Positions 1 to 64,000 of a stretch of 64,000 nt of DNA are shown here, piece by piece (the first letter of the stretch is position 1; the number at the start of each line of letters is the position of its first letter). The notes under the pieces were generated by a model. It was not told where the DNA came from and ran no database searches. It saw only the letters and a list, made by a program, of their open reading frames with translations. Source of the stretch: Candidatus Gastranaerophilales bacterium (GTDB taxonomy: Bacteria; Cyanobacteriota; Vampirovibrionia; Gastranaerophilales; Gastranaerophilaceae); the NCBI GenBank assembly GCA_944323695.1, contig CALUTI010000003.1, positions 124,001 to 188,000 of the forward strand. The letters are read 5' to 3'. Made by a program: the position numbers and the translations under genes.

Positions 1-1
1 A

Positions 2-67
2 TTTGAAATAATCGTCGGCACAATAGAGGCCTATTCCATAGGTGAATTCGTAAAAAAAATCATATAA
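2..67 (+). CDS. 3' end of an unidentified gene (truncated by window start)
   Basis: An open frame enters from the left edge and stops with TAA at 65-67; the visible tail reads FEIIVGTIEAYSIGEFVKKII. A rho-independent hairpin follows directly, which supports this being the true end of a plus-strand gene. The fragment is too short to identify. Confidence 0.5.
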   Translation, partial: FEIIVGTIEAYSIGEFVKKII

Positions 68-69
68 AA

Positions 70-96
70 CTCCCTTAAAGGGAGCTTTTTAAAAGT
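70..96 (+). terminator. rho-independent terminator
   Basis: The hairpin CTCCCTT-AA-AGGGAG is followed by CTTTTTAAAA. It ends the upstream plus-strand gene and lies just beyond the stop of the convergent pilin-like gene. Confidence 0.7.
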
Positions 97-1017
97 CTAT
101 TCAGGATAGTCGTCCGGAAACTTCCAACCGTTCAATTGAATTACAGCACCACAGGTCTGGCCATAACCTTGTAGATTGCATGAAGGATGTATGTTGGCAG
201 TATCATTATCATGAATAACAAAATTAGGTTCCATCATTTCTTCTGCAGTAAAACCACTTCCCTCACCATATAATTTTAAGCCATATCCTATATTAAAGGT
301 TTTTCCGGAATCTACGACTTCACCGTCATCATTTTCATTTCCGGCGTTTTTCCCAGGATTACCGGGTGAAAAATACAATGCAAAAACATCTTTTCCCAAA
401 ACATTTGGTTTCGACTTACCATTTGTATCAACATAAATCCAAACATGTTTATAATATGCGTCACCACCTGTCCAAGAATATATAGAAGTACCGTCATTTA
501 AAAGAAAACAAGCACTATTTGTATATAAAATTTTATAACCGTTAAGTCCTTTTATAACCTCACCACATTCATATGCTGTGTCCGGAATGTACTTTTTAGC
601 CACTTTTAAATGCGGCAGTATATAATTTTCCCAAAAATATTGCTCGCGTGAATTATAACTGGAAGGATATTGATTCCATGACCATGTTTCGTAATCCCCG
701 TGCTCAACTTTTGCAAGTTCAAACGCGTTCTTTAAAGTCGCATAAGCTTTTTGTAAACGTGTTATAGTCGACTTTTCCTGATAATTACTTATTAATGTAG
801 GGATAGTCATTGCCGCCACAACGCCAATTATTCCTAAGGTTATTAACACCTCTGCTAATGTAAAGGCTGCTTTAACTTTTTTGTCATTCCGAACTTGTTT
901 CGGAATCTCTATATGGGATCCTGAAATAAATTCAGGATGACAAATACCTTTTTGACATTTACTAATCTTCTCTCCAACTTCAGGTATCTCACAAGGGGAA
1001 TATGTCTTTGAGACCAT
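97..1017 (-). CDS. type IV pilin-like protein, locus 1 (leader out of frame, 9 G)
   Basis: The protein carries a class III prepilin signal: KAA then FTLAEVLITLGIIGVV, with Glu at mature position 5 and a hydrophobic helix ending TIPTLI. A prepilin peptidase would cut before the Phe. The rest is a cysteine-containing globular pilin or pseudopilin domain. The first ATG of the intact frame (1017) has no Shine-Dalgarno sequence. A much better start, ATG at 1142 behind GGAGAAAAGCTT, is cut off from this frame because the G tract at 1107-1115 has 9 G and the leader runs NGGG-RLL-stop. One more G would fuse the leader in frame to MVSKTYSP. The roughly 50 residues between that Met and the signal are encoded by palindromic repeats. 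The function is probably a surface filament or secretion pseudopilin; the exact role is unknown. Confidence 0.8.
   Translation of the reverse strand: MVSKTYSPCEIPEVGEKISKCQKGICHPEFISGSHIEIPKQVRNDKKVKAAFTLAEVLITLGIIGVVAAMTIPTLISNYQEKSTITRLQKAYATLKNAFELAKVEHGDYETWSWNQYPSSYNSREQYFWENYILPHLKVAKKYIPDTAYECGEVIKGLNGYKILYTNSACFLLNDGTSIYSWTGGDAYYKHVWIYVDTNGKSKPNVLGKDVFALYFSPGNPGKNAGNENDDGEVVDSGKTFNIGYGLKLYGEGSGFTAEEMMEPNFVIHDNDTANIHPSCNLQGYGQTCGAVIQLNGWKFPDDYPE
882..942. repeat. palindromic repeat inside the pilin leader
   Basis: The outer arms TGTCATTCCGAA and TTCAGGATGACA are roughly complementary and enclose the inner hairpins TTCCGAACTTGTTTCGGAA and a CCTGAAATAAATTCAGG arm pair. Translated on the minus strand it gives CHPEFISGS...KQVRND, the kind of peptide made by widespread palindromic coding repeats (similar in behaviour to Rickettsia palindromic elements). 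It keeps the reading frame open. Confidence 0.65.
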
Positions 1018-1063
1018 AGCGGAGCCGGAGGTGAGAGCGTCGTCGAAAAGACATATTCCCCTT
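993..1063. repeat. inverted-repeat element, copy A
   Basis: Perfect 17-bp arms AAGGGGAATATGTCTTT / AAAGACATATTCCCCTT flank a core of about 36 bp containing CATAGCGGAGCCGGAGGTG and GCGTCGTCG. The same core recurs at 9707-9849, 15948-16024, 43907-43985 and, without arms, at 48014-48046. The element lies within the leader of pilin locus 1 and is readable in frame. Confidence 0.85.
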
Positions 1064-1106
1064 GCGGCTTTCTCAAAACCCTTGCTATTTCTATTTAGAG
1101 GAGACG

Positions 1107-1115
1107 CCCCCCCCC
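1107..1115 (-). repeat. poly-G tract (9 G), pilin locus 1
   Basis: Nine G on the coding (minus) strand, directly after codon 9 (AAC) of the leader that starts at ATG 1142. Leader codons are MEIMRKFRN then GGG GGG GGG CGT CTC CTC TAA, so the present length gives an early stop. Ten G would give NGGGASPLNRNSKGFEKAA and continue in frame into the pilin. Confidence 0.85.
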
Positions 1116-1221
1116 GTTTCTGAACTTCCTCATAATTTCCATAAGCTTTTCTCCTTCTTTTTATAGAAGAATTATAGCAATTTTTGTTAATTTAGTCAAC
1201 AAATTCTCATGCAAAATGGGT

Positions 1222-2763
1222 CTATTTAAGCTCAAATTCATTTACAAGCAAAACCTGAATTTCACCGGGCATAAGATTTACTTTAAATTTATCTTTTTCA
1301 GAAATCGGTGCCGTATCCATTTCTATAGGAATAGTTAAAAATGAATCATTATAATGCGGAACTTTAATAACAGCCTCATTATTAGCTCTAAAATTCATAT
1401 TACCAAACACCAGCACAGTCGTTTTATTGTAAGATAATCCGTATGCAAAAACTGAAGAATTGTTAGATTTCAGCTCAACAAACTTTCCGTTAGCAATAAC
1501 AGGTGCAATAAACCGCTTAAAGCTATTTGCCATTACAAAATCTCTTTTAAAATTAGTATTTTTCCCGCCCGGTTGACGTGAAAAGTTGAATATATCAAGT
1601 TTTCCTCTGTGTACAAAATAATATTCATCATCCGTATAAGTCGTACGAGCCTTCTTATTTCCCCATAAATAAATATAATTATCCGCCGTATCAAAGCCGT
1701 CCACATAATAAGAATTCACAGGCAGAGTTGAATTTAACCATAAAATCATGTTACTATACGGCTGCCCGTTAATCAAAACAGGGCTTAATTCATCGTGAGT
1801 CGTAAAACTTCCGATAACCGCCTTAGGCTCACTATATTTATTTTTTATGGAATTGGTAAATTTAATATGCTCCATTAATTCAGATGCAGTGCGCCAGTCT
1901 TTCATATTAAAGTAGCTGCCGTAAAATCCGTCAAACCCAGCTTCCAGCAATTTATCATAAGGAGTAAAGACAGCATCCTGTGATACAGCTTCGGTCCAGG
2001 AATCAGAAGACTCTGCAAGCCACATAAACTGCGGATCTTTTTTTCTTGAATAGCTTATAAGCTCTTTCCAGAATTTAGCAGGTTTTGACGTCGCAACATC
2101 AGCTCTTATACCGTCGGCACCAAGCTGCATAACGTAATCAACAAAACCTTTGTAAAGATTATAAACATCCATATTAATATTATTTTCGGTACCTGCATTT
2201 AAAAGTCTGACATCAGTCCAATCTGACGGAATTACAGGCTGAGCAGAAGTGTCTTTTACGAAAAGCTCGGGACGTTTTAAATAAAGATCATACGCACCGC
2301 ATGCCGGAAGATCTATTATTACTCTTATTTTTCTTCTGTGAGCTTCATTAATAAATTTTATAGCCTGCTCCTCTAACGATAAAGCAGTCCTGTTACTTTT
2401 CAACTGGGGATTTAACTCATTAAAACTTGCTGCGGCATATAAAGAACCTGCAGAACCCAGAGCTTTAGTTTTACCAACAGCCATAATCGGCATTACATGA
2501 ATTGTATTCACACCTGAAGCCATAAGTTCATCAAGTCTGCTTATTGCATTTAAGAAATTCCCGCTTTCTTCGCCTTCAGAGACGTCTATAATCCCGTCTT
2601 TATTAACATCCTGTGCCCCAAAGGTTCTCAAATTTATTTCATAAATTATCGCATTGTTATTCAAAAACAACGCTCTCAAATCGTTTACCCAAACATCAGA
2701 GGCAAAAGCTCCTGAAACGGTTAAATAAATTACACAAAGCCCTGTTAAAAATCTTTTAATCAT
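1222..2763 (-). CDS. secreted alpha-amylase family (GH13) glycoside hydrolase
   Basis: The N-terminus is a signal peptide (MIKRFLTGLCVIYLTVSGAFA, cut near FAS-D), so the enzyme is exported. The catalytic domain shows GH13 conserved regions: strand 4 DGIRADVA with the Asp nucleophile, WLAESSD with the acid/base Glu, and FTTHDE with the third Asp. The sequence INLRTFGAQDVNKDGIIDVSEGE near the N-terminus has an EF-hand-like Asp-rich loop. At 513 residues it fits a compact maltodextrin- or starch-active enzyme; the exact substrate cannot be told. The SD AAGGGG lies 5 nt before the ATG. A sugar-binding protein gene lies about 1.3 kb away on the other strand, consistent with glucan use. Confidence 0.85.
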   Translation of the reverse strand: MIKRFLTGLCVIYLTVSGAFASDVWVNDLRALFLNNNAIIYEINLRTFGAQDVNKDGIIDVSEGEESGNFLNAISRLDELMASGVNTIHVMPIMAVGKTKALGSAGSLYAAASFNELNPQLKSNRTALSLEEQAIKFINEAHRRKIRVIIDLPACGAYDLYLKRPELFVKDTSAQPVIPSDWTDVRLLNAGTENNINMDVYNLYKGFVDYVMQLGADGIRADVATSKPAKFWKELISYSRKKDPQFMWLAESSDSWTEAVSQDAVFTPYDKLLEAGFDGFYGSYFNMKDWRTASELMEHIKFTNSIKNKYSEPKAVIGSFTTHDELSPVLINGQPYSNMILWLNSTLPVNSYYVDGFDTADNYIYLWGNKKARTTYTDDEYYFVHRGKLDIFNFSRQPGGKNTNFKRDFVMANSFKRFIAPVIANGKFVELKSNNSSVFAYGLSYNKTTVLVFGNMNFRANNEAVIKVPHYNDSFLTIPIEMDTAPISEKDKFKVNLMPGEIQVLLVNEFELK

Positions 2764-2816
2764 ATATTCCCCTTCTTAAAACCATATTAACAGACAGAGT
2801 AGTTTTTTGCAAATAA

Positions 2817-4049
2817 TTATCTTGTATATTTTCTATCTTTTAATTCGTCAGGCAAAAATTGCTGATAAACCTCCGGCGCATCATGGGTATAAATATAACC
2901 AACACCGAAGCCGTATTTTTTTGCATCCTTATAGTGTGCATCTCTTAAGTGCATAGGCGGAGGAAAATCATTTCCCGAATCAATATCAGAAAGCGCCTCA
3001 TCAATTGCGCAAGCAGCCTCATTGGATTTTTTAGCCCTTGCAACATAAATTACAGCCTCTGCAAGAGGAATTCTCCCTTCCGGAAGCCCCAAAAGTTCAA
3101 CCGCCTTATAAGCATTAACCGCTACATTCAAAGCCATAGGATCTGCCAAACCAACATCTTCTGCCGCGCAAACTATTAATCTTCGCGCTATAAATCGCGG
3201 ATCTTCACCTGCCGTAATCATTTTGGCAAGGTAATATATAGCCGCATCAGGGTCACTTCCCCTTAGACTTTTTTGAAACGCTGAGGCACAATCATAATGT
3301 TCCTGCTGCGAATATCTTGTATTTCTTTTCTGGCAGATGCTTTCAATAATCTTAACCGTCAAATTCCGCCTGTTATCTTTTAAATCGCTGGCAAAATATG
3401 CATTTTCAACAATATTTAAGGCATATCTTGCATCGCCGCGGGCAAGATTTACAATAAAATCAATAACTCCTGTCTCGCAATCCATTGCCGTATAATTTTT
3501 TGCAAGGTACGCAAACCCTTTTTTAATAATGCTTTCCATACTTTTATCATCAATAGAATTGAGTCTTATAACCTGAACTCTGGATAAAAGTGCCGGAATA
3601 ACCTGAAACGACGGGTTTTCAGTTGTAGAACCTATCAAAAACAAAGTACCGTTTTCCAAATGAGGCAAAAGGGCATCCTGCTGTGTTTTGGAATATCTGT
3701 GGATTTCATCTATAAACAAAATAGTCTTTGTACCTACGCGCAAGGCTTCTTTTGCACTTTCGACAGCCTCTTTAATCTCTTTGACACCTGAGGTTACGGC
3801 AGAAATCTCAATAAAATTCGCATTTGTTTTTGTTGCAATTAACCTCGCAAGAGTGGTTTTGCCGCATCCAGGTGTTCCCCAAAAGATTAAAGAAAATAAC
3901 CTGTTTGTTTTTAAAAGATTTAAGATGGGGCTATTGGGCGCAACAACATTACTCTGCCCTAAAAAATCCTCTAAAGTTTTCGGGCGGAGAATTTCTGCAA
4001 GCGGTACCTGCTTATTTTGATTTTCCAGTTCCGTAAACAAATTATTCAT
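2817..4049 (-). CDS. rarA: replication-associated recombination protein A (AAA+ ATPase)
   Basis: RarA/MgsA/WRNIP1 family, acting at stalled replication forks. It starts with the typical ILRPKTLEDFLGQ segment and has Walker A GTPGCGKTT near residue 58, Walker B ILFIDEIHR, sensor 1 GSTTENPSF and the C-terminal region KMITAGEDPRFIARRL. Length 410 is normal. There is no SD; a -10-like TACAAT lies exactly 6 nt before the ATG, so a leaderless mRNA is likely. Divergent from the sugar-binding protein gene, with only 35 bp between the two starts. Confidence 0.95.
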   Translation of the reverse strand: MNNLFTELENQNKQVPLAEILRPKTLEDFLGQSNVVAPNSPILNLLKTNRLFSLIFWGTPGCGKTTLARLIATKTNANFIEISAVTSGVKEIKEAVESAKEALRVGTKTILFIDEIHRYSKTQQDALLPHLENGTLFLIGSTTENPSFQVIPALLSRVQVIRLNSIDDKSMESIIKKGFAYLAKNYTAMDCETGVIDFIVNLARGDARYALNIVENAYFASDLKDNRRNLTVKIIESICQKRNTRYSQQEHYDCASAFQKSLRGSDPDAAIYYLAKMITAGEDPRFIARRLIVCAAEDVGLADPMALNVAVNAYKAVELLGLPEGRIPLAEAVIYVARAKKSNEAACAIDEALSDIDSGNDFPPPMHLRDAHYKDAKKYGFGVGYIYTHDAPEVYQQFLPDELKDRKYTR

Positions 4050-4084
4050 AGTATAATTGTAACATCAAAAGAAACGGGTGTCGA

Positions 4085-5386
4085 ATGAAAAAAATTCTTA
4101 TTATTTTAGGACTTATTCTAATATGCGGGTTATTTTTTGCCGTCTATAAAACAAATATTATAGGGCGGGCTGACGGTCTGACTTCAATTTTTATAAATAA
4201 AAATTCTCAAAACGAAGTAGTTTTCTGGACACTTCAGATGAGCGATTTTTCGGGATATATTAACGGCGTAATAAATGAATTTGAAGCTAAAAACCCTGAA
4301 ATCAAAATAAAATGGATAGACGTTCCTTTCTCAGAAGGGGAAAAACGTACGCTCGCATCTGTTTTGAGTGATAATCCGCCTGACTTAATCAACCTTAACC
4401 CGGATTTTTCGGCAATTCTGGCGCAAAAAGGAGCTTTGTACGAAATAGATTCAAATTCCACCAAACAATTTGTTCCCCAAATTGTTGATTCTCTAAAATA
4501 TAACGGCAAACTCTATTCAATTCCCTGGTATGCAACTTCTGCCGTTACAATTTACAATAAAGATTTATTTAAAAAAGCGAACCTGAATGCTCCTAAAACT
4601 TACACCGAAATGGGACGAATCGCCAAACAAATGAAAACAAACACCGGCGCTTATATCTGGCTGCCGAACATTTCTGAAAATGACACAATGCTTAGGATTT
4701 TAAACAAATATGGCGTTAATTCCGCCGAGAATATAAATTCCGCAAAATCCGTTGAAATTTTTGACTTTTTTAAAACACTATACGCGGATGACCTTATCCC
4801 AAAAGAATCAATAACCCAAACCCACAGGGAAGCTTTAGAAAAATATATGTCCGAAAGCATTGCAATGTTTCAGGCCGGTGCCAATTTTTTAAATATGATT
4901 AAGGAAAATGCACCATCTACCTATGCTCACACGGATGTTGCATCACAATTAACGGGCGACATCGGACAATATGACTTTTCTTTGATGAACTTTATTATTC
5001 CGCTTCGTGCACAAAATAAAGAAGCGGCTTTGAAATTTGCTTTATTTTTAACTAACGAAAAAAATCAGCTTGAACTTGCCAGATTAACAAATATTATTGC
5101 TGTAAACAAAGACACTCTGCAAGATGATTTTTATACAAAATATGACGAAAATGATTTAATGGCAAAAGCACGCGTTATAAGCGCAAAACAATTAACCAAA
5201 ATTGAGCCGGCAATAAAATCCGAAGAAAATCAAAAAGAAATCAATACCCTTATAAATTCAGCAGTGCAGGAAGTTTTGCTTAATAAACAAAACACCCCGT
5301 CCATTTTGGACAGGGTGTCTGAAAACTGGAAACTTCTTAACAGCGGCAGCAAAAACCGCCAAATGCGGGCATCCCAAACATCATAG
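4085..5386 (+). CDS. extracellular solute-binding protein (sugar ABC type, family 1)
   Basis: An N-terminal hydrophobic segment (ILIILGLILICGLFFAVY) acts as an uncleaved anchor or signal; no convincing lipobox precedes the Cys. The rest matches the family 1 sugar-binding fold, with VVFWTLQMSD, a periplasmic-binding core (NPPDLINLNPDFSAILAQKGALYEID) and YSIPWYATSAVTIYNKDLF. No permease or ATPase gene is adjacent, so it is an orphan here. The last 50 nt overlap the 3' end of the convergent gene at 5337-5780, and that gene's terminator hairpin lies inside this coding sequence. Confidence 0.85.
   Translation: MKKILIILGLILICGLFFAVYKTNIIGRADGLTSIFINKNSQNEVVFWTLQMSDFSGYINGVINEFEAKNPEIKIKWIDVPFSEGEKRTLASVLSDNPPDLINLNPDFSAILAQKGALYEIDSNSTKQFVPQIVDSLKYNGKLYSIPWYATSAVTIYNKDLFKKANLNAPKTYTEMGRIAKQMKTNTGAYIWLPNISENDTMLRILNKYGVNSAENINSAKSVEIFDFFKTLYADDLIPKESITQTHREALEKYMSESIAMFQAGANFLNMIKENAPSTYAHTDVASQLTGDIGQYDFSLMNFIIPLRAQNKEAALKFALFLTNEKNQLELARLTNIIAVNKDTLQDDFYTKYDENDLMAKARVISAKQLTKIEPAIKSEENQKEINTLINSAVQEVLLNKQNTPSILDRVSENWKLLNSGSKNRQMRASQTS
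5281..5318 (-). terminator. terminator of the minus-strand gene, inside a plus-strand CDS
   Basis: Stem ACACCC(C)GTCC / GGAC(A)GGGTGT, followed on the minus strand by TTTTGTTTATT. It lies downstream of the stop at 5337 and within the codons of the solute-binding protein. Confidence 0.65.
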
Positions 5387-5780
5387 GAGAGCCAAACATC
5401 ATTGGTGATGACCAAGCGGAATAATAGCCCAATCCGCCAAACATAGGCATAGGCGGAGCCATAAACATTGAAGTAGCCAGCGCTGTCCCTGACATCCCAA
5501 TAGATGCAGCAAACGGATTACCGCCAGCAAAATTAGTCATTACACTATTCATGGTTGAACCAAGATAACTGTGTGTAGTTTTATCTATAGCATTGCCCAA
5601 AAGTGCATTTCCAACACCCGCAGCAGTCGAACTTATTCCGTAAGATGCAGCCTGAACAGGATTTGCACCATTATTTCGTGCCTCCAAATAATTAACTATA
5701 CCGTTTAAACCGGCAAGACCTGCTTGAATACCAGTTACCGTGTTTGTAAATCCGGGATTATATCCGCACCAATAGCTCAT
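5337..5780 (-). CDS. hypothetical Gly/Ala/Met-rich protein
   Basis: 147 residues, not recognised. The sequence is low complexity: an Ala/Gly/Ser-rich centre (AASYGISSTAAGVGNALLG) with moderately hydrophobic segments, then a Met/Phe/Gly/Pro-rich tail (SPMMFGSPMMFGMPAFGG) ending in three cysteines, CCRC. The SD is weak (ATGAGGTATATTA). The composition recalls small secreted or membrane-associated structural proteins, but no function can be assigned. Its 3' end overlaps the convergent sugar-binding protein gene by 50 nt. Confidence 0.6.
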   Translation of the reverse strand: MSYWCGYNPGFTNTVTGIQAGLAGLNGIVNYLEARNNGANPVQAASYGISSTAAGVGNALLGNAIDKTTHSYLGSTMNSVMTNFAGGNPFAASIGMSGTALATSMFMAPPMPMFGGLGYYSAWSSPMMFGSPMMFGMPAFGGFCCRC

Positions 5781-5948
5781 TAATATACCTCATTTTATAC
5801 ATTCTATATATATAAACACATTCAGATAACCTATAATTGCCATGATTTTATATAATATTAAGTATTGTAACAATGCATAAGCAAAAAATTAAAGTTTAAG
5901 CCGGTAAATGCCGATTAAAGGAACATAAGGAAAAAAAGGGATAATCTG

Positions 5949-6452
5949 ATGAGTCTTAATGTAAATTACACTCAAAATTACAAAACCGGCATTGATACTT
6001 CTATCTTAAAAGAAGTATCAGCTGAGATTCTTAAAAGAGCCCAGGCAAAAGCTATGAAGGCTCAATCAGGTTATGCAAACAGTGCTTTCAGATCTACAGA
6101 TTTGGGTTTGGATTTATATCAAGGGAAAGTAGACACACAAACAGCTCGTCAGATTGCAATGAACAATTCAGGCATTCAAATTCAGCTCAATCAGAATGTT
6201 TTGAACTCAATCAAATTTTTAAACACACAAGCAGCTCAACAAGTACAGAAAAATGTTGAAGGTAAAATCGCATTTTCAGTATACGAAGGTACAGATGTTC
6301 AAAAAGCTGCAGAAGCTCCAAAATTCAACTCAATAGTAAGTTTCAGCACTGCAAAAGATAAAAAGGGTTCAAATCCTTTCTATCACGGTGAACTTTTGGC
6401 TAACGGACACAAAAAAGAAGAAAAACACGAAGATATTAATATTTTTGGTTAA
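5949..6452 (+). CDS. hypothetical protein
   Basis: 167 residues, mostly helical and polar with many Gln/Asn/Ala (for example NNSGIQIQLNQNVLNSIKFLNTQAAQQVQKN), no signal peptide, and a charged tail (KKEEKHEDINIFG). An SD-like AAGGG lies upstream. It ends 4 nt into the convergent gene 6449-6814 (the stop codons overlap). Not recognised; the similar style of the 6449 and 13072 proteins suggests lineage-specific small cytoplasmic proteins. Confidence 0.7.
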   Translation: MSLNVNYTQNYKTGIDTSILKEVSAEILKRAQAKAMKAQSGYANSAFRSTDLGLDLYQGKVDTQTARQIAMNNSGIQIQLNQNVLNSIKFLNTQAAQQVQKNVEGKIAFSVYEGTDVQKAAEAPKFNSIVSFSTAKDKKGSNPFYHGELLANGHKKEEKHEDINIFG

Positions 6453-6814
6453 TAAAAATCTTCATCTTCAGTGTCTTGATTAGTATTAATTGTTAAAGAT
6501 TCCTCAATTTTTTTATTCTTGATATCCTCTTTAGACTTGTCTTTGAGGGTAATCTTTTTTTTCTTGGCGTTAATAACATCCGCAACATTCATCATTGCAA
6601 GTGAATTAAGGGTAGCACGCAAAACAGCGCTCTGATCCATATATTTGTTCTGTTCCTGAACTTCATCATCTTCACGCTTTTGCTGTGCAAAATATTCTCC
6701 GCCCTGCCCCATTTTGTCGTCTTGAGTTCTTGCAGCAGTGCCGGATATATCGCCGCTTTTAAAATTAAATGCGCCGCCGATTCCGAAAAATCCTGCAGAT
6801 CTGTTATCGACCAT
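6449..6814 (-). CDS. hypothetical protein
   Basis: 121 residues. The N-terminal half is Gly-rich (FFGIGGAFNFKSGDISGTAA); the C-terminal half is strongly charged (AKKKKITLKDKSKEDIKNKKIEES) and ends in acidic residues. There is no membrane segment. The SD AAAGGG precedes the ATG. Not recognised. Confidence 0.65.
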   Translation of the reverse strand: MVDNRSAGFFGIGGAFNFKSGDISGTAARTQDDKMGQGGEYFAQQKREDDEVQEQNKYMDQSAVLRATLNSLAMMNVADVINAKKKKITLKDKSKEDIKNKKIEESLTINTNQDTEDEDFY

Positions 6815-6935
6815 AACTTATTACCCTTTGTGTTTATTAGATTATAACTAACCTGATGTAATTTTAACTCCACTAAATAAATTAATTTGCTACAATGTAA
6901 AAAAATATTTACATACTCAAATTATATCACTTTTA

Positions 6936-6964
6936 TTGAAAAAGACAATAAATTATGTTATTAT
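6936..6964 (+). promoter_or_regulatory. sigma70-type promoter for the tandem pilin-like genes
   Basis: TTGAAA (6936-6941), a 17-bp spacer, then TATTAT (6959-6964). It lies about 30 bp upstream of the ATG at 6995, leaving room for the SD AAGAAAGG. Confidence 0.65.
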
Positions 6965-6994
6965 AAAAACAGAGGATTTAAGAAAGGCATTTTT

Positions 6995-7666
6995 ATGAAA
7001 AAAGGCGGAGCATTTACTTTATCAGAATTAATAATAGCCTTGTCAATAGTCGGAATATTATGCGCAATTGTATTGCCGACTTTAACAAATAACAATCCTA
7101 ATCAAAATAAAATGATGATGAAAAAAGTATATAGTGTATTTACGGATGTTGTAAACGATTTAATTAATGACACAGGTAATTATCCTGTTATATACGGCTT
7201 ATGTCCGGATAACGGTAACAGTGGATATATAGGATTTGACTGTACAGAAACAGATTCAAAGCTGCCGTACCTTTTTTCAACAAGAATGACTTTATCCGGA
7301 GGAAAGATTAATAACGAAAACGCAATAAAAACCGATGCAAACTATTCACGTACAGGTTTACAAGCATGCAATGGTGTCGGCTCATCTTGCTATGCTTTAA
7401 TATCTGATGATAAAATGATATGGACATTTGAAAAATCAAAATTAACTAAAGGCAGCTACACAGATAGCATACTTATAGGCGTTGATGTAAACGGAGATAA
7501 AAAACCCAACTGCTATCAGGGAAGCACTACTGAAAGCTGTAAAAAAAGAGATGGAAACTTTGATCAATTTCGTATGAAACTTTACGCCGACGGCACAATA
7601 AAAATTAATGATGATGATGAATGGGCAAGAGAAGCAATTCATGCCAGTTCATCATTAACAAAATAA
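6995..7666 (+). CDS. type IV pilin-like protein (FTLSELIIAL type)
   Basis: Start set at ATG 6995 behind AAGAAAGG rather than at upstream in-frame codons. The short leader MKKGGA is followed by FTLSELIIALSIVGILCAIVLP, a class III prepilin signal with Glu5. The mature domain has several Cys (CTETD, QACNG, SSCYAL) and a C-terminal WAREAIHASSSLT motif shared with the next gene. No G tract or repeat leader is present, so this pair appears constitutively in frame. Cotranscribed with 7677-8417 (10-nt gap). Confidence 0.85.
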   Translation: MKKGGAFTLSELIIALSIVGILCAIVLPTLTNNNPNQNKMMMKKVYSVFTDVVNDLINDTGNYPVIYGLCPDNGNSGYIGFDCTETDSKLPYLFSTRMTLSGGKINNENAIKTDANYSRTGLQACNGVGSSCYALISDDKMIWTFEKSKLTKGSYTDSILIGVDVNGDKKPNCYQGSTTESCKKRDGNFDQFRMKLYADGTIKINDDDEWAREAIHASSSLTK

Positions 7667-7676
7667 AGGGAGAAAC

Positions 7677-8417
7677 ATGAGAAAAACAGCATTCACTTTA
7701 TCTGAATTAATGATAGCATTAACGGTACTTGGTCTATTATGCGCAGCATTACTGCCTGCAATTGTCAGAACAATGCCCAACCAGAATAAAGTTATGATAA
7801 AAAGGGCATATTATACAACTGCCAATATAGTAAGCGATATGATTAATGACCCGAATTTATACCCTCCAATAGATTCAAACGGATTTTCAAAGGTCGGATT
7901 TGATAATATGGACGAAGTGACTTATGGCGGAGAGACTTATGGCGGGGCTATAACAAATGATGGAAAAGGCGCTTTTGCCAAGTTTATCAGCTTATTTGCC
8001 GCCCACTTGAATATTGACGGAGAAATTGAAGATTCATGTCCATCATCATCAGGCGGTTCGGGCAGTGATGATAGCTATGAATGTGAAGACCTTGAAGACT
8101 GTCCTCCCATCCCCAGTTTACCTGGTGGGAGCAGCGGCTGGAAATATTGCAGACTATTTAAAACACCCGATGGTATACATTGGGATCTTCGTACAATACA
8201 TCAGGTTGAAACTTTTACAACAAAAACAACGATTGGTATAGATGTGAATGGTAATAAGAAGCCAAATTGCATGCAGGGAGATGACAGTTGCAAAACAAGA
8301 ACAAGCAATTTTGACAGATTTTCAATGGAAATAAGTGACGACGGTACAATAACTATTCCGGAGGAACAAACCTGGGCAAGAGAAGCTTTACAAGTCGGCT
8401 CCTCTTTGACTGATTAA
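7677..8417 (+). CDS. type IV pilin-like protein (paralogue of preceding gene)
   Basis: Leader MRKTA then FTLSELMIALTVLGLLCAALLP. The NQNK segment after the helix and the WAREALQVGSSLTD tail match the upstream paralogue, so the pair arose by tandem duplication. A Ser/Gly/Asp-rich insert near residues 120-155 (SSSGGSGSDD, then ECEDLEDCPPIP) is specific to this copy. The SD AAAGGGAG lies 5 nt before the ATG. The rnpB promoter overlaps the end of this gene. Confidence 0.85.
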   Translation: MRKTAFTLSELMIALTVLGLLCAALLPAIVRTMPNQNKVMIKRAYYTTANIVSDMINDPNLYPPIDSNGFSKVGFDNMDEVTYGGETYGGAITNDGKGAFAKFISLFAAHLNIDGEIEDSCPSSSGGSGSDDSYECEDLEDCPPIPSLPGGSSGWKYCRLFKTPDGIHWDLRTIHQVETFTTKTTIGIDVNGNKKPNCMQGDDSCKTRTSNFDRFSMEISDDGTITIPEEQTWAREALQVGSSLTD

Positions 8418-8422
8418 TTTTA

Positions 8423-8431
8423 TGTTATAAT
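8423..8431 (+). promoter_or_regulatory. extended -10 promoter of rnpB
   Basis: TG-T-TATAAT, with TATAAT at 8426-8431. A TTGACT at 8406-8411 is too close (14 bp) for an ideal -35, so the extended TG motif probably carries recognition. The predicted start near 8438 agrees with the first paired base of the RNase P RNA. Confidence 0.6.
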
Positions 8432-8440
8432 AAAAACAAT

Positions 8441-8889
8441 AAAGCAGCCGGATAATCGCGCAGAAATGTGAGGAAAGTCCGTGCATTCAAGGACAGACCG
8501 CCGGGGAAAGCCCGGACGACGTGAGTCGGTGGATAGGACCACAGAAATGTCGAATTTTGGCTAGTGCGCCGTGTGAGTGCAAATGCACGAACCCAGCACG
8601 ACCCGGTGAGGAAAACCACGCTTTTCCGAACCGCCAATAATTCGAGGCGTTAAAAAACGCCAAGACTGCCGATGGATTTTATATCACAGGCGATGGTGCA
8701 ACGGTGAGTTAAGAGCTTCACCAGTGGTATCGAGAGATACCAGCTAGGCAACCCCCGGTCGAATGCAAGATTAAATCGAAGGTTATAAAGGCTGTCCGCC
8801 CACTTCGGAAAAATCGCTAGAGTTTGCGGGTAACCGCATTCCCAGACAGATGATTATCTAGAAACAGAACACGGCTTATGAACTGCTTT
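8441..8889 (+). ncRNA. rnpB: RNase P RNA, bacterial class A
   Basis: Catalytic RNA that matures tRNA 5' ends. The diagnostic core GAGGAAAGTCCGTGC lies near 8471, and the closing core CAGACAGATGATTATC with ACAGAACACGGCTTAT lies near the 3' end. P1 closes with AAAGCAG (8441) and CTGCTTT (8883-8889). Length is about 449 nt, normal for type A. A plus-strand terminator follows. Confidence 0.95.
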
Positions 8890-8895
8890 ATTATT

Positions 8896-8925
8896 ATAAA
8901 AGAGGCTCTATTGAGCCTCTTTTAA
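8896..8925. terminator. terminator after rnpB (bidirectional)
   Basis: AAAAGAGGCTC-TATT-GAGCCTCTTTT. It ends rnpB and can also serve the convergent pilin-like gene that stops at 8932. Confidence 0.8.
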
Positions 8926-8931
8926 TACTTT

Positions 8932-9933
8932 TTATTCAGCATCTTTACAACTATGTGCACCGTCCCAAGATAATTTATCATGACATTTTAAGTAATCCAT
9001 GTTTTTGTTGTAAATTACCCACGCTGCACAATGCTGACCTGATTTTGCGTCGTGATCATCCGGATTGCAGCCTGTACTAAAACTTCTGCCTGTGCCATCG
9101 TCATTTTTACCTCCCGTAGGAAGTAACCCCTTTGCATTATATTTGAAATAAAATTTTGTTTTACCCAATATACTATCTTTACCTTGCGGCAATACGACAA
9201 ATATAGTGCCCCAAGAATCTGAAGAGAATGCACCGCCATTATACCAACCCATCACTACAAATGTCCCATCCTGCAGAAAAAAGTTTGATGCAGGCGAGGT
9301 ATCATTTCTGTCATCAAATACCTGATTTGCATCAGTCAATTTGTCACCTGCAATATTATATGAGGCACCGGGATAACATACTTTACCTGCCTCACAAATC
9401 TTTGCAACCTTTAAATATTTTCGCAAACGCTCTGCTATTAAATCATTTCCGGTTGTATCGTAAATAGGATTACCATTTTCATCAACCTCACCTGTATTCG
9501 TACGATTCAACCCCCAAGAGGTGATATATCCGTATTCCGTTGTCATCATTTGATATGCGCTTGCTAAAATTGTATAATTTTTTGTTAACTGCGATACTGT
9601 CTGTTTTTCCTGATAATTTGCAATCAACGTCGGTATCGTCATTGCTGCAACGACGCCGATTATTCCAAGGGTGATTAAGACTTCTGCCAGGGTGAACGCA
9701 TATTTACTAAGGTCGAAAATTGTTTTCTCGACGACGCTGTCTTGGTCGCTCGCATGAAACGGCGTTACGGTCTTTGCCTGCGCAAAGCCCTTCAGCCTCT
9801 GCTCGCTCCCACCTCCGGCTCCGCTATGGTCTCGAAAACAATTCCTGACTATTGCTATACCTTCAAAATCCTTGCTATTTCTACTTAGGAGAGACGCCCC
9901 CCCCCCGTTACTTAGTTTTTTCATCATTTCCAT
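8932..9933 (-). CDS. type IV pilin-like protein, locus 2 (leader in frame, 10 G)
   Basis: Starts at ATG 9933 behind a GGAGAAAAGCTT leader. The N-terminus MEMMKKLSNGGGASLLSRNSK is the shared phase-tract leader; 10 G (9897-9906) puts it in frame. The prepilin signal KYA-FTLAEVLITLGIIGVV begins only around residue 80, so the presequence is unusually long for a prepilin. No other ATG lies between the leader and the signal, so expression should depend on the tract. The mature part ends with the family motif CAAWVIYNKNMDYLKC and WDGAHSC, shared with loci 3 and 6. A 69-bp insertion lies in the leader (9739-9807). Probably a surface or secretion pilin; the role is unknown. Confidence 0.85.
   Translation of the reverse strand: MEMMKKLSNGGGASLLSRNSKDFEGIAIVRNCFRDHSGAGGGSEQRLKGFAQAKTVTPFHASDQDSVVEKTIFDLSKYAFTLAEVLITLGIIGVVAAMTIPTLIANYQEKQTVSQLTKNYTILASAYQMMTTEYGYITSWGLNRTNTGEVDENGNPIYDTTGNDLIAERLRKYLKVAKICEAGKVCYPGASYNIAGDKLTDANQVFDDRNDTSPASNFFLQDGTFVVMGWYNGGAFSSDSWGTIFVVLPQGKDSILGKTKFYFKYNAKGLLPTGGKNDDGTGRSFSTGCNPDDHDAKSGQHCAAWVIYNKNMDYLKCHDKLSWDGAHSCKDAE
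9707..9849. repeat. inverted-repeat element, copy D, interrupted by a 69-bp insert
   Basis: Left arm CTAAGGTCGAAAATTGTTTTC and right arm GAAAACAATTCCTGAC are partly complementary, and the core matches copies A-C. Compared with copy C (43907-43985), an extra 69 bp sits at 9739-9807 between GACGACGCT and CCCACC, ending in a repeated CGCT. The insert is a multiple of three and leaves the pilin leader open. Confidence 0.75.
9897..9906 (-). repeat. poly-G tract (10 G), pilin locus 2
   Basis: Ten G on the coding strand after leader codon 9 (AAC). The reading AAC GGG GGG GGG GCG TCT keeps the frame through to the prepilin signal (ON state). Confidence 0.85.
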
Positions 9934-10046
9934 AAGCTTTTCTCCTTTATTTTTTCCTTATCTTATTATATCAATTATATTTAAAAATGCAATTCCTTTA
10001 CCCTATGTAAAGATTCCTTTAAAATTGGGACTTTACAATGTGTTTG

Positions 10047-10055
10047 TGCTATAAT
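10047..10055 (+). promoter_or_regulatory. extended -10 promoter of gyrA
   Basis: TG-C-TATAAT at 10047-10055, about 30 bp before the start codon. No good -35 is seen; the TGC extension recurs at other promoters in this window (purB, rimI, the NUDIX gene). Confidence 0.5.
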
Positions 10056-10085
10056 TCCGATATAAGGGAGTAGAAGGAGAAAACT

Positions 10086-12632
10086 TTGAGCCAGCAAAAT
10101 ATTTTTGATGACGGGAAAATCGTTCCCGTAAATATAAGAGAAGAAATGAAACGTTCATATATTGACTATGCAATGAGCGTAATTGTAGGTCGTGCACTGC
10201 CGGATGTAAGAGACGGCTTAAAACCTGTTCACAGACGCATATTATACGCAATGAATGAACTCGGTATGACACCTGACAAACCGTTCAAGAAATGCGCACG
10301 TATCGTCGGTGAAGTTCTCGGTAAATACCACCCGCACGGCGATACCGCTGTATATGAAGCTTTAGTTCGTATGGCACAAGACTTTTCAACAAGATATCTG
10401 ACTGTTGACGGACACGGTAACTTTGGCTCTGTTGACGGTGACGGCGCAGCTGCAATGCGTTATACAGAAGCCCGTATGCATAAAATTACCCAATCTATGC
10501 TTGCAGATATTGATTGCGAAACAGTAGAATTTGAACCTAACTTTGACGGCTCATTACAAGAACCCTCAGTTTTACCTGTAAGACTTCCTATGCTTTTATT
10601 AAACGGGGTTTCAGGTATCGCAGTAGGTATGGCAACAAACGTTCCTCCTCACAATCTTTGCGAAATCGTTGACGGAACTGTCGCTTTAATCGACAACCCC
10701 GATATAACCGTTGACGGGCTTATGGAATATATTAAAGGTCCTGACTTCCCGACTGCGGCAACAATTATCGGCTTAAATGACATAAGACAAGCCTATGAAA
10801 CAGGCAGAGGCTCAATTAAAATGTCTGCTGTTGCAAATTTTGAAGAAATCGCAGGCGGCGGCGGAAGACAGGCAAGAACAGCTATTGTTGTTACAGAAAT
10901 CCCTTATCAGGTTAACAAGTCAATGCTTATTGAAAAAATTGCAGACCTTGTTAAAGAGCAAAGAATCAACGGCATTTCAGACATTCGTGATGAATCCGAC
11001 CGCGAAGGTATGAGAATTGTTATTGAGCTGAAACGTGACGCTAAGCCTGATGTTGTGAAAAATAACTTGTTCAAATATACACAGCTTGCTACAACTTTCG
11101 GCGTCAACATGCTTGCTCTTTGCGGAAAACAACCACGACTCATGAATTTAAAACAGGTTTTGGAAGAATTTGTTGAACACAGAGTTGAAATTGTTACAAG
11201 AAGAACTATTTTCTTCCTGAAAAAAGCTAAAACCAGAGCGCACATCTTGGCAGGCTTGATTATTGCATTAGGCTCAATTGATGAAGTTATTGAAATTATC
11301 AAAAAATCAAAAACAATTGAGGATGCAAGAGCCGCTTTAATGTCAAGATTCGGACTTGATGCAGACCAGTCAAATGCTATTTTGGAAATGCAATTAAGAC
11401 GTTTGACAGGTTTGGAGCAAGACAAAGTTAAGGCTGAATATGATGAATTGTTGAAAAAAATCGCAGAATACGAAGAAATCTTAGCCAGCCGTCAAAAAGT
11501 TTTGAATATAATCAAAACAGAACTTTTGGAAGACAAAGAAAAATACGGTGATGACAGAAAAACCCAAATTCTGCCGGAGCAGGGTGAAGTTACAATTGAA
11601 GACTTAACTCCAAACACTCCAATGGCAGTATTCATAACACATCAAGGATACCTGAAACGTATTTCACTTGATACATTTGAACGCCAAAACCGTGCAACAC
11701 GCGGCAAATCAGGAATTAAAACAAAAGATGATGATGATATTCAACACTTCTTCACTGCAATGATGCATGACAAAGTGTTATTCTTCTCATCAAAAGGTAC
11801 AGTCTACAGCCTGAATGTTTATGACTTCCCGGAAGGCGGCCGCCAGGCAAAAGGCTTGCCGATTGTAAATGTTCTTCCTATAGAACAGGATGAAAGAATT
11901 ACGGCTGTTGTTCCGGTAAGTACTTTCTCACATGATTTGAATTTAATTATGTTGACTAAAAAAGGTTACATAAAACGTATTGAACTTGATAACTTTGCAA
12001 ATATAAGAAGAAACGGTATTATAGCAATCGGACTTGAAGAAGGCGATAACCTTAACTGGGTAAAACTTGCAACTGCAAAAGACGAAATCATAATAGGAAC
12101 ATCATGCGGTATGGCAATCAGATTCCCGATACAGGATTTGAGACCTTTAGGCAGAAGCGCCCGCGGCGTAACTTCAATGAAATTACGCTCAGGCGACGAG
12201 ATTGTAGGATGTGACATTGTTCCGAAAGATTACGACGCTGACCTTCTTGTAGTAACTTCTGACGGTTTTGGAAAACGTACAAAACTTTCAGAATTCAGAA
12301 CTCAAAACAGAGGCGGCATAGGTCTTATTGCAACAAAATTCAAGACAAGCTCATCAAGACTTGTTGCACTGACAATTGTAAAAGACAGCGATGATATTAT
12401 GTTAGTTACTGCAAATGGTATTGTAACAAGGATTAACGCAGGATCAATTTCGCAGCAAGGTCGTCCGGCAACAGGTGTCCGTGCACAGAACCTTGTAGAC
12501 AACGACTCTGTTGTTTCAGTAAACAAAATTATTAATCCTGACGAAGATGACGTTACAATTAAATCCGAAACACCGGCTCAACCTGAGCAGGAAATTGAAC
12601 AGACAAGCTTGCTGGACAATAATCAGGAATAA
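10086..12632 (+). CDS. gyrA: DNA gyrase subunit A
   Basis: Type II topoisomerase subunit that cuts and rejoins DNA. The start is TTG at 10086 behind AGAAGGAG. Shown by [16 protein letters not shown], the QRDR region [17 protein letters not shown], catalytic Tyr in [11 protein letters not shown], and a C-terminal beta-pinwheel. The first blade reads [10 protein letters not shown] in place of the enterobacterial GyrA box, as in cyanobacterial proteins. Thr occupies the E. coli Ser83 position. Length 848 is normal. A strong bidirectional terminator separates it from rpsO. Confidence 0.97.
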
Positions 12633-12650
12633 TTAAAAAATAAGAATAAA

Positions 12651-12682
12651 AAAATACCGGTCATAATGACCGGTATTTTTTT
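12651..12682. terminator. bidirectional terminator between gyrA and rpsO
   Basis: AATACCGGTCA-TAA-TGACCGGTATT with an A run on the left and a T run on the right, so it works in both directions. Confidence 0.85.
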
Positions 12683-12688
12683 AAAGAA

Positions 12689-12958
12689 TTAACCTCTGAT
12701 TTTTAACTTTTTAATCAAATCTCTGTATTCATCAAGATTTTGATTTTTAACGTAAGCAAGTAATCTTTTTCTCTTACCAACCATCATCAAAAGACCTCTT
12801 TTTGTAGCGAAATCTTTTTGATTAGTTTTCAAATGTTCGGTAAGTTCAGCGATTTTTTTGCTCATCATCGCGATTTGAACGGCAGCTGAACCAGTATCTT
12901 TTTCGTTAGCACCGTATTTTTTCACGATTTCTTTTTTGTTTTTTAAGTTAATTGACAT
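12689..12958 (-). CDS. rpsO: 30S ribosomal protein S15
   Basis: An 89-residue S15 that binds 16S rRNA in the platform. It shows GSAAVQIAMMSKKIAELTEHLK, the KDFATKRGLLMMVGKRKRLLAYVK core and a basic tail. The start is ATG 12958, 12 nt after AAAGGA; an upstream in-frame ATG would add MSLNNKGKNN, which the family lacks. Encoded alone. Confidence 0.95.
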   Translation of the reverse strand: MSINLKNKKEIVKKYGANEKDTGSAAVQIAMMSKKIAELTEHLKTNQKDFATKRGLLMMVGKRKRLLAYVKNQNLDEYRDLIKKLKIRG

Positions 12959-13071
12959 ATTGTTTTTTCCTTTATTGTTGAGTGACATATTGGCGTAAGC
13001 ACTCTACAAAGGAAATTTTAATATATAAAGAAAAAATTGCAAGACTTTAGCAAAATACATGTTAAAAATGG

Positions 13072-13611
13072 TTAAGCCTTAAAATTCATCAAGCCTTCGG
13101 CAATAATTCCTTTATTCAAAGCTGCACGCTGATTATTAACAGCAATATAGCAGTTATCCAAAAGGTCATTTGCAGTATGTTCCGCCTGTCGTGCATTAGT
13201 AATAGTTTCCGTTGTATAATTAGTTTTGCGTCTTATGGCATTGTCTTCTGCAGTATTTAACTTTTCACCGCCGTTTTCCTGAACTGCTAATAAATAAAGT
13301 TTATCATAATTAACATGGGCAGTATTTTTCTCGCTATTTAAAATATCATAACGTGCATTTGCCTGAATATACAAATCGTGATAAGTATTCCAGGCAGCTT
13401 TTGCCTGATTATAATCTGCCCAAACATTTGTTGTAGATAAGTTAATATTATGATTTTTGCAGTATTTTTCAGCAGCTTCATAACTCATGATATTTATTGA
13501 AGAAATATCAAAGCCGGTTTCTTTTTTAAATTGTTGTTTTTCAACCTCGCTCATTGAAGATATTTGAGCTTTTATAGCTGAAATTGCATCAATGTTTTGT
13601 TTACCGCTCAT
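13072..13611 (-). CDS. hypothetical helical protein
   Basis: 179 residues with no recognised family. Mostly helical and rich in Ala/Asn/Gln, with long stretches such as ADYNQAKAAWNTYHDLYIQANARYDILNSEK that suggest coiled-coil. No signal peptide or membrane segment. The SD AAAAGGG precedes the ATG. Style resembles 5949-6452. Confidence 0.7.
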   Translation of the reverse strand: MSGKQNIDAISAIKAQISSMSEVEKQQFKKETGFDISSINIMSYEAAEKYCKNHNINLSTTNVWADYNQAKAAWNTYHDLYIQANARYDILNSEKNTAHVNYDKLYLLAVQENGGEKLNTAEDNAIRRKTNYTTETITNARQAEHTANDLLDNCYIAVNNQRAALNKGIIAEGLMNFKA

Positions 13612-13725
13612 AATATTACCCTTTTCTCTTATATCTGTTATATATATAAAGTATTTACAGCAACAAAAATTGCCTTTTTTGTTAAGTTTTATAACGCAAT
13701 AAATAATTTATGCTAAAATAAAACT

Positions 13726-15018
13726 ATGATTGAAAGATATTCACGCGAGGAAATGAAAAATATTTGGACGTTGGAAAGCAAGTTCAACTATTATTTAAAA
13801 GTTGAAATCGCCGTCTGTGAGGCTTATGCGGAACTTGGTGAAATTCCGAAGGAAGATGTCTTGATAATTAAACAGCGGGCGAGATTTGACGTCAAAAGAA
13901 TTGACGAAATAGAACGCGAAGTGCGGCACGACGTCATTGCATTTTTAACAAATGTCAATGAAAGTCTTGGAGATTTGGGAAGATATATGCATGTCGGACT
14001 TACGAGTTCAGACGTAATTGACACAGCTTTTGCTCTGCAGATTCAAGACAGCGGCAAAATTATCCTTGAAGATTTGAATAAAACCATAAATTCAATAAAA
14101 GAATTGGCTAAAAAACATAAAAATACAATATGCATCGGGCGTTCACACGGAATTCATGCCGAAGTTATGACATTTGGAGTAAAGCTTTGCAGCTGGATTG
14201 ACATTCTTGAACGCCAAAAAGATAATTTTGAACACGCGCTTGAACAAATCCGTGTCGGGCAAATTTCAGGCCCTGTAGGAACATACAGCAACATATCACC
14301 GGAAGTTGAGCAGATAACCTGTAAACATTTGGGATTAAAACCTGCAAGAATATCAACGCAGATTATTGCAAGAGATTACCATGCATACTTTATGCAGTCT
14401 TTAGCTTTGATTGCAAGTGTTATCGAACAATTTGCAACAGAAATAAGACATCTGCAAAGAACAGAAGTTTTGGAAGTGGAAGAAGGCTTCGGTGCACATC
14501 AAAAAGGATCTTCTGCTATGCCGCACAAGAAAAACCCTGTTTTGTCAGAGAATTTATGCGGACTTGCAAGAGTTGTCAGAGCGAATTCACTTGTTGCATT
14601 GGAAAATATTCCGCTATGGCACGAACGTGATATTTCTCACAGTTCCGCAGAAAGAATAATTTTCCCTGACAGCCTGACACTTGTGGACTTTATGTTAAAC
14701 AGGTTTAACGAAATTGTTGAAAATCTTGTTGTTCACGAAAACAACATGCTTAAAAATACCGAAAAATTCGGCGGGATTGTATTTTCACAAAAAGTCCTTT
14801 TGACGCTTGTGTCAAAAGGCTTAAGCCGCGAGGATGCATATACTATCGTTCAAAGAAATGCTCTTGATGCCTTCAACAACCACGGAAACTTCAAAGAAAA
14901 TCTTTTGAAGGACAAAGATGTGATGAAATTGCTCACACCGCAAGAGATTGACACGATTTTTGACAAAAAAGAATTCTTGCAAAATATTGATAAAATTTAT
15001 GCAAGAATTCTCAATTAA
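13726..15018 (+). CDS. purB: adenylosuccinate lyase
   Basis: Purine synthesis enzyme that cleaves SAICAR and adenylosuccinate, releasing fumarate. The fumarase/aspartase signature GSSAMPHKKNP is present, as are GLTSSDVIDTA and the catalytic His in GRSHGIHAE. Length 430 is normal. No SD: an extended -10 (TGC-TAAAAT) ends exactly 6 nt before the ATG, so the message is probably leaderless. No other pur genes are adjacent. Confidence 0.96.
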   Translation: MIERYSREEMKNIWTLESKFNYYLKVEIAVCEAYAELGEIPKEDVLIIKQRARFDVKRIDEIEREVRHDVIAFLTNVNESLGDLGRYMHVGLTSSDVIDTAFALQIQDSGKIILEDLNKTINSIKELAKKHKNTICIGRSHGIHAEVMTFGVKLCSWIDILERQKDNFEHALEQIRVGQISGPVGTYSNISPEVEQITCKHLGLKPARISTQIIARDYHAYFMQSLALIASVIEQFATEIRHLQRTEVLEVEEGFGAHQKGSSAMPHKKNPVLSENLCGLARVVRANSLVALENIPLWHERDISHSSAERIIFPDSLTLVDFMLNRFNEIVENLVVHENNMLKNTEKFGGIVFSQKVLLTLVSKGLSREDAYTIVQRNALDAFNNHGNFKENLLKDKDVMKLLTPQEIDTIFDKKEFLQNIDKIYARILN

Positions 15019-15030
15019 ATAATTAAATTT

Positions 15031-16101
15031 TTACTCATCGCAAGAATGTTTGCCGTCCCAGGAAAGTTCTTCGCGGCAATGCAGATAATCCAGATTTTTA
15101 TTATAAATTACCCATGCAGCGCAACCCTGACCGGAAGCTACATTAACATAAGCTGGATCACAACCGCGTTCAAATGAAGAAGTACTGTTTATATCTTCCT
15201 CTTTCAAACCATAAGGCCTTAAACCCTTATCATCCATCTTAAAATAAAACAAGTTTTTACCGGAAATCATATCTTTACTGCCTACCGGCAACACTGCAAT
15301 AATTGAACCACGGCTGCCACTAAACCATCCAAATTGAATATGTGTACCATCTTGCAAAAAAAATCTGCTCTCAACAGAATTATCACTTGTATTTTCTGCA
15401 ACTTTATTAGCCTCACTACGTTTTACACCGTCCAAAGTATACCAGGCTCCAGGATGACAAACTTTCCCGACTTCACATACTTTTGCAACTTTTAAATATT
15501 TTTTCAGACGTTCTGCAATTAAATTCTGTGCACTAAAATCGTATATAGGATTACCTTCCTCATCAACCTCACCTGTATTTGTATTTTTCATACCCCATGT
15601 TGTAATAGGTCCATACTCTGCCTGCATCATTTGATATGCACTTGTAAGCGTTGCATATACTTTGGTTAATTGCGATACAGTTTGTTTTTCCTGATAATCT
15701 GCAATCAGTGTCGGTATCGTCATTGCCGCAACTACTCCGATAATTGCCAGAGTAATCAAGACTTCTGCCAAAGTGAAGGCACATCTACGAACGTTGTCAC
15801 ACATACCTACGTGCGTAGCACCCTCGCAATGACATTTTACGTCATTCTGAGCGTCAGCGAAGAATCTCTTGAGATCCTTCGGCTTCGCCTCAGGATGACA
15901 TATGTTCTCAAAATCCTTGCTATTTTTTTCTCCAACTCCATACATCTCAGAAGGGGAATATGTCTTTGAGACCATAGCGGAGCCGGAGGTGAGAGCGTCG
16001 TCGAAAAGACATATTCCCCTTCTGGCTACCTTAAAATCATTGCTACATCTACCTAGAGGAGACGCCCCCCCCCCGTTTCTTAGTTTTTTCATCATTTCCA
16101 T
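15031..16101 (-). CDS. type IV pilin-like protein, locus 3 (leader in frame, 10 G)
   Basis: Start ATG 16101 behind GGAGAAAAGCTT. The leader MEMMKKLRNGGGASPLGR reads through 10 G. The prepilin signal RCA-FTLAEVLITLAIIGVV begins near residue 110, after a long stretch encoded by repeats (copy B of the inverted-repeat element and two palindromic repeats giving CHPEAKPKDL and CHCEGATHVG). The C-terminus CAAWVIYNKNLDYLHC and WDGKHSC matches loci 2 and 6. A 110-residue presequence is far longer than usual for prepilins; whether it is removed in one cut is unknown. Confidence 0.85.
   Translation of the reverse strand: MEMMKKLRNGGGASPLGRCSNDFKVARRGICLFDDALTSGSAMVSKTYSPSEMYGVGEKNSKDFENICHPEAKPKDLKRFFADAQNDVKCHCEGATHVGMCDNVRRCAFTLAEVLITLAIIGVVAAMTIPTLIADYQEKQTVSQLTKVYATLTSAYQMMQAEYGPITTWGMKNTNTGEVDEEGNPIYDFSAQNLIAERLKKYLKVAKVCEVGKVCHPGAWYTLDGVKRSEANKVAENTSDNSVESRFFLQDGTHIQFGWFSGSRGSIIAVLPVGSKDMISGKNLFYFKMDDKGLRPYGLKEEDINSTSSFERGCDPAYVNVASGQGCAAWVIYNKNLDYLHCREELSWDGKHSCDE
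15792..15903. repeat. two adjacent palindromic coding repeats
   Basis: One unit runs from GTTGTCAC through TACGTGCGTA to CAATGACA; the next runs from CGTCATTCTGAGCG to CGCCTCAGGATGACA. Both are common dispersed-repeat types and both stay open in the pilin frame. Confidence 0.6.
15948..16024. repeat. inverted-repeat element, copy B
   Basis: Perfect 20-bp arms CAGAAGGGGAATATGTCTTT and its complement flank the same core as copy A. The similarity to copy A also extends outward over TCTCCAACT and ATCTCA, so A and B share a recent origin. Confidence 0.85.
16065..16074 (-). repeat. poly-G tract (10 G), pilin locus 3
   Basis: Ten G after leader codon 9 (AAC). The frame continues GGG GGG GGG GCG TCT CCT CTA into the pilin (ON state). 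Confidence 0.85.
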
Positions 16102-16216
16102 AAGCTTTTCTCCTTCGTTATCTATTATATCAAATTTTTAAATTTATGCAATTCCTTGTAAAATTCTTGCCAATATTTACTGTATAGTATAAAATAGATA
16201 TTATTGAGAGGACAGT

Positions 16217-16456
16217 ATGACAAAATTGAATATAACGGTATGTATGGGAAGTTCGTGCTTTGCACGGGGAAATCAAGAGAATTTAGCTTTTCTTGAAGAT
16301 TATATAAAAGAACACGGAATTGATGCAAATATAGAGCTTGAAGGTGCAAGATGCGAAAACAAATGCGCTTCCGGTCCAAATATCTATGTCAACGGAAAAG
16401 AATACAATAACGTTGATATTGAAAAATTAAAAGAAATTTTAGAACAAAATATCTAA
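16217..16456 (+). CDS. small [2Fe-2S] thioredoxin-fold protein (NuoE/HydC-like)
   Basis: 79 residues with the four-Cys pattern of thioredoxin-like [2Fe-2S] ferredoxins: CMGSSC near the N-terminus and CENKC after the middle. It likely passes electrons for, or senses redox state with, the hydrogenases downstream. First gene of a five-gene operon; the SD GAGAGGA lies 5 nt before the ATG. No NuoF-type flavoprotein partner is present. Confidence 0.8.
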   Translation: MTKLNITVCMGSSCFARGNQENLAFLEDYIKEHGIDANIELEGARCENKCASGPNIYVNGKEYNNVDIEKLKEILEQNI

Positions 16457-16476
16457 AAACATCCTAAGGAGAAAAA

Positions 16477-18207
16477 ATGGATAAACAAAATCCGGTTTAT
16501 ACGCTTATAAACGAGTGCCATGACTGTTACAAATGCGTTCGTGAATGCCATGTAAAAGCAATTAAAATAGAAGACGGCCACGCATCCGTAATTCCTGATA
16601 AATGTATTGCCTGCGGTGCATGCGTAAAAGCCTGCCCTGCCGGTGCAAAACGTGTCAGAACAGATATTGATAAAGCAAGAAAATTATTACTTTCCAAAAA
16701 AGACGTTTACGTATCACTTGCCCCGTCCTGGAGCGGTGTTTTTGAGATGTCTGAAGAAAAAATGATATCCATTTTAAAAAGACTTGGCTTTAAAGAAGTT
16801 TCCGAAACAGCTTTGGGCGCGGAAGAAGTTTCCATCAAAACAGCAGAATTATTAAACAATGCTGATAAAGGTCTTTTTATTTCAAGTGCCTGTCCTGTAA
16901 TAGTTGATTTTATAAGGCACTATCATCCGGAATTCACAAAAAATATTACGCCGATTGGCTCACCTGCAATGACGCATGCAAAAATGCTTAAAGAAAAATT
17001 CGGCGATGATATCTCAATTGTTTTCATAGGTCCGTGCATAGGTAAAAAAAATGAATCCGATCATGGAGATTTAATAGACGTTGCAATTACATTTGAAGAA
17101 TTAAAAATGTGGATAAATGATGATATCGGTGACATTTCAAATGTATCCGTCGATAATAAAAACAAATTTGTTCCGCATTCAGCCCACGAAGGTGCTTTAT
17201 ACCCGATAGACGGCGGTATGAACGAAACAATTAAAAGAGTGGGAATAAAAGAACATATCCAGCTTATTGATATTTGCGGACTTGCAAATTTTGAAAGGGC
17301 ATTGGCAAATCTTAAACCTGATAAGCTTGATAAAGTAATTTTTGTAGAAGGCTTATCATGTGAAGGCGGATGCGTCGGAGGACCGTGTATTTCAACAGAA
17401 AAAGCGGGAATAAGTGTTGTATCCGACGTATTATCAAACGTTAAACACAGACTTGTTGTTCCCAAAAAGCCGGCAGTTGTGGTAGATGTGGATTACACCT
17501 CATCCAAAGTTAAACATAAAACTTATCCGATGGAGGATATTTTACAGGCCCTGAAAAGAATCGGTAAACATTCGGTTGATGATGAGCTTAACTGCGGAGG
17601 CTGCGGATATCCGACATGCCGTGATATGGCAGTAGCTCTTTTAAACGGGGATGCCGAAACCTCAATGTGCGTATCTTATATGAGAAAAATTGCAGTAAGA
17701 AAAGCTGCCGCAATGTTCAGATGTATGCCTGCTGCTGTCGTAATGGTAGATAACAACATGAATATTCTGGAAGCAAATGACAGCTTTATGAAAATGTTCA
17801 CAGGCGATATGTACGAAATTTTCAAAGCAAGACCCGACGGTATGACAGGTGCGGCAATTGACAGAATAGTAGACTTTGCGGATATTTTCAAAACAATACT
17901 AAAAACAGGAAAAGATCTCCATAAGGAGCGATATCCGGTCAAAAACCGTCTATATGATATAAGCGCATTTACAATTGAAGAAAATGAAATCGTAGGCGCT
18001 ATCATCACAGATGTAACCCAAACCGAAACTAACAGGGAAAAAATTTCACAAAAAGCACACGAAGTTATATCAAAAAATATTTCAATCGTTCAGGAAATTG
18101 CCTGCCTTTTGGGCGAACACATGGTAGAAACCGAAACCTTGTTAAGCTCAATAGCAAATGACTTTGACGATAAAGACGAAGAACCGGAGGATACAGGTGT
18201 TCATTGA
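16477..18207 (+). CDS. hydS: sensory [FeFe] hydrogenase with Fe-S and PAS domains (HydS, group C-like)
   Basis: Order: two [4Fe-4S] motifs (CHDCYKC and CIACGACVKAC, residues ~12-60), the H-cluster domain (~75-340), a CGGCGYPTC Fe-S domain (~370-410), then a PAS-like domain (~415-520) ending in a helix. H-cluster ligands are visible in SSACPV, GPCIGKKNE and CEGGCVGGPC. Ala replaces the proton-relay Cys found before the ligand Cys in catalytic enzymes, as in HydS-type sensors. Followed, with overlap, by a SpoIIE phosphatase, matching the phosphatase-linked class of group C hydrogenases. Inferred role: sense H2 and control a phosphatase. Confidence 0.85.
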   Translation: MDKQNPVYTLINECHDCYKCVRECHVKAIKIEDGHASVIPDKCIACGACVKACPAGAKRVRTDIDKARKLLLSKKDVYVSLAPSWSGVFEMSEEKMISILKRLGFKEVSETALGAEEVSIKTAELLNNADKGLFISSACPVIVDFIRHYHPEFTKNITPIGSPAMTHAKMLKEKFGDDISIVFIGPCIGKKNESDHGDLIDVAITFEELKMWINDDIGDISNVSVDNKNKFVPHSAHEGALYPIDGGMNETIKRVGIKEHIQLIDICGLANFERALANLKPDKLDKVIFVEGLSCEGGCVGGPCISTEKAGISVVSDVLSNVKHRLVVPKKPAVVVDVDYTSSKVKHKTYPMEDILQALKRIGKHSVDDELNCGGCGYPTCRDMAVALLNGDAETSMCVSYMRKIAVRKAAAMFRCMPAAVVMVDNNMNILEANDSFMKMFTGDMYEIFKARPDGMTGAAIDRIVDFADIFKTILKTGKDLHKERYPVKNRLYDISAFTIEENEIVGAIITDVTQTETNREKISQKAHEVISKNISIVQEIACLLGEHMVETETLLSSIANDFDDKDEEPEDTGVH

Positions 18208-19360
18208 CATTGACTGCAGTCAAATGAAAAAATATAATCAGAACGCCTTCGGGGATTATTTTGTATCCAAAAGATACCCCGACGAAGCCCGTCTTATTGC
18301 GGTTTTATCCGATGGACTCGGCAGCGGAATTAAGGCAAATATTTTATCCTGTATGACTGCAACAATGCTTTTAAGATTCATCGAAAATCAACAAATATCT
18401 ATCAGAAAAGCTGCCGAAATTGTTATGAACTCTCTCCCTGTCTGCAAAGTCAGACACATAAGCTACTCAACATTTTCCGCAATTGATGTTAACGATGACG
18501 GACATGCAAAAATAGTTGAAGAAGGCAACCCGGAATTCATCTGGATACGTAATAATGAAGTTCTAAAACCCGAATATGAAATAATCCAGTCAAAAACATT
18601 TAAAAACAGAAAAATGAGAGTTTACAGGCTGGACTTCAAACTCGGTGACCGGTTAATTTTCTGCTCAGACGGAGTAACACAGGCAGGACTGGGCGGAGGA
18701 AGATTAAAACTCGGATTAAGACGTGACGGGTTAATTGTACTTTTACAGGACAAATTAAAAGAGCATCCGGATATTTCAAGCTCTGAATTGTCACATTATA
18801 TTGTAAATCAAGCGCGAAATATTGAAACAGACAGAAAGCCCAAGGACGATATATCCGCGTGTGTCTTGTATTTCAGAGAACCAAGAGAATCACTTGTATT
18901 TACAGGCCCGCCGTACCACCAGTCAAAAGATGCGGAATATGCAAGAATGTTTGAAAATTTTAAGGGTAAAAAAGCCGTCTGCGGAGGCACAACAGCAAAT
19001 CTTATATCAAGAGAACTTAACAAACCCATCACAATGGACACAACAATAAGCATCGGAAAACTTCCGTCATGCTCATATATGGACGGTGTAGATCTTGTCA
19101 CGGAAGGAGTTTTGACTCTTACAAAAACCATGGAATATCTTGAATCCGGGACAACAGATATTGACAACGCAGCCGGAAAGCTGGTAAACTTTTTATTGGA
19201 TAGTGATTGCATAAACTTTATGGTTGGAGCAAAACTAAACCAGGCACATTATGATCCGGCACTTCCGGTTGAAATAGAAATTCGTAAAAACATAATCAAA
19301 AAGATTTCTGATGTACTTCAAAACAAGTATTTCAAAAAAGTAAGCATACAGTATATGTAA
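18197..19360 (+). CDS. SpoIIE-family serine/threonine protein phosphatase
   Basis: PP2C-like phosphatase domain with metal-binding motifs LSDGLGSG and FCSDGVTQAG, and KPKDDISACVLYF near residue 230; about 150 extra residues follow. The start is GTG at 18197, placed by GGAGG six nt upstream, and overlaps the hydrogenase stop by 11 nt; the longer upstream ATG frame would be buried inside the previous gene. Tight coupling to hydS suggests it is the output of H2 sensing. The target is unknown. Confidence 0.85.
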   Translation: MFIDIDCSQMKKYNQNAFGDYFVSKRYPDEARLIAVLSDGLGSGIKANILSCMTATMLLRFIENQQISIRKAAEIVMNSLPVCKVRHISYSTFSAIDVNDDGHAKIVEEGNPEFIWIRNNEVLKPEYEIIQSKTFKNRKMRVYRLDFKLGDRLIFCSDGVTQAGLGGGRLKLGLRRDGLIVLLQDKLKEHPDISSSELSHYIVNQARNIETDRKPKDDISACVLYFREPRESLVFTGPPYHQSKDAEYARMFENFKGKKAVCGGTTANLISRELNKPITMDTTISIGKLPSCSYMDGVDLVTEGVLTLTKTMEYLESGTTDIDNAAGKLVNFLLDSDCINFMVGAKLNQAHYDPALPVEIEIRKNIIKKISDVLQNKYFKKVSIQYM

Positions 19361-19382
19361 AAACATAGAGAGGATAGAAAGT

Positions 19383-19643
19383 ATGGACAAAAAAGTTAGT
19401 GTTAAAGTATGTTTAGGGACAACATGTTTTGTAATGGGTTCGGCAAATTTGCAGGAATTAATAGAATTAGTTCCAAGAAAATACGGTGACAAAGTAGACG
19501 TATCAGGCGTTCCATGTCTTGGCTTATGCTCAATCGACTGGGAATTCTCAAAAGCACCGTATGTAAAAGTTGACGATGATGTAATCAAAGAAGCAACTGT
19601 AGAAAAAGTTTTAGCGGCAATTGAAAAAAAATTAAGTAAATAA
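19383..19643 (+). CDS. small [2Fe-2S] thioredoxin-fold protein (NuoE/HydC-like)
   Basis: 86 residues with CLGTTC and CLGLC, the same fold and cysteine spacing class as the first gene of the operon (16217), but distinct in sequence. Directly precedes the catalytic-type hydrogenase by 14 nt, so it is a likely electron-transfer partner of that enzyme. The SD GAGAGGA lies upstream. Confidence 0.8.
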   Translation: MDKKVSVKVCLGTTCFVMGSANLQELIELVPRKYGDKVDVSGVPCLGLCSIDWEFSKAPYVKVDDDVIKEATVEKVLAAIEKKLSK

Positions 19644-19657
19644 TAAGGAAAAAGAAT

Positions 19658-21139
19658 ATGAGTATGAATAGTACCCCAAAACAGACTTCGCACTTAAAGC
19701 GTGAAATCTTAGTAAGATTAATAAAAGCATTTTTAAGCGACAATTTTCCTGAAAATACGCGCTTAATACCATTTGCGATGAGACCGAAAGGCAGTGAAGT
19801 TCCATACAGATGCTGCATCCATAAAGAACGCGCAATCCTTCGCGACAGAGCAGTTGCAGGGCTTGGTATGTCGATCGAAGAAACAGATGACAGCGTACTT
19901 TTGTCAACATTAGCAGAAGAATCACTCAAACGTACAGAACCAGAAGAAGATCCTCTTACAGTTTTGACAACAGCATGCAAAGGCTGTGTACCTTCAAGAA
20001 TTTATGTAACCGACCTTTGCCAGGGCTGTGTTGCAAGACCGTGCGTAAACACCTGCAAATTCGGCGCAATAAGCATTCAAAACGGAAAATCAGTCATAGA
20101 TCCTGAAAAATGTAAAAATTGCGGAATGTGCGTTCAGGTCTGCCCTTACCAGGCAATAACAAAAATTATTGTGCCTTGTGAAAACGCTTGCCCTGTAGGT
20201 GCTATAGCAAAAGGTGAAGACGGTCATGCAAAAATTGACTTTGAAAAATGTATTTCCTGCGGGAAATGCGTTGCGGCATGTCCTTTTGGGGCTGTTCATG
20301 AAAAAAGCCAGATTATTGATATTCTAAAAAATATCAAAGCAGGCAAAAAAGTAATAGCAATGGTCGCACCTGCAATTATGGGGCAATTACCTTGTACGCC
20401 AACTCAGCTTAAAGAAGCAATCATGGAGCTTGGCTTCGCGGATGTATATGAAGTAGCGCAAGGTGCGGATGTTACAACAAAAACAGAAGCCAAAGAATTT
20501 GAAGAAAGACTTGAAGCAGGGGCTGAATTTATGACAACCTCTTGCTGCGCAGGTTATAATGAACTGGTTGAAAAACATATACCTGAGATGAAACCTTTCA
20601 GATCAGATACAAAAACACCGCTTTACTATACGGCAGAGATTGTTAAAAAAGAACATCCGGATGCTGTAACGGTATTTTTCAGCCCGTGTAATGCAAAACG
20701 TAAAGAAGCAATGCAAAACCCAAATGTGGATTACGTTTTAAATTACGAAGAACTCGGCGCATGGTTTGTTGCACTTGGCATACAGGTTGCAGAATGTTCT
20801 GAATCCAAATTCAAAACAGAAGCATCCGCAGAAGCCAGAAACTACGCAGTAACAGGCGGAGTTGCAAAAGCAGTTCAAACAATGCTGCCAGAACATTTGC
20901 CGACATATCCGGTTGTTATAAACGGGCTTGACAAACAATCCATACGCGATTTGAAAAAATATGCGAAAAACGGTGTGTGCGAACTCGGTAACCTCATTGA
21001 GGTTATGGCATGTCCCGGAGGATGCTTAGGCGGAAACGGTACGGTTAACGCATACAAGCAGGCACTGAAACAGTTAACAGGATATGTAAACGAAAGCGAA
21101 CATCTTGTAAACGAAGAAAATGAAAAAATAGAAAAATAA
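19658..21139 (+). CDS. [FeFe] hydrogenase, group B-like
   Basis: Converts protons and H2. An N-terminal domain with a CKGCVPSR segment precedes ferredoxin motifs (CQGCVARPCVNTC, CKNCGMCVQVCP, CENACP, CISCGKCVAACP; residues ~105-215) and then the H-cluster domain. Ligand motifs are TTSCCAGY, FSPCNAKRKEA and MACPGGCLGGNG. Both Cys of SCC are kept, unlike the sensor upstream, so this one can be catalytic. Length 493. No maturation genes (hydE, hydF, hydG) are in the window. A terminator follows. Confidence 0.88.
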   Translation: MSMNSTPKQTSHLKREILVRLIKAFLSDNFPENTRLIPFAMRPKGSEVPYRCCIHKERAILRDRAVAGLGMSIEETDDSVLLSTLAEESLKRTEPEEDPLTVLTTACKGCVPSRIYVTDLCQGCVARPCVNTCKFGAISIQNGKSVIDPEKCKNCGMCVQVCPYQAITKIIVPCENACPVGAIAKGEDGHAKIDFEKCISCGKCVAACPFGAVHEKSQIIDILKNIKAGKKVIAMVAPAIMGQLPCTPTQLKEAIMELGFADVYEVAQGADVTTKTEAKEFEERLEAGAEFMTTSCCAGYNELVEKHIPEMKPFRSDTKTPLYYTAEIVKKEHPDAVTVFFSPCNAKRKEAMQNPNVDYVLNYEELGAWFVALGIQVAECSESKFKTEASAEARNYAVTGGVAKAVQTMLPEHLPTYPVVINGLDKQSIRDLKKYAKNGVCELGNLIEVMACPGGCLGGNGTVNAYKQALKQLTGYVNESEHLVNEENEKIEK

Positions 21140-21162
21140 GAGCCTTAAAGGCTCTTATTTAT
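21135..21162 (+). terminator. terminator of the hydrogenase operon
   Basis: AATAAGAGCCT-TAA-AGGCTCTTATT with T-rich flank. Confidence 0.8.
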
Positions 21163-21185
21163 TATATTTGTCATATAATATTTTT

Positions 21186-22367
21186 ATGGAAAAGAAAAGA
21201 ATAAGCATAATAGGTTCAACCGGTTCCATAGGGACACAGGCGCTGGAGGTTCTGGAAAAACTTCAGGACAAATTTGAAATAATAGCCCTTGCCGGCGGAC
21301 ATAATAAAGAGCTTTTGGACGCACAGGCAAAAAAATTTAAACCTAAATATACTGTATTAGCTGCTAAACCCTCGCCCCTTGAGGAAGAGGGTGCAATTGT
21401 ACGAGCATCGCGAGCTGCAATTGCGGGTGAGGGGCATAATACATTTTATGGGGATGAAGGTCTTGAAAAAATCTGTTCTGACAAAGAAAATGATATAATT
21501 CTTGTGGCATGTTCCGGCAAAATCGGCTTAAAACCGACGCTTACCGCAATAAAAAACGGCATAAATATTGCACTTGCAAATAAAGAAACGCTCGTTATGG
21601 CAGGCGATATTGTAATGCAAGAAGCGAGAAAACACGGGGTCAAAATAATCCCTGTTGACAGCGAACATTGCGCAATCCACCAGTGCATAAAAGATATTTC
21701 ACAGGTAGACAAATTAATTATCACAGCCTCAGGCGGACCTTTTTTACACAAATCCGTTGATGATATGAAAAACGCAACAGTCAAAGAGGCACTTGCGCAC
21801 CCGAAATGGCATATGGGTAAAAAAATAACTGTTGACAGCGCGACTTTGATGAACAAAGGGCTGGAAATCATTGAGGCGCATCACCTTTTCGGGTTTGATT
21901 ATGATGATATAGAAGTTGTAATTCACCCGCAAAGCATTGTGCATTCCGCAATAGAATACAAAGACGGCAGCGTAATTGCCCAATTAGGATTGCCGAGTAT
22001 GCATATCCCGATTCAATATGCGATATCTTATCCTGAAAGATTTGAAGGTATAAAATCCAAAAGCTTTAGTTTTGCGGAAATTGCACGGCTTGACTTTGAA
22101 AAACCGGATTTTGAAAAATTTCCGTGCGTAAAACTTGCCTACAAAGCCGGTAAAATCGGCGGAACAATGACAACCTGCCTCAATGCGGCAAATGAAGAAG
22201 CTGTTTTTGCGTTCTTGGACGGAAAAATCAAACTCTATAATATTTATGAAATAGTTGAAAAAATGATGTCAGCCCACACCGTAATCTCAAACCCGACAAT
22301 TGATGAGATTTTTGAAGTCGATAAAGACATCCGCGAAAAGACAAAAGAATTAATAAAAAACTTATAA
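21186..22367 (+). CDS. dxr: 1-deoxy-D-xylulose 5-phosphate reductoisomerase
   Basis: Second step of the MEP isoprenoid pathway (ispF is at 48051). Shown by the NADPH fold GSTGSIGTQALEVL, IALANKETLV, PVDSEHCAI, and SGGPFLHK. Start set at ATG 21186 (MEKKRISIIG); TATAAT ends exactly 6 nt before it and there is no SD, so a leaderless mRNA is likely. A 66-bp palindromic repeat (21369-21434) is inserted in frame, adding PSPLEEEGAIVRASRAAIAG plus EG in a loop between the NADPH domain strands. Overlaps the priA stop by 6 nt. Confidence 0.95.
   Translation: MEKKRISIIGSTGSIGTQALEVLEKLQDKFEIIALAGGHNKELLDAQAKKFKPKYTVLAAKPSPLEEEGAIVRASRAAIAGEGHNTFYGDEGLEKICSDKENDIILVACSGKIGLKPTLTAIKNGINIALANKETLVMAGDIVMQEARKHGVKIIPVDSEHCAIHQCIKDISQVDKLIITASGGPFLHKSVDDMKNATVKEALAHPKWHMGKKITVDSATLMNKGLEIIEAHHLFGFDYDDIEVVIHPQSIVHSAIEYKDGSVIAQLGLPSMHIPIQYAISYPERFEGIKSKSFSFAEIARLDFEKPDFEKFPCVKLAYKAGKIGGTMTTCLNAANEEAVFAFLDGKIKLYNIYEIVEKMMSAHTVISNPTIDEIFEVDKDIREKTKELIKNL
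21369..21434. repeat. CCCTCGCCC...GGGTGAGGGG repeat inside dxr
   Basis: Outer arms CCCTCGCCC and GGGTGAGGGG, with a conserved CTTGAGGAAGAGGG next to the left arm and an inner hairpin GCAATTG / CAATTGC. Length 66 bp, exactly 22 codons. The same architecture stands alone between genes at 37206-37275. Confidence 0.75.
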
Positions 22368-25001
22368 AATATCCAGCGGATCCACATCTATTGTGAGTTT
22401 TATGTCTTTCGGCATTGTGATTTTGTTCAAAAAACTTGAGATAAATCTGTGACCTTTTTCGTCCATTTTGTTTTTAATAAGGATTTGGAAACGATACTGC
22501 CCGTTAAGCCGCTCTATTACACAGTTTGTAGGACCCAGAACCTCAATTCGTTCGGATATCCCGTATTTTTCAATCATTGTACAGAGTCTTAGGGCAATCT
22601 CCTGTGCTGATTTTTCGGCGCGGAAGTTATTTTCACAAGCCAGAACAAGTCTTATAATCTGACTGAATGGCGGATAGTCAAATTCTTCCCGCGCAATAAT
22701 TTCTTTTTCGTAAAATTCACCGTAATTCTGGGATTTTGCACTTTCAAGTGCATAATATTCAGGGTTATAAGTTTGGAAAAAGACGCGTCCTGCAAAATCT
22801 CCGCGCCCCGCGCGGCCTGCGACTTGAGTTAAAAGCTGAAATCCGCGTTCTGATGCTCTAAAATCGGGCAGGTTAAAGCTTGCATCCGCTGAAATCACTC
22901 CGACAAGCGTAACATTCGGGTTGTCCAAACCCTTTGCTATCATCTGCGTCCCCACCAGAATATCTATATCACCCTTTTGAAAACGCTCCAAAAGCCTTAT
23001 ATGTTCACCCTTTCTTACCAGAATGTCGCTGTCAATTCGTTCAACTTTTTTATCAGGATAAAGCTCTTTGATGTACTGCTCAATCTTTTGGGTACCTGTT
23101 CCGCTGTTTTTTAATGCATCGGAGCCGCATTCGGGGCAAAAATCCGGAAAACGTTCGCTGTGATTACAATAGTGGCATTTCAAACGCTGATCTTTTGCAT
23201 GCCAGATCATAGGGATTGCGCAATTAGGACACTCAATTACATGCCCGCATGCCTGACATTGCGTAAAAGTCGAAAATCCGCGGCGGTTTATCAATAAAAT
23301 TACCTGTTGGTTGTTTTCTAAAGTTTCATTAATAGCCACCTGCAAAGGTTTGGAAATTACATTTTTGTATGCCGCACGACCATATTCCTGCATATTTATA
23401 ACCGTAACCGGCGGGACTTTTGCATCATTGTATCTTTTTTTAAGCTCAAAAAGATTACCTGAATTTACTGCTCTATAGTAAAGCGAAATGTCAGGAGTTG
23501 CAGAACCCAATAAAAGCGGGCAATTATGAAATTCAGCAAGTTTTCGCGCAACAACACGAGCATCATATCGCGGTGCGGGATTTGTCTGTTTGTATGCACC
23601 TTCGTGTTCTTCATCAATTATGATTAAGCCGATATTTTGCAAAGGCGCAAAAACAGCCGAACGCGCACCCGCAAGGATTTTTATTTCATTTTTATAAAGT
23701 TTTTGCCAAACATCATAACGTTCGCCGTCAGAAATACTGCTGTGCCAGATTGCAACATCTTCTGTGCCGAATTTCTTCGCCAGACGTTTTGTTAATTGTG
23801 ATGCAAGAGCAATTTCAGGAACCAGAAACAAAACATTCTTTCCGGATTTTATTGTGTCATCAATTAGTTTGAAATAAACTTCCGTCTTTCCGCTTGCTGT
23901 AACCCCATGCAATAATATTGTTTTATTATTACCCCTAACCGGAATCAAAGATTCCGACTCTCCCACAAGGGGAGAGTAATCAGTTTCTGTCAAAATTTTT
24001 GATATTACGCCTTCAATATTTTCATAAACTTCATTATTCCAAAATCTCAAAACTTTAAAGCCATTAGATTCCAAAAATTTTTGTTTTATCTTGTCACTTT
24101 CAATTCCTTCAATATCATTATGCTGACCGCCATCAATTTCAAGTACAAGTTTTTTCTCATAACACACAAAATCAACTATATATTTGCCAATAGCTTCTTG
24201 CCGTCTGAACTTTAAATTGTTTAATTGTCTGTCTTTAAGATAATACCACATTACGTTTTCAGCATCAGTCATTTTTTGTCTTAATTCTTTTGAATAAGCT
24301 AATGCCTGCCTTGTATAAAAATGTACGGCAGTTTTCCTCTCCCCTTGTGGGAGAGGGTTAGGGTGAGGGGTTATCCTATTTTTTATCCCTTCATAAACCT
24401 TTTGCTGTTCGGGTGAAAGTTTATACAACGGCTCTTTTTCAGTTATTTTTAAAATATCAAGCGGATTTCTGTATAATTCTTCCGAGGTAATATTGATACA
24501 ACCCATTTCAACAAGTTTTTTGACAGTAGCTCTGGTTGTTTTTGCCTGTCTTTCAAAGAGAATTAAAGGCATTTTGCCGGATTTTTGTAAAATTTCCAAA
24601 ACTTCTTTTTGACGCTTTGTTGCACCGTCAAATTTTACAAATTCTGCTACCTGTTCGGTTTTTGACGCTTTTTCAATTAACTTTAAAGGAATTGCTGCAT
24701 TCAAAACAGTAACCAGATCACAGCAATAGTAATTTGCAACCCATTCAAGAAGCTTCAAATAATCAATGGAAAAAAGCGGCTTTTCATCCAGAATTTTATT
24801 TATCTTTTTAACCTTAAAATCTCCCGGCAGATAATCCGAAAAGCCTGCGCAAAAAGCATTAATAAGCCCCTGCCTTCCAAAAGGTACTAAAATTGCCTGA
24901 CCGATTTGAATTTTGTCTTTCATTTCATCAGGAATCAAATAACTGAAAGTTTTCACTCCCAGCCCTTTTATATTCACAAGTGCAAGAGCATATTTTGGCA
25001 T
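22362..25001 (-). CDS. priA: primosomal helicase PriA with an inserted DUF559 nuclease-like domain
   Basis: Restarts collapsed replication forks (3'-5' DNA helicase). Shown by Walker A HGVTASGKTEVY, DEEHEGAY, zinc-site cysteines (CQACGHVIECPNC, CHYCNHSERFPDFCPEC) and QVAGRAGR. Start at ATG 24999-25001, overlapping the upstream gene's context. The protein is 879 residues, longer than usual, because about 147 residues (~211-357) are inserted between the LSPEQQ helicase Q-motif region and Walker A. The insert carries DUF559 features (LRQKMTDAENVMWYYLKDR, FRRQEAIGKYIVDFVCYEKK, LEIDGGQH) and is bounded by TPHPNPLPQGER-type repeats. All PriA motifs remain. Confidence 0.93.
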   Translation of the reverse strand: MPKYALALVNIKGLGVKTFSYLIPDEMKDKIQIGQAILVPFGRQGLINAFCAGFSDYLPGDFKVKKINKILDEKPLFSIDYLKLLEWVANYYCCDLVTVLNAAIPLKLIEKASKTEQVAEFVKFDGATKRQKEVLEILQKSGKMPLILFERQAKTTRATVKKLVEMGCINITSEELYRNPLDILKITEKEPLYKLSPEQQKVYEGIKNRITPHPNPLPQGERKTAVHFYTRQALAYSKELRQKMTDAENVMWYYLKDRQLNNLKFRRQEAIGKYIVDFVCYEKKLVLEIDGGQHNDIEGIESDKIKQKFLESNGFKVLRFWNNEVYENIEGVISKILTETDYSPLVGESESLIPVRGNNKTILLHGVTASGKTEVYFKLIDDTIKSGKNVLFLVPEIALASQLTKRLAKKFGTEDVAIWHSSISDGERYDVWQKLYKNEIKILAGARSAVFAPLQNIGLIIIDEEHEGAYKQTNPAPRYDARVVARKLAEFHNCPLLLGSATPDISLYYRAVNSGNLFELKKRYNDAKVPPVTVINMQEYGRAAYKNVISKPLQVAINETLENNQQVILLINRRGFSTFTQCQACGHVIECPNCAIPMIWHAKDQRLKCHYCNHSERFPDFCPECGSDALKNSGTGTQKIEQYIKELYPDKKVERIDSDILVRKGEHIRLLERFQKGDIDILVGTQMIAKGLDNPNVTLVGVISADASFNLPDFRASERGFQLLTQVAGRAGRGDFAGRVFFQTYNPEYYALESAKSQNYGEFYEKEIIAREEFDYPPFSQIIRLVLACENNFRAEKSAQEIALRLCTMIEKYGISERIEVLGPTNCVIERLNGQYRFQILIKNKMDEKGHRFISSFLNKITMPKDIKLTIDVDPLDIL
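23933..24371. mobile_element. in-frame DUF559 insertion in priA bounded by inverted repeats
   Basis: Inverted copies of CTCTCCCACAAGGGGAGAG lie at 23958-23976 and 24337-24355 (19 bp, perfect), each with more repeat sequence outside (ACCCCTAACC; AGGGTGAGGGG). Between them is a DUF559 (Vsr/restriction-endonuclease-like fold) coding segment on the minus strand in the PriA frame. It looks like an insertion that left PriA readable. No target duplication was established. Confidence 0.7.
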
Positions 25002-25002
25002 C

Positions 25003-25239
25003 TTAAGCTTCTTCAGACATAAATTCTTTGCGTGCCTCTTGAATAGCTTCTTCCAAAAGATCAAGCTGTTCAGGAGTGAAAGTTACGCCTTTTTTGGTCG
25101 GAAGCCAGCTTGCACCGCCATCTGTTGTGTAAAAAATTCTCATATTAAGGTAACTTTTACCTTTGTACTCACTGATTGAAATTTGTAACTGCTCGGTTTC
25201 TGTTCTTTCAATAGTTGCTAAAATTTTTGCATCTGCCAT
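25003..25239 (-). CDS. PC4/p15-like transcriptional coactivator homologue
   Basis: 78 residues with the PC4-like single-stranded DNA-binding core: ISISEYKGKSYLNMRIFYTTDGGASWLPTKKGVTF, followed by a helix. Bacterial members of this family are small nucleic-acid binding proteins of uncertain role. SD GGAGAG precedes the ATG. The stop is followed 1 nt later by the priA ATG, so the two are translationally coupled, which hints at a role in DNA replication or repair. Confidence 0.75.
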   Translation of the reverse strand: MADAKILATIERTETEQLQISISEYKGKSYLNMRIFYTTDGGASWLPTKKGVTFTPEQLDLLEEAIQEARKEFMSEEA

Positions 25240-25321
25240 AATTTCTCTCCTTAACTAATAAAATTATAATACCACAAATTTTTTGTTTTATGATAAAATA
25301 AAGGGACAAAAGGAGAGAATT

Positions 25322-26071
25322 ATGATAAAAGTTGCAGTATGCGGCGCAATGGGAAAAATGGGCAAAGAAGTTGTTAATGCAATAACTGAATGTCCAGATA
25401 CAGAACTTGCCGCAAAAATTGATATCGCATCCGGTGAAATGTATCACTCAATTGAAGAAGCAAAAAGAGTTTGTGATATTGATGTTGTGATTGATTTTAC
25501 ACAGCCAAAATCAATTTTTGAAAATGCAAAATACTGCCTGACAAACGGAATAAAAATTGTAATCGGCACAACAGGTCTTACCGATGAACAGATAGAAGAG
25601 CTTGAAAAACTCTCCAAAGATAATAACACAGGCTGCTTTATTGCACCAAACTTTTCAACAGGAGCTGTTTTGATGATGAAGTGTGCCGAGCTTTGTGCAA
25701 AATATTTTGACAATGCGGAAATTATTGAACTTCACCACAACCAGAAAAAAGATGCCCCCTCAGGTACTGCAATAAAAACGGCATTAATGATGTCAAAAGC
25801 AAAAGAAAGTTTTACAACCGGCAATTGTCCCGAAACCGAAACAATTCAAGGTTCAAGAGGCGGTGCATCCTACTCTGATATTCATATACATTCTGTCAGA
25901 ATGCCCGGGTATATGGCATCCCAAGAAGTTATCTTCGGCTCTATTGGACAAACTTTAACCATAAGACACGATTCAACTGACAGAAAATGTTACATGCCGG
26001 GGATTTTGCTTGCGACAAAACACGTTGTTCAGCATAACGATTTTGTTTACGGATTGGAAAATATTCTTTAG
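25322..26071 (+). CDS. dapB: 4-hydroxy-tetrahydrodipicolinate reductase
   Basis: Lysine/diaminopimelate synthesis. NAD(P)-binding CGAMGKMGKEV at the N-terminus and the family motif ELHHNQKKDAPSGTA are present. Start at ATG 25322 behind GGAGAG; the upstream in-frame ATG (25283) adds residues unlike the family. Length 249 is normal. asd of the same pathway lies 1 kb downstream, separated by a pilin-like gene with its own promoter. Confidence 0.95.
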   Translation: MIKVAVCGAMGKMGKEVVNAITECPDTELAAKIDIASGEMYHSIEEAKRVCDIDVVIDFTQPKSIFENAKYCLTNGIKIVIGTTGLTDEQIEELEKLSKDNNTGCFIAPNFSTGAVLMMKCAELCAKYFDNAEIIELHHNQKKDAPSGTAIKTALMMSKAKESFTTGNCPETETIQGSRGGASYSDIHIHSVRMPGYMASQEVIFGSIGQTLTIRHDSTDRKCYMPGILLATKHVVQHNDFVYGLENIL

Positions 26072-26085
26072 AGTTTGTAAACAAC

Positions 26086-26114
26086 TTGATAAGAATCTTA
26101 AAAATTGATATAAT
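26086..26114 (+). promoter_or_regulatory. sigma70-type promoter of pilin locus 6
   Basis: TTGATA (26086-26091), 17-bp spacer, TATAAT (26109-26114); transcription would start near 26121, ahead of the GGAGG site and ATG 26149. Confidence 0.7.
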
Positions 26115-26148
26115 AAATTTGTAACATAATAAATTGGAGGTTTAAGAT

Positions 26149-27051
26149 ATGGGCGCAAATACGCATTACAACTATATTCCTGTCAGGGGGGGGGGGGCAG
26201 ATTCTGAATTTGCTTGTTTAACCTCCTCAAATAAACTTGACTTTTTGGCTAACCAAAACTATAATTTAGGTATAGATAATTATAGATTTGGAGATTCTAT
26301 GAAAAAACTTGGTTTTACCTTGGCTGAAGTTTTAATTACTTTGGGAATTATCGGCGTTGTCGCAGCCATGACTATTCCGACTTTGATTGCAAATTATCAG
26401 GAAAAACAAACCATTTCCAGACTTACTAAGGCGTACGCAACAATTAGCAACGCTTATCAAATGGCTAAAATTGAAAATGGTGAACTATATGCTTGGGGTT
26501 TCACGAGAAATTCTACTACAGGAACTACTGATCCTGACACCGGAGATTATGAAATTGCAGATGGGACAGTAGAGAATTCCAACATATTCTGGGCTAAATT
26601 AGCACCTTATTTAAAAGTAGTAAAACATACTGATACAACAAAAGATAATTATCAGTTTGATACATACACACTTGATGGAAGACGATCCGGTATGCTTACG
26701 ATGTCAACTGTCGAACTCGCAGACGGCACAACTTTCTTCGGAGGTTATATAGGCGATTACAGATGTTCTGATACCGCCGTTACTTGTGGCGACTTTGCTG
26801 TTGATATAAATGGTATTAATACGGAGCCAAATACGTTTGGTAAAGATATTTTTTATTTTGATGTAACTAAAAACGGAATAAAACCTCAAGGAAGGGAAGA
26901 AAGACGACCTTTTGATGATTACTGCAATATGACAAAAACTTCAACAGATTTTAACGGCTACGGCTGTGCTGCATGGATTTTGCAGAATAAAAACATGGAT
27001 TATCTGAAATGTAATGACCTTACATGGGATGGCAAACACACTTGTGATTAA
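26149..27051 (+). CDS. type IV pilin-like protein, locus 6 (different leader, 12 G, in frame)
   Basis: Start ATG 26149 behind GGAGG. The leader MGANTHYNYIPVRGGGADSEF is unrelated to loci 1-5 but also contains a pure G run (12 G), currently in frame. A second start, ATG 26299 with GGAG five nt upstream, gives a normal short prepilin: MKKLG then FTLAEVLITLGIIGVV. Either start could be used; if the inner one dominates, the tract matters less. The C-terminus has CAAWILQNKNMDYLKC and TWDGKHTC, the motif shared with loci 2 and 3. Confidence 0.85.
   Translation: MGANTHYNYIPVRGGGADSEFACLTSSNKLDFLANQNYNLGIDNYRFGDSMKKLGFTLAEVLITLGIIGVVAAMTIPTLIANYQEKQTISRLTKAYATISNAYQMAKIENGELYAWGFTRNSTTGTTDPDTGDYEIADGTVENSNIFWAKLAPYLKVVKHTDTTKDNYQFDTYTLDGRRSGMLTMSTVELADGTTFFGGYIGDYRCSDTAVTCGDFAVDINGINTEPNTFGKDIFYFDVTKNGIKPQGREERRPFDDYCNMTKTSTDFNGYGCAAWILQNKNMDYLKCNDLTWDGKHTCD
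26186..26197 (+). repeat. poly-G tract (12 G), pilin locus 6
   Basis: Twelve G at codons 13-17 of the leader (AGG GGG GGG GGG GCA). In frame at 12; 11 or 13 would break the leader reading frame. Confidence 0.85.
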
Positions 27052-27092
27052 TAATTTTGTGATATAATCTTTTCACAAGAAAGGAAAATATC

Positions 27093-28109
27093 ATGAGAAA
27101 ACCAAATATTGCAATTTTAGGCGCTACAGGTGTTGTAGGCAGAGAGATTTTAAAAATTATGGATGAGCTTAATGTTCAATATAATGAACTTAAGCTTTTA
27201 TCCAGTGCCAAAAGTGCAGGGAAAGAACTTGAATTTCAAGGTAAAAAATACATAGTTGAAGAAGCCAAACCTGAATCTTTTGACGGAATTAATATAGTAA
27301 TAGCATCAGCAGGCGGTTCAACTTCCAAAAAGTTCGCACCGGAAATTGTAAAGCGCGGTGGAGTTTTGATTGATAATTCATCAGCTTTCAGAATGGAAGA
27401 GGATGTTCCTCTTGTCATTGCCGGAGTAAACGATGAGGATTTGAAAAAACACAAAGGTATTATTGCGAATCCGAATTGTTCAACGTCACAATTAATGCTT
27501 GTTTTAAAACCTTTGCACGACAAAGCCAAAATTAAACGATTGATTGTATCAACTTATCAATCAGTTTCCGGTGCAGGGCTTGCTGCAATAAATGAACTAA
27601 CTGCAGATACAAAGGCAAACCTTGCAGGTGAAAAGTTTGAAAATGTATGTTTCAAAAAACCGATTTCTTTCAACGTAATCCCGCAGATTGATGTATTTTG
27701 CGAAAACGGTTACACAAAAGAAGAAATGAAGGTTACAAATGAAACTAAAAAAATTCTTCACCTGTCAGCTGATACCCCGATTTCATGCACGGCTGTAAGA
27801 GTTCCTGTTTACAGAGGTCATAGCGAAGCGGTAGATATAGAGTTTGAAAATAAACTTACACCCGATGAAGCCAGAGGAATTCTCAAAAATTCTTTTGGAG
27901 TAAAAGTTATAGATAATCCTGATAATTTTGAATACCCGACAACTCGTGATGCAGAATTTGTTGATCCTGTGTTTGTAGGTCGTATAAGAAAAAATATTGC
28001 ATTTGAAAACGGTATAACTTTATGGTGTGTTGCAGATAATCTTAGAATTGGCGCAGCACTTAATACTGTCAGAATATGTCAAAAAATTACCGAAATGAAC
28101 TTATTCTAG
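27093..28109 (+). CDS. asd: aspartate-semialdehyde dehydrogenase
   Basis: Makes aspartate semialdehyde for lysine, threonine and methionine. Shown by GATGVVGREIL, catalytic Cys in NPNCSTSQL, and substrate-binding RVPVYRGHSEAV. Length 338 is normal. The SD AAAGGA precedes the ATG; TATAAT lies about 20 bp upstream, giving it its own short leader. Confidence 0.95.
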   Translation: MRKPNIAILGATGVVGREILKIMDELNVQYNELKLLSSAKSAGKELEFQGKKYIVEEAKPESFDGINIVIASAGGSTSKKFAPEIVKRGGVLIDNSSAFRMEEDVPLVIAGVNDEDLKKHKGIIANPNCSTSQLMLVLKPLHDKAKIKRLIVSTYQSVSGAGLAAINELTADTKANLAGEKFENVCFKKPISFNVIPQIDVFCENGYTKEEMKVTNETKKILHLSADTPISCTAVRVPVYRGHSEAVDIEFENKLTPDEARGILKNSFGVKVIDNPDNFEYPTTRDAEFVDPVFVGRIRKNIAFENGITLWCVADNLRIGAALNTVRICQKITEMNLF

Positions 28110-28156
28110 CAAATTTTTTTATTTTTGAATTTTAATATCTGCAAAGGAGAATTAAT

Positions 28157-28498
28157 ATGCCCAAAATAGGAGATTTGATTAGTAAACTCCAAATTAACGG
28201 AAAAACATTTGAAAAACCGGAATGGTGGTCAACAACACATAAACTTAAATGTCAAATCCGGAATGCTGAAAATTTTAAAGAAGCAATGCATGCCAGAACA
28301 ACATTTAGCGTAAACAGCGGTGTAGATATTCCTGCGGATTTATATATAAGAGAAATGCGAGACTCGCTTGATTCTCCCCGCTACAAAGAATTAGCACCGT
28401 GGAATCCTATATTTAATAAACCAAAAAATATTATTACATATCATAAAGTAAAAGTATCAGATAATGCAGAACAATTACAAACTGCATGGCAAGGCTGA
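28157..28498 (+). CDS. hypothetical protein
   Basis: 113 residues, soluble, with no recognised family. Tryptophans and aromatic residues near the start (KPEWWSTTHKLKC) and a polar C-terminus. A strong SD (AAAGGAG) supports it as a real gene. Confidence 0.65.
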   Translation: MPKIGDLISKLQINGKTFEKPEWWSTTHKLKCQIRNAENFKEAMHARTTFSVNSGVDIPADLYIREMRDSLDSPRYKELAPWNPIFNKPKNIITYHKVKVSDNAEQLQTAWQG

Positions 28499-28508
28499 AT
28501 ATTCAAGC

Positions 28509-29522
28509 TTAGGCTATTTTTCTGCTTCTAAATTTATCATTTAAAGTATTTATAACAATATCCGGTGTAAGGTATTCCATGCAATCGGATATTTTATTTT
28601 TGCAATATTTAGTGCTGCCTGATTGCAAACAACATGGTGAACATGAAAAATGACGTGACAAAACAATACACTTTTCACTTCTAGGCTTCCATCTGACAAG
28701 AGATGTAGGCCCATGAAGAAGAACAGACGGAATATCCAGTGCTGCAGCCATGTGTATAACACCTGAATCAATACCTATCACCATATCCATATTTTTGACA
28801 AGCGACATAGTTTCAGGTATAGAAAGTTTGCCGCACATATCAAGCGGAACGATATCCAGATCATCATTAATATTTGCGATTATATTATTGTAAGCTTTTA
28901 TATCTTTTTTCCCGCCGACAAAAAACACCTGCGCGTGTAAATCGTTTGATAAATATTTTATAAGCTCTACCCAATATTCATCAAGCCAATTTTTTTGCGG
29001 GAAACGGCTGAATGCCTGTATAAGAACTTTCTTATTCGGAATGCAAGAAACAATTTCCTGCGCCTTTGAATCATTAATCCTATCAAGCCAAACTTCTGTT
29101 TTGTCGTTTTTAACGGGAATACCCGAAATTCTTAACAAATCCAAATAACAATCAACTTCATGCCTGTCCTCATTATATGCAGATGTTAGTGTCAAAAACT
29201 TATTACGTCTTACATCAAATCCTATACGTTTTTTAACCCCCGCTAAAAAAGCAATTGTTGAAAAAAATTTGTCATTTTTTAAGAAATATACAGTATCATA
29301 TTTGCTGAACAAAGAAATATAAGCCCAAAAATTACGGAATTTACCGTCTATATTAAAAATTTTATTAATATAAGGGCAATTTCTCATGACGCCTTCTGCA
29401 ATTTCATCAACAAGAATATCTATTCTTGCATCCGGTAATGCGTGTCTCAATTCTCTATAAAAAGCACTTGCAAAAATGCTGTCGCCAATTGTTCCGTATC
29501 TTATAACCAATATTTTTTCCAT
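28509..29522 (-). CDS. glycosyltransferase family 9 (heptosyltransferase-like)
   Basis: Transfers a sugar, typically ADP-heptose, to the LPS core. The GT9 pattern is clear: VIRYGTIGDSIFASAFYREL at the N-terminus, and GIDSGVIHMAAALDIPSVLLHGPTS near residue 245. Length 337 is typical. Cysteine-rich C-terminal segment (CSPCCLQSGSTKYCKN). hldE and lipid A genes lie within 2 kb, consistent with envelope synthesis. Confidence 0.85.
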   Translation of the reverse strand: MEKILVIRYGTIGDSIFASAFYRELRHALPDARIDILVDEIAEGVMRNCPYINKIFNIDGKFRNFWAYISLFSKYDTVYFLKNDKFFSTIAFLAGVKKRIGFDVRRNKFLTLTSAYNEDRHEVDCYLDLLRISGIPVKNDKTEVWLDRINDSKAQEIVSCIPNKKVLIQAFSRFPQKNWLDEYWVELIKYLSNDLHAQVFFVGGKKDIKAYNNIIANINDDLDIVPLDMCGKLSIPETMSLVKNMDMVIGIDSGVIHMAAALDIPSVLLHGPTSLVRWKPRSEKCIVLSRHFSCSPCCLQSGSTKYCKNKISDCMEYLTPDIVINTLNDKFRSRKIA

Positions 29523-29613
29523 AATGCGTTAATCCTAACATTTATAATTTGTTTTTAATATTAACCACATGGCTACAATTGAATGTGATTATTTTGGATA
29601 ATTAATATTAAAA

Positions 29614-29653
29614 CATTATTACCTTTATTTAGGCATTATTACTCATATATAGG
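29614..29653. repeat. tandem 20-bp direct repeats upstream of an HTH gene
   Basis: CATTATTACCTTTATTTAGG (29614-29633) is followed directly by CATTATTACTCATATATAGG (29634-29653), 16 of 20 bases identical. They lie about 40-80 bp upstream of the -10 of the small HTH gene at 29705. Candidate operator for autoregulation. Confidence 0.55.
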
Positions 29654-29704
29654 TAATATAATAACAAAAGTTTATTTTACTGTCAACTAAACTATAATTA
29701 GGAA

Positions 29705-29911
29705 ATGAATGCCCGCGGTAAAATAAAATCCTTAATAGCATTAAGATGCCTGACAATAACAAAAGTTGCCCAGATGATGCGAGAAAAAACAGGCAAGCCT
29801 TATACATTCAAAAGCCTTACAGGCAAACTCCAAAGAGGTACATTGTCATTAGATGAGGCTTATTTAATAGCAGATATTCTGGGGTATAAACTTGAATTTA
29901 TAGAAAAATGA
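29705..29911 (+). CDS. small helix-turn-helix protein (XRE/phage repressor-like)
   Basis: 68 residues, almost wholly an HTH domain: KSLIALRCLTITKVAQMM (helices 1-2), GKPYTFKSLTGKLQRGTL (recognition region), LSLDEAYLIADILGYKLEFI. Probably binds DNA as a dimer. TATAAT ends exactly 6 nt before the ATG, so the mRNA is likely leaderless. The tandem repeats at 29614-29653 are a plausible binding site. Confidence 0.7.
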   Translation: MNARGKIKSLIALRCLTITKVAQMMREKTGKPYTFKSLTGKLQRGTLSLDEAYLIADILGYKLEFIEK

Positions 29912-29999
29912 TTTAGATTTCTCTTTTATTACTTTTTGTAAACAGGAAGCGACTTTTGAGGTTTTTTCTGGTAAAATAAAAAAGTCAAAAGGGTATTCT

Positions 30000-30467
30000 A
30001 TGGGACAGGTTTTGAGAAGAGAAAATATAGCTGAATTTGTCCGCAATCTTCAAAAAAGCGGAAAGACCGTTGTTGCAACAAACGGTTGCTTTGACATCCT
30101 CCATGTGGGACATGTCAGATATCTTCAAAAAACAAAATCCTTTGGAGATTATTTGATAGTTCTTTTAAATTCAGATAAATCAGTACGATCAATTAAAGGC
30201 GAAGGGCGTCCGATAAATAATGAAAATGACCGCGCAGAAATCTTAACAGCTTTAAGCTGCGTGGATTATGTGGTATTATTTGATGAGGATAGTCCGAGGG
30301 AGCTATTGGACGAGATCAAGCCAGATGTTTACACTAAAGGTGCTGATTACACCATGGATACGCTTCCGGAAGCGGATATTATGAAAAAAAACGGAACAAG
30401 GGTTGAATTTATAGACTTTGTTCCCGGGAAATCAACAACGAATACAATAAATAAAATAAAGGAGTAG
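30000..30467 (+). CDS. hldE: D-glycero-beta-D-manno-heptose 1-phosphate adenylyltransferase (HldE C-domain type)
   Basis: Activates heptose 1-phosphate to ADP-heptose for LPS core. Nucleotidyltransferase fold with NGCFDILHVGHVRYLQ and the KxxSTT-like motif GKSTTNTINKI. At 155 residues it is the stand-alone adenylyltransferase half (RfaE domain II); no kinase half is here. Starts a run into lpxD (3-nt gap), so it belongs to an LPS operon. Confidence 0.88.
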   Translation: MGQVLRRENIAEFVRNLQKSGKTVVATNGCFDILHVGHVRYLQKTKSFGDYLIVLLNSDKSVRSIKGEGRPINNENDRAEILTALSCVDYVVLFDEDSPRELLDEIKPDVYTKGADYTMDTLPEADIMKKNGTRVEFIDFVPGKSTTNTINKIKE

Positions 30468-30470
30468 GAT

Positions 30471-31565
30471 ATGAAGACTTTTTCGGTAGAAGAAATCACA
30501 CAAATAGTAAACGGTATGCTGACTAAAGCTCAAGATGTTGAAATTACTCACATTGCACCGCCTTTATTAGCGGATGAAAAAACTTTGGCACTTGCTCTTG
30601 GCGAAGATGAAATCGCAAATCTTGCAAAATCAAAAGCAAAAGCCGCACTTGTACCGCTGGGTGTACAAATTGACGGTTTGACAACTATTGAGGTTGAAAG
30701 ACCAAGACTTGCAATGATGAAATTGTTAAATCTTTTCTATGTACCGCCTTCAGTTAATAAAGACGTGCATCCGACAGCTGTTGTTGATCCTACTGCAAAA
30801 TTAGGTCAGAATGTTTCAATAGGCCCTAATGTTGTTGTTTGCGCAAATGCTGAAATTGGCGACAATTCTAAAATCCTTGCAAATTCCTATATCGGAAGCG
30901 GAGTGAAAATCGGTACAAACTGCTTCTTCCATCCCGGTGTAAATATCGGTGACAGAGTTAAAATCGGCAACGATGTAATCCTTCACCACGGTGTATCACT
31001 TGGTGCTGACGGTTTCAGTTTTGTAACGGAAAATCCGGATAACATTGAACAGGCAAGAAAAGAAGGAGAAATCAAAGAAGGCTCTCAAACAAAACACGTT
31101 ATCTTTAAAATTCCTTCAATCGGCTCAGTTGAAATCGGTAATAATGTAGAAATCGGTGCTAATACAACAATTGACAGAGGAACTATTGAAAATACAACAA
31201 TCGGCGACGATACCAAAATTGATGATCAGGTAATGATCGGACACAACTGTAAAATCGGAAAAGGCTGCCTTTTGATATCTCAAGTAGGTATTGCCGGAAG
31301 CTGCGTTATCGGTGACAGAGTAGTAATTGCAGGTCAAGCAGGTCTTGCAGACCATATCCAGATAGGTTCCGATACAATTATTGCCGCAAAAGCCGGTGTT
31401 ACAAAATCTTTTCCGGAACGTTCAATCGTTGTAGGTATTCCGGCTGTTCCGAGAAAAGAATTTATCAAACAGCTTAAAACAATGAAAGACGCTCAGGAAA
31501 TTATTGCAAAATTCAGAAAATATGAACCAATGCTCACAGCTTTTGAAGAGGCACACAACGAATAA
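30471..31565 (+). CDS. lpxD: UDP-3-O-(3-hydroxyacyl)glucosamine N-acyltransferase
   Basis: Third step of lipid A synthesis. An N-terminal uridine-binding domain (~1-100), then left-handed beta-helix hexapeptide repeats with the catalytic His in LHHGVSLGADGFSF, then a C-terminal helix. 364 residues, slightly longer than most. SD GGAG precedes the ATG. Overlaps lpxC by one base (TAATG). Confidence 0.93.
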   Translation: MKTFSVEEITQIVNGMLTKAQDVEITHIAPPLLADEKTLALALGEDEIANLAKSKAKAALVPLGVQIDGLTTIEVERPRLAMMKLLNLFYVPPSVNKDVHPTAVVDPTAKLGQNVSIGPNVVVCANAEIGDNSKILANSYIGSGVKIGTNCFFHPGVNIGDRVKIGNDVILHHGVSLGADGFSFVTENPDNIEQARKEGEIKEGSQTKHVIFKIPSIGSVEIGNNVEIGANTTIDRGTIENTTIGDDTKIDDQVMIGHNCKIGKGCLLISQVGIAGSCVIGDRVVIAGQAGLADHIQIGSDTIIAAKAGVTKSFPERSIVVGIPAVPRKEFIKQLKTMKDAQEIIAKFRKYEPMLTAFEEAHNE

Positions 31566-32374
31566 TGGGAACACTTAAAAAACAAGCAGAAATAACCGGA
31601 CACGGCTTAATGAAAAATAAGCCCTGCAAAGTAACCTTCTTCCCTTCAAATGAAGGTAAGATAAGATATTTTGTAAAGGGTGAAGAAGCCTTTACCGCCG
31701 ATATTGATAATTTAATTTCCACAGACCATTGCGTAACGCTCGGCAATAAAAAATCAAGGGTAATGCTTGAGGAGCATCTTTCTGCTGCAATGGCATTTTG
31801 CGGAATAGATTCCGTTGATATCTGCATGGATGAAAGTGAGGTTCCGGCACTGGACGGAAGCGCAAAAGGCTGGGTAGAGCTTTTTAAACAGACAGGTATT
31901 GAAAAGACAAAACCCAAATACTATACGGTTTCAGAACCGATTTATTACCTGAACGGCAAAACCAGTATGGTAATATTACCGGACAAAGACCTTTTTATTT
32001 CGTATGCCGTAAATTACGAGCACCCTGATTTAACAAGACGCTGGGTAAATTACAACCCAAAAAATCAGGAGGAAATTATTGAGGCCAGAACTTTTGGTTT
32101 TTATAAAGACTTAAAAAAATTCCAGATGTTCGGGTTTGCTCAAGGTGTAACGCAAGAAAATACTGTAGGATTGACAGATGACGGTTACACAACAACTTTA
32201 CGCTCTGAAAATGAACCTATAAAACACAAAATCCTTGATGTAATAGGCGATTTATACTTAACCGGTGTAAATCCGTTGAATTTAAGGGCACAAATTCTTG
32301 TAAAAGAAGCAGGACATGCAGTCCATTTAAAAGTTGCAAAAATTTTAAAAGACAAATTAATAGAGACTAAATAA
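31565..32374 (+). CDS. lpxC: UDP-3-O-acyl-N-acetylglucosamine deacetylase
   Basis: Zinc enzyme for the committed step of lipid A synthesis. Zinc ligands are visible: His in LEEHLSAAMAF and the HxxxD of IKHKILDVIGDL; also VPALDGSAKGW. 269 residues, a little shorter than the E. coli enzyme (305). Cotranscribed with lpxD and fabZ. Confidence 0.93.
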   Translation: MGTLKKQAEITGHGLMKNKPCKVTFFPSNEGKIRYFVKGEEAFTADIDNLISTDHCVTLGNKKSRVMLEEHLSAAMAFCGIDSVDICMDESEVPALDGSAKGWVELFKQTGIEKTKPKYYTVSEPIYYLNGKTSMVILPDKDLFISYAVNYEHPDLTRRWVNYNPKNQEEIIEARTFGFYKDLKKFQMFGFAQGVTQENTVGLTDDGYTTTLRSENEPIKHKILDVIGDLYLTGVNPLNLRAQILVKEAGHAVHLKVAKILKDKLIETK

Positions 32375-32385
32375 GGAGAAAATTT

Positions 32386-32826
32386 ATGACAGAAGAAGTT
32401 TTGAGTTTTGACATTATGCAAATCATGGAAATGATTCCGCACAGATATCCGTTTTTGCTCGTAGATAAAATCACCGAATGTGTTCCCGGTAAATACGCAA
32501 AAGGTTACAAAAATATGACAATGAATGAAGGATTTTTCCAGGGGCATTTCCCGGGTAATCCGATTATGCCGGGCGTTTTGCAGTTGGAAGCATTAGCACA
32601 ATGTTCAGCTCCGATTTTATTAAAAATGCCGGAATTCAACGGTAAACTTGCACTTTACGCAGGTGTTGAAAATGCCCGCTTCAAAAATATCGTAAGACCG
32701 GGTGATAAATTCGAAATGGAAATTGAATTATTGAAAATAAAAGGACCTATATGTAAAGCTCACGGTATCGGCAAAGTTGACGGTAAAATAGCAGTCGAAG
32801 CCGATATGATGTTTGCTTTAAAATAG
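32386..32826 (+). CDS. fabZ: 3-hydroxyacyl-ACP dehydratase FabZ
   Basis: Hot-dog fold dehydratase of fatty acid synthesis. Catalytic His in HRYPFLLVD, and catalytic Glu in FPGNPIMPGVLQLEALAQ. 146 residues, normal. SD AAGGAG. The lpxD-lpxC-fabZ order is a common lipid A arrangement; lpxA, usually next, is instead at 36365 on the other strand. Confidence 0.94.
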   Translation: MTEEVLSFDIMQIMEMIPHRYPFLLVDKITECVPGKYAKGYKNMTMNEGFFQGHFPGNPIMPGVLQLEALAQCSAPILLKMPEFNGKLALYAGVENARFKNIVRPGDKFEMEIELLKIKGPICKAHGIGKVDGKIAVEADMMFALK

Positions 32827-32832
32827 TTTTTT

Positions 32833-32864
32833 AAAGACTTCCTTGTTGGAAGTCTTTATTTTTG
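32833..32864 (+). terminator. terminator of the lpxD-lpxC-fabZ operon
   Basis: AAAGACTTCC-TTGTT-GGAAGTCTTT followed by ATTTTTG. Confidence 0.85.
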
Positions 32865-32907
32865 TAGTAAAATATAGGTGTGTACACTAATAAGAGGGAA
32901 GAAATTT

Positions 32908-34590
32908 ATGAAAACACTTTCACCATTACAAATCGAAAGATTAAAATACCAGCCGAAACTCCCTGCATGTCTTGCAATGGGAATAAACAGCCTTGAGCTG
33001 GTTGAAGGATCCTCTACTCAATCAGTAAGAGATCAGGAACAAATACAGAACTTATTTAAAAATACATACGGCAAACCTGTTGTAACTTTTAAAAATTCAA
33101 TTTCAATGACAACTTCCGAACAAAAAAATGTGGGCGTAATCCTTTCCGGCGGACAGGCTCCCGGAGGTCATAACGTAATCGCAGGTTTGTATGATGCTTT
33201 AAAACAGGCAAATTCTTCAAATAAATTATACGGATTTTTAGGCGGTCCTTCCGGAATTATTGACGGAAAATACATTGAATTTACCGATGAATTTATTGAC
33301 CAGTACAGAAATACAGGCGGTTTTGATATTATCGGTTCAGGCAGAACAAAGCTTGAAACAGAAGAACAATTCCAAAAATCACTTGAAGTTTGCAAAAAAT
33401 TAAATATTTCCGCTGTCGTAATAATCGGCGGTGATGATTCCAATACAAACGCAGCACTTTTAGCTGAATGGTTTGTAAAAAATAACGCTGGAATTCAGGT
33501 TATCGGCTGCCCGAAAACCATTGACGGCGACTTGAAAAACGATCAAATCGAAATTTCATTCGGTTTTGATACTGCAACAAAAACTTATGCAGAATTAATC
33601 GGAAACATTCAACGTGATGCAAATTCAGCTAAAAAATACTGGCACTTCATTAAAATTATGGGCAGAAGCGCTTCACACGTTGCATTGGAAGCTGCATTAC
33701 AAACCCAGCCTAATATCACTTTGATTTCAGAAGAAGTTGAAGAAAAGAAAATGTCTTTAGAACAAATAGTTAATTACATGACAGATATTATTGCAAAACG
33801 TGCTAACATTGGTAAAAACTTCGGTATTGCAATTATTCCGGAAGGCTTGATTGAATTTATACCGGAAATGAAATCTATGATTGCTAACTTAAATGATATT
33901 ATGGCATCATTGGAAAATGATCCGAATTTTGTAAACGCAACAACAATCAGAGAAAAATTCGATATAGTTGAAAACAGACTTGACCCTGATAATGCAAAAG
34001 TTTACAATTCACTTCCTGTATTAATCAAAGGTCAATTGTTAGCAGACAGAGACCCGCACGGCAATGTTCAGGTTTCAAAAATCGAAACTGAAAAATTATT
34101 GATTGAAATGATTTCAACAAGACTTGACGAATTGAGATCACAAGGTGATTATATCGGAAAATTCTCACCGCAGTCACACTTCTTCGGCTACGAAGGAAGA
34201 TGTGCATTCCCGTCAAACTTTGATGCTGATTATTGCTATTCATTAGGCTTTAACGCATTTGCATTAATCAACTTCGGTTTAACAGGATATCTTTCATCAG
34301 TAAGAAATCTTACAGCTCCTGCTGATGAATGGATAGCAGGCGGTATACCTTTAACAATGATGATGAACATGGAAAAACGTCACGGTGAAATGAAACCGGT
34401 TATCCAAAAAGCATTGGTAAAACTTGACGGACCGGTGTTCAAAGAATTGGAACAACACAGAGAAGACTGGGCAATGAACGACAGATATTTATTCCCCGGT
34501 GCTGTTCAATACTTCGGACCATCTTGCGTATGTGACGTTACAACCTGCACATTGCAGCTTGAACGCTCAAAATCATTGGTTAATGCGTAA
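32908..34590 (+). CDS. pfp: PPi-dependent phosphofructokinase (long form)
   Basis: Phosphorylates fructose 6-phosphate with pyrophosphate. The ATP/PPi site reads GGDDSNTNA, where the second Asp favours pyrophosphate over ATP, and the catalytic loop is [10 protein letters not shown]. 560 residues, matching the long plant/bacterial beta-type. Start at ATG 32908 behind AAGAGGGAAG; the upstream in-frame ATG at 32878 gives an unrelated ten-residue extension. A PPi enzyme fits an anaerobe saving ATP. A terminator follows. Confidence 0.9.
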
Positions 34591-34607
34591 GTCTTAACAT
34601 CAAACTA

Positions 34608-34638
34608 TAAAAGGAGGTTTAACGACCTCCTTTTTTGT
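34608..34638 (+). terminator. terminator after pfp
   Basis: AAAAGGAGGT-TTAACG-ACCTCCTTTTTTG; may also serve the convergent gene at 34644. Confidence 0.85.
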
Positions 34639-34643
34639 TGTAA

Positions 34644-34964
34644 TTATTTTTGCATAAGTTTTTCAATTTCTTGTTTCATTTTATATTCTTTGCCCATTTT
34701 TTTGAAGGCTTTTTCTTCGGGTGATTTAATTCTGAAGTTATTCAAGAACCAAACCTTCATCATTTTCAAACCATAAGCTGAAAACAACGGTGCCTTAATT
34801 TCAGGACCTTTAGCCTGTAAAGCCTCGTCAAAATGTTTGACGGCAATTTTGGCATACTCTTTTGAGGCATTTTTAAACCCCTTATAATTTCCGCTTACAG
34901 CAGAAAGCGCCTGATCATACTTGAGTGAAGTTAATTTTTCGATAATCGGTGATACTCTAACCAT
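34644..34964 (-). CDS. hypothetical basic helical protein
   Basis: 106 residues, Lys-rich (ends EKAFKKMGKEYKMKQEIEKLMQK), helical, with no signal peptide. The SD AAGGAG precedes the ATG. Not recognised. Confidence 0.65.
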   Translation of the reverse strand: MVRVSPIIEKLTSLKYDQALSAVSGNYKGFKNASKEYAKIAVKHFDEALQAKGPEIKAPLFSAYGLKMMKVWFLNNFRIKSPEEKAFKKMGKEYKMKQEIEKLMQK

Positions 34965-35101
34965 TTAATGTCTCCTTGGGAATAAAATATTAACATCGCA
35001 AATACATTTTGTCAATGTTACTTTATGTAAAAAATATTTAGAAATCCCGAAAGTTCTGCCGAAAAATGCCGACTTATAAAATATCACTAAGGAGCTAAAC
35101 T

Positions 35102-35269
35102 ATGGCAGAACCGATTAAACCGGTCACAAACGGAACAATAGGTAGTATTATACACAAACTTGATAAAAAACTTCCGGAAAATAATCCGAGTATTTTTATG
35201 AAGCCTCAAGATGCTGATGAAACGGCAATCCCCAAGGAATTTATCTTCAAACAGTTATATAACAGTTAA
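35102..35269 (+). CDS. small hypothetical protein (55 aa)
   Basis: ATG 35102 behind AAGGAG. The sequence begins MAEPIKPVTNGTIGSIIHKL and ends IPKEFIFKQLYNS. Polar, no membrane segment. The good SD and the stop sharing TTAA with the convergent aminopeptidase stop (35266) suggest a real gene. Function unknown. Confidence 0.55.
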   Translation: MAEPIKPVTNGTIGSIIHKLDKKLPENNPSIFMKPQDADETAIPKEFIFKQLYNS

Positions 35270-36372
35270 ATGATGAATTTTCCGTTTTCATAAATGAGGA
35301 TATCATCGGCAAAAATTTTGCCGCCGTTTTTCATGTTTTTGATTAAATCCCAGTGAAGTCCGGAAACATTTTTTCCGCCTGTTTCAGGATATGAAGCGCC
35401 AACAGCCATGTGGATTGCGCCGCCGATTTTTTCATCAAACAGAATATTCCCCGTAATCTCCTGAATCATATCATTTGTGCCGACTGCAATTTCGCCTATG
35501 CCGCGGGAGCCTTCATCCATATCAAGCATTGCATGTAAAAATTCTTCACCTTTGTCTGCGGCAGCTTTTACGACTTTTCCGTTTTCTATCCAAAGGTGAA
35601 CCCCATGGGCTTCATTACCTCTGTAATTTTGCTGATAATCAAAATAGATTTCGCCATTTATACCATCTTCAACGGGAGAGGTAAAAACTTCACCATCAGG
35701 ATAGTTGTTCAAACCCGAACAGCTAATCCATTTTCTGCCTTCAACATTAAAGGTTATATCTGTTTTTTCGCCAATTATGTGTAACTTTTTGACTTTATTC
35801 AAATAATCTGCCCATTTGGACTGCTTTTCGTCCAATTCTCTTAATTTTGCAACAGGATTTTCCAAATCCAGATAGCATGATTTGAATAAAAATTCAGAAT
35901 ATTCATCAAAAGACATGCCTGCTTCCTGCGCCAGAGCATGAGTCGGAACATCACAGATAACCCATTTGGCAGAACCTTCTGCAGAACGCTTCATCAAAAG
36001 TTCGGATAATGCTTTTGTAGCCTTACCGCGTCTTGCAAGTTTTTCCAGATTTACACGTTTCATGCTTTTGGTATTCAAAGGACTTCCTATAGAAATGAAT
36101 TTATCAACCCTCTCATATTCTAGTTTGGAAATAGGATCAACATAATCCAATTGCTCATCAGATGCGTATTTGATAAACAATTCCGCCATATCGCCAAGCC
36201 CTGTTCTAACTAATGGATGTCCGCCGCGTTCCAAAACACGCTTATAAACAGCTCTTACAAGTTCTTTTGCATAAACGCTTTCGGATCTGATTTCGACCAG
36301 ATCGCCCTTTTGTACGTCGACAGAATAATCAACAAGGACTTCTGCATATTTATCCCAAACGGTTTTATTCAT
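35266..36372 (-). CDS. M29-family aminopeptidase
   Basis: Thermophilic-type metallo-aminopeptidase (AmpS/PepS family). Metal-site region near the C-terminus: GEIAVGTNDMIQEITGNILFDEKIGG, then AIHMAVGASYPETGG and SGLHWDLI. 368 residues, normal. Start overlaps the end of lpxA by 8 nt, so it is cotranscribed with lpxA despite no known functional link. Confidence 0.88.
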   Translation of the reverse strand: MNKTVWDKYAEVLVDYSVDVQKGDLVEIRSESVYAKELVRAVYKRVLERGGHPLVRTGLGDMAELFIKYASDEQLDYVDPISKLEYERVDKFISIGSPLNTKSMKRVNLEKLARRGKATKALSELLMKRSAEGSAKWVICDVPTHALAQEAGMSFDEYSEFLFKSCYLDLENPVAKLRELDEKQSKWADYLNKVKKLHIIGEKTDITFNVEGRKWISCSGLNNYPDGEVFTSPVEDGINGEIYFDYQQNYRGNEAHGVHLWIENGKVVKAAADKGEEFLHAMLDMDEGSRGIGEIAVGTNDMIQEITGNILFDEKIGGAIHMAVGASYPETGGKNVSGLHWDLIKNMKNGGKIFADDILIYENGKFII

Positions 36373-37180
36373 CTTCGCCGCCTTCTAATGACTGATAGCC
36401 ATGTTTGTGGGATTTTAACAATACTCCGCGTTTTGAAGTTTGAATAAATTCAATCATTTTTTCGATATATTCGTTCATCGGAATTTCAGCTTTAATTTTT
36501 TCAATAGCCTGAGTTGTATTTAATTCTTCGGAAATAAGAAGTTTGAACGCTTCATTTGTTGCAGTTCTGATTTCTTGAGGAACTCCGCGGCGTTTCATAG
36601 CAATAACATTAAGCCCGCGCGGAACAGGAGGACGCCCTTCACCTTTTGAATACGGTAAAATATCCTGACGTGACGCAGAAAATCCTGAAATAATCGCCAT
36701 ATCACCAATTCTAATATTTTGGTGAAATACGCTCATACCGCCCACAAATGCACCAAATCCGACATGAACATGACCGCCTAAAGTTACAAGGTTAGCCAAA
36801 ATAACCTGATCTGCGAGAACACAGTTATGCGCAACATGTGAACCAACCATTAGCAAGCATTTGTTGCCTATTCTTGTGGTAAAATCACCGCAAGCAGCGC
36901 CTCTGTGGATTGTTACGTTTTCTTTTATGATAGTATCGTCGCCGATTACAACTTTTGTTTCTTCACCTTTATAACCCAAGTCCTGCGGCTCGGAACCTAT
37001 TGTTGCAAAAGGTGAAATCGTACATCTTTCGCCGATTTCAGCATGTTCAATATAAGCATTTGCAATAACTCTTGTTTTGCTGCCGATTTTTACATTTTCG
37101 CCAATAACTACATACGGTCCGATAATTGCATCTTCCGCAATCTGTGCTGACGGGTGAATAACTGCTGTCTTGTCTATCAT
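36365..37180 (-). CDS. lpxA: UDP-N-acetylglucosamine O-acyltransferase
   Basis: First step of lipid A synthesis. Hexapeptide-repeat beta-helix with catalytic His in VGSHVAHNCVL, and the trimer C-terminal helices. 271 residues, near the usual 262. SD GAGAGG. Separated from lpxD-lpxC-fabZ, which run on the opposite strand 4 kb away. Confidence 0.94.
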   Translation of the reverse strand: MIDKTAVIHPSAQIAEDAIIGPYVVIGENVKIGSKTRVIANAYIEHAEIGERCTISPFATIGSEPQDLGYKGEETKVVIGDDTIIKENVTIHRGAACGDFTTRIGNKCLLMVGSHVAHNCVLADQVILANLVTLGGHVHVGFGAFVGGMSVFHQNIRIGDMAIISGFSASRQDILPYSKGEGRPPVPRGLNVIAMKRRGVPQEIRTATNEAFKLLISEELNTTQAIEKIKAEIPMNEYIEKMIEFIQTSKRGVLLKSHKHGYQSLEGGEDE

Positions 37181-37205
37181 AATTACCTCTCTTCTGTACT
37201 AACCT

Positions 37206-37275
37206 CCCCTCGCCCCTTGAGGGAGAGGGATGAACACTTGACGAACTTGTGAGTCTTAGTGTTCAGGGTGAGGGG
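37206..37275. repeat. CCCCTCGCCC...GGGTGAGGGG repeat between genes
   Basis: Outer arms CCCCTCGCCC / GGGTGAGGGG, conserved CTTGAGGGAGAGGG, and an inner hairpin TGAACACT / AGTGTTCA. Same family as the in-frame copy in dxr and related to those in priA and the TIGR02757 gene. Lies between lpxA and the glucokinase gene, which start in opposite directions. Confidence 0.75.
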
Positions 37276-37409
37276 TTGCCCTCAACATAATTATATTATA
37301 AATTCCCCGCTGTCTCAATATTTTAATATTATCTTAATCTCACCTTACAAACTTTTAATTTAATATTTTTGTCATAAAATAGTAATATAACATTTAAGAA
37401 GGGGAAAAT

Positions 37410-38357
37410 ATGGCTAAGAATAGAATAGGAATTGATGTTGGCGGAACTAATGTTAAAATTGCTTTAGTAGATGATAAGGGAAGTATTTTATATTCAAACT
37501 CTGTTCCCACGAGGGCTGAAATGGGTTACGAATATACAGTAAATAATATCAAGCAGGCTATCAAAGATTTGATTACAGAGACAAAAGTTTCACATATTGA
37601 AGGAATCGGCTTTGATTTTCCGGGACAAATAGATTATAAAAACGGAATAGTAAGACTTGCCCCGAATATTCCCGGCTGGGTTAATATTCCGATTGCCCAA
37701 ATTATTGAAGATGAATTCAAAATCCCGACAAGAATTGATAACGACGTTCACTGCGCGGCACTTGGTGAATTGAACTTTGGTGCAGGAAAAGGCTGTGAAA
37801 ACTTTATCTGCATGACAGTCGGAACAGGTATCGGCTCAGGCATTGTTATTAACGGAAAATTAGTGCGCGGAGCCTCTAATGCTGCCGGTGAACTCGGTCA
37901 TATTAAATTACAAATGCATGAAGGTCCACTATGCGGATGCGGAGATTACGGATGTCTGGAGGCTTTTGCATCAGGGCCGTCAATAGTTGCAATGGCAGAA
38001 GAATACATTAAAGGCGGCAAATCAACCAAATTCCGTGAAATGGCAAATAGGGGAGAAATCACACCGTTTGTTGTTGCAGAAGCAGCAAAACAGGGCGATC
38101 CGGTTGCAAGAAGAATTTTCACACGTGTCGGTGAATATATAGGATTTGGACTTTCAAGTGTTGTAAACCTCTTAAACCCTGAAAAAATCATTATCGGCGG
38201 AGGGGTTGCCGATGCAGGCGATATTTTACTTGATCCGATTAGAGAAACAATTAAAAAACGCTCTATGGTTGTTGCGGGTTCTGCAGTTGAGGTTGTTCCG
38301 GCGAAATTAGGCAACACCGCAGGCGTTATAGGCGCAAGTTTATTAATTGAAAGCTAA
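37410..38357 (+). CDS. ROK-family glucokinase
   Basis: Phosphorylates glucose, or a related sugar, with ATP. Shown by DVGGTNVKIAL (phosphate loop), GTGIGSGIVINGKL, the GELGHIKLQ motif and the zinc site CGCGDYGCLEAFASG. 315 residues, normal. SD AAGAAGGGG. The GH13 enzyme and PPi-PFK in the window fit the same sugar route. Confidence 0.88.
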   Translation: MAKNRIGIDVGGTNVKIALVDDKGSILYSNSVPTRAEMGYEYTVNNIKQAIKDLITETKVSHIEGIGFDFPGQIDYKNGIVRLAPNIPGWVNIPIAQIIEDEFKIPTRIDNDVHCAALGELNFGAGKGCENFICMTVGTGIGSGIVINGKLVRGASNAAGELGHIKLQMHEGPLCGCGDYGCLEAFASGPSIVAMAEEYIKGGKSTKFREMANRGEITPFVVAEAAKQGDPVARRIFTRVGEYIGFGLSSVVNLLNPEKIIIGGGVADAGDILLDPIRETIKKRSMVVAGSAVEVVPAKLGNTAGVIGASLLIES

Positions 38358-38362
38358 AAAAT

Positions 38363-38396
38363 AAAAGAGCGCGATACACTGTACCGCACTCTTTTT
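38363..38396. terminator. terminator (likely bidirectional) after glucokinase
   Basis: The imperfect stem AAAAGAGCGCG...CGCACTCTTTTTT has T runs on both strands. It could also end a minus-strand RNA from 38399-38560. Confidence 0.7.
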
Positions 38397-38398
38397 TC

Positions 38399-38560
38399 GG
38401 TTGTTAGGGAATCATGCTGTCCCTGAACCGACGGTGTCATTATAAGCTGCCTGTTGAAGGATTCCCGCGCTCCTGCATAGAATCGGAGATCCGGCAAAGC
38501 AGCCGCCGCGCTTTATTGCATGTCCCAGCAAATCCGGGATTGATTCGGACCGGACACCGT
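38399..38560 (+). ncRNA. candidate structured RNA (6S-like), strand uncertain
   Basis: A GC-richer island of about 160 nt without a convincing gene. On the plus strand GGTT..AGGG pairs with CCCT.AACC; CGGTGTC (near 38434) pairs with GACACCG (near 38548); inside, GCTGCC/GGC..GCAGC, GGAT/ATCC and CTCC/GGAG stack into a rod, and GTCCC/GGGAT forms a small hairpin on the 3' side. The segment TGTCCCTGAACCGA resembles the GTCCCCTGAGCCGA region of proteobacterial 6S RNA. No clear promoter was found. It could instead be the 3' UTR of hsp20, read on the minus strand. Confidence 0.35.
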
Positions 38561-38561
38561 T

Positions 38562-39041
38562 TTAGTCTTGTATTTCTATTTTTTGAGGTTTATACTCCTG
38601 TGCATTTTGTTTAGGCACGGTTATTTTTAATACCCCGTCTTTATATTTGGCTGTTGCTTCCGAAGCTTTTACAGGCTGATCAAAAGATATTGTTCGTTGA
38701 TATTTACCGTAACGAAATTCACTTGTATGATAGCGTGCATTCTTTTCGGCTTCTTCTTTTTCTTCCTTTTCTTCCTGAATTTCGGCGGTAATTGTCATGA
38801 AATCATTATCAATTTCAATTTCTATATCGTCTTTTTTTATTCCGGGAAGCTGGACTTTTACTTTGTAGTCGTCTTTATTTTGCTTAACCTCTATTGCAGG
38901 TCTCCATATGGATGTCTTTTTTATATTTAAAGGATTTGCAAAATGATTGGTTAAAAGCGTATCTCTTAAAAAATTATTCAATTCCTGATGAATACTGTCA
39001 AAATAAAGCTCCGGCTCTCTTATTATCAAATCGTGTTTCAT
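38562..39041 (-). CDS. Hsp20-family small heat-shock protein
   Basis: ATP-independent holdase chaperone. The alpha-crystallin domain runs from about residue 50 to the end: PAIEVKQNKDDYKVKVQLPGIKK to KDGVLKITVPK, followed by a short tail. Start chosen at ATG 39041, seven nt after AAAGGAG; the upstream frame to 39089 lacks this support. A Glu/Lys-rich stretch (EEKEEKEEAEKNA) sits in the central loop. No CIRCE element was seen upstream. Confidence 0.9.
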   Translation of the reverse strand: MKHDLIIREPELYFDSIHQELNNFLRDTLLTNHFANPLNIKKTSIWRPAIEVKQNKDDYKVKVQLPGIKKDDIEIEIDNDFMTITAEIQEEKEEKEEAEKNARYHTSEFRYGKYQRTISFDQPVKASEATAKYKDGVLKITVPKQNAQEYKPQKIEIQD

Positions 39042-39183
39042 GGAAACTCCTTTCATAATCAAGATAAACTTTTTTTCAGCGTGTTTCATTCTCTTATCGG
39101 TTAATAATTCATTTTTAAATTATACACTTTTGATTAATAGAATTAATTTATCCTTGTTGAATAATTAATTCAGGAGGCTTGAT

Positions 39184-40209
39184 ATGTCAATAAAAATGCT
39201 TGTTTTTGAATATAGAGAAACTGAACGTGATTTCTTCGGACAAAATAAATTCAATAATTACGATATAAAATTCTTTGACTTTAGTCTTAATGAAGAAACT
39301 ATCAATGAAATATCAGAAGAAGACAAAAATCAAACGTCTATAATAAGTGTTTTTATTAATTCAACACTCACAAAAGAAATTATTGACCAGTTTAAAAACT
39401 TGCGAGTAATTGCAACACGATCAACTGGTTATGATAATATTAACAAAAAAGCCTGTGTGCAAAGAAATATTGCACTTTTAAACGTCCAAAATTACGGCGA
39501 AACAGCCGTTGCGGAATTTACAATGGGACTGATTATAGGAGTTGTAAGGAATATATTCAACTCTGTTATAAGCGTAAAAAATAATAACTATATGGGAACC
39601 TCTTTTGTAGGAAGGGATTTGGAAAAACTAACACTTGGTGTTGTAGGAACCGGTGCAATCGGAGCGGCAGTTTGCAGGCTCGCTCATGCTTTCGGGATGA
39701 AAATTCTTGCGTATGATCTGGTTGAAAAAACAGAATTAGAAGAAAAATACAATGTAAATTTTACAACCCTTGATTTTTTAATAAGAAATTCCGATATAAT
39801 AACGTTACATGTGCCTTATACGGGCAACAATTATCACATGTTTTCAAAACATGAATTTGATTTAATGAAACCGAATTCGTATTTTATAAATGTTGCACGC
39901 GGAGAGCTTGTTGAAACATGTTACTTGAAAGAAAATCTCGAAAACGGAAAAATCCTTGCGGCAGCTTTGGATGTTGTGGCTTGTAATTATAATGCAGCAT
40001 GCGAAAAACTTTCTAATAATATGGAAAAATCATCACTTCAATGTCTGCAAAATTCTAAAACCATTCAGGAATTAATTCAGATGCCCAATGTTTTTGTAAC
40101 ACCGCACATTGCGTATGAATCTCAAGACGCCATTGATTTCATACTAACCAAAACTTTTGACGGGATTTCGGATTTTATCAACGGCGGAAGCAAAAACAGA
40201 GTGTTTTAG
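39184..40209 (+). CDS. D-isomer specific 2-hydroxyacid dehydrogenase (D-lactate dehydrogenase-like)
   Basis: NAD-binding motif GVVGTGAIGAAV near residue 155, catalytic Arg in NVARGELVE, and His in TPHIAYES. An N-terminal RSTGYDNIN segment is typical of D-lactate dehydrogenases. 341 residues, normal. SD AGGAGG. May regenerate NAD+ in fermentation; the substrate is not certain. Confidence 0.85.
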   Translation: MSIKMLVFEYRETERDFFGQNKFNNYDIKFFDFSLNEETINEISEEDKNQTSIISVFINSTLTKEIIDQFKNLRVIATRSTGYDNINKKACVQRNIALLNVQNYGETAVAEFTMGLIIGVVRNIFNSVISVKNNNYMGTSFVGRDLEKLTLGVVGTGAIGAAVCRLAHAFGMKILAYDLVEKTELEEKYNVNFTTLDFLIRNSDIITLHVPYTGNNYHMFSKHEFDLMKPNSYFINVARGELVETCYLKENLENGKILAAALDVVACNYNAACEKLSNNMEKSSLQCLQNSKTIQELIQMPNVFVTPHIAYESQDAIDFILTKTFDGISDFINGGSKNRVF

Positions 40210-40261
40210 ATAAAATTTGTTAAAATTTTGCCTATAATGCATAATATTTTATAATTAAAGA

Positions 40262-41590
40262 ATGAAAATAGGATTTATACCAATAGATAATCGTCCTGTA
40301 TGCTATACTTTGCCCAAACAAATTGCGGCAATTGACAACAGCATTGAACTTTTTCTGCCTGATAGAAGCCTGCTTGGGGATTTGACCAAATATGTCGATA
40401 CAGAAAAACTTTTTGAATGGCTGGAAAATCTTCCAAACCTTGATGCAATAATAATTTCCCTTGATACACTTGCATACGGCGGCTTGATATCTTCAAGAAG
40501 ATGCCCCGACACCTTTGAAGAGGTTAAAACAAAAATTCAAAAGTTATACGAAATTCTTTCGGGTAAAAACACTGCAATCTATGCGTTTTCAAGTATTATG
40601 AGGATTTCAAATAACAATATTAATGAGGAAGAAAAAGAATACTGGTCAAAATGGGGCAAAAAAATATTTAACTATTCCTACTGTATGGATAAATACGGCA
40701 CAATATGCAAAAAAGAAGTACCCGATGAAATTCTTGAGGATTATCTGAAAACCAGAAAAAGAAATTTTGAAATAAATAAGATTTACCTTGACTGGCAAAA
40801 ACAAGGATTTTTTAAAACTCTTGTATTTTCTAAAGATGACTGCGCGGAATACGGGTTTAATGTTCAGGAAGCTAAAGCCCTTGAAGCGCTTGGAGGTTTT
40901 GTAAAAACAGGCGCTGATGAAATTCCGCTGACACTTTTTGCACAGGCAATTAAAGGTAATGTAAAAATTGCACCGGTATTTTTGGAGCCAGATTACAAAA
41001 ATCTTATATCAAATTATGAAGACATTTCTGTTGAAAACAGCGTCAAGGGACAAATTCAACTTTCCGGATGCGAGGTCTCCGACATACAAAATGCGGATAT
41101 TTTGCTGTATGTCAATAACTTTAAAGAGCATCAGGGGGAAATTGTTATGAAAACGGCTACAGAACCATTTAACGGCACCTGGGAAACGCCTGACAAGCCT
41201 TATATGATTGCTGATGTGCGTTTTGCAAACGGAAGTGACAACAAATTTGTTGAAACATTATTCAAATGCGATTTTGATAATAATTTTTACGGCTATTCCG
41301 CCTGGAATACCACGGCTAACAGCCTTGGAAGTCTTATTTGTGCCGCCAAAATTAAATTTCTGGCTCAAAAATATAATGACACTGCTTTTAAAAAACTGGA
41401 AATCATAAGATTCCTTGACGATTGGGCGTATCAGGCAAATGTCCGGCAGCAAAAACCCGATAACACGTCAATTAAAGACAAAATGTCAGAATTTGAAAAA
41501 ATTGTATTTGATAAAATCGGATTACAGACCGAAGTAGAATATAAATTCCCTTGGAACAGGTTATTTGAGGTGGAAGTTGAGCTTAATTGA
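40262..41590 (+). CDS. DUF4127 family protein
   Basis: 442 residues matching DUF4127: KIGFIPIDNRPVCYTLP at the start, ISLDTLAYGGLISSR, and SAWNTTANSLGSLICAAKI near residue 350. Function of the family is unknown. TATAAT ends 6 nt before the ATG and there is no SD, so a leaderless message is likely. Overlaps the mntP-like gene, suggesting cotranscription. Confidence 0.8.
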   Translation: MKIGFIPIDNRPVCYTLPKQIAAIDNSIELFLPDRSLLGDLTKYVDTEKLFEWLENLPNLDAIIISLDTLAYGGLISSRRCPDTFEEVKTKIQKLYEILSGKNTAIYAFSSIMRISNNNINEEEKEYWSKWGKKIFNYSYCMDKYGTICKKEVPDEILEDYLKTRKRNFEINKIYLDWQKQGFFKTLVFSKDDCAEYGFNVQEAKALEALGGFVKTGADEIPLTLFAQAIKGNVKIAPVFLEPDYKNLISNYEDISVENSVKGQIQLSGCEVSDIQNADILLYVNNFKEHQGEIVMKTATEPFNGTWETPDKPYMIADVRFANGSDNKFVETLFKCDFDNNFYGYSAWNTTANSLGSLICAAKIKFLAQKYNDTAFKKLEIIRFLDDWAYQANVRQQKPDNTSIKDKMSEFEKIVFDKIGLQTEVEYKFPWNRLFEVEVELN

Positions 41591-42119
41591 TATAATTTTA
41601 CTTGCAATAGCACTTGGTATAGATTGTTTGATTGTCTCCTTTTCACAAGGGCTTATATTTTATAAAAAAAGAACAATAAATTCGCTTAGGCTTGCCCTTA
41701 CAATGGGACTATTTCAGGGATTTATGCCTTGTGTAGGTTATATTGGCGCTGATTATATTTACAATATTGTCGCACCGTTTAGCAAATGGCTGGTTTTTGC
41801 CATATTTTTTGTGCTGGGCGTCAAATTTATTCTCGAAGCCTTTCAGCCAGATAAGGAAGAAATTTGCTGTATAGGATTTAGATGTTTGATAAGTTTAGGT
41901 ATTGCAACAAGTATTGATGCTCTTGTTGCAGGTGCAAGCCTTAATTTTTCAAGAACACCATTACTTTTTGCAGCCCTATTAATAGGAATTGCATCATTTA
42001 TTATGTCTTTAAGCGGTTTTTGGTCCGGTAATTTCCTTAAAAAATTCCCGAAAAAATACCTTGAAATCACGGGCGGAATAATTTTAATTTTTCTTGCCGT
42101 AAAATCAGTTATTTCCTGA
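41577..42119 (+). CDS. mntP: MntP-like manganese efflux pump
   Basis: Six predicted membrane segments, with two related halves: IILLAIALGIDCLIVSFSQGL and LGIATSIDALVAGASLNF, each with the Asp typical of MntP. Start set at TTG 41577 (SLIDIILL) next to GAGGTGG; TTG 41565 is an in-frame alternative. 180 residues. Overlaps the DUF4127 gene by 14 nt. Exports Mn2+ by analogy; specificity not shown. Confidence 0.8.
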   Translation: MSLIDIILLAIALGIDCLIVSFSQGLIFYKKRTINSLRLALTMGLFQGFMPCVGYIGADYIYNIVAPFSKWLVFAIFFVLGVKFILEAFQPDKEEICCIGFRCLISLGIATSIDALVAGASLNFSRTPLLFAALLIGIASFIMSLSGFWSGNFLKKFPKKYLEITGGIILIFLAVKSVIS

Positions 42120-42346
42120 TTTTTGGCATGCCTGCATGCCCAAAACTCAGTAATATTACTAAATTATTTACATTTCTTAATAAAGTTTTAACCCATGTAA
42201 AACCATGTCCCGACATGGGTTTTCATGGTTTAAAATCTTGAGAGCATGATATAGCTTTATTTATCATGTGATTGACACCTCAAAAACCCCTATGCAAAGG
42301 CGTCTAAGGCAGTTGTTACAATTCTTCATAACAACATGTTTGCCCC
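42120..42346. other. intergenic region with overlapping inverted repeats
   Basis: No gene seen. Two overlapping inverted repeats, AACCCATGT / ACATGGGTT and AAACCATG / CATGGTTT, lie at 42190-42232 and could form alternative hairpins, possibly a weak terminator for mntP. Confidence 0.4.
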
Positions 42347-42374
42347 TTGAAAAATAATACTTATTCCCTATAAT
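42347..42374 (+). promoter_or_regulatory. sigma70-type promoter
   Basis: TTGAAA (42347-42352), 16-bp spacer, TATAAT (42369-42374). Start expected near 42381, giving a 110-nt leader before the Cys-rich protein gene. Confidence 0.7.
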
Positions 42375-42380
42375 GTTAGT

Positions 42381-42489
42381 ATAAACAGGTCGGAGATAGT
42401 TGATACAAGCGACCTCAGGGGTGGGGTAAAGGCAGCTTTGCTGTCTATATCACGCATGTGTGAGTAGATGAATTTGGAGATTATATAAA
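42381..42489 (+). ncRNA. candidate structured leader RNA upstream of a Cys-rich protein and hpf
   Basis: Between the promoter and the start at 42490 there are two clear hairpins, GGTCG...CGACC and GGCAGC-TTT-GCTGTC, with a purine-rich CAGGGGTGGGGTAAAGG between them. It resembles a riboswitch-like or protein-binding leader. A link to the published raiA motif (found near hpf/raiA genes) is only a guess from gene context. Confidence 0.4.
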
Positions 42490-42711
42490 TTGTTTAGAAG
42501 TAGAGATATGGGTAGAGCAGTTGCCGTTAGAAGATGGACACCAACCGCTCTTGAATGTTATAAAAGAGGCTGTAACTGTGAGGGATGTTTTTACAAAGAT
42601 TTCTTTAGCGGGTCTTCACAAAAATGTCAAATGAAAGCATCAGTATTGGAATTGGTCAGAGTAATCGGCACACCGAATGTTGAATTACCGCAATTTATTA
42701 TAGAAGATTAG
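42490..42711 (+). CDS. small Cys-rich protein of unknown function
   Basis: 73 residues. Central cluster CYKRGCNCEGCFY plus a later Cys in SSQKCQMK suggests a zinc or Fe-S site; the tail SVLELVRVIGTPNVELPQF is helical. Start TTG 42490 lies 10 nt after GGAG; ATG 42508 is an alternative. Preceded by a structured leader and followed by hpf, which hints at a translation- or stress-related role. Confidence 0.7.
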   Translation: MFRSRDMGRAVAVRRWTPTALECYKRGCNCEGCFYKDFFSGSSQKCQMKASVLELVRVIGTPNVELPQFIIED

Positions 42712-42740
42712 TTTATTACCCCCTTTAAAAAATCCGTGAA

Positions 42741-42768
42741 TTGTGTTATACTGCTATGGCAGTATAAT
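42741..42768 (+). promoter_or_regulatory. promoter or operator with palindrome upstream of hpf
   Basis: TTGTGT (42741-42746), 16 bp, TATAAT (42763-42768). A perfect palindrome TATACTGC-TATG-GCAGTATA (42747-42766) fills the spacer and overlaps the -10. It could be a repressor site, or an RNA hairpin if transcription comes from upstream. Confidence 0.45.
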
Positions 42769-42782
42769 AATGGAGGTTTTAA

Positions 42783-43151
42783 ATGCACATTTACGTAAAC
42801 GGAAGAAACATCGAAATTACTGACGCTATTAAGGCTTATGTAAAAGAAAAAATGGGTAAGGTTGCAGCACACTACGATCAAATTCAAGGAATTGACGTTG
42901 TTTTATCTGTAATCAAAAATCCTTCAGCATCAGGAAAGCATGTTGCAGAAGTTTCTTGCAAAATGGCTTCCGGCGTAATCCGCTGTGAAGAAGCTGCTGA
43001 ATCTATGTATGCAAGTATTGATTTATTGGCTGATAAATTGGCAAGACAAATTGAAAAATATAAAGGCAAAACTCTCACTCCGGGCAAAGAATCAATAAGA
43101 ACTGATTCCGTTGAAGAAGAAGAAAAATCCGAAGAAGAAGTTGTTGAATAA
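42783..43151 (+). CDS. hpf: ribosome hibernation promoting factor / RaiA family
   Basis: Binds the 30S decoding site and stalls ribosomes under stress. Short S30AE/HPF domain (~1-100): IYVNGRNIEITDAIKAYVKEKM, then HVAEVSCKMASGVIRCEEAAESMYASIDLLADKL. It lacks the C-terminal dimerisation domain of long HPF and instead ends in an acidic tail (EEEEKSEEEVVE). SD GGAGG. Confidence 0.92.
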   Translation: MHIYVNGRNIEITDAIKAYVKEKMGKVAAHYDQIQGIDVVLSVIKNPSASGKHVAEVSCKMASGVIRCEEAAESMYASIDLLADKLARQIEKYKGKTLTPGKESIRTDSVEEEEKSEEEVVE

Positions 43152-43154
43152 ATA

Positions 43155-43181
43155 AAAAAGAGCCCATAAGGGCTCTTTTTT
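43155..43181. terminator. terminator between hpf and pilin locus 4
   Basis: AAAAAGAGCCC-ATAA-GGGCTCTTTTTT; symmetric A and T runs, so it can work in both directions. Confidence 0.85.
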
Positions 43182-43197
43182 ATCGCAGTTACAAATA

Positions 43198-44063
43198 TTA
43201 ATTTACAAATTCCCCGCCTATTTCATAATCTACAACATCATCAGGCAATTTGTTATATTTTATAATATCTTCTATACAACCGGCAAATATACTACATAAA
43301 AATTCATAGTTATCTTGTGTTATATAAAACGCAAACGCATCTCTACCAATCTGATTTGGTAAATTTTCCCCGTTAACGTCAACCATAAATTTTGCACAAT
43401 ATTTTTCAACACAAGTTCCTTGAATAGGATTGCCATTTTCATCCAATTTGGCACTGCCATCCTCATTATATTTAGTGCATGTATATTCTCTACGGCAGTC
43501 GGGACGCAAATTTATCCCTATTATCATTCCGTTTGTAAGACGAAGATTTGGGACTTCCATCTGCGAAGAGCTATTCGTGTTAGTTGTAACATTTTCAACA
43601 GGTTTTACATATTTCAAATTGTAGCGCGAATTATTTACCTTTGATCCTTTAAAATATTTTGATAAATCCGCAATAACCTTCGCAGAATCGCCATTCGGAT
43701 TAATTGTATCAGTTAAAACCATACTTGATGAGTCAGCTTTAATCCTATTCAACGCTTGCGTCACTAACGAATATGCCTGTTTATTACGGGTTATCAGTTC
43801 CTTTTCTTTATAATTTGCTATAAGCGTCGGTATTGTCATTGCGGCAACTATTCCAATGATTCCAAGGGTGATTAAGACTTCTGCCAGGGTGAACGCATAT
43901 TTTTTACTAAGGTCAAAAATTGTTTTCTCGACGACGCTCCCACCTCCGGCTCCGCTATGGTCTCGAAAACAATTTTCGACCTTAGTTTTTTCACCAAAAC
44001 CCTTGCTATTTCTACCTAGGAGAGACGCCCCCCCCCGTTTTTGAATTTTTTCATAATTTTCAT
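43198..44063 (-). CDS. type IV pilin-like protein, locus 4 (leader out of frame, 9 G)
   Basis: The only supported start is ATG 44063 behind GGAGAAAAGCTT, but with 9 G the leader MKIMKKFKNGGG reads RLS then stop. One added G would give NGGGASLLGRNSKGFGEKT and run unbroken into the prepilin signal KYA-FTLAEVLITLGIIGIV. No ATG lies between the leader and the signal; the first ATG of the pilin frame is inside the helix (43839), which could not be exported. So the gene looks OFF. The mature part is Cys-rich (CRREYTCTKYN, CVEKYCAKF) and differs from loci 2, 3 and 6. Confidence 0.75.
43907..43985. repeat. inverted-repeat element, copy C
   Basis: Arms CTAAGGTCAAAAATTGTTTTC and its complement (one mismatch in 21) flank a 37-bp core with CGACGACGCTCCCACC and CCGGCTCCGCTATGG. 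The core is that of copies A and B in reverse orientation, but the arms are different, and are still complementary to each other. Confidence 0.85.
44028..44036 (-). repeat. poly-G tract (9 G), pilin locus 4
   Basis: Nine G after leader codon 9 (AAC); the frame then reads CGT CTC TCC TAG. OFF at 9, ON at 10. Confidence 0.85.
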
Positions 44064-44124
44064 AAGCTTTTCTCCTTCTTTTGGGTTTATTATAACATTT
44101 TTTTTAATTTTTGACAAACTATTA

Positions 44125-44153
44125 TTGACAATAATAATTTATTATCATATCAT
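44125..44153 (+). promoter_or_regulatory. sigma70-type promoter of a micropeptide unit
   Basis: TTGACA (44125-44130), 17-bp spacer, TATCAT (44148-44153). A second TTGACA lies at 44111-44116. Confidence 0.6.
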
Positions 44154-44173
44154 AAAACACAAAAGGAAGAAAA

Positions 44174-44260
44174 ATGAGAAACAACACAACAATGATGATG
44201 CAAATGATGATGCAAAGCCTAAGTTCAGGTGGTCATTGTGTTGCATTTCGAATGTGTTAA
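44174..44260 (+). CDS. Met/Gln-rich micropeptide (28 aa)
   Basis: ATG 44174 follows AAAAGGAAG. The peptide begins MRNNTTMMMQMMMQSLSS and ends GGHCVAFRMC, with two Cys. It has its own promoter (44125) and terminator (44281), so it is a complete small transcription unit. Function unknown; it might be a metal-binding peptide, a leader peptide or an RNA with incidental coding. Confidence 0.45.
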   Translation: MRNNTTMMMQMMMQSLSSGGHCVAFRMC

Positions 44261-44280
44261 TCGAAAATAAAACAAGTTCA

Positions 44281-44307
44281 AGCCACCTGATAAAGGTGGC
44301 TTTTTTA
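44281..44307 (+). terminator. terminator of the micropeptide unit
   Basis: AGCCACC-TGATAA-AGGTGGCT followed by TTTTT. The strand segment CAGGTGG inside the micropeptide gene could also pair with CCACCTG here. Confidence 0.8.
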
Positions 44308-44335
44308 GTGTGTAACAATAATAAGGATGTAAAAA

Positions 44336-45700
44336 ATGTATACAAGAATAAATTTATTGCAAAATAACAGACAACAATATAAAAATTCACCCCAACCGAG
44401 TTTCAAAGGTTCAACAGGAAATGGCACAATAAAAATTCTGGATGCTTTCATAAAGTCACAGGAGAATTTATCTTCAACAAGATTTATACAAGATACTGCG
44501 ACAAACTGGGTTCCCAAAGCTTTATTGTCAAGAAGTAAGGCTGATTTTTGGGAATTCACGTTTTTAGAATTTTTGGAATCCGGATTATTTTACTATGCAG
44601 CACCGTTTTTCGGAGAACATTTATATAAAAAGGGGTTATTTAAAGCAATTCAGCCTAAAAACTTAAAAGAAAATATCGTTAAAAATATTCCGGAGAGTTT
44701 AGAAACAATTAAAAAATCAAACTTTGATAAAAACTTCAAAAACAGACTTATTACAAGCAAAGCCGGAATGGTTGCTGCATGTCTTGCGATTCCGGTTTTA
44801 GAATATACACTGAGCTTTGCAAAAAATTTATTTACCTTAAAAGTCTTTAAAACAAGCGATTTTAACAACATAGCAAACCTGAACAAGGATAAAAAAGAAG
44901 ACATAAACCAGCAAAAACATGTAGAATCTCACGCGAAAAAAGAATTGCTAAAAGCAGGACTGTTATCTGCTGCCGGAATAGGTACAGGTATGGCACTTGC
45001 AATTGGGGGACATAAGTCAGACAAGCTGGTTAAGCTATCCGAGGGGATTCTTGAACCGGGAGAAAAACTTGCAAAATTATTCGAAAAAGCAGGTATTAAA
45101 TCTCCCAAATTTAAAAAATTCCTAAAAGATTACACAAAGCTTGATTTTGAAAATAATAACGGTAAACTGGCTTTAAGCAAAGGTCAGCTTGCAGTTATTG
45201 CCACCACAGGATTATTCGGATATTCAAACGCTGCAAAAGATCGCGGCAAATTAGATTTTTATGAAGTTTGGACAAGGGTGCCTCTGGTTGTTTTATATAC
45301 AATTTTCGGATCTGCAATTTTTGACGAAGGATTCAAAAAAATACTTGCGAAAAAAGGATATTTCCCTGAATTAATCAAAAAAGATAAAAACGGAATAATT
45401 AATGTACCATCAAGAAAAGAACTTCCGGAAATAGCTGAAAAATTGGCAAAGAAAAACAATTCCGCCGTTGATAAGGAGCTTGGATCACTTATAAAACAAA
45501 AGGCCGTGATAACAGGCGTGCCCTATGCTTTCAGTATCGTTGTAATGGGATTTACACTAAGCGCAATTACAAGGCTATGGACAAAAATCAGATACAATAA
45601 GCAAATAAAAGATTCTAAAAATGATACCAAACAACCGCCGATTGAAAATATTATGAAAATGAGTCCGGTATTTGAAGGTTTTAAAAACCATCTGAAATAA
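44336..45700 (+). CDS. hypothetical membrane-associated protein with N-terminal PSFKG motif
   Basis: 454 residues, no recognised family. The N-terminus carries SPQPSFKG. Several hydrophobic segments follow (near residues 80-100, 140-160, 205-222, 305-330 and 395-415), consistent with a multi-pass membrane protein; the loops are Lys-rich. The start at 44336 follows AAGGATG. Its 3' end overlaps the convergent SGNH gene by 20 nt. Confidence 0.65.
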   Translation: MYTRINLLQNNRQQYKNSPQPSFKGSTGNGTIKILDAFIKSQENLSSTRFIQDTATNWVPKALLSRSKADFWEFTFLEFLESGLFYYAAPFFGEHLYKKGLFKAIQPKNLKENIVKNIPESLETIKKSNFDKNFKNRLITSKAGMVAACLAIPVLEYTLSFAKNLFTLKVFKTSDFNNIANLNKDKKEDINQQKHVESHAKKELLKAGLLSAAGIGTGMALAIGGHKSDKLVKLSEGILEPGEKLAKLFEKAGIKSPKFKKFLKDYTKLDFENNNGKLALSKGQLAVIATTGLFGYSNAAKDRGKLDFYEVWTRVPLVVLYTIFGSAIFDEGFKKILAKKGYFPELIKKDKNGIINVPSRKELPEIAEKLAKKNNSAVDKELGSLIKQKAVITGVPYAFSIVVMGFTLSAITRLWTKIRYNKQIKDSKNDTKQPPIENIMKMSPVFEGFKNHLK

Positions 45701-46301
45701 ATTCCGCAAGCCTTTGGGCTAATACTTGGTGAGATTCTTTTGTATAGTGGATCCCATCAAACTCCGACGGATGCACAAACTTATTAAAATCAAAGTAAAA
45801 ACAATTGTTATCTTTTGCAATTTTTTCAAAGACATGGAAGATTTTTTGAATTTTTTCAATGGAATTTTCATCAAACATTGCGGCGAAACCGCTATGCAGC
45901 AAATCTTTTGTAATCTTTACCGGAGGAATTATAATAATTTTGGCTCCCTGATTGGATTTTTTAATAACATCAATAAGATTTTGCAAACCTTTTTCCGCAA
46001 TAAATTCATCAAGCGGATAAAAAATTTGCGCGTCGTTTGTCCCGAGACTCAGAATACAAATATCAAAATCTTTGTGATTTTCAAGAGATACCTGAAGATA
46101 TTCCCCGCCGCTTTGCTTCAGCCCTTCAGGATTTCTAAAAAAGCCCGTACGGTTATTCATGCCATCCTCAATAACTTCATAATTATCTGCAAAAATTTGT
46201 GACAGAATTCCGCTCCAACGGCTGTTTTTGTCAAATCTGCCGCCAGTTTCGGGGTTAAAACCAAATGTATTAGAATCGCCAAAACATAATATTTTTTTCA
46301 T
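45681..46301 (-). CDS. SGNH/GDSL-family hydrolase
   Basis: Serine esterase or lipase fold: block I ILCFGDSNTFGF, block III SLGTNDA, block V DGIHYTKESH. Start placed at ATG 46301 (MKKILCFGDS); the upstream in-frame ATG 46343 adds residues not expected for the family. 206 residues. Likely deacetylates or hydrolyses small esters; no signal peptide, so probably cytoplasmic. Substrate unknown. Confidence 0.82.
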   Translation of the reverse strand: MKKILCFGDSNTFGFNPETGGRFDKNSRWSGILSQIFADNYEVIEDGMNNRTGFFRNPEGLKQSGGEYLQVSLENHKDFDICILSLGTNDAQIFYPLDEFIAEKGLQNLIDVIKKSNQGAKIIIIPPVKITKDLLHSGFAAMFDENSIEKIQKIFHVFEKIAKDNNCFYFDFNKFVHPSEFDGIHYTKESHQVLAQRLAEFISDGF

Positions 46302-46346
46302 ACAAACTTTGATATTGAATAGGATATGTAAAACACTGACCAATAA

Positions 46347-46421
46347 TGGCGGCGGTAAGGGGAATTGAACCCCTGTTTGGAGAATGAGAATCTCCCGTCC
46401 TAACCACTAGACGATACCGCT
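46347..46421 (-). tRNA. tRNA-Glu (anticodon CTC)
   Basis: Cloverleaf on the minus strand: acceptor arm AGCGGTA / TACCGCC (first pair is an A-C mismatch), D arm with TAGTGGTTAGGA, anticodon stem GGAGA / TCTCC with loop TTCTCAT (CTC at 34-36), T arm AGGGG-TTCAATT-CCCCT, and an encoded CCA end. No adjacent tRNAs. Confidence 0.92.
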
Positions 46422-46509
46422 GTGTGTAATTTTATTGTACCACTAAAAAATTTTTAGCAAATTTTTTTAAAACATCAATAAAACGTATGATTTTATTTTT
46501 CAAGTCCTC

Positions 46510-46595
46510 TGCTAATATAAAACCATACTCCTTAGAGACTAAGATACACATATCCCTAATCAACAGCTATGCACCTCAGTACATAGCTTTTTTTT
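46510..46595 (+). ncRNA. candidate short transcript ending at a terminator before ffh
   Basis: An extended -10 (TGC-TAATAT, 46510-46518) would start a ~70-nt RNA with a small hairpin CTTAG-AGA-CTAAG. It ends at the strong terminator AGCTATG-CACCTCAGTA-CATAGCT plus eight T (46565-46595). It could be a small RNA or an attenuated leader. Confidence 0.4.
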
Positions 46596-46611
46596 GTGCT
46601 ATTATATAATT

Positions 46612-47988
46612 ATGTTTGAAAGTTTAAGCGACAGATTACAAAGTATAATTTCTAAAACCCGCGGTGCCGAACTTACACAGGATAATATGCAAGAGGCTTT
46701 ACGCGAAATAAGACGTGCGCTTTTGGAAGCGGATGTTAATTTACGTGTGGTAAAGGCATTTATTTCCGCTATAAAAGATAAAGCCGAAGGTGAAAAGGTT
46801 TTGGAAGGCGTAAACCCCTCACAGCAGCTCGTTAAAATAGTTCATGATGAATTAATTGAACTTTTAGGGAAAGAACAAAAACCGTTAGATTTAAGCGGTC
46901 ACCCGTCTTTAATTATGATGCTCGGCCTACAGGGTTCAGGTAAAACAACTTCATCTGCAAAGCTTGCCGTAAAGCTTAAAAAGGAAGGTAAGAATCCATT
47001 ACTTGTAGCATGTGACGTTTATCGTCCGGCAGCAATTTCTCAATTAAAAACACTGGGTAATGAAATCGGCGTTGAAGTTTTCACAATTGACGGCTCAAAA
47101 GATGTTAAAAATATAGTGCAAAGCGCAATTGATTATTCAAAAGAAAAAGGTTTTAACGTTTTAATCCTTGATACTGCAGGACGTTTGCAGATTGACACCG
47201 ATATGATGGCAGAACTTTTGATAATCGACAGAATGTTTGCACCGCAGGAAAAACTTCTTGTAATAGATGCCATGACAGGTCAAGAGGCTGTAAATGTTGC
47301 GGAAAACTTTGACGCACAAATCGGTTTGACAGGCTTGGTTTTGACAAAACTTGACGGCGACAGCCGCGGTGGTTCTGCACTGAGCGTTGTTTACTGTACA
47401 GGAAAGCCTATAAAACTTACCGGTACAGGTGAAAAACTTAATGCGCTGGAAGATTTTTATCCTGAACGAATGGCAACAAGAATTCTCGGCATGGGCGATA
47501 TTGTGTCATTGGTTGAACGTGCGCAGGAAGTTTTTGACGAAAAATCCGCAAAAGAGCTTGAAGCTAAAATGGCAAAAGCCGAATTCACCTTTGACGACTT
47601 TTTAAAAATGCAAAAGCAGATGAAAATGATGGGTTCAATGGATCAAATTCTCGGGATGATTCCGGGTATGAAAATGTCCAAAGATGACCGCGAAAAGATT
47701 TCCCACGAAGGTGAAAAACAATTCAAAAAAATTGAAGTATTTATCCAGAGCATGACGCCGGAAGAACGCGCGAACCCCGCTCTTTTAAACACAAGCCGCA
47801 AAAAACGTATCTCCAAGGGCTGCGGCATTGATATGCATAATATTAACCTTTACATCAAACAGTTTGAACAAATGCGTATGATGATGAAGGGCATGAATGA
47901 TATGAAAAAAATGATGGGCGGTTTTGGCGGAAAAATGGGCAAACACGCCATGACCAAAGCCATGTCAATGATGCGTAAATTCAGATAA
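46612..47988 (+). CDS. ffh: signal recognition particle GTPase Ffh
   Basis: Targets nascent membrane proteins. N domain, then GTPase motifs (GLQGSGKTTSSAKL, DVYRPAA, DTAGR, TKLDGDSRGG), then the Met-rich M domain ending MMKGMNDMKKMMGGFGGKMG. 458 residues. Start ATG 46612 (MFESLSDRLQ); TATTAT ends exactly 6 nt before it and there is no SD, so likely leaderless, directly after an upstream terminator. Confidence 0.96.
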   Translation: MFESLSDRLQSIISKTRGAELTQDNMQEALREIRRALLEADVNLRVVKAFISAIKDKAEGEKVLEGVNPSQQLVKIVHDELIELLGKEQKPLDLSGHPSLIMMLGLQGSGKTTSSAKLAVKLKKEGKNPLLVACDVYRPAAISQLKTLGNEIGVEVFTIDGSKDVKNIVQSAIDYSKEKGFNVLILDTAGRLQIDTDMMAELLIIDRMFAPQEKLLVIDAMTGQEAVNVAENFDAQIGLTGLVLTKLDGDSRGGSALSVVYCTGKPIKLTGTGEKLNALEDFYPERMATRILGMGDIVSLVERAQEVFDEKSAKELEAKMAKAEFTFDDFLKMQKQMKMMGSMDQILGMIPGMKMSKDDREKISHEGEKQFKKIEVFIQSMTPEERANPALLNTSRKKRISKGCGIDMHNINLYIKQFEQMRMMMKGMNDMKKMMGGFGGKMGKHAMTKAMSMMRKFR

Positions 47989-48013
47989 TTAATAAATATA
48001 GTAGAACTATTTT

Positions 48014-48046
48014 TTCGACGACGCTCCCGCCGCCGGCTCCGCTATT
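48014..48046. repeat. core of the inverted-repeat element without arms, copy E
   Basis: TTCGACGACGCTCCCGCCGCC and CGGCTCCGCTATT match the core of copies A-D but lack the complementary arms. Intergenic, between ffh and ispF. Confidence 0.6.
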
Positions 48047-48050
48047 AAAG

Positions 48051-48524
48051 TTATTTCCTTAACATAACAACAGCATGTGCTTCAATTGCAAGCTTTTGAC
48101 CTACAGCATCCAAATGCTCGTTTGTTTTAGCTTTGATAGATAATTCATCAGGCTCGATTTCCAAAATTTTGCATAAAACTTTCTTCATTTTCGGAATATA
48201 AGGCATCATTTTAGGCTCCTGAGCAATAATATTGCTGTCAATGTTCACAATCTGCCAGCCTTTTTCCGAAATTTTTTCGTAAACCTTTTCAAGCAAAATT
48301 GTGCTTTCAATATCTTTATACTTTTTATCAGTATCAGGGAAAAGTGTTCCGATATCAGAAAGCGCAAGTGCACCCAGCATTGCATCAATAATCGCATGGA
48401 TTAAAACATCCGCGTCAGAATGCCCCAAAAGCCCTTTTTCATGCGTAATTTTAACCCCGCCGATAATCAGATCGCGCCCTTCGGTTAATTTATGAATATC
48501 ATATCCCAAACCTATTCTATACAT
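48051..48524 (-). CDS. ispF: 2-C-methyl-D-erythritol 2,4-cyclodiphosphate synthase
   Basis: MEP pathway enzyme. Metal-site motif GYDIHKL at residues 8-14 and LGHSDADVLIHAIIDAMLGA, with the usual 157-residue length and a C-terminal EAHAVVMLRK. The start overlaps the end of the Cof-type gene, so NUDIX-Cof-ispF form one operon. Confidence 0.95.
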   Translation of the reverse strand: MYRIGLGYDIHKLTEGRDLIIGGVKITHEKGLLGHSDADVLIHAIIDAMLGALALSDIGTLFPDTDKKYKDIESTILLEKVYEKISEKGWQIVNIDSNIIAQEPKMMPYIPKMKKVLCKILEIEPDELSIKAKTNEHLDAVGQKLAIEAHAVVMLRK

Positions 48525-49323
48525 TTTTAACTCCGAGTTTCACAAATTTTTCAATTGCCTTTACAAATCCGTCGTTTTCAACAGTATCTGTTATGTAATC
48601 CGCATAGGATTTCAATTCCTCCGTCGCATTACCCATAGCAACCTTAATTCCGCCGGCTTTTAACAATTCTATATCGTTATCTTGATCGCCGATTGTCAAA
48701 ATCTCCTCCTGTTTAATTTTCCACATATCAGCCAAAAACTTGACCCCGGAAGATTTTTTAGCATCTTTTGAGCCGATTTCGCAGAAAAACGGAGTGGATT
48801 TTACTATGTACAAATCCGGAAATTCCCTGCTTAACTCCTCCACCCAGCCGGTAACTTTATCTGCATCTTTTAAGTCTATTGCAAGAAGTTTATTGACATT
48901 TTCAATATTCAAATCATCAAAAGAACAAACCGTATAATCTATAAACCTGCCGTCAGTGTATTCTTTGACTATTTCATTATCATGTTCAACATATAATTTA
49001 TCGTCCAGATATAAGTTTAAATGAACATTATTTTTTCTTGCCCATTTAATAATTTTTTTAGCATAGTCAGGTCTCAAATCTTTCTGATAAAGCGTTTTGC
49101 CGCTTTCATCTTTTATTAAACCGCCCTGATATGAAACAATAGGCGTATGAAGCCCGAGTTCACGCGCCACGGGAGTTGTTGAACTATGCATTCTGCCTGT
49201 TACAAGAACTAGCTTAATCCCGCTTTCATCAAGTTCTTTTATACATTTTTTAACCTCAGGACTGAATTCAAAACTCCATTTCAAAATTGTACCGTCAATA
49301 TCGGTTGCAACCATTTTAATCAT
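48517..49323 (-). CDS. Cof-type HAD-IIB family phosphatase
   Basis: HAD hydrolase with nucleophile motif DIDGTILKW at residue 7, motif II VLVTGR, and motif IV IGDQDNDIELLKAGG. C2B cap between them. 268 residues. Sugar phosphates or FMN are typical substrates of the family; none can be assigned here. Overlaps its neighbours by 4-8 nt. Confidence 0.88.
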   Translation of the reverse strand: MIKMVATDIDGTILKWSFEFSPEVKKCIKELDESGIKLVLVTGRMHSSTTPVARELGLHTPIVSYQGGLIKDESGKTLYQKDLRPDYAKKIIKWARKNNVHLNLYLDDKLYVEHDNEIVKEYTDGRFIDYTVCSFDDLNIENVNKLLAIDLKDADKVTGWVEELSREFPDLYIVKSTPFFCEIGSKDAKKSSGVKFLADMWKIKQEEILTIGDQDNDIELLKAGGIKVAMGNATEELKSYADYITDTVENDGFVKAIEKFVKLGVKNV

Positions 49324-49847
49324 AATTTAAAAGCCCTCATCAATCCGCAAATTGTTTTTGCGTCATTAATTTCACCGTTTTTAATTTTTTCAAAAATTTC
49401 ATCAAGTTTATACTCAAAACACTGAATAATTTCGCCCTCATCCGGATGTTCACCTACAAATTCCAAATCCTTCGCAAAATAAAGATACAATTTTTCATTG
49501 CAAAATCCCGGTGATGTATTGATAAATCCCAACTCTTTCCAAATTTTTGCTCTGTAGCCTGTTTCTTCTTCCAATTCTCTTTGTGCAGCAGGAAAAGGTT
49601 CTTCACCTTTTTCAAGTTTCCCCGCCGGAAGTTCTAACACAGTTTCCTTTATTGGGTATCTAAATTGTTTTACCATTAAAATTGTATCCGGACTTTTTTG
49701 CGCCGCAATCACAACTCCGCCTGAATGCTCAACAACCTCTCTGACAGATTTTCTTCCGGTTGAAATCTCAACATTATCACGGCGAACATCAATCACTTTG
49801 CCCTTGTAAACATATTCAAAATCCAGTGTCTTTTCTTCAAAATCCAT
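49320..49847 (-). CDS. NUDIX hydrolase (ADP-ribose pyrophosphatase-like)
   Basis: NUDIX box GKLEKGEEPFPAAQRELEEE plus TGY, with the ADP-ribose pyrophosphatase context VREVVEHSGGVVI and FRYPIKETVLELPAG. 175 residues. Extended -10 TGC-TAAAAT ends exactly 6 nt before the ATG, so probably leaderless. First gene of a three-gene operon. Confidence 0.9.
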   Translation of the reverse strand: MDFEEKTLDFEYVYKGKVIDVRRDNVEISTGRKSVREVVEHSGGVVIAAQKSPDTILMVKQFRYPIKETVLELPAGKLEKGEEPFPAAQRELEEETGYRAKIWKELGFINTSPGFCNEKLYLYFAKDLEFVGEHPDEGEIIQCFEYKLDEIFEKIKNGEINDAKTICGLMRAFKL

Positions 49848-49915
49848 ACCTTTATTTTAGCATAAAAAATCAATTATGTAATAAAAGATTTTATTCATAA
49901 TATTTCCTAAAAATA

Positions 49916-49944
49916 TTGACAACAAAACCTTGATAATCTATAAT
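49916..49944 (+). promoter_or_regulatory. perfect consensus sigma70 promoter of a peptide gene
   Basis: TTGACA (49916-49921), 17-bp spacer, TATAAT (49939-49944): a match at all 12 hexamer positions with ideal spacing. Confidence 0.85.
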
Positions 49945-50024
49945 TTACCTACAGGGTAGTACCCGTCACAACCCGACCCACACACGTATTTAACTAAGCA
50001 ATCAGTGGAAAGGGGGTGAGAAGA

Positions 50025-50099
50025 TTGAAAAAAGAACACATAAAAAATGCCATCAAGGCAATGATAGCATTTTTACAGTTAATTTATTTCATTCTTTAG
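50025..50099 (+). CDS. small hydrophobic peptide (24 aa), candidate type I toxin
   Basis: TTG 50025 lies 6 nt after AAAGGGGGTGA, nearly full complementarity to the 16S anti-SD; an in-frame GTG (50016) is an alternative. The peptide has a basic amphipathic start (KKEHIKNAIKAM) and a hydrophobic end (IAFLQLIYFIL), like membrane-active toxins. It follows a perfect promoter with a ~75-nt leader, and a perfect convergent promoter lies just downstream. This is the arrangement of type I toxin-antitoxin loci such as TxpA/RatA. The peptide itself matches no family I recognise. Confidence 0.5.
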   Translation: MKKEHIKNAIKAMIAFLQLIYFIL

Positions 50100-50137
50100 G
50101 GTACTAAGTGCAGTCACCAATGGGGACTGCCACCCTA
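50099..50137. terminator. hairpin region shared by two convergent transcripts
   Basis: The imperfect stem GGGT...GCAGTC-ACCAATGG-GGACTGC...ACCC spans the 3' end of the peptide gene. It lacks an immediate T run, so termination is not certain; it may instead be the pairing region between sense and antisense RNAs. Confidence 0.4.
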
Positions 50138-50144
50138 TATATTC

Positions 50145-50172
50145 ATTATAACTCCTTTTTTCACTTTGTCAA
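50145..50172 (-). promoter_or_regulatory. perfect consensus promoter antisense to the peptide gene
   Basis: On the minus strand TTGACA (50167-50172), 16-bp spacer, TATAAT (50145-50150). Transcription would start near 50138 and run antisense across the 3' end of the peptide mRNA. Confidence 0.75.
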
Positions 50173-50185
50173 GGCCGGTGCTTGA

Positions 50186-51346
50186 TTATAACGCACGAAT
50201 AATAGATTTAATATTCTCATCGGTAATTTTCAAAAGTGCTACGGTTTTTGCAGTGTCATCAAGGTTACCGAGAGATTTCAAAACTTCTGCGGTTTTTAGA
50301 ATAATAGTTTGATTATTACATTTTAAAAGTTCGCGTATTGCAATCAAATCCGTTGCAAAATCAAGCGCCGTAAACACAAACGGGCTGTCTTCTCTTAGCT
50401 CTGCATTAACCTTTGATAATAGTTCCTTTTTATCTATATTAAAAAGAAGTTTTTTAATATCATGGATTTCATTTTTTGTGTTTTTATCTTCATCGAAAAG
50501 GTATTCATCGTTTTCAGTCAAAGTCTCGAATTTTTCACGAGCGTTCAGCAGAACAACTGCAGCGCGGCTGTCCTCGTATTTTTTTTCAATATATTCCAAA
50601 ACTTCAAACAATTCAAAATCAAATACCTGCGCAAGCCCTAAAATTTCACCTAAACCGTTTATAATATAATTCACAACCAAAAGCCCGTTTTCAAAATTGT
50701 CGTCAATTATATCGAAAATACTTTCCAAATAAGGAATTTCGCCTGCAATATTCTCCGCCATAGAAGAATTTTTCATAGCCTCAATAATTTGAGGCAACGC
50801 GTCTTTGTTTCCGTATGCGGTTAAAAATTTTACGGCAGCGAGTTTTTCAAAATCGTCATCAGATTTTAATTTTTCAAGCGCCCCATTATATGAACTTTCT
50901 TCTTTCATAACAGAAAGAGTTGCCGCGCAATTGGTGTTGAGGTATTCATTATCGGTATAAGAATTTTTCTTCAGAAGTTCGATTGCAAGCGGATCTTGTA
51001 TATATGAAAAAAACTTTGCCGCATAAGTTTTTTCATCGTCGGTACCGTTTTCCAAAAGCCCAAGCATTCTGTCTGTCAAATCCTCATCCGCATACTTTGC
51101 AAGAGTAGATGCGACAAATTCTTCGTAAGACGGCGAATAATATTTCAAAAAAGACAAAACCGTCTGCCAATTGTGTTCATTTGTAGCATTTTCAAGTCTT
51201 TGTGCAACATTTTGTTTCACGAAATCAAACAAGAAACTGTCCTTTTCGACCAATTCAGCAAAAAGTTTTTCATCTGCATTATCCATCAAATGTCGAGCGG
51301 CATATTCATATTCTTTCGGATTTTTACCGGTTAATTTTTTAAGCAT
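50186..51346 (-). CDS. hypothetical HEAT-like repeat protein
   Basis: 386 residues from ATG 51346 (MLKKLTGKNP), chosen for the AAGGA 8 nt upstream. All-helical, with repeated units of the HEAT type (ERLENATNEHNWQTVLSFLKYY; LGLLENGTDDEKTYAAKFFSYI; FEKLAAVKFLTAYGNKDALPQI). No catalytic motif. Probably a protein-binding scaffold; the partner is unknown. Confidence 0.65.
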   Translation of the reverse strand: MLKKLTGKNPKEYEYAARHLMDNADEKLFAELVEKDSFLFDFVKQNVAQRLENATNEHNWQTVLSFLKYYSPSYEEFVASTLAKYADEDLTDRMLGLLENGTDDEKTYAAKFFSYIQDPLAIELLKKNSYTDNEYLNTNCAATLSVMKEESSYNGALEKLKSDDDFEKLAAVKFLTAYGNKDALPQIIEAMKNSSMAENIAGEIPYLESIFDIIDDNFENGLLVVNYIINGLGEILGLAQVFDFELFEVLEYIEKKYEDSRAAVVLLNAREKFETLTENDEYLFDEDKNTKNEIHDIKKLLFNIDKKELLSKVNAELREDSPFVFTALDFATDLIAIRELLKCNNQTIILKTAEVLKSLGNLDDTAKTVALLKITDENIKSIIRAL

Positions 51347-51415
51347 ATAAATCCTTATAAGACACAAAAGTCAGATGTTTTTAAACATCTTGCACCAATA
51401 TATTCATAAAAGAAA

Positions 51416-52003
51416 TTAATCTAAATAAAATACGGTAATAACTTTATGCCCTTCTTCTGCGTATTGCACTGCATTATGAAGTGTTTTACTTGTATGAGAC
51501 AAAAAGCATATTAATTGATTACAATCGTCAATAATTTCTCTGTTGCAAACACGTGACGCATCAGCCAAAGTCATCATTGCGCGGTCAGAGTGTTCAACGA
51601 TATTCGGAACTCCGATTAATTGATCCTGAACGTCAGACGGCTGCTGGCCGATAGTTTGCGGCAGAATAACTTTAAGTTTATCCGGATTAGCCTTCATAGC
51701 CCCGCGGATAGCAGCAGCGTTAGTACCTGAAGAGCCGCCGGAAGTTATAATTGTATTACCCTGCATAACAAGCGCTGTTGCAAGGGTTTCAATCATTTGC
51801 TGATGTGTAATCGGCAGGTTACGGCTTCCGATAATTGCAATCCTTTTTGCTGACTGTTTAATTGTAGCAAGCTCCATTGCAAGTTCATCAACGGTATTTG
51901 GCGAGTTCGATTTGACAACATCCATATCATCATCAATAGGAACAACTATTGAACTTTGTTTTTCTTTGTCATCATCTTTTGAACTCATAAAAATTTCTAC
52001 CAT
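51416..52003 (-). CDS. DprA-like Rossmann-fold protein
   Basis: About 195 residues. The central domain resembles the DprA/Smf and lysine-decarboxylase-like Rossmann fold: RIAIIGSRNLPITHQQMIETLA, NTIITSGGSSGTNAAAIRGAM, then a region like the DprA EPG segment (LICFLSHTSKTLHNAVQYAEEGHKVITVF). Shorter than true DprA and lacking its SAM and winged-helix domains. Start placed at ATG 52003 near AGGTAGGG; ATG 51985 is an alternative. May bind nucleotides or ssDNA. Confidence 0.7.
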   Translation of the reverse strand: MVEIFMSSKDDDKEKQSSIVVPIDDDMDVVKSNSPNTVDELAMELATIKQSAKRIAIIGSRNLPITHQQMIETLATALVMQGNTIITSGGSSGTNAAAIRGAMKANPDKLKVILPQTIGQQPSDVQDQLIGVPNIVEHSDRAMMTLADASRVCNREIIDDCNQLICFLSHTSKTLHNAVQYAEEGHKVITVFYLD

Positions 52004-52083
52004 TTTCCCTACCTTTTGCAATTAATATTTTTTTCGCTTATGATGTATTATAGCATGAAAAACAGATTTTGGGAATAGGTTTT

Positions 52084-54576
52084 GTGGAAAATATATTAGA
52101 AAATCTTAATAAGGAACAGAAAGAGGCTGTTGAGACAGTAAAAGGACCTCTGTTAATACTTGCAGGGGCAGGCTCAGGAAAGACAAAAGTTTTAACAACA
52201 CGTATTGCATATTTAATCCAAAACAATTACGCAAGAGCGCGTGATATCCTTGCGGTTACGTTTACAAACAAGGCTGCGCGGGAAATGAAAGAGCGTTTGG
52301 GAAGTATTCTGGGCGAAGAAACCGTAAAATATATGTGGGTAGGCACATTTCACGGGATTTGCGGAAGAATTTTACGCGAAAATATTGAAAACTATAATTT
52401 TCAATCAGGTAAAAAATTAGACAAAAATTTCAGTATTTACGACGAAACCGACTCTGTAGCAGTTCTAAAACAGGTTATTAAAAAGTTAAACATTGATGAC
52501 AAGATTTATCAGCCCAAACTCGTAAAGGCCGTAATTTCAAATGCTAAAAACAAAATGCAGGATGCCTATACCTTTGCGACATTTGCAAGAGATTTTAAAT
52601 CCCAAAAGATTGCATCAATTTTTGAGGAATACGAAAACACCTTAAATAACAACAATGCAATAGACTTTGACGACATGCTTTTGCTGACTGTAAAACTTCT
52701 TGAACAAAACGCACAGGTCAGAGAGTATTATTACAACAAATTCAAGCACATACTCGTTGATGAGTACCAAGACACAAACCTTGCGCAATATATGCTTGTT
52801 AACATGCTTTATACCAATAAGCAAAAGGAAGTTCCGCCGGAAAGGTCATTGTGTGTTGTAGGTGATGTTGACCAATCAATTTACAGCTGGCGCGGAGCGG
52901 ATTATACAATTATATTGAACTTTAAGCGCGATTTTAAGGATGCAAAACTCATCAAACTTGAACAAAATTACCGTTCTACCGCAAATATTTTGAACGTCGC
53001 AAACGCAATTATAGAAAATAATCAGGAGCGTGTGGAAAAATACTTATACTCTCAAAAAGGCGACGGGGAGCTTATAGATTACTACGAAGCGCAGGATGAG
53101 GCTGATGAAGCCAATTTTATTGTAAGTAAAATCAAACAAAACAGCGGCGGAGATTACAATCGCTACGCAATTTTATATCGTACAAATTCTCAATCCCGTG
53201 CACTTGAAGAAGCCTGTATGGCTGCCGGTATTCCTTATAGAATTTACGGCGGTCTGAAATTCTATGACCGTAAAGAAATTAAAGATATAATTGCATATTT
53301 AAGACTAATCTATAACACGGATGATTCACAGAGTTTACGACGCATTATAAATGTTCCGAAGCGTGCAATCGGCGAAACAACTATTAAAAATCTTCAAAAA
53401 TTCGCTGATGAACGGGATTTAAGCCTCTTTCAGGCAATTGTAGAGTTGGACGAGGATAGTGAAATTACATCCAAAACTCAAAGTAAACTCAAAGACTTTG
53501 CCGCACTGATTTTAAGATTCAGAGATGCACAGAAAAGTTACAATTTGAGGGAATTTGTAACACTTGTTATAGAAAAAACAGGTTATCTGGCTGAACTACA
53601 GCTTCAAAACACTCCGGAAGCCGATGCTGATATTGAAAACTTGCAGGAATTGGTCAACGTAGCGGAAGAATTTGAGCCAGAAGAACTTGATAATGCTTTG
53701 GGTGAATTCTTGCAGCAGGTAGCACTTGTATCTGACGTCGACGGAATGGACAACATATCAAATAATGTTACGTTAATGACTTTACATTCCGCAAAAGGTC
53801 TTGAGTTTCCGGTTGTTTTTCTGGCAGGTATGGACGAAGGTGTTTTCCCGCACCAAAGAACCTTTAATTCTCTTTCGGAACTGGAAGAAGAACGCAGGCT
53901 TATGTATGTCGGAGTAACGCGTGCGGAAGAAAAATTATACCTGATTTCCGCTAAACGCCGCCAGATGTGGGGGGAATATAAATACTATAATCCTTCAAGA
54001 TTTATTGAAGAAATTCCGCGCAAACTCCTTGAAATGTCTACTTTTGAAGGCAGATCAGAAAGCTCATCAACCTTCCGCGATGCAGTATCTAAAGTTAAGA
54101 CAGGAGATTCCGGAAGAAATTATTCAACTGCGCAGGCTGACAGCTATGGTTATGTAAAACCGACCACAGGCTTCGGAAAAGGTTTTGTGGCACCGCAAAA
54201 GCGTAATCAGCAAACTAACCAAACTAACCGCACGCCGAGCAGAACAATCCTTGTTAAATCACAAGCAAACAAACAGCGTGATGAAGAAAGGGTTAAAGAG
54301 CTGTTTAAAGACAATGCCATAAAACGCATGATAGAGGAACGCAACCGGAAAAATCAACAGGAGCTTTTTGAAGAACAGGAAAAACGCAGACAACGTGAAG
54401 ATACCACTATAGATTACGTTTTTAACGTAGGAGAACGAGTTTTCCACGAAAAATTAGGCGTCGGGCATATAACAGATGTAATGACAATAGGCGAAAGCAT
54501 AATGTACACAATAGATTTTGGTAAAATGGGCAAAAAAGCCATGGATGCCGCCTACGCTAAACTTAAAAAGTTTTAA
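52084..54576 (+). CDS. pcrA: UvrD/PcrA-type ATP-dependent DNA helicase
   Basis: Superfamily 1A helicase for repair and replication. Motifs: GAGSGKTKVLTTRIAYL, VTFTNKAAREMKERL, DEYQDTNLAQY, VGDVDQSIYSWRGAD, EQNYRSTANIL, TLHSAKGLEFPVVF, YVGVTRAEEKLYL. A Tudor-like C-terminus (GERVFHEKLGVGHITDV) is typical of PcrA and binds RNA polymerase in B. subtilis. Start GTG 52084 favoured; TTG 52069 is in frame. Confidence 0.95.
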   Translation: MENILENLNKEQKEAVETVKGPLLILAGAGSGKTKVLTTRIAYLIQNNYARARDILAVTFTNKAAREMKERLGSILGEETVKYMWVGTFHGICGRILRENIENYNFQSGKKLDKNFSIYDETDSVAVLKQVIKKLNIDDKIYQPKLVKAVISNAKNKMQDAYTFATFARDFKSQKIASIFEEYENTLNNNNAIDFDDMLLLTVKLLEQNAQVREYYYNKFKHILVDEYQDTNLAQYMLVNMLYTNKQKEVPPERSLCVVGDVDQSIYSWRGADYTIILNFKRDFKDAKLIKLEQNYRSTANILNVANAIIENNQERVEKYLYSQKGDGELIDYYEAQDEADEANFIVSKIKQNSGGDYNRYAILYRTNSQSRALEEACMAAGIPYRIYGGLKFYDRKEIKDIIAYLRLIYNTDDSQSLRRIINVPKRAIGETTIKNLQKFADERDLSLFQAIVELDEDSEITSKTQSKLKDFAALILRFRDAQKSYNLREFVTLVIEKTGYLAELQLQNTPEADADIENLQELVNVAEEFEPEELDNALGEFLQQVALVSDVDGMDNISNNVTLMTLHSAKGLEFPVVFLAGMDEGVFPHQRTFNSLSELEEERRLMYVGVTRAEEKLYLISAKRRQMWGEYKYYNPSRFIEEIPRKLLEMSTFEGRSESSSTFRDAVSKVKTGDSGRNYSTAQADSYGYVKPTTGFGKGFVAPQKRNQQTNQTNRTPSRTILVKSQANKQRDEERVKELFKDNAIKRMIEERNRKNQQELFEEQEKRRQREDTTIDYVFNVGERVFHEKLGVGHITDVMTIGESIMYTIDFGKMGKKAMDAAYAKLKKF

Positions 54577-54700
54577 TCAAATTTTTATATCTTTCCATAA
54601 AAACTATTATCTGCCTAAGGCAGGACAACATATTGTGCCAGAATTGGTAAAGGCGCTTTATACGATTATTTTTAAAACAACACAATCATTAGTAATACCG

Positions 54701-55151
54701 CTTTACATAAAAACTATTATGAGTACATGGTACTTTCTTGTACCGACAAGAAAGTACCCAAAGAAACTCTCGACCGGAACTGCACTCGCTAATCATTACT
54801 ATAACTCAGCCCAAGCTCGCAAACTCGCTTTTACGTCATCCCGCACTTGTTGCGGGATCTAAAAAACAACCGCTCAGACAATGCTCGCTTTGTTGTTGCT
54901 TCGTTATGTAATGATTGCTCGTTCCGTTAAGGTCGAACCATTTTGTCATACCGCGCCGTTGTCCTTAGGCGCGGGAAAAGATTGCAAGCGCCAGCTTGCA
55001 ACGGCACGGATGTGCGCCCGTCAGGGCTTGAGCAATCCGAAGGATTGCAAGTAAACACGCATGTTTTTCTTTTTCGGTTCACTTTTTCTTTTTACATCGC
55101 AATAAAAAGAAAAAGTGAACAAAAGATTCCTATAATAGTTTTTATGTAAAG
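54701..55151. mobile_element. 450-bp non-coding element with 20-bp terminal inverted repeats
   Basis: Ends CTTTACATAAAAACTATTAT (54701-54720) and its perfect complement (55132-55151). Inside are a 12-bp palindrome GGTACTTTCTTG / CAAGAAAGTACC (54729-54758), a 17-bp one GTTCACTTTTTCTTTTT / complement (55077-55120), and smaller repeats (GTCATCCCGCACTTGTTGCGGGAT near 54834). No plausible gene. A partial end, CATAAAAACTATTAT, also lies at 54596-54610. Fills most of the 630-bp gap between pcrA and the response regulator. Confidence 0.7.
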
Positions 55152-55206
55152 CCATACTTGATAAAACCTTTTTATTTTAGTAAAATAGAATAAAAAGCGG
55201 GGTTTT

Positions 55207-55917
55207 ATGTCTGAAAAAAGAATTTTAATAGTTGATGACGATGATGAAATAAGAGAACTTCTGGAATTTGACGTTGCTCAAAGCGGATATTTTGTTGATA
55301 CGGCAAAAGACGGATTGGAAGGACTTAACAAAGCATTAAACAACACTTATGATTTGATTTTGCTGGATGTTATGATGCCCAAAATGAACGGGTTTGACGT
55401 GTGCAAAAATATTCGTCAGGCAAAACTTGCAATACCTATTTTAATGCTTACCGCAAAAGGTACCATTGACGACAAAACCGAAGGTTTTGACTGCGGGGCC
55501 GATGATTATCTGGTCAAACCGTTTGATATTCAGGAGGTGCTTTTAAGAATACGTGTTCTTTTACGACGCAACAATATGGAGGAAGAAAAAAATTCTCTGT
55601 CTGATGAGATTTTGAGCGTGGGAGATATTACTATTTCGCCTGAAACTTTGGAAGCCGTTATAGTTAATAAAAAAGTTAAACTGACTCCTACGGAATTTGA
55701 AATTTTGTATTGCCTTATGCAGCATTTTAACAACCCCGTTACGCTTGCAACATTATTGGATGAAGTTTGGGGTTATGACAGCAACGAAGATGTAAGGATG
55801 CTTCGGGTTCATGTGGGCGGCTTGAGAAATAAAATTGAGCCTGATACAAAAAATCCAAAATATCTTCATACAGTCACAAATGTAGGCTACAAATTAACGC
55901 CTTTTGCGGAGGGTTAA
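55207..55917 (+). CDS. OmpR/PhoB-family response regulator
   Basis: Receiver domain (acidic pocket VDDDDEIRELL, phospho-Asp in LLDVMMPKMNGFDV near residue 53, TAKG, conserved Lys in DYLVKPFD) and a C-terminal winged helix (TPTEFEILYCLMQH, RMLRVHVGGLRNKIEP, GYKL). 236 residues. Three nt before its partner kinase, so they form an operon. Target genes unknown. Confidence 0.92.
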   Translation: MSEKRILIVDDDDEIRELLEFDVAQSGYFVDTAKDGLEGLNKALNNTYDLILLDVMMPKMNGFDVCKNIRQAKLAIPILMLTAKGTIDDKTEGFDCGADDYLVKPFDIQEVLLRIRVLLRRNNMEEEKNSLSDEILSVGDITISPETLEAVIVNKKVKLTPTEFEILYCLMQHFNNPVTLATLLDEVWGYDSNEDVRMLRVHVGGLRNKIEPDTKNPKYLHTVTNVGYKLTPFAEG

Positions 55918-55920
55918 TCT

Positions 55921-57597
55921 ATGGCATTCAAATTCAAACGTCTCAAAATTGTTGAACAAATTGTAATAGTTTTTTTCTTCGCTGTCCTCATACCAACAAC
56001 TATCAGCGGTTTTATTATCAACAACATTAACCAGCAGTCCGTAAGGTCGCAACTGCGCGAAACTGCTGTTTTGATTGCCAATATGGTATCGGATGAGATA
56101 GATTTTTTCCTCAGCCAAAACCAAATGACGTTGAGCCAAATCGCATATACTCTTAACTATCTTGATACGCCCCAAAGAAAACAGGATTTTTTGGATAGCT
56201 TGGAAAAGAAAGTCCCCGGATGCGATGAAATAATGATAGTTAAATATCAAAGCGAATTGGATGAAATTAACAAACACAGCCGTGAAAATAAAAAAGCCGT
56301 GTTATATACAAAATTGAAAAACGGCGATTATTTGACGATTACTTATGATGTTGAAAACTTAAGGTCAAAACTTTTTAAATCTTTGGACGAAGACACAAGA
56401 CAAATTTATGTTCTTGACGAAAACGGAAAACTTATTGCCGCTCATAATTATACTGATGAAGTATTTCAAAAAACAATGGAGCTTTTACCCAAATATCGTG
56501 TTTATGATGATCCTGTTATTTTTGGTGACGTTAAAAACCAGCCGATTGTATATGTTACAAAAGAAGATCCTAAAATTACAATCATTGTAAATACTACAGA
56601 AGGAATTACAAAACGTGCCATTAATGATAACCGATTTAAAATTATACTTTCCGTACTTGCTGCAACAATTACAATTCTCACAGTCACAGCATTATATACA
56701 TACTATCTTTACATAAATATCAGACAATTATTTAAGGGTATAATCGCGATTTCAAAAGGTAATTACAATCGCCAAATAAGACTTTTAACAACAGCATTTA
56801 CACCTTATGAAATAGTTTTCCTTGCATTTGAGTTCAACAAAATGGCTAATGCTATTCATAAATCTTACCTGCAGCTTCAAAAAAATAACGTTGAATTAAA
56901 AGAATTAAACGAATTCAGGTCAAACCTCATTGATACGGTAAGCCATGAATTAAGGACACCTTTGACAAGTATTCAGGGTTACACAACGCGGCTTATGCGT
57001 CAGGATATTACAATTGATGAAGAAACCAAACAAAAATCTCTGCGGGTTATTAAAGAACAGTCAGAAAAATTGCAGCGATTGATTGAGGATTTGTTGACAA
57101 TTCCTGATATTGAAAGAATGAGGTTGAAAACAGTTAACGAACCGGTTAATTTGCAAGATGTTCTTGAACGTTCGGAAATGCTTTTACGTAAAAAAGACGG
57201 TAGAACAATTGTAATAAAAATAAAAGATGATTTCCCGCAAGTTTATGCAGATAAAGGAAGGCTTGAACAGGTTTTTGTAAATCTTCTTGAAAACGCCGTC
57301 AAATACTCTTATCCTGAATCCGTTATACGGGTTGAAACAGATGTTAAAGACAATAAAGCAAGAATTCTTGTTAAAAATGATTGTGATGTAATTCCAAAAG
57401 AAAAACTTCAGCGGCTTTTTGGGAAATTCATCAGGTTGGAAGACAATACAACAAGAACAACACGCGGAACAGGGTTAGGATTATTTATAGTAAAAGGTCT
57501 GGTTGAAGCGATGAATGGTAAAATTGAATTATCTTCATCAACCGGCTGCGGATTTTGTGCGGAAGTCACTTTGAATTTGGCAGGAGTTGCTGTATAA
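55921..57597 (+). CDS. sensor histidine kinase
   Basis: Membrane kinase: TM helix ~15-37, an outside sensing domain ~38-238, second TM ~239-262, HAMP-like linker, HisKA with phospho-His in SHELRTPLTSIQG (His ~342), then HATPase with N box FVNLLENAVKYS and G box RGTGLGLFIVKGL. 558 residues. Likely signals to the preceding regulator; ligand unknown. The arrangement recalls cyanobacterial NblS/RpaB, but this is not proven. Confidence 0.9.
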   Translation: MAFKFKRLKIVEQIVIVFFFAVLIPTTISGFIINNINQQSVRSQLRETAVLIANMVSDEIDFFLSQNQMTLSQIAYTLNYLDTPQRKQDFLDSLEKKVPGCDEIMIVKYQSELDEINKHSRENKKAVLYTKLKNGDYLTITYDVENLRSKLFKSLDEDTRQIYVLDENGKLIAAHNYTDEVFQKTMELLPKYRVYDDPVIFGDVKNQPIVYVTKEDPKITIIVNTTEGITKRAINDNRFKIILSVLAATITILTVTALYTYYLYINIRQLFKGIIAISKGNYNRQIRLLTTAFTPYEIVFLAFEFNKMANAIHKSYLQLQKNNVELKELNEFRSNLIDTVSHELRTPLTSIQGYTTRLMRQDITIDEETKQKSLRVIKEQSEKLQRLIEDLLTIPDIERMRLKTVNEPVNLQDVLERSEMLLRKKDGRTIVIKIKDDFPQVYADKGRLEQVFVNLLENAVKYSYPESVIRVETDVKDNKARILVKNDCDVIPKEKLQRLFGKFIRLEDNTTRTTRGTGLGLFIVKGLVEAMNGKIELSSSTGCGFCAEVTLNLAGVAV

Positions 57598-58023
57598 ATG
57601 AATTTTATGGAGTCTGCTATTGATATTGCAAAAACTGTGCAAGGTGAAATTGCTGTCGGGGCAGTTGTAGTTAAAAACGGTGAAATCATTGCATCTTCCG
57701 CAAACAAAAAAGAACAGGATAAAGATGTAACATCCCATGCAGAAATCCTTGCATTACGTATGGCAGCTAAAAAACTGGACAGCTGGCGTCTGGATGACTG
57801 TGATTTATATGTAACTCTTGAACCATGCCCGATGTGCGCCTGGGCAATTATAAATTCAAGAATTAAAAATGTTTACTTTGGCTCTTTTGATACAAATTAC
57901 GGCGCATTAGGCTCAAAAATTGACTTAAGACAAATTGCGAATTCAAAACTCAAAGTCTATGGCGGAATCATGGAAAAAGAATGTGATAAAATATTAGAGG
58001 AATGCTTTAAGGAGTTAAGATGA
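57598..58023 (+). CDS. tadA: tRNA adenosine(34) deaminase-like (CDA fold)
   Basis: Zinc deaminase signature: SHAEILALRMAA and EPCPMCAWAIINSR. Size (141) and the IKNVYFGSFD segment match TadA, which makes inosine at the tRNA wobble position; guanine deaminases are a less likely alternative. Start immediately follows the kinase stop, and its end overlaps the next gene by 4 nt. Confidence 0.88.
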   Translation: MNFMESAIDIAKTVQGEIAVGAVVVKNGEIIASSANKKEQDKDVTSHAEILALRMAAKKLDSWRLDDCDLYVTLEPCPMCAWAIINSRIKNVYFGSFDTNYGALGSKIDLRQIANSKLKVYGGIMEKECDKILEECFKELR

Positions 58024-58799
58024 TTACAAAAGCCGAAATTGATAATCTTGTAAAAGAATACGAAACAGAAGAATTTATAAAAGACGATCCTGTCAGGTTT
58101 CCAAATAGATTTAAAGATAAAAAGGACATTGAGATAGCCGGTTTTATGGCATCTCTTGTCGCATACGGCAGACGTGACGTTTTCACAAAAAAATTAGACC
58201 AACTTTTTAACCTGGCGCAAAATGAACCTCACAATTTTATAATTAATTTTGAACCGGAGATTTTGGGCGATTTCAATTACAGATTCGGAAAGCCTGATGA
58301 TTTTGCACAAATTTTTTCTATAATGAAAGAATTATATAAAAAAGACGGCGGATTGGAAGAACTTTTCAAATACGGGTATAATTTAACCCCTCACCCGGCC
58401 CTCTCCCACAAGGGGAGAGGGGAAAGTGCGTTTACTATGCTTACTACGGTCACGGATTATTTTTATTCCCGTGCAAAAAATCCCAGACAAGGGTTTTATT
58501 TTATGGTACCAAATCCCAGAAACGGCGGTGCTATGAAACGTATGTGTATGTTTTTGCGATGGATGGTCAGAAAAGGGCCGGTGGATTTTGGAATATGGAA
58601 CTTTATGCCGGCATCTGATTTGTTAATTCCTCTGGATGTTCACGTTGCGAGAATTTCACGTGAAATGGGACTTTTAACCCGTACATCCAACGATTTTAAA
58701 GCAGTATTGGAATTGACAGAAAATTTACGCAAACTTGACCACGAAGATCCCGTCAAATACGACTTTGCAATGTTTGGTTACGGAGTGAATAATAAATAG
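58020..58799 (+). CDS. TIGR02757 family protein carrying a coding repeat
   Basis: Resembles TIGR02757/DUF2400: KDIEIAGFMASLVAYGRRDVF, ... RMCMFLRWMVRKGPVDFGIW, LIPLDVHVARISREMGL. This helical family has unknown function with some likeness to HhH DNA glycosylases. A repeat at 58386-58422 adds TPHPALSHKGRGES in frame near residue 122. Starts with ATG overlapping tadA (ATGA). Confidence 0.82.
   Translation: MITKAEIDNLVKEYETEEFIKDDPVRFPNRFKDKKDIEIAGFMASLVAYGRRDVFTKKLDQLFNLAQNEPHNFIINFEPEILGDFNYRFGKPDDFAQIFSIMKELYKKDGGLEELFKYGYNLTPHPALSHKGRGESAFTMLTTVTDYFYSRAKNPRQGFYFMVPNPRNGGAMKRMCMFLRWMVRKGPVDFGIWNFMPASDLLIPLDVHVARISREMGLLTRTSNDFKAVLELTENLRKLDHEDPVKYDFAMFGYGVNNK
58386..58422. repeat. CTCACCC...CTCTCCCACAAGGGGAGAG repeat inside the TIGR02757 gene
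   Basis: Contains the same 19-bp palindromic unit CTCTCCCACAAGGGGAGAG that flanks the DUF559 insert in priA, preceded by CCCCTCACCC. The whole insertion keeps the reading frame. Confidence 0.7.
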
Positions 58800-58805
58800 A
58801 CTTAT

Positions 58806-59513
58806 TTATTGGAAAGCCTCTTTATGCATTTGTTCAAATCGCCTGCCGCCTTCTTCAATAGGTTGACAACCTGTATCACTAAATCTAAAATTATTGCCAT
58901 CAGAGCGTAATGTTAATGCATACAAATCATGTCCCCACTTATTTGGTCCTTTCATGCCGTTTATGTCTATCACAGTTATTACACATCCTTGCGTCGAGTT
59001 AAAGAAAAATAATATTGTACCGTCAGCAAGATTATATACTGTTTTATTATTCAATATTGTATTTGTATTAAAACCGCCGCAATTTCTTGTAGCATAATCC
59101 TGCCAGTAATCTTCATCATAATCTTCGTCATCTTTATGCTATTCTTTTATAATATCATCTGCACCTCTATATTCAGGTATACAGCCATTTTTAAAGGCAT
59201 GATCTTTACAAGTTTTTGTTATCTTTAATGACGATAAAAAATATTCGGTTAGTTGTTTACAATCAGAAATCTCTGTAATATTACCTGAATCATTTTTATA
59301 ATAGCATCTGGGCAGATAACCAAATTGACTTTGAGCACTTAATAACGCCTGGCTTAACATTGCATAACTTCTTTTAAATTGATTTTTAAGTACATTATCT
59401 TTGTAGTTACTTATTAATGTAGGTATTGTCATTGCCGCAACAACACCAATAATTCCAAGCGTTATTAAGACTTCCGCTAAAGTAAACCCTTTTCTTGATT
59501 TATAATTCTTCAT
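58806..59513 (-). pseudogene. type IV pilin-like protein, locus 5 (interrupted by in-frame TAG; leader out of frame, 9 G)
   Basis: From ATG 59513 the frame gives MKNYKSRKG then FTLAEVLITLGIIGVV, a normal short prepilin, but stops at TAG (59139-59141) after DDIIKE. The same frame continues without further breaks (HKDDEDYDEDYWQDYATR...) to 58806, so a single nonsense codon splits a ~236-residue gene. TATAAT ends 6 nt before ATG 59513, so this copy may have its own leaderless promoter. The shared G-tract leader (ATG 59644) is also present and is out of frame at 9 G; 10 G would join it to MKNYKSRKG. Confidence 0.75.
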
Positions 59514-59608
59514 ATTAGAATTATAAGTTAAAATATGTTCTTTGTCAAAACTCTCGTAATCCCTTGTTATACCCCCAAAACCATTGTCTTTTCTACTTAA
59601 ATGGGATG

Positions 59609-59617
59609 CCCCCCCCC
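59609..59617 (-). repeat. poly-G tract (9 G), pilin locus 5
   Basis: Nine G after leader MEIMKKTEN (ATG 59644, SD GGAGAAGC). The frame then reads CAT CCC ATT TAA. Ten G would continue through HLSRKDNGFGGITRDYES into the pilin. Confidence 0.8.
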
Positions 59618-59701
59618 GTTCTCAGTTTTTTTCATAATTTCCATAGCTTCTCCTTTTTATATAATTATATTAGCATATTTTTATATTTTTGCCAAATAAA
59701 A

Positions 59702-59730
59702 ACAAAAGGCGGTGGAGGGCACCGCCTATT
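59702..59730 (-). terminator. terminator of the GGDEF gene
   Basis: On the minus strand GGCGGTGC-CCTC-CACCGCC followed by TTTTGTTTTT. Confidence 0.75.
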
Positions 59731-59778
59731 AACCAGATATACACTTTCGTGTTCAGAAAGGAGTTTTTTTAAATTGTC

Positions 59779-60651
59779 CTATTCTCCTAAATTAATCTGT
59801 GAGAACTGAACAATTTTGTTTTTACCGCGTTTTTTCGCATTGTACAATGCATGTTCCGCGTAACGAATAATTGTATTTGCATCTTCTTCCGCACCTTCAA
59901 TACAAGGATAAGTTGAAATACCGCCGGAAATTGTAATCGGATGTCTTTCTTCTTCCCCTGCAGGAATAAATTCCATTCTTTCAATTTCACGTCTGAATCT
60001 TTCTGCGAATAAAAATGCGTTGTCTTCTGATGTATTTGGCAAAATCAGCAAGAATTCTTCATCGCCGTATCTTGTCAAAATATCTTCTTTTCTTATTAAC
60101 TGTTTTAACTTATCGGCAATAGAGCGTAAAAGAACATCGCCCCATTCGTAACCGTAAATATCATTTACAACTTTGAAAAAGTCTAAGTCAAACAAAAGAC
60201 ATGAAAGACTGTTCCCGTAACGTCTTGCACGGGAAATTTCCTGCTCAAGGCGTTCGTTCAAATATTTTCTGTTATGCAAACCTGTTAGTTCATCGGTTGT
60301 AGATACAACTTTTAATTTTTCACGTAAATCTCTGATTTTCAAAAGACAATTTGCGCGGATTAAAAGTTCATCGTTATCAACAGGAGTTTTAATAAAATCA
60401 AAAGCAACAGAGCGTACTGTTGTACCTTTGAAAACTTCGCCGATAAATAAAACAGGTACCTTGAATTTTGTTGTCATTAAAACATCTTTAATATCCGGAA
60501 CGCTTTCTATAACAAGTATTGCCGGATTTAAAGTTTCATATTCTCTTAATTTTTCAGCATTTTCAATTCTTACATTGGTATCGTCAATTTTAGCTAACAC
60601 ATCTGCAAGAGCTGAAGAATTTTTGTCTGTATAAACAACAATATTTCTCAT
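59779..60651 (-). CDS. receiver-like + GGDEF-domain protein with altered active-site motif
   Basis: N-terminal ~120 residues resemble a receiver domain (ILVIESVPDIKDVLM; DFIKTPVDNDELLIRANCLL with the conserved Lys-Thr-Pro), followed by a GGDEF domain starting TTDELTGLHNRKYLNERL. The active-site motif is RYGDEEF where RYGGDEF or RYGGEEF is usual. An RxxD inhibitory-type site (RKED) lies five residues before it. It may make c-di-GMP or be a degenerate receptor. Start ATG 60651 behind AAGAAGGG. Confidence 0.82.
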   Translation of the reverse strand: MRNIVVYTDKNSSALADVLAKIDDTNVRIENAEKLREYETLNPAILVIESVPDIKDVLMTTKFKVPVLFIGEVFKGTTVRSVAFDFIKTPVDNDELLIRANCLLKIRDLREKLKVVSTTDELTGLHNRKYLNERLEQEISRARRYGNSLSCLLFDLDFFKVVNDIYGYEWGDVLLRSIADKLKQLIRKEDILTRYGDEEFLLILPNTSEDNAFLFAERFRREIERMEFIPAGEEERHPITISGGISTYPCIEGAEEDANTIIRYAEHALYNAKKRGKNKIVQFSQINLGE

Positions 60652-60745
60652 TGATAATCCCTTCTTTACAAAGAGTTTAACATAGCGCTGACAGCAAATC
60701 AAAATTGTAACATTTGTTTAACAAACTTTATGCTAAAATCAGGTT

Positions 60746-61255
60746 ATGGAAATCAAAATTCAACGTATGCAAAAGTCCGATGTGGACAATGTAATAAATA
60801 TTGAAGAACGGGCTTACGGCGAACATCACTGGTCTAAAGAGTCTTTTTTAAACGAGCTTTCAAATGATCTTGCACGTTACTATGCCGCATTTGACACAGA
60901 CGGAAATCTCGTAGGTTATGCAGGCTGCTGGCAAATTTTGGAAGAAGTCCATATTACAAACATTGCGGTTTCTCCTGATTTCAGACGTAAAAAAATAGGC
61001 GAAAGACTTTTGAGAAAAATTATTGATGACTGTTATGCAAATAAAGCAAAATATATTACGCTGGAGGTTCGGGTTTCCAATAATGCGGCAATAAAACTGT
61101 ATGAAAAATACGGTTTCAAGTCGCTCGGCACAAGAAAAGGCTATTATCAAAATAATAATGAAGATGCCTTAATAATGTGGACAGAAAACATATTTTACGA
61201 TAAATTTAAATTGAATTACGAAAAAATATTATCCGGAGAAGAAAATGACAGATGA
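60746..61255 (+). CDS. rimI: ribosomal protein alanine N-acetyltransferase-like (GNAT)
   Basis: GNAT fold with acetyl-CoA loop VSPDFRRKKIGERLL and the RimI-type tail LEVRVSNNAAIKLYEKYGFKSLGTRKGYY. 169 residues, slightly longer at the C-terminus. Extended -10 TGC-TAAAAT ends 6 nt before the ATG, so likely leaderless. Overlaps the BioY gene by 11 nt. Confidence 0.85.
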   Translation: MEIKIQRMQKSDVDNVINIEERAYGEHHWSKESFLNELSNDLARYYAAFDTDGNLVGYAGCWQILEEVHITNIAVSPDFRRKKIGERLLRKIIDDCYANKAKYITLEVRVSNNAAIKLYEKYGFKSLGTRKGYYQNNNEDALIMWTENIFYDKFKLNYEKILSGEENDR

Positions 61256-61913
61256 TGAGGCTATGGTCCCTCGAATTAAGAGGGTAAGCAAAGAAAAAAA
61301 GAAACTTAAAATTCCTGTACTGAATATACTTCTGGTACTTTTCTGTTCTTTTCTTTTAATGGTATCCACATTTGTACAGCTTAATATAACACATTTTATA
61401 ATCCCGTTTGATATTTTTTCAAACCATGCATTAACTAAAAAGGATTTTCTATATACGTTTTCAATAATTCCTCAAATCCCTGCCGTAATGTTTGTTGTAG
61501 GGCTTTTAGGCAGAAGACTCGGGATTACAAGTGTTATAATTTATATTTTGACAGGATTATTTTTATTACCTGTTTTTGCGCTCGGAGGCGGAGTCAGATA
61601 TATTTTGGAACCGGGTTTTGGGTATATTGCAGCCTATATTCCGGCTGTGTTTTTTGCAGGAAGCATATTAAAAAGCGGTTTTTCAATTAAAAATATTCTC
61701 AAAGCAGCTTTAATAGGAGTTTTAACAATACATTTTATCGGAATAATTTATATGCTATTTATCTCCGCAATAAAACATGAAGGCTGGGGCTTTATAAAAG
61801 GCTGGATGCTTTCACAAAGTTTATTAAAACTGGCTTATGATTATGTATTAAGTTTAATCGCACTGTTTGCAGCCAAATATGTCAACAAATATATTAAATA
61901 TTTGATAAGCTGA
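61245..61913 (+). CDS. bioY: BioY-family biotin transporter substrate component
   Basis: Multi-pass membrane protein: VLFCSFLLMVSTFVQL, then LGRRLGITSVIIYILTGLFLLPVF and FGYIAAYIPAVFFAG with the BioY-type G-rich central region. A charged N-terminal extension (DEAMVPRIKRVSKEKKK) precedes the first helix. 222 residues. SD CGGAG. Takes up biotin, alone or with a shared ECF module not encoded here. Confidence 0.82.
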   Translation: MTDDEAMVPRIKRVSKEKKKLKIPVLNILLVLFCSFLLMVSTFVQLNITHFIIPFDIFSNHALTKKDFLYTFSIIPQIPAVMFVVGLLGRRLGITSVIIYILTGLFLLPVFALGGGVRYILEPGFGYIAAYIPAVFFAGSILKSGFSIKNILKAALIGVLTIHFIGIIYMLFISAIKHEGWGFIKGWMLSQSLLKLAYDYVLSLIALFAAKYVNKYIKYLIS

Positions 61914-63225
61914 GATTATTTAAATATTTAATCAATTTTTTAATATCTTTATTCCACGACCCGTTCCAGCTTCTAAGGATAATATCTGCAGGGCACAAGC
62001 CGTTCAGGGTAAGTTCTTTTATAGGCTCAAGATATTTTTCTTCACCTGTATTCATTTCTATCAATGATTTTTCGGAGATATAGAGAATTTCTTTTGCAAT
62101 ATCAAGAACCGTATAATTTTTTATACTGCACTGGAGAGCATTTTTAGGAATATTATATCTTAGCTCCGCAAAATCCATGTGTGAAAAAGGCTTAAACAAT
62201 TCTTCAATTTCACTCATTGCATATTTGTTATACAAAATACTTTTATAAATAGCCAGAACCGAATAAGGCATACTTGTACAATCATGATTTCGTATTTCTA
62301 TAAAATTACGCAGTCTGACTTCAGGAAAATAAAGATTTGCATGAAGTTTGTAATCTTCTAACGTAGCTTCAAAACCTTCAAACCCTTTTTCCATGTAATC
62401 TTCAAAATTCATTCTGCCGTTAATTTCCAGAGGATTACGTCCCTTATTCAAAAATATAACCGGAGACTGCATAACTTTATTTATATATTCATCAAAAGAA
62501 AACTCCTCATCCAAATTGCATGCATATCCGCAGCGTTCATTATCGGTATTAAGCCAGCTAAGGCTTCTAAAACTTTTGTATCCGGTTTCAACCCCGCCAC
62601 GTATCGGAGAATTTGCAAACATTGCAGTCATAAAAGGCACCATTTTGTTTGCTATCTTGAATTTTCTGACTGCATCTTCTTCATCAGTAAAATCAAAACA
62701 GCCCTGCACGCCCGCAGTTTCTCTCATCATGACATCTGACAAAATTCCCCATAAATATCTTGCCATAATCTTATAACGCTTTTTCGGAATAATATTGATA
62801 TTTTTATGTGTAGTTAACGGAGATACACCATATTCCAAAAGGTTTATGTTCAACTTATCTAAAATCGGAAGAATTTTTTTGTTTAATGATTTAATCTTTT
62901 TTTCAAGATCAAAGATTGTTTTTTCAGGTTTTATACTTAATTCTACCTGACATCCGGGTTCAAGTGTAATTGTATCGTGATTTTGCTTTAAACCGATTAT
63001 ATTAAAATCATCAGTTATGTAATCCCAGTTTTCTTCTTTTGCAAACTGCCGCAAAAAATTACATATCCCGTTTTCATAACCAATAGTCTTAAAAGAAGTA
63101 GCAGAAATCGGTAATCGTTCATATTCCATTCCGACAGTAAAGTCTTGAGGTTTTTTATAACCTCTTTTGTATAATCTTAAAATATCTTCCTTTTCTAATT
63201 TTTCTTTAACTTTTGCGTTTAACAT
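61894..63225 (-). CDS. gshA: glutamate-cysteine ligase, GCS2 family
   Basis: Joins glutamate and cysteine to make gamma-glutamylcysteine. Plant/cyanobacterial-type GCS2: VGMEYERLPI, TITLEPGCQVELS, GCFDFTDEEDAVRK, ANSPIRGG, and LRNFIEIRNHDCTS. 443 residues, normal. Convergent with bioY (20-nt overlap). No glutathione synthetase (gshB) is in the window. Confidence 0.88.
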   Translation of the reverse strand: MLNAKVKEKLEKEDILRLYKRGYKKPQDFTVGMEYERLPISATSFKTIGYENGICNFLRQFAKEENWDYITDDFNIIGLKQNHDTITLEPGCQVELSIKPEKTIFDLEKKIKSLNKKILPILDKLNINLLEYGVSPLTTHKNINIIPKKRYKIMARYLWGILSDVMMRETAGVQGCFDFTDEEDAVRKFKIANKMVPFMTAMFANSPIRGGVETGYKSFRSLSWLNTDNERCGYACNLDEEFSFDEYINKVMQSPVIFLNKGRNPLEINGRMNFEDYMEKGFEGFEATLEDYKLHANLYFPEVRLRNFIEIRNHDCTSMPYSVLAIYKSILYNKYAMSEIEELFKPFSHMDFAELRYNIPKNALQCSIKNYTVLDIAKEILYISEKSLIEMNTGEEKYLEPIKELTLNGLCPADIILRSWNGSWNKDIKKLIKYLNNLSLSNI

Positions 63226-63317
63226 ATACCCTCTTTGAATTAATTATAACACTATCAAAACTAGCAGAGAAATTTTTTTAAAACATTTACCTGTGTGTGG
63301 TATTATTATTTAGTAAT

Positions 63318-64000
63318 ATGAACTACTTCGAAAGAGCAAAATTTTTCAGAACAAAAAAACGACTCGGACAAAATTTCCTTATTAATGGCGAAATTATTCG
63401 GGAAATAATTGACAATGCAAATATTTCTCCAGATGATACCATTGTTGAAATCGGTCCCGGCGTCGGGTTTGTAACCGAACAGCTTGTAAAATATGCAAAA
63501 CAGGTTATCGCAATTGAATTGGATGAAGAAGCAATTAAGGAGCTTGAAAAACTTAAGGCACCGAACCTTAAAATTATCCATGCCGATATTTTAAAAACAG
63601 ATTTGTCAACTTTAAGTGAAGGTAAAATCAAAGTGGTTGCAAATATTCCTTATTATATAACCAGCCCGATAATTGCACACTTGCTTGGTGAAGTTGATGA
63701 TTTAGACAATAAAAACCGTAACAAAATTACCGAAATAATCCTGATGGTTCAGGAAGAAGTTGCAAGGAGAATGGTTGCCGATGAAAATTCACCGGCAAAA
63801 CAATACGGACTTTTGACAATACTTTCACAATTCTGGGCAGATGTTGAAATATTTAAACTCGTCGGCAGAAAATCCTTCTACCCCGCACCGAAAGTTAATT
63901 CAGCTCTTGTAAAACTTCTGGTTAAAGATAAACCTAAACTGGAATTATCCGATTACAAACATTTTAGAAAAACAGTAAAAGCAGCATTTTCACAAAGACG
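63318..64000 (+). CDS. rsmA: 16S rRNA (adenine(1518)-N6/adenine(1519)-N6)-dimethyltransferase (3' end beyond window)
   Basis: KsgA/RsmA, which methylates two adjacent adenines near the 16S 3' end. KKRLGQNFLING, the SAM site VEIGPGVGFVTEQL, and the catalytic NIPYYITSPI are visible. The frame is open to the window end at about residue 227. No SD; TATTAT lies 8 nt before the ATG, so perhaps leaderless. Confidence 0.95.
   Translation, partial: MNYFERAKFFRTKKRLGQNFLINGEIIREIIDNANISPDDTIVEIGPGVGFVTEQLVKYAKQVIAIELDEEAIKELEKLKAPNLKIIHADILKTDLSTLSEGKIKVVANIPYYITSPIIAHLLGEVDDLDNKNRNKITEIILMVQEEVARRMVADENSPAKQYGLLTILSQFWADVEIFKLVGRKSFYPAPKVNSALVKLLVKDKPKLELSDYKHFRKTVKAAFSQR

What the first reader, a model, noticed from the sequence alone, without database searches (positions are those of the whole stretch)
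49916..50172. Candidate type I toxin-antitoxin locus: tiny hydrophobic peptide between two perfect convergent promoters
A full-consensus promoter (17-bp spacer) drives a ~75-nt leader, a near-perfect SD (AAAGGGGGTGA), and a 24-residue peptide with a basic start and hydrophobic end. A second full-consensus promoter (16-bp spacer) faces it from 50172, so an antisense RNA would cover the toxin 3' end and its hairpin. This matches the layout of TxpA/RatA-type loci, but I do not recognise the peptide family.
Basis: partly seen in the sequence, partly recalled or inferred. Interest (0 to 1): 0.8.

Follow-up and report, generated by a model that had tools for sequence, protein, structure and literature searches.

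The report
New gut-bacterial RNA-controlled toxin family
Between two ordinary genes of an uncultured gut bacterium (Gastranaerophilales, non-photosynthetic relatives of Cyanobacteria) sits a 257-base module that very probably makes a 24-residue membrane peptide kept silent by an RNA read from the opposite strand, and it belongs to a previously unannotated family found one to ten times in about half of the genomes of that bacterial family and once in a phage.

Summary
Both promoters are perfect (12/12); only three such sites exist in the 64-kb window. The 24-codon TTG-start peptide gene is one of five copies in its own genome and of a family in 203 of 383 Gastranaerophilaceae genomes (30 of 41 genera), with insertion-site polymorphism (occupied, empty, decayed sites) and one phage copy. 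More than 100 relatives keep the same RNA chassis. (1) The toxin-RNA 5' end pairs with the sequence right after the stop codon, with strong covariation. (2) A 6-9-nt leader box near the ribosome site is repeated in the 3' UTR, so the antisense RNA can pair at both places; this also covaries. (3) The antisense RNA's terminator hairpin is written into the toxin codons. Some relatives carry an unrelated hydrophobic peptide in the same chassis. No Pfam, NCBIfam, PHROG or Rfam family matches. Best reading: a new family of type I toxin-antitoxin modules, working most like par/Fst of pAD1 with an added hok/AapA-like end-to-end clamp, but not a member of the TxpA, Fst or AapA families. Toxicity and transcription are inferred, not shown. 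The clamp does not measurably change predicted ribosome-site access, so its role is open.

The parts
49916..49944 (+). toxin promoter, TTGACA-17-TATAAT
   Evidence: 12/12 consensus; -35 lies about 97-109 nt before the start codon in the genus copies
49951..50024 (+). toxin mRNA leader (predicted start about 49951)
   Evidence: position relative to -10; conserved AGGGT(A) at the RNA 5' end
49957..49964 (+). 5' clamp arm UAGUACCC
   Evidence: perfect 8-bp complement of 50099-50106; covaries across units
49966..49981 (+). anti-Shine-Dalgarno segment (UCAC, CCC, CCAC)
   Evidence: pairs with the SD region in the MFE fold; leader:SD duplex mean -14.2 versus -10.2 kcal/mol with shuffled leaders
49993..49998 (+). 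leader box ACTAAG, direct repeat of 50103-50108, in the loop of the SD hairpin
   Evidence: leader/3'UTR repeat covaries across units; loop position
50009..50019 (+). Shine-Dalgarno AAAGGGGGTGA
   Evidence: sequence; conserved in units
50025..50099 (+). peptide CDS, TTG start, 24 aa: MKKEHIKNAIKAMIAFLQLIYFIL
   Evidence: family alignment; codon-position constraint
50043..50074 (-). intrinsic terminator of the antisense RNA, embedded in the toxin codons
   Evidence: exceeds synonymous-codon controls in most units; G-U strand asymmetry 68:22
50099..50106 (+). 3' clamp arm GGGUACUA, from the last base of the stop codon
50103..50108 (+). 3' copy of the box ACTAAG
50097..50137 (+). 3' hairpin UAGGGU...ACCCUA with inner GCAGUC/GACUGC stem
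   Evidence: consensus stem with compensatory changes
50036..50138 (-). predicted antisense (antitoxin) RNA, about 100 nt
   Evidence: promoter plus terminator, fold z -4.7; conserved in the family
50145..50172 (-). antisense promoter, TTGACA-16-TATAAT
   Evidence: 12/12; 12/12 in most genus copies

Best explanation
A type I toxin-antitoxin module of a new family. The rightward promoter makes a toxin mRNA whose SD is held in a hairpin with the leader (predicted) and whose 5' end is clamped to the sequence after the stop codon (supported by covariation). The leftward promoter makes a ~100-nt antisense RNA that starts next to the 3' hairpin and ends at a terminator written into the toxin codons (promoter and terminator conserved; transcription inferred). 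It pairs fully with the 3' half of the mRNA and, through the repeated box, also with the leader loop beside the SD, blocking translation and/or triggering RNase III cleavage (inferred). When antisense synthesis stops or the mRNA is processed, the 24-residue amphipathic peptide with a basic N-terminus and hydrophobic end is made and acts on the inner membrane (inferred). Copies come and go at chromosomal sites, and one is carried by a phage.
For: Promoters. Family and copy number. Peptide frame conserved: in 81 distinct 24-codon CDSs, codon position 2 of codons 18-24 has entropy 0.73 versus 1.48 and 1.52 at positions 1 and 3. Peptides: mean GRAVY 1.43, net charge +2.2, hydrophobic moment 0.34 versus 0.19 shuffled. 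Clamp covariation: discovery set -9.5 versus -6.4 kcal/mol permuted, 0/2000; new units, 43 sequence types, -8.9 versus -6.5 sd 0.28, 0/3000. Direct repeat: 6.8 versus 4.7 nt, 0/3000; new units 7.0 versus 4.8 sd 0.16, 0/3000. Leader x antisense duplex -10.9 versus -7.2 sd 0.30, 0/3000 over 52 types. Antisense terminator inside the CDS: score 27.2 versus 14.3 in synonymous shuffles, 87% of 82 new units at p<=0.05. Strand asymmetry of G-U pairs points to the antisense strand as the one under selection. Gain and loss: occupied, empty and decayed sites beside the same gene. Phage copy in Dulem virus 31.
Against: No expression or toxicity data. No canonical terminator was found for the toxin mRNA: the T-run at 50155-50160 is not directly behind a stem. 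Removing the 3' UTR does not change the predicted energy to open the SD (6.2 versus 6.0 kcal/mol, p=0.2), so the clamp cannot simply be called the translation switch. Cognate specificity among paralogues in one genome is partial. Outside the genus the forward promoter is weaker by the sigma-70 consensus. The permutation controls do not fully remove relatedness between sequence types.
Confidence: 0.88

Rival explanations
1. The leftward promoter and structured RNA are a promoter or attenuator leader for the downstream gene (here NUDIX), and the peptide ORF is incidental.
For: In the window the antisense RNA reads towards the NUDIX gene, which is on the same strand; a terminator inside the module could look like an attenuator.
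Against: The NUDIX/HEAT junction exists without the module in relatives with gaps of 23-43 bp. At other copies in the same genome the antisense RNA points into a convergent gene. A phage carries it among tail and lysis genes. Codon position 2 is constrained.
Confidence: 0.03
2. A small hydrophobic peptide under antisense control with a non-toxic job, such as a membrane-stress regulator, a phage superinfection or lysis regulator, a secreted signal or an antimicrobial peptide.
For: No toxicity data; amphipathic cationic helix; the phage copy lies a few genes upstream of a peptidoglycan-recognition gene.
Against: Multi-layer silencing, many copies per genome, gain, loss and decay at the same site, and exchange of the peptide on one RNA chassis fit toxin-antitoxin modules better.
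Confidence: 0.08
3. A non-coding mobile RNA repeat whose ORF is a by-product of a palindromic terminator.
For: The middle codons are palindromic, which limits the peptide sequence.
Against: Strong SD, length peak at 24 aa, three-base indels, codon-position-2 constraint outside the stem.
Confidence: 0.01

Closest known systems
par/Fst (RNA I/RNA II) of plasmid pAD1
   Same: Convergent promoters; toxin RNA with SD hairpin and protected 5' end; direct repeats that let the antisense RNA pair near the toxin start (PMC7472228)
   Different: No shared bidirectional terminator: the antisense terminator is inside the toxin codons. The peptide lacks the Fst signature (Trp then charged C-terminal tail). 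The 5' end is paired to the 3' UTR.
txpA/RatA and bsrG/SR4 of Bacillus subtilis
   Same: Small hydrophobic peptide; antisense RNA overlapping the 3' part of the toxin mRNA (PMC4147584)
   Different: RatA has no complementarity to the initiation region; here a leader box is complementary. The peptide has 24 aa and no Pfam match.
aapA/IsoA of Helicobacter and hok/Sok
   Same: 5'-3' long-distance interaction in the toxin mRNA; many chromosomal copies; short peptide (PMC6733600)
   Different: Here the SD is held by a leader helix, and the clamp did not alter predicted SD access; the convergent antisense RNA starts beyond the stop; peptide unrelated by family search.
msoT1/msoA1 of Microcystis aeruginosa
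   Same: Candidate type I system in the Cyanobacteria phylum (PMC12390103)
   Different: A photosynthetic species; sequences were not compared here. Model R1 found no match outside Gastranaerophilaceae in the phylum sample.

Membership tests
type I toxin-antitoxin (general) | small hydrophobic peptide under its own promoter and SD | tested here: met
type I toxin-antitoxin (general) | antisense RNA gene overlapping the toxin gene (promoter and terminator) | tested here: met
   conserved promoter and terminator; transcription itself not tested
type I toxin-antitoxin (general) | peptide toxic when expressed, antisense RNA neutralises it | not testable with these tools
   needs expression experiments
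TxpA/RatA | toxin homologous to TxpA / holin-like toxin | tested here: not met
   no Pfam, NCBIfam or PHROG match at or near a cut-off; weak power for 24 aa
TxpA/RatA | antisense RNA overlaps only the 3' part, without complementarity to the initiation region | tested here: not met
   leader box complementary to the antisense RNA
par/Fst | convergent promoters | tested here: met
par/Fst | direct repeats giving antisense-leader complementarity | tested here: met
par/Fst | shared bidirectional terminator | tested here: not met
   antisense terminator is inside the CDS
par/Fst | Fst/Ldr peptide signature (Trp plus charged C-terminal tail) | tested here: not met
   peptides end hydrophobic; no Pfam match
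hok or AapA type | 5'-3' long-distance interaction in the toxin mRNA | tested here: met
hok or AapA type | the interaction masks the SD until 3' processing | tested here: inconclusive
   predicted SD opening energy unchanged on 3' UTR removal
hok or AapA type | homologous toxin | tested here: not met
   weak power for 24 aa

The most novel reading that the evidence does not exclude
One RNA control chassis (clamp, leader/3' box, convergent antisense promoter) has spread through a whole bacterial family and its phages while the toxin codons were repeatedly exchanged for unrelated hydrophobic peptides, most of which again encode the antitoxin's terminator on the opposite strand: a toxin-exchangeable type I system combining par-like and hok/AapA-like control.
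Probability: 0.5. Interest if true: 0.78.

Novelty: new variant of a known kind. Interest (0 to 1): 0.63.

Why it matters
According to PMC12390103, type I systems had been found only in Proteobacteria, Firmicutes and Tenericutes before that 2025 report of a candidate in Microcystis. This would be a large, multi-copy family in uncultured gut relatives of Cyanobacteria, with more than 100 natural variants. The variants make RNA pairing rules (clamp, box, terminator-in-codons) directly testable by swapping arms between natural alleles, and give a natural experiment on how unrelated peptides come under one antisense control.

Tried and rejected
Rfam: no RNA family at the locus. RNAalifold on the sense strand found only the 3' hairpin, because the CDS hairpin sits in two registers in two subfamilies; it was tested unit by unit instead. 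IMG/VR pattern scans: none, or five chance hits in unrelated sequence that the RNA model rejected. The search for related loci with the peptide or its alignment is not possible (too short or too diverse). Plasmids: no match. The idea that the clamp itself hides the SD was tested and not supported. The idea that the leader box serves mainly to pair with the mRNA's own 5' end is only weakly supported (-7.0 versus -6.4, 4/3000) against strong support for pairing with the antisense RNA. The NUDIX-promoter reading was rejected on context.

Full report
Observation. Full-consensus sigma-70 sites are rare here: three in 64 kb, two of them these, and none in eight Markov shuffles. The start codon is TTG (50025). 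A terminator-like hairpin on the minus strand (50074-50043) lies within the codons, so the antisense RNA would run from about 50138 to about 50040.

Host and distribution. Relatives of the neighbouring NUDIX gene at 83-94% identity are mostly in records titled Candidatus Gastranaerophilales. The window's genome holds five copies. A 151-position sequence model built from 31 units finds the family in 203 of 383 genomes of the bacterial family, 30 of 41 genera, with up to 10 copies in one genome. Outside that family there are four genomes in the order sample (one of them, G075, is an incomplete genome with the match on a short contig) and none in the phylum sample.

Units. The 37 first units keep the order promoter, leader, SD, short ORF (mostly 23-27 codons), 3' hairpin, facing promoter. 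The two invariant residues in the main peptide alignment are the start Met and one Lys (K7); the C-terminal third is hydrophobic. Codon position 2 is by far the most constrained in codons 18-24, which a non-coding repeat would not show.

RNA chassis. Three couplings were measured, first on the discovery units and then on 82 units whose coding sequence was not in the first set. (a) Clamp: the RNA 5' end (AGGGUAGUACCC in the window) pairs with the bases after the stop (GGGUACUA). Subfamilies change both arms together, for example AGACC/GGUCU, AACUCC/GGAGUU, GCAGUCC/GGACUGC, UAGCCCUC/GGGGGCUA; mean duplex energy beats all permutations in both sets. (b) Box: in most units 5-10 nt of the leader, in the window in the loop of the predicted SD hairpin, are repeated in the 3' UTR at or just after the clamp arm (ACTAAG, CTGTAAA, GTTATGA, GTGAAGAAA, CGTGATAA and others); the repeat follows the subfamily, not a fixed sequence, and beats all permutations. 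Because the antisense RNA is the complement of the 3' copy, it is also complementary to the leader copy. This resembles the arrangement of DRa/DRb in par of pAD1 (PMC7472228). (c) Terminator: a hairpin, mostly of 12-16 bp, with a U-tract for the antisense RNA lies in the codons in 34 of 37 first units and, in 87% of the 82 new units, scores better than synonymous-codon randomisations at p<=0.05. G-U pairs occur on the antisense strand about three times as often as on the sense strand (68:22), so the antisense RNA is probably the strand under selection.

What the clamp does is not settled. In a crude calculation over 106 units the SD is already closed by the leader, and removing the 3' UTR does not open it (6.2 versus 6.0 kcal/mol, p=0.2); removing both ends lowers the cost to 4.4. 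The clamp may protect the RNA ends, or order folding, rather than mask the SD directly.

Mobility. Between the HEAT-repeat and NUDIX genes the site is empty in L058, L059 and L061 (23-43 bp), and holds one copy in L056 and in the window and two tandem copies in L064; beside the NUDIX gene of L060 there is a decayed copy. One of the tandem copies (L064, the same contig as L006) has a one-base deletion that turns the short ORF into a 44-codon one. Other copies in this genome lie between ordinary chromosomal genes such as ferritin, a histidine kinase and a CxxCxxCC protein. Dulem virus 31, a tailed phage from lemur faeces, carries a complete unit between tail and lysis genes; relatives of its baseplate gene occur in 10 of 146 genomes of the bacterial family, best in one genus, so it probably infects this family.

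Exchanged peptides. Some units have leaders and 3' UTRs clearly similar to those of main-class units (for example 0.95 and 0.89 in L108; 0.89 and 0.96 in L123; 0.91 and 0.92 in L015), while their CDS identity (0.68-0.71) does not exceed that against shuffled CDS (0.73; the measure is gap-inflated). Several of these different ORFs again carry an antisense terminator. One subfamily (MDKFNISLLL...) does not, by this test, and its antisense end is unknown.

Known families. No Pfam or PHROG profile matches the peptides tested, and NCBIfam gives only two insignificant hits for one of them; no Rfam family matches the locus. Profile searches have weak power at 24 residues. In the open-access library no paper joins type I systems with Gastranaerophilales; a looser search listed no paper containing Melainabacteria. 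The nearest taxonomic precedent is msoT1/msoA1 of Microcystis, 2025 (PMC12390103).

Verdict. A new family of type I toxin-antitoxin modules: the architecture is shown by comparison, while transcription, toxicity and neutralisation are inferred.

Noticed in passing
window 59548-59520 (minus) and 58806-59513 (minus): The only other 12/12 promoter of the window lies upstream of a pseudopilin-like gene that appears split into two ORFs (59139-59513 and 58806-59054), while a similar gene is intact at L198:4547-5179; possibly a broken paralogue.
   Followed up: partly
L137:5962-6236 (PP511318.1): Dulem virus 31 is filed under Microviridae (Microvirus) but is a 35.8-kb record with tail, baseplate and lysis genes, so its taxonomy looks wrong.
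   Followed up: no
L108, L116, L195: Units of the same chassis encode 32-34-residue peptides with an N-terminal hydrophobic stretch and a charged tail (..LELLELF.KS), a different toxin class.
   Followed up: partly
L056 and L064, next to the module: A fragment resembling the C-terminal end of an HTH (Xre-like) regulator lies beside the inserted module; two HTH genes also lie near the copy in L200.
   Followed up: no
window 50155-50160: A conserved T-run lies 15-20 bases after the 3' hairpin, inside the spacer of the antisense promoter; whether it terminates the toxin mRNA is unclear.
   Followed up: partly
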